A DNA stretch of 33,192 nt from Planctomycetota bacterium (GTDB lineage Bacteria; Planctomycetota; Phycisphaerae; Sedimentisphaerales; Anaerohalosphaeraceae), in NCBI GenBank assembly GCA_030637065.1, contig DAOVVQ010000003.1, positions 1 through 33,192 of the forward strand. The letters run 5' to 3'. The translations under genes were made by a program, and so were the position numbers. Under the pieces are notes generated by a model. That model had not been told where the DNA came from. It worked only from the letters and a program-made list of their open reading frames with translations, and did not search any database. Below, in pieces: positions 1 to 33,192 of this stretch (position 1 is its first letter; the number at the start of each line of letters is the position of its first letter).

Positions 1-572
1 AGCTCTACGGTGATCGCGTCGGTCCCCCGCATGTCAATGATGTGTATGTCGCCATTTTCGACTTCCTGTCGCCTTTGTGAGAGGTTCAGGTGATACACGT
101 CCATTGTCGGATATTCAGGGCCCTGCTGGCGAACAATCCTCTGGCGGCATTTATATTTGGTATAGTTGTTGAGCTGCTCGACGACCTGACCCCAGACGAC
201 ACTGGCGCCGTCAATCGACCCGCCGAACTGATTAATGCCGATAAACGCCGCAATAATTATGATCGCCGCTGTGGCGAATTTTGTGGTTTTTGCATTCATG
301 ATCTTTCTCCAGAATTGCAGGTTTTTGTTGGTTTTTCTCAGTTCGAAGGTCTGTGCGCGTACGATCCGGTCGATGACCCTGTTTTCGAGATCGCTTTGTG
401 CGTACGATTCGCCATTCGATGTCAGTCGCTGCTGGAGGGTTCGCATTGCGGATTTCTCGTCGCGACAAGCTGAACATTCCTGGAGGTGCCGGTCAATCTC
501 GCGGGCTTGCGGCTGGTCGAGCAGTCCTTCGATATGGGCGAACAGTAGTTCTTTGCATTGCTGACAGTTCAT
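1..572 (-). CDS. Anti-sigma factor with N-terminal zinc-finger (zf-HC2-like), single TM segment; runs off the window start
   Basis: Hand translation of the minus strand from ATG at 572: MNCQQCKELLFAHIEGLLDQPQAREIDRHLQECSACRDEKSAMRTLQQ...KFATAAIIIIAAFIGINQFGG... open to base 1. HxxxCxxC motif (HLQECSAC), TM segment, ATGA overlap with the stop of the upstream sigma factor. Absent from the ORF track because it has no stop inside the window. Confidence 0.85.
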   Translation of the reverse strand, partial: MNCQQCKELLFAHIEGLLDQPQAREIDRHLQECSACRDEKSAMRTLQQRLTSNGESYAQSDLENRVIDRIVRAQTFELRKTNKNLQFWRKIMNAKTTKFATAAIIIIAAFIGINQFGGSIDGASVVWGQVVEQLNNYTKYKCRQRIVRQQGPEYPTMDVYHLNLSQRRQEVENGDIHIIDMRGTDAITVE

Positions 573-1117
573 TTTTGCACCTCGCTTTGCTGGTTCTTTT
601 CTTCCTGGCCTAACAACTCCCGCAGCCTGGCATAGGCCCGCGACAGCGTCTTGGTGACGGTGCCTATTGGCATGTCGAGTTGGCCGGCGATCTGTGAGCA
701 TGAGTGGCCGCCGTAATATCGAAGCAGGATCAGCTCTCGCTGCGAGTCGTCCAGCCGGGCAATCGTCCGGGCCAGCGGGAAATCGTGGCATGGCCCTGAT
801 TGCCGGGTCGGTTCGGCCTCGCTGAGCGATTTTACGGCGTCGCGGTGGCGTTTTTCGCTTCTCAACTGCTCTTTTGCCACGCGATTGCCGGTGCCAAGCA
901 TCCAGGAAAAGAACGATTCAGCCTTCTTTAGTTTTGAAAGATTAAAGTAACATCGCACAAAGGTCTCCTGCAGGGCCTCTTCAGCCCAATCCCGGCTGGA
1001 GAGGTGCCCGGCGAGATGGGCCAGGAGTACGCCCTGGTAACGCCTGATGAGATGACGAAAATCGTCCGGGTGGCCATCGAGGCAGCGTTTGATGTAATAT
1101 TTGTCATTTTCAGGCAT
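569..1117 (-). CDS. RNA polymerase ECF sigma-70 family factor
   Basis: Region 2-like (DWAEEALQETFVRCYFNLSKLKKAESFFSWML) and region 4-like (RTIARLDDSQRELILLRYYGGHSCSQIAGQLDMPIGTVTKTLSRAYARLRELL) motifs; followed by an overlapping anti-sigma gene. Confidence 0.92.
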   Translation of the reverse strand: MPENDKYYIKRCLDGHPDDFRHLIRRYQGVLLAHLAGHLSSRDWAEEALQETFVRCYFNLSKLKKAESFFSWMLGTGNRVAKEQLRSEKRHRDAVKSLSEAEPTRQSGPCHDFPLARTIARLDDSQRELILLRYYGGHSCSQIAGQLDMPIGTVTKTLSRAYARLRELLGQEEKNQQSEVQK

Positions 1118-1194
1118 TTCGACCTCGCAAACAGTTCCAAAAGATTCGAATCTTCACCATATAGTGCAGGATTGGGCGGTTTTGCGACAGGAAA

Positions 1195-1242
1195 AATTAA
1201 AGAAGCAAAGAATTAAAGAAGTAGAGAATTAAAGAATCTCTG
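1195..1242 (+). repeat. Degenerate octamer array, copy A (6 units)
   Basis: aattaaag aagcaaag aattaaag aagtagag aattaaag aatctctg; same unit grammar as arrays at 28185-28248 (-) and 32886-32933 (+). Confidence 0.85.
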
Positions 1243-1278
1243 TGTTGTTTGTGGGTTCTGCGGCCCAGGAAACTCTGG

Positions 1279-1298
1279 ATTCCCGCCTTCGCGGGAAT
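1279..1298. repeat. dRS3-like inverted repeat ATTCCCGCCTTCGCGGGAAT
   Basis: ATTCCCN8GGGAAT inverted repeat; the overlapping minus ORF reads VIPAKAGIQ, a peptide commonly produced by this repeat class. Confidence 0.8.
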
Positions 1299-1798
1299 GA
1301 CATTTTGGGTGTTGGATGGAAATGTGGGGTGATTTCTGTCAGAAGGTTGGGGTTTTTGCAAAATGCGAGAGCAGATTGCGATTGGTTTGGTTTGTACCGG
1401 CTTTGAAGGGGTTTGGGGGGTGTTTTTGTTTTGGCATGGGGTTTGCAATTGTTGTTTATGGCAAGACGTGTGTGGCTTTGGTGGAGGCTGAGTCATGGAG
1501 GATAGAGGCTGGTGCGGAGCAGGATGAGTAGGGAGGATTAAGGTGGTGTGGGGGAGGATGATTTTTGAAGATGGGCCCGGCGGCGGCGAGATGGGATGGC
1601 CGGTGGCGGGCATAGATGAGGGATGGATCATGACGGGAGATGTGTGCATTGTGTTTGGAACGTGCGTTACTTCGATTCGGATGAGACTTCGATCCCTTGA
1701 TACGACCAGGCCGTGAAGGCGGCGTATGCTTTTGTACACGGTTTTTGCGTGCAGCATAAATAGGCCGAAGCAATTTGGAAGCTTAATCGAAAGGGTCA

Positions 1799-2485
1799 AT
1801 GATGATTATGCCTATTGTATTGCGGCAGAAGCGTGTGGTTATCGATGTTGATACGCAGCGGGATTTTTTCGAGGACGCCAGCGACGTTTGCATCAGGAGC
1901 CGGCGGAGGATCCTTGCGAATATCAAGCGGGTGGTCGGCTGGGCCGGGCGAAAGCGGATCCGGATGATCTCGACGGTTCAGGAGTATTGCGGCGATGACT
2001 GTGGTCATGGTTTTTGTGTTGCGGGGACGAGGGGGCAGGAGAAGCTGGGCTGTACGCTGCTTAAGAAACGTGCGACGTTTACGGCGACGGACAGTACGGA
2101 CCTGCCGCGGCGGATATTCGACGAATGCGACCAGGTCGTTGTTTGCAAGCGATGCTTCGACCCGTTTCTTGAGCCGCGTGCGGATCGGATCCTGACGGAG
2201 CTAAAGGCGAGCGAGTTTATTGTTATCGGGGCTGGGACGGAGAATTCGGTTAAGGCTACGGCGCTGGGTCTGCTGGTGCGCCATAAGAAGGTGACGGTCG
2301 TCGTCGATGCCACGGGCGGGCACGACAGGATCGCGGTAAAGGACAGTCTGCGGCACCTGTGGGCGAAGGGGGCGAAGTTGTGCGATACCGGTTCACTGGT
2401 CAACGGGCCGTGTCAGCGGCTGCTGAATGCGTGCTATTACGATCCGTATGAGATTGCGGATCCGTCGGATATCTGGATTGGCTGA
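1799..2485 (+). CDS. Isochorismatase-fold (cysteine hydrolase family) protein with Ser at the usual Cys position
   Basis: VVIDVDTQRDFF N-terminal motif, VVCKRCFDPF, and FIVIGAGTENSVKATALGLLVRHKKVTVVVDA aligned to the family motif G.xT.xCV.xTA. Confidence 0.85.
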   Translation: MMIMPIVLRQKRVVIDVDTQRDFFEDASDVCIRSRRRILANIKRVVGWAGRKRIRMISTVQEYCGDDCGHGFCVAGTRGQEKLGCTLLKKRATFTATDSTDLPRRIFDECDQVVVCKRCFDPFLEPRADRILTELKASEFIVIGAGTENSVKATALGLLVRHKKVTVVVDATGGHDRIAVKDSLRHLWAKGAKLCDTGSLVNGPCQRLLNACYYDPYEIADPSDIWIG

Positions 2486-2487
2486 CA

Positions 2488-2576
2488 GGGTGGCAGCGTG
2501 TTTGGCGAAGCCAAACCGATGGTGGGTGCCAGTGTGTATACGACCATCGGTTTGCTGCGCAAACACGCTGCCACCC
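2488..2576. repeat. Long inverted repeat with two internal mini-hairpins (cruciform/four-way-junction-like)
   Basis: Outer arms gggtggcagcgtgttt (2488-2503) / aaacacgctgccaccc (2561-2576), perfect 16 bp; inner arms aaaccgatggt (2513-2523) / accatcggttt (2543-2553), perfect 11 bp; between them ggc-gaa-gcc (left) and gc-tgc-gc (right). Confidence 0.9.
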
Positions 2577-2692
2577 ATTATTAGTCGATAGTCGTTGGTT
2601 GATAGTTTGTGAACATTGGGTATTTGTTGGCGTAGTCGTCTTTTGAGGTTTGGACAATTTGGCTTTTAGGTGGTAGGATAGTGGCTCGTTAG

Positions 2693-3568
2693 GTGGAAGC
2701 TGGAGCCATGACGGAAGGATACTGGAACAATTTGGTCGGATTCGTTGTTCGGGGTTTGTTGGCGGCTGGCCTTGCGGTGGGGCTGTTGGGCGGCTGTCGG
2801 GAGCAGGGCAACGGATCGGGGGGGTCTGTTGTGCGGACGGGCGAGGAATTTGGCGGCGATGCAGGCGAGATTTCTGCATCGGCTGGCGAGAGGGCGAGTT
2901 GGGATGCAGGTTGGTCTCGTCCGCGGTCTGATGAGCGGATTGCAGAGCGGCGGCGGATGGTCGGGCAGATCGGTCGGTATGGTCTTGACGATGCGCAATC
3001 GCTCGATGCGGTCTTAAATGTGCCGAGGCACTGGTTCGTGGGCGAGGCCAATCAGCGGCTTGCTTATGCCGACACGCCGCTTGCGATCGGGCACGGTCAG
3101 ACGATATCTCAGCCGTTTATCGTGGCGTATATGACGAGTGTGCTGAGGCTTGACGAGGACAAGAAGGTTCTGGAGATCGGCACTGGCTCGGGGTATCAGG
3201 CGGCGGTCCTTAGCGAGATCACGCCGCATGTCTATAGCATTGAGATAGTCGAGCCCCTGGGCATCGAGGCGAGGGAGCGTCTTGAAAGTCGCGGCTACGG
3301 CACGATCAAGCTGAAGATCGGCGACGGGTACAAGGGCTGGGACGAGCATCAACCCTTCGATGCGATCATTGTGACGTGTGCGCCCGATGATATTCCGCCG
3401 CCGCTGATAGAGCAGCTCAAGAGCGGCGGGACGATGGTGATACCGGTAGGGGGGGCGTATGGGATACAGGACCTGATCGTCGTTACGAAGGACGCGGAGG
3501 GGACGGTTAGTCGGGAGTCGATGATGCCCGTGCGGTTCGTGCCAATGCTGAGGGAGAGGGAGAGGTAA
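2693..3568 (+). CDS. pcm: Protein-L-isoaspartate O-methyltransferase with lipoprotein signal peptide
   Basis: HGQTISQPFIVAYMTSVL, VLEIGTGSGYQAAVLSEI, IKLKIGDGYKGW, FDAIIVTCAPDDIPPPLIEQLKSGGTMVIPVG motifs; N-terminus LLAAGLAVGLLGGC contains a lipobox. GTG at 2693; ATG at 2708 is an alternative start. Confidence 0.9.
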   Translation: MEAGAMTEGYWNNLVGFVVRGLLAAGLAVGLLGGCREQGNGSGGSVVRTGEEFGGDAGEISASAGERASWDAGWSRPRSDERIAERRRMVGQIGRYGLDDAQSLDAVLNVPRHWFVGEANQRLAYADTPLAIGHGQTISQPFIVAYMTSVLRLDEDKKVLEIGTGSGYQAAVLSEITPHVYSIEIVEPLGIEARERLESRGYGTIKLKIGDGYKGWDEHQPFDAIIVTCAPDDIPPPLIEQLKSGGTMVIPVGGAYGIQDLIVVTKDAEGTVSRESMMPVRFVPMLRERER

Positions 3569-3776
3569 TTTACTCAAACTGACCATTTTTCAAAACGGAC
3601 CAGTTAGTTGTGCGCCGGGGAAATTAAGGTGTCAGGAACCTTTAATTCTCCCGATGCATTCTACACCTCAATTAAAGATGAAAATAAAAAAAATTGTCTT
3701 GTCGCTACTATCCAAAACGAATCATCCTCAAACTTTAATAGCCATTTCCCATTGGGAGACCAAATCGCAACGGGGC

Positions 3777-5084
3777 CTATTTCTTTTCGCTTATATTATC
3801 CTTGATCGATACATTCTTAGCGAATTTACTGACACGAATCCCGCTGGGAAATGATGAGTTGTGCTCAATAGAGTTATGGCCGATTATAAGCCCGTTCCCA
3901 TTTCGAATATCGATTCCGAGAAACTTTCCACCCTCGGCACGCAGCGACTTGTCGTTCATGTTTAACGTGCATCCCGTGACGACGACATCCTTTACGGTCT
4001 TCCCTTCAATCAATACGATTGCGGGCGGATTATCGGAGTCTCGAAGCCCAAGGAAATCGTCGTACTTCCTGAGGACAAACATGTTTCCCGTGATGGCGGA
4101 ACTGCGGCCGTTCTTGATCCAAAGTGGATGTACGTGGGAGGCTGCGTGACTCTGAAATATGTCGAACATTGGTTCGCCATCCACATTTAGGGTGTATCCA
4201 TAGGCGTTCATGACAAAGAAGCACTTACTTATGGTCACGCCTTCTGTAACGCCCTCCACCAGAATGCCGTAGCGGCTGATCATTCCATGGCAGTTCTCGA
4301 TCATAAAAGTGGTGCTATTGCCCGTCAGATGAACATGGTGCGATGTTGTTGCCTTATCCTCTCCACGTCCACCTCGAAAATAACAGCCCGTGATTTGTCC
4401 GAGGTGGCCATTTTTGACTGAGATGCTCTTGGTCCAATACCCGTCATGCCAAGGTTGAAAAGAACAATCTCGCACAATAACCGATGGTGTTAAACGCCCA
4501 CTGTGTTCGTAGTGAAAAGAGAGGGCCGTGCCGGAATCAGCCGCTGCTGTTTCAAAGCGTATGCCCGTGATCTGCCAAGACGCCGGATCCCCGTCCGTTT
4601 CCTCTCTTGTGCGGCTTTCTGAACAGGAGATTCCGGAACCAGAGGTCCAGCGGAGTTTAGTGGCAAAAAGCCCCGCCCCACGGATGGTACAAGACTTGTC
4701 TTTGATCGTCAATGGAGCGGAGAGCAAGGCAGTACCTGCAGTAATATTGAGTACACCCCCATCGGGGAGGGCATTCAGTGCATTTTGAAACGCGGCCGTG
4801 TCATCCGTCACGCCGTCCATTTTCGCCCCGTATTCATTTGGCGTAACCTCGAATACTGAAGCCTTTGAGTCTTGCGAAAGTACTTGTCTTTCATCCAGAA
4901 CAAATTCCAGATAACTTTTTTGAGACGATTCGCCAGCCGTTGCTGTAGATATGGTCGCTTGCAGTTGCGGTAAAATGCTGACAATTATGAAGGAGGCCAG
5001 GACAATGAATGCCAAAAACAGAACTTGCCTATAAAATGACAAACTGATGAGGGAGAAAGGGAAAAGGAAAAATCTTTTCTGCAT
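3777..5084 (-). CDS. Exported right-handed beta-helix protein (pectate lyase 3 / tailspike-like)
   Basis: NEYGAKMDGVTDDTAAFQNALNALPDGGVLNITAGT signature; N-terminal hydrophobic segment; RGAGLFATKLRW and downstream beta-helix-like turns. Confidence 0.82.
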   Translation of the reverse strand: MQKRFFLFPFSLISLSFYRQVLFLAFIVLASFIIVSILPQLQATISTATAGESSQKSYLEFVLDERQVLSQDSKASVFEVTPNEYGAKMDGVTDDTAAFQNALNALPDGGVLNITAGTALLSAPLTIKDKSCTIRGAGLFATKLRWTSGSGISCSESRTREETDGDPASWQITGIRFETAAADSGTALSFHYEHSGRLTPSVIVRDCSFQPWHDGYWTKSISVKNGHLGQITGCYFRGGRGEDKATTSHHVHLTGNSTTFMIENCHGMISRYGILVEGVTEGVTISKCFFVMNAYGYTLNVDGEPMFDIFQSHAASHVHPLWIKNGRSSAITGNMFVLRKYDDFLGLRDSDNPPAIVLIEGKTVKDVVVTGCTLNMNDKSLRAEGGKFLGIDIRNGNGLIIGHNSIEHNSSFPSGIRVSKFAKNVSIKDNISEKK

Positions 5085-5219
5085 AATAAGGCTCCTTTAG
5101 AATTTTTTATTAACCTGGATTCACCATTTACTATCCAATAAACTATAATATTCTCCTATCGGGTCTTATGATTTTACCAAAATATGTCTGAAAAGGCTAC
5201 AGCAGAAGCCGATCGCCAA

Positions 5220-7997
5220 TTAGTTGTTCGTTGTAAGTTCCAACACATGCGTGCCCGGCGACAGTACGTGATTATCATGTTGCGTCCCCGCCAGTTTTAC
5301 CGTTGCAATCGTGTTGCCGGGAACTACGATGCGCCAGGTGATGGCGCCTCGGCCGCGTTTCCAGTGGCTCTGGATAAGGCCGTAGCGGGATTGAAGATCC
5401 ACTTTCACCCAGTCGAGTTTTTCGGGGAACACCGGCTGGAGGAAGAAATGCTTGTAGCCGGGATTTTGGGCGTCCGGACGGATGCCGCCGAGGCCCATGT
5501 AGAACCAGGCGTCGTAGCCGCCCTGAAAGGGGTGGCTGAGCGAGCGGTCAGGCGCTTCGTGGGTCGCCGGGTCATAGGCGCCTTTGCGTTCCCAAAGGGT
5601 CGTGCCGTTGAGATCGTCAAAGAGATAGTAAAAACCGGGGTGTCCTTGTGCATAAAACGTGCCCAGGGCGGCATCTGGGTAGCCGGCGTCGCCCAAAGCT
5701 GGGTAAAGCCATCGGTGGCCCAGGGCGCCGACGGACGCATGGCCGTTCCAGTTTTCGAGCACGTCTTGCTTCAGCGATTCGGCCACCGCTCCCCGCAGCT
5801 TCGCCGGGACGATGCCGAAGGACAGAGCCATGGCGTCGGCAGTCTGACTGCCGTAACTCTTGCGTGCCTTGTCAAAAAACCGTTCTTGAAAGACCGCTGC
5901 TGCTTCGTTGTACCACGCTGTGTATTGCTTTACCCCCTCGGCATCGCCCAGTACTGCCGCGATCCGGCGCATGCAATCGGCGCCGTAAATGAAGAGGCCC
6001 GTGGTGGTCACTTCCGGTGTCGTATGCTGTGGCCGGCCCGCACCGCCGACGCGGGGAGTTCCGGGCACGCGCACCGGGTCGCACCAGTCTCCGTATCCGA
6101 CATCCTGGTATATACCGTTCCCCCGCACGGAGTGGTAGTATTCCATGAACGCCCCGAGCCCGTCGTAGTGGGCCCGCAGCAACTGGGTGTCTGCATAATT
6201 CAAGTAGTGTTCCCATGCCACGAGCACCTGCGCCACCGCCCAGTCGGGTTTACCTCCCCCGCGTTTGCCGGGTACAATGGACGGCGTAATGTGGTCGCTG
6301 GTGCGGAAATCGCCCAAATATTTCTCCCAGAACGCGGCCATGTCGTAGTTGTAATTCGACATTGTCAGCGTGGCGTGGGCGTCGCCCGACCAGCCGCAGC
6401 GCTCGCGCACCGGGCAGTCGGACGGGATGCTTATGAGGTTGGATTCATAGGTCCACAAGGCAGTCTTGTGAATGCGGTTCAAGTGCGGATCGGAGGATTC
6501 AAAGGAGCCGATGGGCCGCACACCGCTGCGCACCAGATGGCCCGTCAATAAATCAATGTCCGGTTCTTCCGCCAGGCCGGTGACTTCGATATAACGGAAA
6601 CCATGCCATGTGAACGACGGCGTCCACGTCTCCTCGGCAGTGCCTTTGGTGATATAGCAATCCGCCTGGTGCACGTTGGTGGCGAACGAACCGTCGCTGA
6701 TCGGATTGATGTTCCCCCTGTCATCTGCCCACTCGGAATAGCGTAAGTAGATGGGCGTCCCCGCAGGGACACCCTTTAGATGCAGCGTTGCGAACCCGGC
6801 AAAGTTCTGCTCAAAGTCGAAAACCCACACTGCCGGTTTCGGGGTAAAGATTTTTTTGGGCAGTACATCCCGGGTCACCACCACCGGGGGAAGAATCTGC
6901 GATTCGAGCCGCTGGGTGGGACGCTTTATTACCGCTGCGGGTGTCCACCCTTCCCTGGACGCGCCGTGTACCGGTGTTTCCAGGCGAGCATCATAGAATT
7001 CCCCCGCGTACACATTGTTCTTCAGCACCGGCGATGGGTGGGTCATCCACGTTCGGTCCGTTGGGATAGTCTCCGTCTCGCCATCTTTATATGTGATTTC
7101 GAGTTGCATGATAAGCGATGGTTTTCCATATGCGAAATTCGCCATGAACGCCACCGTCTGGCCGTAGAATCCCTCGCCCAAGTGGGCGGACAGGGTATGG
7201 GTCCCCGGTTCAAGATATTCTTCCACAGCATCGGCGTCATAAAGAATCCTCGTTTCGAAATCCGTTTGCGCCGGATTTAAGACGCGTGTGTTGACTTTCT
7301 TTCCATCAATGAATACCTCCACGTAGCCCGCCGCCGTGCTGTACAACCGCGCCTTGGCCACCGGCCTGGCTACATTGAATTGCTTGCGCAGCAGTGTAGC
7401 CGGCGTAACCCGCCGCAGCCGCTCAGCGCCGACCGTCGTGTCCTCGGCGTTCTTGTTCACCGTGTCGCCGGCCAACATCAACCAATGGGTCATAGCCGGC
7501 GTCTCTTGTGCCACTTGCTGCGCCGCGGCGCGTATCCACTGAGCGGTCCAATCGGAGGGCTTAAGCAGGCCCATCTCCCACACAGCTACGTCGCTCCAGG
7601 CTGATGTCGCACCATCGGCAGCCGCCCAAATCCGCACCCGCCAATAGCACCTCTGCCGCGATTTTAATACCTTTCCCCCATAAAGGATGCTCAGCGAAGT
7701 TGAGGCGTTCACCTTGCCGCTGTCCCACAGATCCGGCCTCCCCGCCGCCAGCGAGGCCGCAATGGACGCCACCTGAATCTGATACGCGTACTGCCGCGTC
7801 ACCTCCGATCGCCACGAAAGACGTGGTGTTGGATTATCCACGTTCAGTGGTCGCACCGACCACTCGCAGCACAATTCCTTAGGTGTCACATTCTGCGAGG
7901 CCTGCTCATACTTCTCTATCCCCCGCGCCAGAGAAGAACTCAGGCCCACGAGAAGGACCAGCGGAAAAACCGTAAATCGCTGCAAACATTTGTTCAT
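5220..7997 (-). CDS. Alpha-L-rhamnosidase (GH78-like), exported
   Basis: WSVRPLNVDNPTPRLSWRS N-terminal domain, IPSDCPVRERCGWSGDAHAT catalytic-region motif, C-terminal SHWKRGRGAITWRIVVPGNTIATVKL; N-terminal signal peptide. Confidence 0.93.
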   Translation of the reverse strand: MNKCLQRFTVFPLVLLVGLSSSLARGIEKYEQASQNVTPKELCCEWSVRPLNVDNPTPRLSWRSEVTRQYAYQIQVASIAASLAAGRPDLWDSGKVNASTSLSILYGGKVLKSRQRCYWRVRIWAAADGATSAWSDVAVWEMGLLKPSDWTAQWIRAAAQQVAQETPAMTHWLMLAGDTVNKNAEDTTVGAERLRRVTPATLLRKQFNVARPVAKARLYSTAAGYVEVFIDGKKVNTRVLNPAQTDFETRILYDADAVEEYLEPGTHTLSAHLGEGFYGQTVAFMANFAYGKPSLIMQLEITYKDGETETIPTDRTWMTHPSPVLKNNVYAGEFYDARLETPVHGASREGWTPAAVIKRPTQRLESQILPPVVVTRDVLPKKIFTPKPAVWVFDFEQNFAGFATLHLKGVPAGTPIYLRYSEWADDRGNINPISDGSFATNVHQADCYITKGTAEETWTPSFTWHGFRYIEVTGLAEEPDIDLLTGHLVRSGVRPIGSFESSDPHLNRIHKTALWTYESNLISIPSDCPVRERCGWSGDAHATLTMSNYNYDMAAFWEKYLGDFRTSDHITPSIVPGKRGGGKPDWAVAQVLVAWEHYLNYADTQLLRAHYDGLGAFMEYYHSVRGNGIYQDVGYGDWCDPVRVPGTPRVGGAGRPQHTTPEVTTTGLFIYGADCMRRIAAVLGDAEGVKQYTAWYNEAAAVFQERFFDKARKSYGSQTADAMALSFGIVPAKLRGAVAESLKQDVLENWNGHASVGALGHRWLYPALGDAGYPDAALGTFYAQGHPGFYYLFDDLNGTTLWERKGAYDPATHEAPDRSLSHPFQGGYDAWFYMGLGGIRPDAQNPGYKHFFLQPVFPEKLDWVKVDLQSRYGLIQSHWKRGRGAITWRIVVPGNTIATVKLAGTQHDNHVLSPGTHVLELTTNN

Positions 7998-8025
7998 CTG
8001 GGAAATCCGGGTTTAAGTTTTTATT

Positions 8026-9306
8026 TTATGATTTAGTATTTGCTATTGGGTTGTTGTTTTCGAGTTTTGCTATTACGGCTGTGCCGCAGGCGTCGCCCCA
8101 GACGTTGACGGCGGTTCTGAACATATCGAGTATCCGGTCGACGGCGAGTATCATTGCGATCCCTTCGAGCGGCAGATTGACGGCCTTGAGGACGATGACC
8201 AGCGTGATGAGCCCTGCGCCCGGGATGGCGGCGGCCCCTATGGATGCCAGGGCGGCGGTGAGCATTATGATCAACTGGGTGGGTATGGTCATCTCGATCC
8301 CATAGGCCTGGGCGATGAATACGGCTGCGACGGCTTCGTAGAGTGCGGTCCCGTCCATGTTGATGGTCGCACCTAAGGGCAGGACGAATCCGGCGATGCG
8401 GTTCGGGATGCCGGCCTTTTTTTCGATGCACTCGATGGTTACCGGTAGAGTCGCTGCGCTGCTCGCGGTGCTGAATGCGGTGGCTATCGCGCTGAACATG
8501 TGCCTGACGAACTCCAGGGGCGAATATGCCCGGAAGATCAGCAGCAGTACCGGCAGGGTGACGCAGGCGTGGATGGCCAAACCGATCGCGACAGTAGCCA
8601 TGTAAACGGCCAGGGGCTTTATGATCTCGAGGCCCATCTGGCCGATGGTCGAGGCCATCAGTGCAAATACGCCGAACGGCGCCAGCCGCATTATCCAGTC
8701 GGTGATCCTGAGCATGACGGCGTTGAAGGACTCGAAGAGGTCGGCGAGCGGTTTTGCCCTGTCGCCTGCGCTGCCAAGTGCGGCGCCGAAGAGCAGTGAA
8801 AAGAATATGACCGCGAGCATTTTGTCGGCGGCCATCGATTGCAGTATGTTGGTCGGGACGATGTCGTTGAGAACGGATATCGCCGATGGGGGTTTGTGGG
8901 CTGAGCTGTCGAATGTTGCCTCCGCCGGCAGTTCGACGCCGAGGCCGGGGGTCAGGATGTTGACCAGTACGAGTCCGACGCCGACGGCAAGAAGTGTCGT
9001 TGCCGTGTAGTAGAGGAACGTGCGAAGGCCGATCCGTCCGAGGCTGCGGGCGTTGGGGATGGAGGCGACGCCGGTGACCATCGAGGCGACGACCAGCGGG
9101 ACGATGATCATCTTGAGCAGGCGAATGAAAATATCGCCGACGAACCTGATATGCACGGCATTGTCGCCAAGCAAAACGCCGGCAACAACCCCGCCGACAA
9201 TGGCAATACCGATCTGAGTATGAATCTTAAGCTTCAAAATCGCTCCTGAACCGACAAGATACGTTGAATAGACAATAAGCATACCGCAGACCCGGCCCGG
9301 AGTCAA
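8026..9306 (-). CDS. Dicarboxylate/amino acid:cation symporter (DAACS family)
   Basis: FVLPLGATINMDGTALYEAVAAVFIAQAYG and GAAAIPGAGLITLVIVLKAVNLP motifs; multiple TM segments. Confidence 0.93.
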   Translation of the reverse strand: MTPGRVCGMLIVYSTYLVGSGAILKLKIHTQIGIAIVGGVVAGVLLGDNAVHIRFVGDIFIRLLKMIIVPLVVASMVTGVASIPNARSLGRIGLRTFLYYTATTLLAVGVGLVLVNILTPGLGVELPAEATFDSSAHKPPSAISVLNDIVPTNILQSMAADKMLAVIFFSLLFGAALGSAGDRAKPLADLFESFNAVMLRITDWIMRLAPFGVFALMASTIGQMGLEIIKPLAVYMATVAIGLAIHACVTLPVLLLIFRAYSPLEFVRHMFSAIATAFSTASSAATLPVTIECIEKKAGIPNRIAGFVLPLGATINMDGTALYEAVAAVFIAQAYGIEMTIPTQLIIMLTAALASIGAAAIPGAGLITLVIVLKAVNLPLEGIAMILAVDRILDMFRTAVNVWGDACGTAVIAKLENNNPIANTKS

Positions 9307-9384
9307 GGGCTGATATACGAGCCCCTGTTGATCGCCGTTAGAGGGCGGGTGGGGGGATATACTTGTTTTTAAGTGGGACTGGTC

Positions 9385-9762
9385 TTATATCCATCGTCCG
9401 ATTATTAGTCCGAGCCATACGAATGCCAGGCCTGCGCCGTTTTGCAGCAGCAGGTTTGCCGATGCGCGGAACCATTGGGTCTGGTCGAGGAGTTGGGTGG
9501 TTTCGAACATGAAGGTTGAAAAGGTGGTAAACGAGCCGAAGAAGCCGATGAAGATGACGGCGTGGAGGTGCGGGCTCAGTTCGATGCGGCTGTGCGACAG
9601 CGCCCATACTATCCCGAAGAGCAGACAGCCGGTTATATTGACGATTGCCGTTGCCCATGGGAACTCAGACGGCAGACATCGCTGGACCAAACCGCCCATC
9701 AGATAACGAGCCAACGTGCCGATCGCCCCGGCGAGGGCGAGGAAAAGTATCTTTTGAACCAT
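9385..9762 (-). CDS. crcB: Fluoride ion channel CrcB/FluC
   Basis: GAIGTLARYLMGGLVQ, FPWATAIVNITGCLLFGIVWAL, GFFGSFTTFSTFMFET motifs; about 125 aa, four TM segments. Confidence 0.95.
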   Translation of the reverse strand: MVQKILFLALAGAIGTLARYLMGGLVQRCLPSEFPWATAIVNITGCLLFGIVWALSHSRIELSPHLHAVIFIGFFGSFTTFSTFMFETTQLLDQTQWFRASANLLLQNGAGLAFVWLGLIIGRWI

Positions 9763-9796
9763 CTGAACACTCTCGAAAAGGCTCGTTTAAATCCAG

Positions 9797-9842
9797 AAAA
9801 AAATAAATGTACCCGGTACAGTTAATTTGCCCGGGTACATTT
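9797..9842 (-). terminator. Rho-independent terminator downstream of tpsA
   Basis: Minus strand: aaatgtacccgg / ccgggtacattt 12-bp stem (+ strand arms 9805-9816 and 9831-9842) followed by TTTATTTTTTT. Confidence 0.78.
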
Positions 9843-9869
9843 AATTCGTATAGCTGACTATCACACCGA

Positions 9870-12800
9870 CTACAGCATACCGCCGACAAACTGCTCCATG
9901 AACATTGCGACGCGTTCGTCATTACTTTGTTCTACCAGACTTTCGACGAACGGATTGAGGTATGCCAACGATGTATTCAGGCCGAATTCGGTATACTCAC
10001 CGCTTGCAATTTCCGTCAAGATCTGATGAGATTCGGTGACGGCGGCAAGCCATGCCACGGCAGTATCGCCATCGGGCACAACGGCGAGCTGTTCCCTGAT
10101 CGAGCTGAATAACTCCGGAGTTGGCGGCTGGTCCGACGTGCTGAGCAGTACCGCTGCAAGAGGCCCAACGACAGGTTCGTAATCCTTAAGCGTCTTTTGA
10201 AGTTCCAATAATCTCATCGCCGACTTGATCGGGAGTTCGCTTGTATCGTAATCATCGCTGCCAAGTCCTTGAGCACTCAGGACATAATCCTCGCCGGGCT
10301 GGCCGAGATACGTCTTCCGCACTCCAAGACTATCGAGTAATGCCAGTATAGCCGCCATATTCGAGGGTATCCTTGTGATCTCGAGTTCCCGCGGCTGTAA
10401 CACATAACTCATGAGCGCAGGACTGTCATCGGTAAGCACAAATGCCGGGTCACCAAGCGTCAGGCCGTCACTGCTTCCACGAAGGATGTAGCCCCCCTGG
10501 TCGATATGCCACGATGACGATACCGCATCCAGATCCGTATCCGCGTAAGGTAACTTTAACAGCTCGCCTGAAACAGTAGACGATGCCGCCGCACCTGAAC
10601 CTGGCAAACCTCCATACTGTGCCTGGCTCCGTGTTTCACTTACCCGCGATACCACTTCAATTCGTGAGATGGGATGTTCCGCATCCATATCTTCAAGGTA
10701 GCTTATAAAATCGTCTGTGAAAGCCACTGTATGGGTCGCGTCAACAACAAGGGTTCCCCCTTCGGTTTCGAAATTGATCGCCTCGGAACCGACTCTCGCA
10801 AAAGTGTTTGCATTGGATTTAAATCCGCTCGCCAAATAGACGGCAATATCGATAGGATCGCCGGAATTTTCCCCAACGTTCTTGAGATTACCCTCTAATC
10901 GGTTATCAACCGCGGGATCCGAACCATAATATTCACCGTTTGCGGTTAGTTCGGCCTGGGTACCTAAGATCAGATTGTCATTACTTAAGATGACAATGGC
11001 TGCCTTTCCGTCTCCTCCGATTTCCAGAAGATCGACACCCTGGTCAGTCTTGTCATCCGAGTATCCGGTAACCGAAATGTTGAATTCATCACCGGCGTCT
11101 GTATAAACCTTGCCGGCTTTGGCAATTATCAATACGCCGCTATTGGCAGCGGTCAACGCTCCTTTGAGATTGATATCGCCGGTATCGGCCTGCAGATCGA
11201 TGCCGCCGTCGACATTTGCATAGCCGTCGAGTTCGATGTTGCCATCTGCTTCAATAGTCAGGTCGCTATTGTAGCCCGCGGGACGTATGCCAAAACCGTA
11301 ATGTGCATCAATGTCGCCATCGACTATTACATTCCTGCCTTTGAGTGTAATGTTTCCACCGCCACTGGCTAATATGCCGTCATCGCCGACAAAACCGTGG
11401 TCGTTTGCCAGCAGATCGAAACCTTTTGCATCCACCTCAATGGGACCATGAGCGGCCTCAAGCCTCCTGGCATTTATATCGGAGTCATAGCTGGAAAGGA
11501 TGACACCGCCGTTGGCTTTGGCTCCTATGGATTTCCACTGGTCAGCGGCATTATCATTGTTGCCGTCATAGGGCTTACCAATTGCCATATCTTCATCCAC
11601 TGCTATTGTCGAGCCGCGAGTACTCTCCAGCGTAAGGTCCGTATTCCCCTGGTTGGCAAAAGTGAACTCTGCAATATTCAGCGTATCTTTTTGTATCATT
11701 GTCAAGGTGCTGGCACCGGCTTTGATGGTCCCGCTGTCATACGTCATAGCCCCACCGGTTGCCTCGAGGAGAATGCTTCCGGCTTCAGCCAGGATATCCT
11801 GCAGCGCTACATCATCCTCTTCGACTATGGCTATATCTCCAGTCGCGGTCTGGGCGTTGAGGATCGTGATGTCCGTTTGTATCGCGGTGCCGAGTTCACC
11901 AATACCGGTCGAAGCAGTTAGTATCGCTTTGTTACCTGCAATGTCTATCGCCCCGTCCGTGTCCTCGATCTTACCGGTCGAGGCGGTCAACGTGGCAGTT
12001 GTAGCTGCATCCGCCAGGAACTCCGATATGTCGTTCTTAGCCCACATCGCGACCTGTCCGCTGTCGGCAGTGGCGCTTACAGAGGAAATACTGCCGGTGT
12101 TTGCTGTCAGGTCCGCCAAAGATCCGGCGTTAGCTGAGCTGTTCGTGATCGAATCGCCTGCCGACATCAATACGATTCCCGCACTGGCATCGGTACCGCC
12201 AATATTACCGCCAGCTGTCAAGTCCGCCAAAGGACCTGCTGTGACATTCGAGTTGAGTATGTCGCCTATTGCATCCAGATCTGCTAAATTGCCTGCGACG
12301 ACAGTCGAATCGAGTATACTGCCGGTCGCATCCAAATCTGCCGAGCCTGCCCCGCCTGCGGTGACGGACGAAGCCGTGAGATCGTTGCCGGTTACATCTA
12401 TGCCGATGTTACCGTTATTCGTGGTCGCAGTATTGACCGTCAGCGATCCGCCGCCCGACTGGCTGAATAAAATGCTGCCATCTCCACCGACAGTCAGCGT
12501 CGATGCGACAGCATCCGCGGCACCGCTGTTGTTGATGTCAATATCTCCGTTACCGGCAATATCAGCGGATATCGAAGTGCCGCCGGTATTGTCGATCTCT
12601 ATGTTACCACTGGCAGTATCGGCGTCTATAACAGCAGCCGAGGTCTCGATCGGCGAATTGCCGTATATGCCCGTTCCGGCACTCAGTACTGCTGTAGCTG
12701 CAGTTATGTCCGTATTGCCGTCCGTATCGGTTATCTTACCGTTCGAGGCGTTCAACATGGCAGTGCCGCCGGCGTTTGCCGAGAACCCCACGATGTTGCC

Positions 12801-14774
12801 GCCGGTAGCCCTCATGCTCGCATTTCCGGTAGTCGCAGTTACCGCCGAATCCAGGATGTCGCCGATGGTAGCCCTCATACTGACATTTCCGCCAGTCGCA
12901 GTTGCCGTTGTATTCGAGATGTCGCCGGTGTCAGTCTTGATCGTCGCTCCATTAGACGCCGTCGCCGTAGAATTTGAAAGATCTTTGTTGGCCCATATAG
13001 TTACGGCTCCGGCAGTGACGGCGGCATTAGAGATACTGCCGCCGGCGTCCGCTTTCAAAGTGGCGTAGTAGCCCGGAGCCGTCGATGCATTAACGACTGC
13101 ATTTTGTATGTCACCGGCTGCGGTCTTTATATCGGCGATGCCATTTGTTGCTGTAATCGCGACTGAATTCAGGCCGTCAGCTTCGGTGATGTAGATATTT
13201 CCGTTTGTCGACGTGGCCGTAAGATCGTCCACTGAGGTATATATCCGATCAACGGCAGTTCCAATACCGGTTCCAGCCATCATGTCAAGCGTGGCGGAAT
13301 TGGCAAGATCGGTTCCACTCTCTGCTATTGTGTAATCACCTGAGCGGGTTATTGACCCACTGCCATCATCCCAATTTCCAGAAGTGGCACTCAGGTGGTC
13401 CGCAAATAATGACAAAGTAATATCGCCAGCTGATGTGTCAATTGTCGTAGCTCCATCGATAGTTATGTTGTCTTCCGCCCACACCACGGTATTGGCGGCA
13501 TAATTTCCGCTAACCGAAGCATTTACCGGGTCTATTACAAAATTTCCGGCTTCGTAGCCTTCTTGGGCATAACCTAAGACGGAGCCTGCTATTGCGACAT
13601 CTTTTGCCGCACTAAACTCTCCGGTTCCACCGTCTCCCGAAGTTGCTCCACCGGATATGTCTATCGTTTGCCCGTCCTTTGCATAGGCATTGCCGTGTGA
13701 ATAGAGGTAAACATCGCCACCGGTAGAATCGACGTCGGCGCCTTTGGCCTCGATGAGGCTTGTATTCTCGAGGGTTATCGTTTCATTGGCAATTACTTCG
13801 ATATTGCCAGCCGTCGCGAGATCCCCTGCGTTTGCCTTGACTATACCTTCATTGGTAACAGTATCGCCGGTTATTGTTATGTTTCCACCGTCTACACCGG
13901 CTGTCGCGGAACTGACGTCCATAATGCCGGAATTGATGACGTTATTGCCCTGAGCTGTTATCACTCCGCCAGCCGCTGAGAGTTTGCCGACATTTTCCAC
14001 TACTCTGGAATAGACATCGCCGACAGATGCGAGGATAATTGTGCCGCCCGAGGCATTAATGTCGCCTTCGTTAAGAACGTCGGCAGGCGCATCCGGAGCC
14101 TGGGGCTGCGGTTGAAGCGAGCCGATCTCAACCATCACATTGCTGCTGTTCTGCCTGACAAAAACCCTGTCGCCCGCGGCCATTATCGCATAGCCCTCGG
14201 GACAATTTATACTACCGGCATTTGTCACCTGATTACCAATCAGATAGACTCTCTCGGCGGAAATTGTACCCCGATTAACGACATCACCATTGCCGCCGGA
14301 AAATACCATGTTATCCGCCAGGAAATCGCCATCGGACATATTCAGGCCGGAAGCGATGAACTGGCTGGCGTTGACGGACGAGCCGTCGCTTAAATAGATA
14401 CCCGCAGGATTAACGAAGACAAGCCTCCCGTTACTCGTGACATTGCCGTCTAGCAGAGACGGATTTGCCTTGATGATCCTGTTTAGTGTAGCGGCATTCA
14501 CCGAAGGCTGCGCGAAATCCACGGTCTTGCCGGCATCGACATTGAAGCGGTTGTACTCAATTACTGTCTTCATGCCGCCAGTGGTTACGGTTGTGGTATT
14601 ACCGGCTGTGTTGAACACAGCCGAACCGTGGGTGACATTTTCCCCCTCGATCATGCCAGGAACAGCATCTGCCAGGACAACTGAAAACGATGTGTTGAAT
14701 AACATGCAGCACACCAGAAAGTATACGGTTGCCTGCCTGAATAGACCTTTAGATATCTTTTTTGTAATTTTCAT
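9870..14774 (-). CDS. Filamentous-haemagglutinin-type two-partner secretion exoprotein (TpsA)
   Basis: TPS domain: AVPGMIEGENVTHGSAVFNTAGNTTTVTTGGMKTVIEYNRFNVDAGKTVDFAQPSVNAATLNRIIKANPSLLDGNVTSNGRLVFVNPAGIYLSDGSSVNASQFIASGL; long beta-helix-type repeats. ORF extends to 14855 but ATG at 14774 (MKITKKISKG) has a GGAAGGGAG Shine-Dalgarno-like sequence and a signal peptide. Confidence 0.93.
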   Translation of the reverse strand: MKITKKISKGLFRQATVYFLVCCMLFNTSFSVVLADAVPGMIEGENVTHGSAVFNTAGNTTTVTTGGMKTVIEYNRFNVDAGKTVDFAQPSVNAATLNRIIKANPSLLDGNVTSNGRLVFVNPAGIYLSDGSSVNASQFIASGLNMSDGDFLADNMVFSGGNGDVVNRGTISAERVYLIGNQVTNAGSINCPEGYAIMAAGDRVFVRQNSSNVMVEIGSLQPQPQAPDAPADVLNEGDINASGGTIILASVGDVYSRVVENVGKLSAAGGVITAQGNNVINSGIMDVSSATAGVDGGNITITGDTVTNEGIVKANAGDLATAGNIEVIANETITLENTSLIEAKGADVDSTGGDVYLYSHGNAYAKDGQTIDISGGATSGDGGTGEFSAAKDVAIAGSVLGYAQEGYEAGNFVIDPVNASVSGNYAANTVVWAEDNITIDGATTIDTSAGDITLSLFADHLSATSGNWDDGSGSITRSGDYTIAESGTDLANSATLDMMAGTGIGTAVDRIYTSVDDLTATSTNGNIYITEADGLNSVAITATNGIADIKTAAGDIQNAVVNASTAPGYYATLKADAGGSISNAAVTAGAVTIWANKDLSNSTATASNGATIKTDTGDISNTTATATGGNVSMRATIGDILDSAVTATTGNASMRATGGNIVGFSANAGGTAMLNASNGKITDTDGNTDITAATAVLSAGTGIYGNSPIETSAAVIDADTASGNIEIDNTGGTSISADIAGNGDIDINNSGAADAVASTLTVGGDGSILFSQSGGGSLTVNTATTNNGNIGIDVTGNDLTASSVTAGGAGSADLDATGSILDSTVVAGNLADLDAIGDILNSNVTAGPLADLTAGGNIGGTDASAGIVLMSAGDSITNSSANAGSLADLTANTGSISSVSATADSGQVAMWAKNDISEFLADAATTATLTASTGKIEDTDGAIDIAGNKAILTASTGIGELGTAIQTDITILNAQTATGDIAIVEEDDVALQDILAEAGSILLEATGGAMTYDSGTIKAGASTLTMIQKDTLNIAEFTFANQGNTDLTLESTRGSTIAVDEDMAIGKPYDGNNDNAADQWKSIGAKANGGVILSSYDSDINARRLEAAHGPIEVDAKGFDLLANDHGFVGDDGILASGGGNITLKGRNVIVDGDIDAHYGFGIRPAGYNSDLTIEADGNIELDGYANVDGGIDLQADTGDINLKGALTAANSGVLIIAKAGKVYTDAGDEFNISVTGYSDDKTDQGVDLLEIGGDGKAAIVILSNDNLILGTQAELTANGEYYGSDPAVDNRLEGNLKNVGENSGDPIDIAVYLASGFKSNANTFARVGSEAINFETEGGTLVVDATHTVAFTDDFISYLEDMDAEHPISRIEVVSRVSETRSQAQYGGLPGSGAAASSTVSGELLKLPYADTDLDAVSSSWHIDQGGYILRGSSDGLTLGDPAFVLTDDSPALMSYVLQPRELEITRIPSNMAAILALLDSLGVRKTYLGQPGEDYVLSAQGLGSDDYDTSELPIKSAMRLLELQKTLKDYEPVVGPLAAVLLSTSDQPPTPELFSSIREQLAVVPDGDTAVAWLAAVTESHQILTEIASGEYTEFGLNTSLAYLNPFVESLVEQSNDERVAMFMEQFVGGML

Positions 14775-14848
14775 CACTCTCCCTTCCGCTATTAACTTGT
14801 CACATTCAGAATATATCTGAAGCCCGGGATACACATACCGGGCCAAAG

Positions 14849-16801
14849 TTACCAACGATACACAAGATTAAAACTCCATCGACCATCGTTTCTGTGGGTA
14901 AGTGTCTTTCCGGTTGAAGGATCGGTTGTTGTTCGTAAAGGTATGCCGTAGTACACAGAACCGTCGAAATTGTCTCCAATTGTCGCAAGTATCCCCACGC
15001 CATACGAACTGAGTTCCTGGACCCTCTTGTCGCCGGCGACCGGATTTTCAGTAATGGCCCGGCCATAATCGTAAAAGACAAGCGGAGCCGCTTTTCTAAG
15101 CCAGGGCTTTTCAGCTTGCGTCCCGCTGGGGCTGTCGGCATTTCCCCTGGCGACAAGACCGTGCTTTACCAGGTCAAACTCATACTGAGCGGATATAAGC
15201 ATGCCGCCATCGGCAACGATCTCATCTTCGCCATAGCCTCTGACAGAATAAAGGCCGCCAAAGGGAGTCATCTTCGCGGCAACCAGCCTTTCATCGGAAT
15301 CGACCCAGCGGAAAGACGCTCCAGCCCGCCCAATCCTGTCCGTATCGTACTGGCTATGGGCCGCTGTCAGCGTATTGATCGTAAAATCAGGCTTTGTCCC
15401 AAGACGTGCTTCGGTGAACCTTTCCTGGCTGGAACCGTCAAAGCTCTCGGTCTGTGTAAATGACACAGACGTATCGGTCAAGTCATCCGCGTGATGAAGA
15501 GCAACGCCTGCGGACCACAGATCCATCTCGACATTGGTTTTAGCACCCAATGAAGGCTTCACCCGGCTTCTTTCATTGCTCAGCGAACCGGTAATATCCA
15601 GGAACCACGGATCGCTGTCGCTGTCAGCCAGGAAGAACTGGAATAAATTATATCGCAAAATACCGCCGTGGTAGTCACCGGCGCCACGGAAGTCGAATCC
15701 GCCGGCATCGTCCGTAGAAATGTCAAAATTGCTGTGCCCCGTATACAGGTTCAAACGCAAACGCGGTGTCCAAAGCGGCAACTCGTAACTGCCGTGAACG
15801 GAATAATTCTCACGGAACGGATTGGCGGGATGTTCGTGCAAAGGACCCTGGTATATACCCACAATCTTGTCGTCTATGCCGGTAAGGTTAGTGTTAATAA
15901 CGCCGAATCTCGGATTCCATCGCCTCTCTTTGGAACCTGAATTGTCAGACTGAACATAAAAATGCCAGGGGTTTCTTTCAAAAATCTCATAATCAAGCGT
16001 CAGCGAATCCGATGTCGTACCACGAGAGACGATCGGCGATATGTACCTGTCAGGATTGAGGTTGAGCAGATTGACAAAACGGTCAAGCTCCTCGCGATTG
16101 ATAGTCTGGCCCTCTTTTACCGGCGACCACTCCCGGAGAACAGACTCCTTGAGAACAGGCTTCTCATCGTCCCTTAGATCACGATACTTCAGGTCAGCCG
16201 GGACATCCGGGTCAAACACCTGGTACTTCGCATTGACCTGCGAGGTCTTTGCCTCGAGGACCTGGATAGGCAGAATGTCGTCCTTCAATACCGCCTTCTT
16301 CGTGTCCGGAAGCGCCTCCGCTGAGACGTACATATAAATGCCCGCGAAACCTCGATCTTCATAAACAGAAAGAAAGTACGCCATGAGCCCGAACATCTCT
16401 CGTGTGGAGACTTTGTGAACCCGACCGGGCATTGCGATAATGTCATGGATCGCCCTGAGATCGTACAGGTCGCCGGACTCAGCCGGTTTCGAGGGATCGG
16501 AGCTATCGAATACCGCAGGCAAATCTTTCAACAATTCGTCGTCTGATAACAGCGTATTGCCGTTGATCCGCAGTTCCCTGACGACAAAACGATCCGTGCT
16601 GTCAGCAGGAAGCGGCAGTTTCTCAGCCATAGTGTCCAGACGGTCTCTGTGCCGCTGGGCCGATTTGATCTTCTTATCCATTTCCAACTGGGCCTCCGTT
16701 TCGAGAGAGACCCGCTTGCCAGGAACGCCAGCCATAACACAAAAAACCGGTCCCAAACAAACAAAAACAACAATACAAATCATCCGTGTCGTGCGATCCA
16801 T
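14849..16801 (-). CDS. ShlB/FhaC/HecB-family TpsB outer-membrane transporter with POTRA domain
   Basis: Signal peptide; VRELRINGNTLLSDDELL POTRA-like; DYEIFERNPWHFYVQSDNSGSKERRWNPRFGVINTNLTGIDDKI; SVRGYGEDEIVADGGMLISAQYEFDLV; C-terminal RWSFNLVYRW beta-barrel end. Adjacent to tpsA. Confidence 0.92.
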   Translation of the reverse strand: MDRTTRMICIVVFVCLGPVFCVMAGVPGKRVSLETEAQLEMDKKIKSAQRHRDRLDTMAEKLPLPADSTDRFVVRELRINGNTLLSDDELLKDLPAVFDSSDPSKPAESGDLYDLRAIHDIIAMPGRVHKVSTREMFGLMAYFLSVYEDRGFAGIYMYVSAEALPDTKKAVLKDDILPIQVLEAKTSQVNAKYQVFDPDVPADLKYRDLRDDEKPVLKESVLREWSPVKEGQTINREELDRFVNLLNLNPDRYISPIVSRGTTSDSLTLDYEIFERNPWHFYVQSDNSGSKERRWNPRFGVINTNLTGIDDKIVGIYQGPLHEHPANPFRENYSVHGSYELPLWTPRLRLNLYTGHSNFDISTDDAGGFDFRGAGDYHGGILRYNLFQFFLADSDSDPWFLDITGSLSNERSRVKPSLGAKTNVEMDLWSAGVALHHADDLTDTSVSFTQTESFDGSSQERFTEARLGTKPDFTINTLTAAHSQYDTDRIGRAGASFRWVDSDERLVAAKMTPFGGLYSVRGYGEDEIVADGGMLISAQYEFDLVKHGLVARGNADSPSGTQAEKPWLRKAAPLVFYDYGRAITENPVAGDKRVQELSSYGVGILATIGDNFDGSVYYGIPLRTTTDPSTGKTLTHRNDGRWSFNLVYRW

Positions 16802-16850
16802 AATTTCCTATCCTTTCCTGTTCTTGAATGCCTACGTTGCCACACCCTGC

Positions 16851-16920
16851 CCCCTATTTAGGTGGGCACCGCTACCATTAGCGGTGAATACTGTGACACA
16901 TGCTAAACCGTAAACCACCC
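16851..16920 (-). promoter_or_regulatory. Candidate structured 5' leader of tpsBA
   Basis: Minus strand contains caccgct-aatggt-agcggtg (7-bp stem) immediately followed by cccacctaaatagggg; ggtgg upstream can pair with ccacc. No known family assigned. Confidence 0.35.
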
Positions 16921-16962
16921 AGAATAGAGCTATATTACAGTATTCTGAGCCAAAAGTAAAGG

Positions 16963-16984
16963 AAAAAATGGTAAAAACCACTTT
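16963..16984 (-). terminator. Possible terminator downstream of mlaA
   Basis: Minus-strand RNA aaagtggt-tttt-accatttt stem (one G.U pair) followed by TTTCC; located after the mlaA stop. Confidence 0.45.
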
Positions 16985-17058
16985 TCTCCTGCGTTTTATG
17001 GCTTTTCAGCGCTGATATCAATGCTTTTTGCTTAAACCGTTACAGAGAGGGTTTTTGG

Positions 17059-17880
17059 TTACTCCTGCACCTGCTTCTTGCGATATTGCAAATAGATATC
17101 GCGCATCGCCACGTAAGGGTCGAGGGATGACGACTTAAACGACTCGTATTCTCCCAGATTGAATGACCGTTTGTTGATGATCTTACCGGCTGAGATCGCG
17201 ATGACTGCCTCGTCAGGATTGACATATCGTACGGGATTCAGGAACCAGTCGCCTACCATCCCAACCGAATCACGCGCTGTCGAAGGGCCAAACAACGGCA
17301 GGACGATATAGAAGCCCGGATCGACCCCCCACGCCCCAAGAGTCTGCCCGAAGTCTTCGTAGACTCGATCGAGGCCCGGTTTTTCGCTCGCCGGGTCGCC
17401 AAAACCAAGAATGCCTTCCGTCGTATTGATAAAAAACCTGCGAAGTTCGATATCGGCGGACTCGCCCTTGCCCTGAAGGAGACAGTTGGCATAACGGACA
17501 GGGGTCGTCAGATTCCCGAAGAAATTGCCCACGCCTTCGCGAACAGGCTCGGGAATAACCGCCACCCACGTCCCTGCAACAGGCTCCAATACCCACGTGT
17601 ACAGCGCATCATTGACACCGTACATCAACCGATTAAAGGATTCCAGCGGGTCGGACACCTGGGCCGCCTGCTCGTCGAGTTCGTCTTCCAGGAGAGCGAA
17701 ATCGTCATCTTCGAATCCATCGCCGCCGTTTTCCACCGTGCCCACTATAGCCGGAGAAGAAACCCGACTATTCGATGTCGCACAGCCGCCCGTAAAGAGA
17801 GCGACAATCGCCAGTAACAGGGCTGCTGTCCTGAGCACACCGGCACCGACCGCTTTTTTAGATACTCCCATAAATCTCAT
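17059..17880 (-). CDS. mlaA: MlaA/VacJ-family phospholipid-binding lipoprotein
   Basis: DPLESFNRLMYGVNDALYTWVLEPVAGTW..VPEPVREGVGNFFGNLTTPVRYANCLLQGK...RFFINTTEGILGFGDPAS...EDFGQTLGAWGVDPGFYIVLPLFGPSTARDSVG; lipobox-like FTGGC. Confidence 0.95.
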   Translation of the reverse strand: MRFMGVSKKAVGAGVLRTAALLLAIVALFTGGCATSNSRVSSPAIVGTVENGGDGFEDDDFALLEDELDEQAAQVSDPLESFNRLMYGVNDALYTWVLEPVAGTWVAVIPEPVREGVGNFFGNLTTPVRYANCLLQGKGESADIELRRFFINTTEGILGFGDPASEKPGLDRVYEDFGQTLGAWGVDPGFYIVLPLFGPSTARDSVGMVGDWFLNPVRYVNPDEAVIAISAGKIINKRSFNLGEYESFKSSSLDPYVAMRDIYLQYRKKQVQE

Positions 17881-17901
17881 TTGAATACTCCTTGCAAAAG
17901 A

Positions 17902-20397
17902 TCAGGGTTTTCCGCCAAAAGGTTTGGCAATGATCAGCATCTGCGGCAAAAGCGTAAGCGCCGCAACAACCGCGATCAGCATCGCCAGGCCCGTCAGGAG
18001 ACCGAAATAAACACTCGGCACGAAATTCGACAACGCAAGGATCGAAAAGCCGATAGTAATGGTAATAGACGTATCGAGCATCGCGTGGCCTATGCTGTTG
18101 TGGCACCGATGCATGGCGGCTGTGTAATCGAAGTCCTTCTGGAATTCACGTTTGAAACGGTGGATGTAGTGGATCGTGTTATCAACGGCAATGCCGACCC
18201 CGATGGCGCCAATCGTTATGGTCATCATGTCGAGCGGGATACCGAACCAGCCCATAAATCCAAGAACCAGCGCGATCGAAAGCAGGTTGGCAACCATCGC
18301 GATGGCAGCTATCCGAATCGACCTGAACAGGACCAGAAACATCCCTGTCAAAAGCGCAGCCGTGATACCAAGCGTCTCGATCTGAGAACTGAACAGGCTT
18401 TGAAGCATGTTGTTATACAGCACCGTCATACCGGCAAGACGAACATGGTCGCCATCAATATCGATGAGATCGGTAACATCCGACTTGATCTTCTTTAGAA
18501 GTGCGTCGCGACAAAGATCCTTGGCGGAATGCCGCACCCGAATCGAAAAACGAACCTCATTATTCTCGACTGAAACATAAGGGTCTATCAGCATACGTTT
18601 GAACTCGTCGCCCGTCTCGCTATACAATAGCGCAAGCTCGAAGCTATCCAACTGACCGCCGCCCTTTAACTTCTCGGCGATACCGAGCACAGCCGCCAGC
18701 GACAGCACCTTGCCCGTCTCAGGAAGAGCGTCAAGGTATTCGTGAACAGCCTTGATGCGACTGATCTTTTCAGACGTAAACCAGTACTTCTCGTCGTCGG
18801 CGGCATCGTCAAACTCCGCGAAAAATTCATCTGTTTCATCGAACTGCGGATCCGACGAAGAGGAAAAACTCTCCGCTGACTCGAACTCGATTATAACATC
18901 CAGCGGAGACGTTCCGCCAAGGTCCTGGTCGATCACCTTGAGACCCTGATGGATCTCGGTCGACTCCTTGAAGTAGTCGATGAACCGGTTTTCGACACCT
19001 AAACGCGATATTCCGATCAGGCTCAGGACCAAAATCGCAGCGCTCGAACCGATAATCAGCCAGCCGTGAGATTCCGTAAAGCCGGCAAGAACCGATGTCA
19101 CCGAAAAACGCCGCAAACCGCGCTGTCGCACCTGCTCTTTGCCGATCAGAATCACTAATGACGGAAAGAGAACAAACGTCACTATCAGCGAAACGACCAG
19201 GCCGCCGATCATCATCCATCCGAAAGTGCGAACGGGAAGGAGATCGGAGATCGCCAGCGACCCAAAACCCGCCATCGTCGTCAAAACGGCATACACACAG
19301 GGCTTTAGCTTCGTCAAAATGGTATCAAGAAGCAACTGACGATTCGATTTATCAGGATGCCGACGCAGCAACTCGCGGTAATAGACTATAAGGTGAATCG
19401 ATATTGCAAGAGTCATAATCAGTTGAAGCGAAATGAAATTCGACGAGATGACCGTCACTTCCCACCCGAACCAGCCTAAGAGGCCGATCATACAGATCAG
19501 TGAAACTATGCAGCAGGCCATCGGAACAAATATCCACCGCTTCCGCCTGAAAAGAATGCCAAGCATCACGACAAGGAACACGGCAATACCGACACCGAAA
19601 ACCTTCAGGTCGTTTCTGACGAAAGTTATCATGTCGTCGGTGATCATACTTACACCGCCGAGAAACAAATCGCCCTGCCCGCGGTACTTATCCGCAATGC
19701 TCCGTATCCGCGAGATATCATGATGACGACGATTGCGTCTCTGATCACGGTGGAGCCGGAGTTGTTCTACAACATCACGCAGCTTAGATTCCTCCTGGGC
19801 ACCAAGCAACCCTTCCGACTCTTTCGCCCGAAGTGTATTGCGATGCTTAAGCAGATCGAAGTACTCCCGGTTCGGATAAAAATTGATAAGCAGTGCCGTG
19901 GTGCGTCCATCTCGGCTGACGAGAAGGTCGCTGTAAAGCGGGCTGGCGCAAAGTTCGGCGCCCGCGGAAACCAGGTCGACCCCCGGACTGCCTAACGAAG
20001 GCAGCTCGCCCGTAAGATCCTTGATCGACAAATGCTCGCTTTCCAGAAGCGGAACATCGAGTATCGATGTCACCGATGAAACCCGCCCCATGGAGCTGAG
20101 TTCGTCGCGAAGACGCCCTAATGTCTCGACCGTCTCCGCCGAGAACATCGCAGCCTTCGGGGCATACGTCAGCACAAGGAAATCCTGCTGACCGTAACGC
20201 GAACCGACAAGGCGGGAGTAACGCAGATCGGCGTCATTTTCCAGTACAAGTGTCTCTGAGGATGCGTCAAGACGGAAATCGCCCATCTTAAAACCAAAAA
20301 ACGCGACCACGCAAAGCATACAGGCAATGACACCCCACGGATGTGCCAGGATTATCCGGTCAAAAAACAATGATGTCACTGAGCGGCGATTAGTCAT
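17902..20397 (-). CDS. RND/MMPL-superfamily transporter (HpnN-like)
   Basis: 831 aa with duplicated 6-TM halves; GIGVAVDNTIHYIHRFKREF and SIHLIVYYRELLRRH typical of RND permease halves. Confidence 0.9.
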   Translation of the reverse strand: MTNRRSVTSLFFDRIILAHPWGVIACMLCVVAFFGFKMGDFRLDASSETLVLENDADLRYSRLVGSRYGQQDFLVLTYAPKAAMFSAETVETLGRLRDELSSMGRVSSVTSILDVPLLESEHLSIKDLTGELPSLGSPGVDLVSAGAELCASPLYSDLLVSRDGRTTALLINFYPNREYFDLLKHRNTLRAKESEGLLGAQEESKLRDVVEQLRLHRDQRRNRRHHDISRIRSIADKYRGQGDLFLGGVSMITDDMITFVRNDLKVFGVGIAVFLVVMLGILFRRKRWIFVPMACCIVSLICMIGLLGWFGWEVTVISSNFISLQLIMTLAISIHLIVYYRELLRRHPDKSNRQLLLDTILTKLKPCVYAVLTTMAGFGSLAISDLLPVRTFGWMMIGGLVVSLIVTFVLFPSLVILIGKEQVRQRGLRRFSVTSVLAGFTESHGWLIIGSSAAILVLSLIGISRLGVENRFIDYFKESTEIHQGLKVIDQDLGGTSPLDVIIEFESAESFSSSSDPQFDETDEFFAEFDDAADDEKYWFTSEKISRIKAVHEYLDALPETGKVLSLAAVLGIAEKLKGGGQLDSFELALLYSETGDEFKRMLIDPYVSVENNEVRFSIRVRHSAKDLCRDALLKKIKSDVTDLIDIDGDHVRLAGMTVLYNNMLQSLFSSQIETLGITAALLTGMFLVLFRSIRIAAIAMVANLLSIALVLGFMGWFGIPLDMMTITIGAIGVGIAVDNTIHYIHRFKREFQKDFDYTAAMHRCHNSIGHAMLDTSITITIGFSILALSNFVPSVYFGLLTGLAMLIAVVAALTLLPQMLIIAKPFGGKP

Positions 20398-20425
20398 TAT
20401 AGTGGCCCTGAAAGCACAATGTTCG

Positions 20426-21064
20426 TCAGCGGGACAGAGACTCCTCCAGGCGGGACAGAAGCTGCTCTACGCTGTCACCGCGAAGGATATCGTCAAACTG
20501 AGAACGATACGTCAAAAGAATACTCACACCCTGGATCTCAACGTCATATATCTTCCAGCAGGCCTCGACCTTCCGAAGTTTGTAGACCATCTCGATCCGA
20601 TTGCTGCCGGAAACCAGGTCAATTGGAACGTAAAAGCCGCTACCCTTGAAAAAGCCCGGCTTAATCAACGCTTTTTGATCGGTATACAGAGACATCTTGT
20701 CGAAATAAGACGACTTGAGCTTATCGGCGAACAGCTTTGTGAATTTCGCATATTGTGCCGAGCCAAATTTCGAGAAGTGTCGCCTGCCTAATACGAGCTT
20801 CGACATCAGGCCAAAATCGAAGAGCGGGCTGATGATCTTGTCGATCGCCGCCTTTTTGTCAATACCCTCGGCGTCCTTCTTATCGAGAACAGAAATGATC
20901 TCATACCACTTTGTCCGCACCAGTTCGTTGGGGTCGCTTATCCGGTCGGTACTGCGACCGGCCTTAGCCCCAGCCGTCTTAGAGCCTCCGGCGTCCTTTT
21001 CAGCGCCATTTGCCCCCACTGCGGCAATCACCAAAACCAAAAACACGAACAACAACCTTGTCAT
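20426..21064 (-). CDS. MlaC/Ttg2D-type (ABC transporter auxiliary, toluene tolerance) periplasmic lipid-binding protein
   Basis: RHFSKFGSAQYAKFTKLFADKLKSSYFDKMSLY...YKLRKVEACWKIYDVEIQGVSILLTYRSQFDDILR; signal peptide; 28-nt gap to the MMPL gene. Confidence 0.88.
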   Translation of the reverse strand: MTRLLFVFLVLVIAAVGANGAEKDAGGSKTAGAKAGRSTDRISDPNELVRTKWYEIISVLDKKDAEGIDKKAAIDKIISPLFDFGLMSKLVLGRRHFSKFGSAQYAKFTKLFADKLKSSYFDKMSLYTDQKALIKPGFFKGSGFYVPIDLVSGSNRIEMVYKLRKVEACWKIYDVEIQGVSILLTYRSQFDDILRGDSVEQLLSRLEESLSR

Positions 21065-21352
21065 AGTCCACTCCTGTCAATAAACCCGCAACGAGCAAAA
21101 AGATATACGCTCACTGGATTATACCTCATTTCCGAATCCCTGACCAGACCTCAAATTATACAGCAAAGTAGCGTGGATTGACACTGGCAAAATCCCGGCC
21201 GCCTGGGGTGGCGATAAAGCCGTTTTCGTCATTGCCGTATAAGCCGCTGCAAGACGACGAGGCTCGTTTTCATAACCAATTGCTATTACTGGACTTATGA
21301 CGGGACAGTCGTGTTAATCGGTAAAATTTTTACGTTTATTGGCAGTTGACCC

Positions 21353-21381
21353 TTGCCAAAGGCTTGATTTGGACGTATAAT
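21353..21381 (+). promoter_or_regulatory. Sigma-70-type promoter for the FHA gene
   Basis: TTGCCA (21353-21358) - 17 nt - TATAAT (21376-21381), 40 nt upstream of the FHA start. Confidence 0.7.
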
Positions 21382-21420
21382 TCGTAGTGTAGGGGGAATT
21401 TTTATCGAAAGGAGCAAAGT

Positions 21421-21948
21421 ATGGATGTCAACTTGGTCCTTTTCCGGAAGAACGGGGCTCGCAGGAGCTTTCCGTTGTCCAGTTCGGTCACCGTCGTTGG
21501 CCGCCAGCAGGAGTGCGATCTGTGTATTCCGCTGATGGTCGTTTCGCGAAAGCACTGCCAGGTCAATCAGGATGAGGGTAATCTGCGTGTGCGCGATCTT
21601 GGTTCGCGTAACGGGACATTCGTCAACGGCAAGAAGGTCGAGGATGCGGCCCTTAAGGCGGGCGATAAACTGCGTGTCGGGCCGATAGTATTCGGCGTTC
21701 AGATCGACGGCCAGCCGGCTGTGGCCGACTCGGCGATCCTGCGTCCGCCTCAGCACATCACAGCGGAAAAGGAACCTGTTGAGATCGCATCCGAGGAGTT
21801 CGCAGACCTCGAACACGTCGATACGATCAAGGATCACAGTACGCAGGAAGTGCTCGAAGCGATCGGTGAGGATTTCGGCGACGACGAGTTTGCCCCTGAG
21901 TTCGGCGCCGGCTTCGACGTTGAGTTCCCCGGCGATAATGAGGGCTGA
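21421..21948 (+). CDS. FHA-domain protein
   Basis: VVGRQQECDLCIPLMVVSRKHCQVNQDEGNLRVRDLGSRNGTFVNGKKV; AAAGGAG Shine-Dalgarno-like sequence. Confidence 0.95.
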   Translation: MDVNLVLFRKNGARRSFPLSSSVTVVGRQQECDLCIPLMVVSRKHCQVNQDEGNLRVRDLGSRNGTFVNGKKVEDAALKAGDKLRVGPIVFGVQIDGQPAVADSAILRPPQHITAEKEPVEIASEEFADLEHVDTIKDHSTQEVLEAIGEDFGDDEFAPEFGAGFDVEFPGDNEG

Positions 21949-22020
21949 TTCGTGGGCGGTTCCGTATCTTGGTGACGATAATCTTTTTCGACAAGTGGTT
22001 GGTTTGCGCTTAGGGGCGAT

Positions 22021-22102
22021 GAAAATCAAAGATTAGAAATTAAAATGTAAAACGACAAATTAAATTTCAAAAATGTGTTGCCAGCCCACACCGGGCTTGA
22101 CA
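22021..22102 (+). repeat. A-rich dispersed repeat with terminal hairpin, copy 1
   Basis: aaaatcaaagattagaaattaaaatgtaaaacgacaaattaaatttcaaaaatgtgttgccagcccacaccgggcttgacag; near-identical to 28026-28106. Confidence 0.85.
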
Positions 22103-22144
22103 GCAACCATCCACCTCGGCGGTGCCTCGGTGGCTGCCACCCGT
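22102..22144 (+). repeat. GC-rich dispersed repeat, copy 1
   Basis: agcaaccatccacctcggcggtgcctcggtggctgccacccgt; copies at 23349, 28137 and (reverse) 33009. Confidence 0.92.
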
Positions 22145-22205
22145 TGAGCATCTGGGTTTCATAGTTTCTTAATTTCCCTGCTGTTATTCGTTTTGGAGAT
22201 GGTGT

Positions 22206-23255
22206 ATGATGGTTGGTATGGGAAAAGACCTTACTAATAAGACGGTTGGTGAGCTTGGTGCTGTTGTTGGCGACCTTGGCGGCAAGAGCTACTTTGGCGG
22301 GTATATTTTTTCGTTTATTCATACTCGCGACGTAGTGGATATTTCGGAGATTACCCCCCTGCCGAAGGTGTTTCGTGGTCGGCTGGTCGAAGAGGGTTAT
22401 TATATTGGTCGGCTGGGGTTGGTTGATCGGCTTGAGGATCCGGATGGTACGGTTAAGTTTGTTTTTGAGTTGCACGATGGGCCTCGGGTCGAGACGGTGC
22501 TGATGCGGGGAGCGGAGGGATCGGATCGCAATACGTTGTGTATTTCGTGCCAGGCGGGCTGTCGGATGGGCTGTTCGTTTTGTGCCACGGGTAAATTGAA
22601 GTTCGGGCGGAATCTTACGGCTGGGGAGATCGTCGATCAGGTTAATTACGTCTGGGCCAATTGCGGCAGGATCAGCAATGTTGTCTATATGGGGATGGGC
22701 GAGCCGATGGACAACTATGACGAGGTGCTGCGGTCGGTTCGGATCCTTAACGACAAGAACGGTAAGAATATCGGTCAGCGGCGGATCACTATCTCGACCT
22801 GCGGTGTGACCGGCGGGATCGAACGGCTCGCCGGTGAGGGGCTCCAGGTGCGGCTTGGTGTTTCGCTGCACGCCGCGACGGACGAGACCCGCAAACGCAT
22901 CATGCCGATCGCGGGCAGGTATCCGCTCGTAAAGCTGATCGGCTCTACGCGGAAATATCAGCGGGTTACCGGCAGGCGTGTTACGTTCGAGTATTGCATG
23001 ATCAAGGGCATAAACGACAGCAACGCCGACGCGGCAGGCGTTGTAAAGCTGATCGGCTCGCTAAAGGCCAATGTCAATCTGATCGAATATAACAGCCATA
23101 AAGGGTGCAGCTTTTCGCCGAGCGACCGGGCGAGAATCCATCGTTTTCGGGACATCCTTACCGGCGACGGGATCGAGACGGTTATTCGTTACAAACGCGG
23201 CAGGAGTATTAACGCCGCGTGCGGTCAGCTTGGCCTGGCAAATTCAAAATACTAA
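22206..23255 (+). CDS. rlmN: 23S rRNA (adenine(2503)-C(2))-methyltransferase RlmN
   Basis: CISCQAGCRMGCSFCATG radical SAM CxxxCxxC, VVYMGMGEPMDNYDEVLRSVRIL, RRITISTCGVTGGIERLA, GVSLHAATDETRKRIMPI motifs. Confidence 0.96.
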   Translation: MMVGMGKDLTNKTVGELGAVVGDLGGKSYFGGYIFSFIHTRDVVDISEITPLPKVFRGRLVEEGYYIGRLGLVDRLEDPDGTVKFVFELHDGPRVETVLMRGAEGSDRNTLCISCQAGCRMGCSFCATGKLKFGRNLTAGEIVDQVNYVWANCGRISNVVYMGMGEPMDNYDEVLRSVRILNDKNGKNIGQRRITISTCGVTGGIERLAGEGLQVRLGVSLHAATDETRKRIMPIAGRYPLVKLIGSTRKYQRVTGRRVTFEYCMIKGINDSNADAAGVVKLIGSLKANVNLIEYNSHKGCSFSPSDRARIHRFRDILTGDGIETVIRYKRGRSINAACGQLGLANSKY

Positions 23256-23348
23256 TGGCAAAAATGCAAAAAGAATCATAGCCACTCGCCGCGGCGAGCG
23301 CGTAAAGCTACGGCGGAACAGGTTTTCACAGATTTACATCAAAATGAT

Positions 23349-23391
23349 AGCAACCATCCACCTCGGCGATGCCTCGGAGGCTGCCACCCGT
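23349..23391 (+). repeat. GC-rich dispersed repeat, copy 2 (two substitutions)
   Basis: agcaaccatccacctcggcgatgcctcggaggctgccacccgt. Confidence 0.9.
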
Positions 23392-23422
23392 CGATTGGGT
23401 AGTTGATTGCAGGGCTAAAGCC

Positions 23423-23448
23423 CCCGTTCGGCTTCGCTCAGGGCAGGC
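23423..23448 (-). repeat. Short dispersed motif cccgttcggcttcgctcagggcaggc
   Basis: Related to 32937-32961 (cccgttcgacaggctcagggcaggc); the overlapping minus ORF reads ACPERSR, a recurrent spurious peptide. Confidence 0.7.
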
Positions 23449-23580
23449 TTCTTTGGGGGAGTTGTTGTTGCTGGTCTCGGCCTGTAGGGGCAAGAAAAGC
23501 CGGATATACAGCAATAGCCTTCTCATAAGCCCTATTATCGCTGTTCAGGGGCATCTGGCAACAATTTTCCCATTTTGGCC

Positions 23581-23609
23581 TTGACATATCGGATTTTGGG
23601 TGATACAAT
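23581..23609 (+). promoter_or_regulatory. Sigma-70-type promoter for the FGE-domain gene
   Basis: TTGACA (23581-23586) - 17 nt - TACAAT (23604-23609); 44 nt upstream of ATG 23654. Confidence 0.72.
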
Positions 23610-23653
23610 TAGTCCTGATGCTGGGGGGGAGAAGAATTCCAGGAGTCGGAAAT

Positions 23654-26600
23654 ATGCATAGGTTTGTCCTGTTATCGATCATTGCATTAGCGTCTGTCTG
23701 CAATGCGGACGTTATTTTTGTCGATGCCAGTGCTGGTGGTGCAGGTGACGGCAGTAGTTGGGCCGATGCGTACGTCGAGTTTCAGGATGCACTGGACGAC
23801 CCCAATATCGCATATGGGTGGGAGATATGGGTTGCGGCTGGGACGTATAAGCCCGACCCTAATGGCCTTGCCGACCCGCGCGAGGCAACTTTCCAAATGG
23901 TAAACGGCGTGGGTATCTACGGCGGATTCCCGACAGGCGGCAACATGTTCGCAAACCGCGACCCAAATCAATATGAAACGATTCTATCAGGCGACCTGTC
24001 AGGCAATGACAATCCGGCCACACCCGTTGAAGACCTGCGCTATGACCCCAACCGCATAGACAACTGCTACCATGTTTTTTATCATCCAGACAGCTTGGCT
24101 CTCGAACCTAACGCTATTCTTGACGGCTTTACAGTAACCGGTGGCCATGCTGCCACAGGTTACGACGAGCACAGCTATGGCGGCGGGATGTATAACAGTT
24201 ACAGCAGCCCAACAGTTAGCAATTGCACATTCACCGCCAACTATAGCTCACACGGCGGTGGGATGCATAACCTGGACTCCAGTAGTCCGACAGTGAGCAA
24301 TTGCATCTTCACCACCAACGGTAGCCGGGACGGCGGTGGTATGTATAACAAGAATTACAGCAGCCCAACAGTTACCGGCTGCACATTCACTGGCAACTTT
24401 GGCTGGGGTGGCGGCGGGATGCTTAACTATTACCTCAGCAGTCCGACAGTGAGCGAGTGCATATTCGCAGGAAACTCCACTGAAGCATATGGCGGCGGGA
24501 TGTATAACAGGGAATCCAGCAGTCCAACAGTGATTGGGTGCATCTTCACCGGCAACTCCGCCGCGGTCGGGGGCGGGATGGAAAACTACAAATCCAGCAG
24601 CCCAACAGTGATTAGCTGCATCTTCACCGGCAACTCCGCTGACTCGAGCGGCGGCGGGATGGATAATGGGGACTCCAGCAATCCGAAAGTGATTAGCTGC
24701 ACTTTCACCGGCAACTCGGCTGGCATGTCCGGCGGCGGGATGTCTAACACCCAGTGTAGCTCGACAGTGAGCAATTGCACTTTCACTGGCAACTCGGCTG
24801 GCGAGAAGGGCGGCGGGATGCGTAACTATGAAAGCAACCCAACAGTGACCGGCTGCACCTTCAGCGGCAACTCAGCTGGCTACGGCGGCGGGATGAATAA
24901 CAACATCAACGTACGCATTAGCCCGATAGTGACAGGCTGTACTTTCACCGGTAACCGAGCTAACGATGGCGGGGGCATGTATAACTTTGGAAACAGCGAC
25001 CCGACAGTGATTAACTGCATACTCTGGGGCAATACCGCATCTTCCAATGGCAATGAGATTTATAATTCTAGTTACTACGCTACCTCTACAATCAGTTACA
25101 GCGATATTGCCGGTAGTCTTTTGGGCGGAACCTGGGATGCTTCCCTGGGAACTGACGGTGGCGGTAATATCGATACAGATCCCTTATTTGTTGATGCAGA
25201 TGGTTTGGATGGCATTGCCGGAACCGAGGATGATAATTTGAGGCTTTTAGCGGGCTCTCCTTGTATTGATGTTGGTGATAACACGGCGGTTCCTGCTGAT
25301 ACGGCTGATCTTGACGACGATGGTGATACTGCTGAGGCGGCACCGTTTGACCTTGATGGCAATGCCCGCATCATGAATGGTACTGTGGATATGGGAGCGT
25401 ATGAAAATCATCCTATCCACCTATTAAATCCTGATGGAATTGAAGTGATGATGGCCGGTACTGTATACGATATTACATGGCAAGCAGTCGACAATATTGA
25501 AAATGTATCGCTTGAATACTCCGATGCCGATGGTCTCGCCTGGGCTGTGATCGACCCCAACACGCCTAACGATGGTGAATATAACTGGACTGTGCCTGAC
25601 GTGACATCCGAGAAGTGCCTTGTTCGTGTCAGTGATGCGATCGATCCTAATGTCTTTGATGTCAGTGATGATGTGTTTACCATCTATGTTTGTCAGTTTG
25701 ATTCGCCCGCTGATCTGAATAATGACTGCAAAGCGGATATGCCCGACCTTGGCATTATGAGTGTCGGCTGGTCTGGTGTATATGACTTCAATGACTTGAC
25801 CATCCTTGCTGATGACTGGCTGCGTAACGGCAATCCGTTCGACTCGGACTTCACCGAGGTCTATGAGGGCATGGTCTTTATCCCCAGCGGTGAGTTTCTG
25901 ATGGGCGACCATTTCAGTGAAGGCTATATTGAAGAACTACCTGTCCACGCTGTTTACCTTGACTCCTTCTATATGAGCCGTTACGAGGTAACTAATCGGC
26001 AGTATTGCGATTATCTAAATTCGGCATATCCTGCTCAGATAAAAGTTGTAAGCGGCAGAGTCTATGCCTCGACAGACACGGGCAACCTTTACCCCTATTG
26101 TGATACATCAACCACATCTACATACAGCCAGATTGACTTCAGCGCCCCCGATTTCAGTGTAAGAACTAAGCCGGAAATAGGTGGCCGCGACATGTCGAAT
26201 GACCCAATGGTTGAGGTAAGCTGGTACGGAGCGGTTGCATATTGTGATTATTATGGCTACCGCTTGCCAACCGAAGCGGGGTGGGAATACGCCGCCCGCG
26301 GCGGTGAGCACAGCCCGTACTACAGACACCCTTGGGGTGACAGCATAGATGGCTCTAAGGCCAACTACTGGTCTTCCGGTGATCCATATGAAACAGGAGG
26401 TCGGCCGTTCACAACGCCGGTGGGGTATTATGATGGAAGTCAAATACCAGCAGGTTCCGATATGGCTAACGGCTACGGCCTGTATGATATGACAGGCAAT
26501 GTCTGGGAGTGGTGTAGCGACTGGTACGATGGAAATTATTATAATGTAAGCCCCTACGATAACCCACAAGGGCCTGCAAGTGGTCTGGGTCGTGTTATCC

Positions 26601-26713
26601 GCGGCGGTGGTTGGTACCTCAAGGCGTACGACTGCCGGGTTGCGGACCGCTACTACTACTACCCCGACGATCGGTACGCCGTCCGCGGGTTTCGTATTGT
26701 CCTGGACTTTTAG
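23654..26713 (+). CDS. Secreted multidomain protein: signal peptide, Pmp-like right-handed beta-helix repeats, dockerin-like segment, C-terminal FGE-sulfatase (SUMF1) domain with candidate DGR variable region
   Basis: ORF track start 23600 lies inside the promoter; ATG 23654 gives MHRFVLLSIIALASVCNADVIFVDASAGGAGDGSSWADAYVEFQDAL. Eleven GGGMYN..SSPTVSNCTFTGNSA units; DLNNDCKADMPDLGIMSVGWSGVYDFNDLTILADDWL; FGE motifs GMVFIPSGEFLMGD, PVEVSWYGAVAYCDYYGYRLPTEAGWEYAARGG-type, YGLYDMTGNVWEWCSDWYD, RVIRGGGW, GFRIVL. Confidence 0.92.
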   Translation: MHRFVLLSIIALASVCNADVIFVDASAGGAGDGSSWADAYVEFQDALDDPNIAYGWEIWVAAGTYKPDPNGLADPREATFQMVNGVGIYGGFPTGGNMFANRDPNQYETILSGDLSGNDNPATPVEDLRYDPNRIDNCYHVFYHPDSLALEPNAILDGFTVTGGHAATGYDEHSYGGGMYNSYSSPTVSNCTFTANYSSHGGGMHNLDSSSPTVSNCIFTTNGSRDGGGMYNKNYSSPTVTGCTFTGNFGWGGGGMLNYYLSSPTVSECIFAGNSTEAYGGGMYNRESSSPTVIGCIFTGNSAAVGGGMENYKSSSPTVISCIFTGNSADSSGGGMDNGDSSNPKVISCTFTGNSAGMSGGGMSNTQCSSTVSNCTFTGNSAGEKGGGMRNYESNPTVTGCTFSGNSAGYGGGMNNNINVRISPIVTGCTFTGNRANDGGGMYNFGNSDPTVINCILWGNTASSNGNEIYNSSYYATSTISYSDIAGSLLGGTWDASLGTDGGGNIDTDPLFVDADGLDGIAGTEDDNLRLLAGSPCIDVGDNTAVPADTADLDDDGDTAEAAPFDLDGNARIMNGTVDMGAYENHPIHLLNPDGIEVMMAGTVYDITWQAVDNIENVSLEYSDADGLAWAVIDPNTPNDGEYNWTVPDVTSEKCLVRVSDAIDPNVFDVSDDVFTIYVCQFDSPADLNNDCKADMPDLGIMSVGWSGVYDFNDLTILADDWLRNGNPFDSDFTEVYEGMVFIPSGEFLMGDHFSEGYIEELPVHAVYLDSFYMSRYEVTNRQYCDYLNSAYPAQIKVVSGRVYASTDTGNLYPYCDTSTTSTYSQIDFSAPDFSVRTKPEIGGRDMSNDPMVEVSWYGAVAYCDYYGYRLPTEAGWEYAARGGEHSPYYRHPWGDSIDGSKANYWSSGDPYETGGRPFTTPVGYYDGSQIPAGSDMANGYGLYDMTGNVWEWCSDWYDGNYYNVSPYDNPQGPASGLGRVIRGGGWYLKAYDCRVADRYYYYPDDRYAVRGFRIVLDF
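24179..25050 (+). repeat. Tandem protein-coding repeats, about 11 units of 25-28 codons
   Basis: Each unit begins GGGM.N and contains (S/N)PTV..C.FTGN.A. Confidence 0.9.
26591..26712 (+). other. Candidate DGR variable region (VR) at the 3' end of the FGE domain
   Basis: cgt gtt atc cgc ggc ggt ggt tgg TAC CTC aag gcg TAC GAC tgc cgg gtt gcg GAC cgc TAC TAC TAC TAC ccc GAC gat cgg TAC GCC GTC CGC ggg ttt cgt: clustered xxC codons compatible with AAC-template adenine mutagenesis; all 7 Tyr codons are TAC. Confidence 0.55.
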
Positions 26714-27047
26714 CGGTTTGCCCTTTGCTCTTTTACCCTTTGCATCCGAGCGAAGCGGGGGCATAGGTTTCGTGTTGTGCTGAAATAGTGTTTTTGTACT
26801 GAGGGCGGGTTGGGCAAACGCTGCTAAGTACATCACAGAATCTCACAGAACCCCTCTCGCGGCCTTACGGCCCCCGCCAGCTTCCAGCGAGGATATCAAC
26901 GTCATCGGGGCCGACCGATTCGTTCTCTTTTAGCGGGCTGGGTTGGTTCTGGTTTTTTTCTTTCATGTTTTGGTGGTTGTGTTATTATTGCAGCTATGAT
27001 TAGAATGGTTCCAGGAACAATCTTTTGTCTGGCGATGTGTTGCGTGC

Positions 27048-27980
27048 GTGCTGGCTGGCTGCGCTTCTGATGGGCCTGTTGACCCGGCCCAGTTATATTC
27101 CAGTACCAGGATCGCGTCGGTTGAGGTTGTTGTTGGGGGGCGTATTTCGGGGTCGGGCTGGTTCGCCGACCGCAAGGGCACTGTTGTTACCGCCGCTCAT
27201 GTGATCGGGGCCAGCAGGGAGGGTATCGAGATATTGCAGGCCGACGGTCAGCGGCGTCCTGTGAGGGTTGTCGCCGTCGATTGGGGGCATGATCTGGCGT
27301 TGCTGCATGACGCTGAGGCCAATTCTAAGTATCCATTCCTGAAGATATCCGATGAGATGCCCTCGCCGGCTCAGCCGGTATACTTTTACGGGCTGGCACT
27401 CTATCACCACAATATCATTATCAAGGGCACGGTGGCCCGCGAGCGGCCTACGTTTAACTATTTTGGCGATCGCAATATGGTTATGCGTGCCTATCACGTT
27501 GCTGCGCCGTCGCCGTCGGGGACCTCCGGGGGGCCGTGGCTCGACGACAGGGGCCGGGTTGTCGGGGGTCAATCCGGATTCATGACGCACAACGGTGCCG
27601 GGGCTGGTATCGCTATCGTTACTCCGCCGGATGCTATTTCGCATCTGGTTAAGACGCGGCGGAGCGTATTTACGCCGACGATGGGGTGCGGGTTCGAGGA
27701 GCTGTGGACCCAGCCGAGAGGATTTATCAAACGCTTTGCCAAGGGGACCGAGGGTATCGTGACGGTCCCGATCCACGAAGGCGGGCCTGCCCAGGCGGCG
27801 GGGCTGACTAAGGAGTCGCTGATCGTAGCGATAGACGGCGAGAATGTTCGCCTCAGAGAAGACTTTCATGAGACCATTTTGAGCCATAAACCCGGCGATG
27901 AGGTGGTCCTGAGCATTATCGAGCCCGACAGCAAAACACCGCATGAGGTCAGGCTGCGGCTTGGGCAGTTGAGTATGTGA
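27048..27980 (+). CDS. Trypsin-like serine protease with PDZ domain (HtrA/S1C-like), lipoprotein-type; N-terminal signal peptide out of frame
   Basis: TVVTAAHVIG (His), HDLALL (Asp), SGTSGGPW (Ser), PDZ-like EGGPAQAAGLTKESLIVAIDGENV. Begins VLAGC (lipobox); matching signal peptide MIRMVPGTIFCLAMCCV starts at 26996 in another frame. Confidence 0.85.
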   Translation: MLAGCASDGPVDPAQLYSSTRIASVEVVVGGRISGSGWFADRKGTVVTAAHVIGASREGIEILQADGQRRPVRVVAVDWGHDLALLHDAEANSKYPFLKISDEMPSPAQPVYFYGLALYHHNIIIKGTVARERPTFNYFGDRNMVMRAYHVAAPSPSGTSGGPWLDDRGRVVGGQSGFMTHNGAGAGIAIVTPPDAISHLVKTRRSVFTPTMGCGFEELWTQPRGFIKRFAKGTEGIVTVPIHEGGPAQAAGLTKESLIVAIDGENVRLREDFHETILSHKPGDEVVLSIIEPDSKTPHEVRLRLGQLSM

Positions 27981-28025
27981 AAGCAGGCGGCAGGGCAACT
28001 TGTTGACCATGCTGCGGGGCTGGCA

Positions 28026-28106
28026 AAAATCAAAGATTAAGAATCAAAATGTAAAACGACAAATCAAATTTCAAAATGTGTTGTCAGCCCGCACCGGGCT
28101 TGACAG
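28026..28106 (+). repeat. A-rich dispersed repeat with terminal hairpin, copy 2
   Basis: aaaatcaaagattaagaatcaaaatgtaaaacgacaaatcaaatttcaaaatgtgttgtcagcccgcaccgggcttgacag. Confidence 0.85.
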
Positions 28107-28136
28107 GATGGAATTTTTTTTGTTGTTCCTATCGGC

Positions 28137-28179
28137 AGCAACCATCCACCTCGGCGGTGCCTCGGTGGCTGCCACCCGT
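28137..28179 (+). repeat. GC-rich dispersed repeat, copy 3
   Basis: agcaaccatccacctcggcggtgcctcggtggctgccacccgt, identical to copy 1. Confidence 0.92.
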
Positions 28180-28184
28180 CGGGA

Positions 28185-28248
28185 CAGAGATTCTCTAATT
28201 CTTTGCTTCTTTAATTCTCTGCTTCTCTGCTTCTCTAATTCTCTAATT
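28185..28248 (-). repeat. Octamer array, copy B (8 units)
   Basis: Minus strand: aattagag aattagag aagcagag aagcagag aattaaag aagcaaag aattagag aatctctg, then tcccg. Confidence 0.92.
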
Positions 28249-31200
28249 CTTTTCTCCGTACCAGCATTCGATGCTTCCGTCCTCGCTGGAGATGTACAGC
28301 CTGCCGTAGGCGGCGGACATCCCGTCCCATGCGGGCAGCTTTTCCAGCTTATACTCGGCCAGTTTGGATCCATCCGCGGCTGAGGCGGCCCATAGCACTC
28401 CGCCGTATCGGCCTTCGTAGGTGGCCTCGTAATTGCCGGGTTTGAAGATCAGCGGCGCTCCGGCAATGAAGATCGTATCGCCGGCCAGCGTCATTGCCTT
28501 GCCGGTCAACTGAATATTGCTCTTCCATTTGCTCGACCATTTGTCCGCTGACCTGGTCTTGGCCAACAGTCCGTAGCCGTCCCTTCGCGGGTCGAAATAG
28601 GATGCGCCGCGGTTTACCTGCAGGCCATATACCGAATAGTAGTCCGTCCCGTCGGAGACCAGAATATCGCCGGTAGGATAATCCGTATCCGCAGTGGTCC
28701 ACGTTTTGCGGTGGTTAAACTGCTCCTGAAAGATACTGTATTCGCGATGATTGCGATTCGATTCGAGCATCCCAGCCGAGGACAGCAGATGCTTTCCGGG
28801 CACCGCGTCGGTCAGGTCCATGTTGAAGGCCAGTTGCCGGACATAGAGAGTGTCCCCTTCACAGCTCATGACATCGGCGGTGGTCCCCTTAATAACTTCC
28901 GTATCCGACCGGTCGCCCTTCTCGACGAACGCCGGGAAGCCGTCGGGGCCGTGGGGGCCGTAGAACTGCCGCTCGTGAATGATCTCGCCGGTGACGGGAT
29001 CGAGGCCATAGACGAAAAGGCCGCTGTCGAGATAGGTTGAACGACCGGCGCAAAAGTAGGCGGTGTCGTTCTTGACCAGTATGCTGCCGTGAACGGGCCA
29101 TGCCGACTCGACCTGGTCGTAAACGCAGATCATTTTGTCCGGCAGGTCCCGGAAACGCCATGAAAGCATCCCATCGGAAGCACGCACACAGTACACCCAG
29201 CCGTCGCGGCTGCCAAATAGCAGCAGCCCTTTGTAGTAGGTCGGCGGCGAATCGATCCGCCCTCCGGCAACATATCGCCAAAGCTCTTTTCCGCTGGTAC
29301 CGTCCAGGGCGTAAAGGGTATGGGCATCGGTTTCGGCGACGAACACCTTGCCTTCGGCGATCACAGGCGCGCTGGCGGCGTTCTCGAAGCGGGCTTTCCA
29401 CAACCGCTTGAGCCCGGTGGCTGGCACGCTCTTTGCCGCTGACGAATAGCGGCGACCATCCTGGCGATAGGTCGGCCACGGAGCGTCCGAAGTCCTGCCG
29501 GAGTAGCCGTAGGCCGTGCTCTTCTCAAGGCGGACCGAACGTTTAACGTCCGCGGCCTTGCCCTGGGTAGGTAATACGTCCTCGTCGGTGTAGTAGACAT
29601 TGAAGTTGTGCAGGGCGACGGGCAGGTGGCACTGGCAGGAGTACGGCCCAAGATACATCAGCCCGTTGCAGGGCAGAACGCCCATGCTGCACGTCGCTCG
29701 CGTGAAGGGATTGGGATACTCGGTGTCGCTTGCCAGGTCCAGGCAGTCCGGCCCACCGGTCTTGCTGTTGATAAAAAAGCGTTCGGTGATAAAATTGCGG
29801 AAACAGCGATCGTGCCCCATCGGCTTGGAGAGCCTCTGGGCGATCGTCTTGATCTCGTCGCCCGTTTTCAAGTCGTAGCTGGTGGGCGTGCCGCTGGCAC
29901 CGCACATCCACAAGGCGCCTGCGGCTATCATTATATCGGTCTCAGCCTGGTAACCCTTGCGAGCCTTGATGGCCTTGCCCCAATAATCGCTGCCATCGGC
30001 CAACGAATAGGCATACAGGTCCTTACCTTCCTCGGAATAAACCGCATCATCGCTAAGCACGAGGGTATTAGGCATACTGCCGGTTCCGTGAGCGATCTTT
30101 TTTTCAACCGCCCAGTTCTTTCTACCCGTCCGCGCATTTAAGCAGAACACCCCGCCAGCGCTCTGATAAACCAGCTTGTCGCCCTTGAGCGCCATCGTAC
30201 AGCCGACATAATCGGCGATCTCTCCGGTCCGCCAGGCCTCTTTGCCCGTCTCGGCGTCGATAGCGACGATGATGCAGGTGGGATTCTCGGCGTTGCGCGT
30301 TCGCGGATTATAAGCCGACGACGGGAAGCCGTATCCATTGAAAAGCGTATCGGGAGCTGCTTTAACTTCAGCTTCAGCCTGGGCCTTCTTCTTGCCTTTC
30401 TTTTTCGGCTCAGCTTCCGAATCTTTGCCGTAGGCGTTAAAGAACATGCGGTCGCCGATAACAAGATAGAGCAGTCCATCGTGCCAGACGAATTCCTGAG
30501 TGCCCTGAGTCCCTTTATATTGCCTGACGGTTTTTCCGGTCGCCGCATCCAGAGCCGTTACCGGCGCCTTTAGCCCCGGCGTGCAGTACACCGTATCGCC
30601 AATGGCCACCAGCCGCCGCTTCATCTGGGCGTGGAACTGCTTGATATGGACCGTGATCTGCTCCCAGTCGGGGTAGTCCAGCGTCCAAAGCACCACACCG
30701 TTAAAGGCGTTGCGGGCGAACAGCTTCCATTTAGCAGGCAGGAACTGGTTCTCGGCTGTAGTAGTGTCCTCGATAGTGAACAGACGTCCGCGAGAAGAAA
30801 CCATCCCAGCCATCGTCGCCGCTCCCATGTGCGAACGGGTCCAGGCCGGGCCGGAGATCCACTGGACATGACGAGGCGGCCCGACCACCGTATCCTGCGC
30901 AACGCAGTTATTATCCGCCCCGTGCAGATATTGCGGCCACTCGTCCATTTCCTTCGGATACGGTTTGGTTATCTTCCTGCCGCTGACAATTGCAGTGCCG
31001 TACGGCGCAAGTACCCTTAGCATCTCAGGATCCGAAACACGGCACCCGGAACCGGCAACCACCAGGTTCACCAGATTGTCGATATACGGCAGGTGTCGCC
31101 CGTCAAAAACGGCTGCTGAGACCTTGCCGTAACACCCGGCGGTGCGGATCTTTTTGCGAAGGCGGGAAACCTCAGCCTTGGAGGTTTCCAGACATTGGAA

Positions 31201-31356
31201 AATGCAGCCGGGTTTTTCCCAATCATCTGAAACGCTTTCGAGCGCCTTAGCGCCGATGCAGACAACCAAACCGCCTTCGACATTAACGGCCCCTGCGTTT
31301 GCAACCGCACACCACATAACCAATATGCCCGTAAAAAGGGCGATCTTTGCCTTCAT
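28243..31356 (-). CDS. Exported protein: degenerate SAM-methyltransferase-like domain fused to PQQ-like beta-propeller
   Basis: Signal peptide; VVCIGAKAL...VSAAVFDGRHLPYIDNLVNLVVAGSG (Rossmann methyltransferase-like); many propeller blades (NGVVLWTLDYPDWEQ, ALDAATGKTVRQYKG, AIDAETGKEAWRTGE, ALDGTSGKELWRYVAGGRIDSPP). Confidence 0.9.
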   Translation of the reverse strand: MKAKIALFTGILVMWCAVANAGAVNVEGGLVVCIGAKALESVSDDWEKPGCIFQCLETSKAEVSRLRKKIRTAGCYGKVSAAVFDGRHLPYIDNLVNLVVAGSGCRVSDPEMLRVLAPYGTAIVSGRKITKPYPKEMDEWPQYLHGADNNCVAQDTVVGPPRHVQWISGPAWTRSHMGAATMAGMVSSRGRLFTIEDTTTAENQFLPAKWKLFARNAFNGVVLWTLDYPDWEQITVHIKQFHAQMKRRLVAIGDTVYCTPGLKAPVTALDAATGKTVRQYKGTQGTQEFVWHDGLLYLVIGDRMFFNAYGKDSEAEPKKKGKKKAQAEAEVKAAPDTLFNGYGFPSSAYNPRTRNAENPTCIIVAIDAETGKEAWRTGEIADYVGCTMALKGDKLVYQSAGGVFCLNARTGRKNWAVEKKIAHGTGSMPNTLVLSDDAVYSEEGKDLYAYSLADGSDYWGKAIKARKGYQAETDIMIAAGALWMCGASGTPTSYDLKTGDEIKTIAQRLSKPMGHDRCFRNFITERFFINSKTGGPDCLDLASDTEYPNPFTRATCSMGVLPCNGLMYLGPYSCQCHLPVALHNFNVYYTDEDVLPTQGKAADVKRSVRLEKSTAYGYSGRTSDAPWPTYRQDGRRYSSAAKSVPATGLKRLWKARFENAASAPVIAEGKVFVAETDAHTLYALDGTSGKELWRYVAGGRIDSPPTYYKGLLLFGSRDGWVYCVRASDGMLSWRFRDLPDKMICVYDQVESAWPVHGSILVKNDTAYFCAGRSTYLDSGLFVYGLDPVTGEIIHERQFYGPHGPDGFPAFVEKGDRSDTEVIKGTTADVMSCEGDTLYVRQLAFNMDLTDAVPGKHLLSSAGMLESNRNHREYSIFQEQFNHRKTWTTADTDYPTGDILVSDGTDYYSVYGLQVNRGASYFDPRRDGYGLLAKTRSADKWSSKWKSNIQLTGKAMTLAGDTIFIAGAPLIFKPGNYEATYEGRYGGVLWAASAADGSKLAEYKLEKLPAWDGMSAAYGRLYISSEDGSIECWYGEKN

Positions 31357-31660
31357 AATACATTCTCCTGTTACAAAAAATCGTTAAAGTAGCATGGCAG
31401 GGTGAGCTTTAGCCCACGCTGAAAATCTATCTCCGATCATCCGCCTCCGCGACCAGATCCGCCGGCCGGCATACGTTAATAAACGCCGCAGCCGACCACA
31501 ACTGTCATAAAAAACAAGCCAAACCGCATACCAAATACCCTTGCCAATAAAAAGAAAGTTCAAGAATCACAATAACCCTTCCGCCGGATACTATATACTG
31601 GATGCCGAATACTGTCCACTGCATATTGAGCGCGGCAAACAGAAATTGAGCGAAGCGAAA

Positions 31661-31691
31661 TCCCGATCTATCGGGACCCCGATTCATCGGG
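31661..31691. repeat. Two adjacent short inverted repeats tcccgatctatcggga / cccgattcatcggg
   Basis: 31661-31676 and 31678-31691. Confidence 0.75.
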
Positions 31692-31816
31692 ACTGAATAC
31701 TATTCTCAACATTTGCTTTTCACCCGCGGTTGTGTTACTATTTGTGGTTCACATGCCCGCTGGGGCAAATGTAGCGTTTTTAATCGAATTTCAGGGCTAT
31801 TTGAAAGGACGGTCAG

Positions 31817-32884
31817 TTGGGTTTACTTCAAGAGATTACGGAGTTGTCACATGAGTTTGGAACGGTCGAATATGTACGCGGCGGCGGCGGTAACACCTCC
31901 GTCAAGGACGCTGAGACGCTCTGGGTAAAGCCCTCCGGCACCACGCTCTGCGGCCTGTCAGAAGGCGCCTTTGTCGCCATTGACCGCAAAAAGATCGGCG
32001 GCCTCTACGACGTCCAGTCGCCCAAGGACCCTTCCGAGCGAGAAGCCCTGGTCAAAGATGTAATGATGGGCTCGCGGCTGGAAGGGGCAGAGGGCCGGCC
32101 CAGCGTCGAGGCGCCTCTCCACAACTCGCTCAGCGCCAAATTCGTCGTCCACACCCATCCCGCGATAGTAAACGGCATGACCTGCGCCACAGACGGCAAG
32201 GCAGCCTGTCAGCGGCTCTTTCCCGATGCACTCTGGTTGGACTATATCGACCCCGGATACACCCTTTGCATGGTCGTTCGCAACGAGATCGAAAAGTTCA
32301 AGGCCGAAAAAGGCGTCGAGCCGGCGATGATCTTTTTGAAGAGCCACGGTGTCTTTGTGGCTGCGGACGATGCCGAGGGCATCCGGGCCAGTTATCACAC
32401 CATCATGAATACGCTGCGCGACGAGTACCGCAAGGCCAATATTTCAATGGAACTAACGGTAGGCCCCGACCCAGACGCAGCCGTCGCCGCTGAGGCGAAG
32501 GGATCCGTAACCAGCGCTCTTGACGGCATCGCCGAGGTCGACCTGAGCCTAAGCGGCGATTTCGAGGTCTACAAGGGCCCGATCTCGCCGGACCACATAG
32601 TCTACGCCTATTCGTTCCCGTTCGTCGCCACCCCCTCACCCGAGGCCATAAAGCAGTTCCAGCAGACCAACGGCTACTGGCCAAGGATCATCTCATTTAA
32701 CGGTCTCGTCTTCGGAGCAGGCGAAACCCGGCGAAAAGCCGACCTCGCCCTCGAAATGTCGCAGGATGGTGCATTAGTAACCCAGCTCGCCGAAGCGTTC
32801 GGAGGAATATGCTACCTGACAGACCGGGCCCGCAACTTCATAGAAAACTGGGAAGTAGAGGCCTACAGAAAAACCCAAATATAA
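31817..32884 (+). CDS. Class II aldolase/adducin-family protein (rhamnulose-1-phosphate aldolase/dehydrogenase N-terminal-like)
   Basis: GGGGNTSVKDAETLWVKPSGTTL, VEAPLHNSLSAKFVVHTHPAIVNGM, IFLKSHGVFVAADDAEGI motifs; TTG start preceded by AAAGGACGG. Confidence 0.88.
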   Translation: MGLLQEITELSHEFGTVEYVRGGGGNTSVKDAETLWVKPSGTTLCGLSEGAFVAIDRKKIGGLYDVQSPKDPSEREALVKDVMMGSRLEGAEGRPSVEAPLHNSLSAKFVVHTHPAIVNGMTCATDGKAACQRLFPDALWLDYIDPGYTLCMVVRNEIEKFKAEKGVEPAMIFLKSHGVFVAADDAEGIRASYHTIMNTLRDEYRKANISMELTVGPDPDAAVAAEAKGSVTSALDGIAEVDLSLSGDFEVYKGPISPDHIVYAYSFPFVATPSPEAIKQFQQTNGYWPRIISFNGLVFGAGETRRKADLALEMSQDGALVTQLAEAFGGICYLTDRARNFIENWEVEAYRKTQI

Positions 32885-32885
32885 C

Positions 32886-32933
32886 TAAGAAAGAATTATA
32901 GAAGAATAGAATTAAAGAATTAGAGAATCTCTG
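32886..32933 (+). repeat. Octamer array, copy C (6 units, first degenerate)
   Basis: taagaaag aattatag aagaatag aattaaag aattagag aatctctg, then tgtcccg. Confidence 0.85.
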
Positions 32934-32936
32934 TGT

Positions 32937-32961
32937 CCCGTTCGACAGGCTCAGGGCAGGC
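32937..32961 (-). repeat. Short dispersed motif cccgttcgacaggctcagggcaggc
   Basis: Overlapping minus ORF reads ACPEPVE, a recurrent spurious peptide of this repeat class. Confidence 0.75.
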
Positions 32962-33008
32962 TCTCTGTGGGCTCTGCCCGGCTGCGACTCGCTCCGCCGC
33001 GGCGAGCG

Positions 33009-33050
33009 ACGGGTGGCAGCCACCGAGGCACCGCCGAGGTGGATGGTTGC
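33009..33050 (-). repeat. GC-rich dispersed repeat, copy 4
   Basis: acgggtggcagccaccgaggcaccgccgaggtggatggttgc, reverse complement of copies 1 and 3. Confidence 0.92.
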
Positions 33051-33100
33051 ACACCTGACTAATACCAATTCCACTAAAAAAATGCGCGTCAGTCCGTAGG

Positions 33101-33120
33101 ATGGGTAACTTGTTACCCAT
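33101..33120. repeat. Near-perfect palindrome atgggtaac-tt-gttacccat
   Basis: 9-bp arms with 2-nt centre. Confidence 0.85.
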
Positions 33121-33192
33121 GCGGTTCTGTATGCTCCTCCGTCGGAATGGATAGCAAACGTACCCAGCGTACATAATTTATTAGTGCTGCTC

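Follow-up and report, generated by a model that had tools for sequence, protein, structure and literature searches.

Copy C, a probable mosaic of small dispersed repeat words behind a planctomycete aldolase gene

Layout of copy C

The window analysed in this study is the whole of contig C350, 33,192 nucleotides long, from a planctomycete draft assembly of 3.56 Mb in 356 contigs that is 80% complete. The contig ends 142 nt past copy C, a repeat locus that lies directly downstream of a class II aldolase-like gene (sugar aldolase; 31817-32884, plus strand) that matches rhamnulose-phosphate aldolase/dehydrogenase models weakly. The aldolase is at best 57-58% identical to that of the closest relatives having the gene, and a comparison of the orthologous site in the aldolase neighbourhoods of 40 relatives revealed neither the element 3' of the gene nor a useful empty locus in any of them. 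About 45 nt past C, at 33096-33127, there is another dispersed palindromic word, CCGTAGGATGGGTAACTTGTTACCCATGCGGTTC, whose core has 15 matches in the 307 kb examined and a variant of which was found 3' of the aldolase in one relative (G036, L073). Local analyses covered about 300 kb of stretches and loci picked for holding repeats, while copy numbers were taken from whole-genome searches.

Read along the plus strand, copy C begins with a degenerate octamer array (32887-32928; unit AGAANNAN, for example AGAATTAA, AGAATTAG or AGAAGCAG), which was delimited with TRF and a genome pattern search. Joined to the array end is CTCTGTGTC (32929-32937), the left piece of what we call the CTCTGTG ('CACAGAG') phrase. 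This is followed by a 25-nt word, CCGTTCGACAGGCTCAGGGCAGGCT (32938-32962), placed between GTGTC and CTCTGTGG and delimited by three same-site copies and five matching empty sites, and then by CTCTGTGGGCTCTG (32963-32976), the remaining 14 nt of the interrupted phrase, which is found uninterrupted at locus L152. After a single C comes a 30-nt unit, CCGGCTGCGACTCGCTCCGCCGCGGCGAGC, with a CGCCGCGGCGAG palindrome (32978-33007), which elsewhere is found at YTTC^GC, and finally a 44-nt module of the CACC subtype, GACGGGTGGCAGCCACCGAGGCACCGCCGAGGTGGATGGTTGC (33008-33050), whose first C (33007) is also the last base of the 30-nt unit; all of these words are on the plus strand.

It had been proposed from the sequence alone that C is a second copy, B, with one 68-bp module inserted at 32941-33008. 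On re-reading, the strings, coordinates and orientation behind this proposal were correct: copy B reads, on the minus strand, array-AATCTCTG-TCCCG-ACGGGTGGCAGCC, and C reads array-AATCTCTGTG-TCCCG-TTCGACAGG...GGCGAGCG-ACGGGTGGCAGCC, with the array starting 3-8 nt past the aldolase stop codon (32882-32884) on the coding strand, like B. The module itself did not survive as a unit. A BLAST-type search with a 116-nt query across C gave 51 genome matches, and in these the 68 bp fall into pieces that are each repeated on their own, namely the TTCGACAGG word (query positions 30-61) and a unit around CGGCTGCGAC...GCGGCGAGC (65/68-104). The stretch thus comprises most of the 25-nt word, 14 nt of a third word and the 30-nt unit. 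Its left edge (TCCCG|TTCG) falls 3 nt inside the 25-nt word, a boundary present in no copy, and its right edge (GAGCG|ACGGG) is the junction of two independent repeats and is seen at C only; a genome-wide comparison of copies found no further copy with both boundaries, an outcome that had been named beforehand as one that would refute the proposal. In addition, a locus on another contig, C342:7289-7364, matches positions 7-82 of the query at 92% over 76 nt, the array end included, and has the array end, TCCCG, the 25-nt word and the start of the 30-nt unit in the arrangement of C, without the 44-nt module. A description of C as B plus an insert is not supported by this locus.

Copies, taxonomic range and empty sites of the words

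The octamer-array pattern has 54 overlapping matches genome-wide, or about 22 arrays once merged, compared with 0 for the reversed control, and no such array was found in the family's 38 other genomes. Besides that of C, the window holds array A (1195-1243, plus strand), which ends in CTCTGTG, and the array of copy B (28190-28252, minus strand), which overlaps the stop codon of a PQQ-like repeat protein gene (28243-31356, minus strand). In all 11 gene-array adjacencies of 30 bp or less, scored on ORF calls by length rather than on curated genes, the purine strand follows the gene direction; in seven of these the array is at the 3' end of the gene, and in the other four it lies just 5' of the next gene. 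This agreement may reflect transcribed operon spacers.

The CTCTGTG phrase, CTCTGTGTCCTCTGTGGC, is order-wide, being found in 80 of the 159 genomes of the order, and in this genome an array end is joined to it 14 times at up to 3 mismatches. At L152 (G000:C14) the full phrase CTCTGTGTCCTCTGTGGGCTCTGTGGC is present without the 25-nt word or the 30-nt unit. The 25-nt word interrupts the phrase at CTCTGTGTC^CTCTGTGG, a site of which five intact versions exist, and as CCGTTCGRCAGGCTCAGGGCAGGCT, at C as well as at two loci on C342, it has CTGTGTC before it and either CTCTGTGG or CTCTACGG after it. The genome contains the phrase in three coexisting stages: intact (L152), with the 25-nt word (C342:7161-7201) and with both words (C342:7289-7364 and C).

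A much wider range was found for the TTCGACAGG word, whose exact 24-mer, TTCGACAGGCTCAGGGCAGGCTCT, was matched in at least 120 stretches from many phyla, the hosts among the matches listed being Chloroflexi, Acidobacteria, Planctomycetota, Fibrobacter, Proteobacteria, WOR-3 and others. Of 86 copies in other organisms, about 80 have CCC directly before the word, so that TCCCG is to be regarded as part of the word and not as its flank. In 14 of 99 de-duplicated foreign copies of the 24-mer the flanks form a stem scoring at least 7 net pairs; when flanks were exchanged in 200 rounds, a mean of 3 and a maximum of 9 copies had such a stem. A minority of the foreign copies thus sits in hairpin loops. 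Words resembling TTCGRCAGGCTCAGGGCAGGCT occur 11 times in the genome, and searching the literature for TTCGACAGG and TTCGACAAG found no paper. At loci L046-L050 a full imperfect palindrome, CCCGTTCGACAAGCTCAGGGCAAGCTCTGAGCGAAGCCGAACGGG, is present, one arm of which, together with the loop, resembles the TTCGACAGG word of C. As the ranges of the individual words extend from this genome only, through the order, to many phyla, private and widespread words are interleaved within about 165 nt at C.

The 30-nt unit is present in 26 copies in this genome and in none of 396 other genomes of the class, and neither it nor the 44-nt word was found in viral contigs. Its copies are intergenic and show no orientation preference. 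In order to search for empty sites, the 30 nt CCGGCTGCGAC[TG]CGCTCCGCCGCGGCGAGC were removed and the joined flanks were searched for elsewhere. Empty sites were obtained for 11 of the 15 copies examined, in three host words and at YTTC^GC every time, compared with 5 of 3000 random 30-nt removals and 0 of 570 removals adjoining the units. Most copies of the CGGCTGCGAC unit sit within the hairpin CTGGATTCCCGCCTTC^GCGGGAATGAC; within the sequence examined locally, the GGATTCCCGCCTTC^GCGGGAATGAC hairpin was found uninterrupted at 13 and interrupted at 8 distinct sites, and it folds with an 8-bp stem and a 4-nt CTTC loop that contains the insertion point. One uninterrupted hairpin of this kind, CTGGATTCCCGCCTTCGCGGGAATGACA, which elsewhere has the 30-nt unit in its loop, lies in the window at 1274-1301 (plus strand). 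The palindrome in C had been likened to one at 23285-23298, and this resemblance is explained by an incomplete 30-nt unit, CTCGCCGCGGCGAGCG (23285-23300, plus strand), followed by CGTAAAGCTACGGCGG, a host word present also at L170. For the 30-nt copy of C itself no empty site was found: its left flank is GGGCTCTGC and its right flank GACGGG, which is not the canonical YTTC^GC. This counts against the account of copy C given below, and the copy may have arrived by recombination.

Whole-genome searches found 17 copies of the 44-nt module at up to 3 mismatches and 22 with a looser pattern, a number far beyond chance since the reversed pattern gave 0. The module was found in none of 160 other genomes of the order and not in genome_contigs, and the whole element was not found in plasmids. 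The copy in B (28138-28181, minus strand) is 100% identical to that of C. Two further copies in the window, both on the minus strand, are one of the CATC subtype at 23350-23393 and one of the CACC subtype at 22103-22144, which has no array and shares a right-hand flank block with B. This block, AAAATCAAAGATTA...CCGGGCTTGACAG, adjoins the module at 22022-22106 and at 28026-28106 and has about 30 extra bases in one of the two. The CACC subtype is restricted to B, C, the copy at 22103 and one other (C317:2117), and as only two further copies share it, some common ancestry of B and C is likely. Most copies stand singly or as direct partial repeats (L140) rather than in inverted doublets, and the joined-flank search that served for the 30-nt unit gave no convincing empty site. 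The modules are intergenic with no preference for gene 3' ends, the left and the right gene each being on the plus strand in 11 cases and on the minus strand in 10. The proposal that the repeats are attached to gene 3' ends consequently fails for the 44-nt module and the 30-nt unit, and holds in part for the octamer arrays through their agreement with gene direction.

Origin of copy C

Copy C is probably not one element carrying a 68-bp module but a chimera, a nested mosaic in which at least five intergenic repeat words, each dispersed independently, have come together. Word boundaries, empty sites, copy numbers and taxonomic ranges are the direct observations behind this account. The modular and nested character first read from the sequence is real, and it is better supported than the sequence-only reading could show: the empty-site test bears out the nesting, with module boundaries that differ from those drawn originally. 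In the proposed course of events, a CTCTGTG phrase beside an octamer array would have been interrupted by the 25-nt word, and the interrupted phrase would then have been joined to the 30-nt palindromic unit, itself abutting a 44-nt module. The 25-nt and 30-nt words may act as very small insertable elements that enter other repeats at fixed contexts, GTGTC^CTCTG and YTTC^GC (in one host a hairpin loop), apparently without target duplication beyond a 1-nt ambiguity, and their flanks may have been swapped later by recombination or template switching among the many copies. We infer that the filled sites arose by insertion rather than by precise loss. Hairpins of single-stranded DNA would probably have been the form that was copied, whether through the action in trans of an HUH-type enzyme or through template switching during replication, which would require no enzyme of its own, and the repeat DNA probably has no strong host function. 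It might even be speculated that the 30-nt unit, like the pan-phylum TTCGACAGG word, represents a minimal loop-targeting mobile DNA, in which 25-30 nt of folded single-stranded DNA are inserted in trans into the loops of hairpin repeats at the fixed site YTTC^GC, giving nested hairpins with host-specific stems. This idea is supported by the 14 of 99 foreign TTCGACAGG copies found in stems of at least 7 pairs where 3 are expected, and we regard it as rather doubtful.

A history in which B is ancestral and C gained a single 68-bp module between TCCCG and ACGGG would be consistent with the array, TCCCG and identical CACC-subtype 44-nt module common to B and C, which may indeed share ancestry. However, the 68 bp are made up of parts of three words, two of which are repeated elsewhere and have insertion sites of their own, the left boundary runs through a word, and no second locus with the block was found. 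As C342 has the order of C without the 44-nt module, the same order would have to have been remade by chance, and we therefore consider a derivation of C from B by one insertion very improbable and largely refuted. B is more simply explained by the deletion of 68 bp between two CG dinucleotides in an ancestor resembling C, or by a separate joining of array and 44-nt module. According to the mosaic account, B most likely lost material that C keeps, as the 2-nt CG microhomology at the ends might suggest, or the 44-nt module joined the array separately. One further 44-nt copy, at L028, starts with CCGACGGG and likewise has CCG before ACGGG, so that the TCCCG of B does not have to derive from the 25-nt word, and the polarity is not proven. 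An assembly chimera or binning artefact is very improbable too. The assembly is a single, fragmented draft of 356 contigs at 80% completeness, and repeats lie close to several contig ends (C237, C208, C190 and the end of the window), but every word is found in many contigs, with unique flanks that differ from one to the next, and most junctions of C are seen again at other loci.

The position of C directly 3' of the aldolase gene and the agreement of the arrays with the direction of nearby genes in 11 of 11 cases would fit a functional 3'-end element, that is, a terminator, an RNA-stability hairpin or a gene-end regulator. However, the region contains no site resembling an intrinsic terminator (a GC hairpin followed by a T run), its RNA fold is not exceptional (z = -1.5), no Rfam family matches at this locus, and the lack of orientation preference of the 44-nt and 30-nt units and the absence of the element 3' of the aldolase in relatives make such a role quite improbable. 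Somewhat more credit, though still little, is due to the idea that these are REP/REPIN elements moved by the RAYT (TnpA-REP) protein of this genome, as the repeats are palindromic, intergenic and present in high copy number, insertion into hairpin loops is observed, and genes for IS200-like and RAYT-like Y1 proteins are present. Against this, none of the modules adjoins any of the four Y1 genes, the RAYT-like gene L066 is surrounded by three copies of a different motif, TTAAATGTACCTGGTACC, neither a GTAG nor a CGTC tag is present, and the 30-nt and 44-nt units fold no better than shuffles.

Candidate movers and likeness to known repeat systems

A mobilising enzyme had been suggested as something to look for, and the four Y1-transposase matches in the genome (L065-L068) showed no link to the modules, none of the words lying beside any of them. 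L065 is an IS200-type gene, and L066 is RAYT-like at 70 bits, below the 80-bit NCBIfam cut-off. L066 (G000:C140:2608-4633; 1198-1875, minus strand) lies among the three TTAAATGTACCTGGTACC copies and is a candidate for a REP system of its own. Elements of the IS200/IS605 type insert on the 3' side of a short, invariant sequence and do not duplicate the target. This target choice resembles the insertion of the words described here, a resemblance only, as neither a transposase nor end hairpins were found at these words.

Small dispersed repeats (SDRs) of about 20-27 nt were reportedly described by Elhai et al. in 2008 in cyanobacteria such as Nostoc. They are intergenic and lie within other repeats for which clean empty sites exist, and no mover is known for them. 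The 30-nt unit and the 25-nt word show the same features, being 20-30 nt long and dispersed, with empty sites inside other repeats. They differ from SDRs in phylum and sequence and in that words of very different taxonomic range meet in one locus. Cyanobacterial SDRs are mentioned in two studies (PMC2884548, PMC3116915).

The words share with REPINs and their RAYT proteins (PMC3116915, PMC8266576) that they are tiny, non-autonomous, palindromic and multi-copy in intergenic DNA, and that single-strand chemistry is likely. Unlike REPINs, they are not inverted REP doublets and do not flank a RAYT gene, the RAYT-like gene of this genome carrying another motif. REPs have a terminal GTAG or CGTC tag next to the palindrome (PMC3733652), and no such tag is conserved in the 44-nt alignment or the 30-nt unit. 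As in BIMEs, which are built of REP/PU units, we find an intergenic mosaic of short palindromic repeats in variable order; whereas in BIMEs one REP type alternates in orientation (PMC3733652, PMC2817692), the words found here are unrelated and nested and lack the tag. The octamer arrays can be compared with the TAACTGA heptamer arrays of marine Beggiatoaceae, which lie mostly just 5' of start codons (PMC4679880). Both are degenerate intergenic arrays of a short unit that follow gene direction, and some in each case overlap the end of the upstream gene. The arrays described here differ in their 8-bp AGAANNAN unit and in often following stop codons.

Repeat clutter of this kind is known from bacteria, and copy C is an example of unusual clarity. 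The clean separation of the words, together with their empty sites, target contexts and taxonomic ranges, makes the spread of 25-30 nt sequences within and between genomes testable. It also calls for caution, as 'modules' at gene 3' ends that are inferred from one locus may be accidental joins. Short intergenic words such as TTCGACAGGCTCAGGGCAGG, for which a literature search found no paper, and CTCTGTGTCCTCTGTGG are scattered through uncultured bacteria. Repeats of a different nature are present elsewhere in the window, where a 1037-aa gene contains, at 24170-24920 in its coding sequence, tandem repeats with a unit of about 78-81 bp (GGCGGCGGGATG...).
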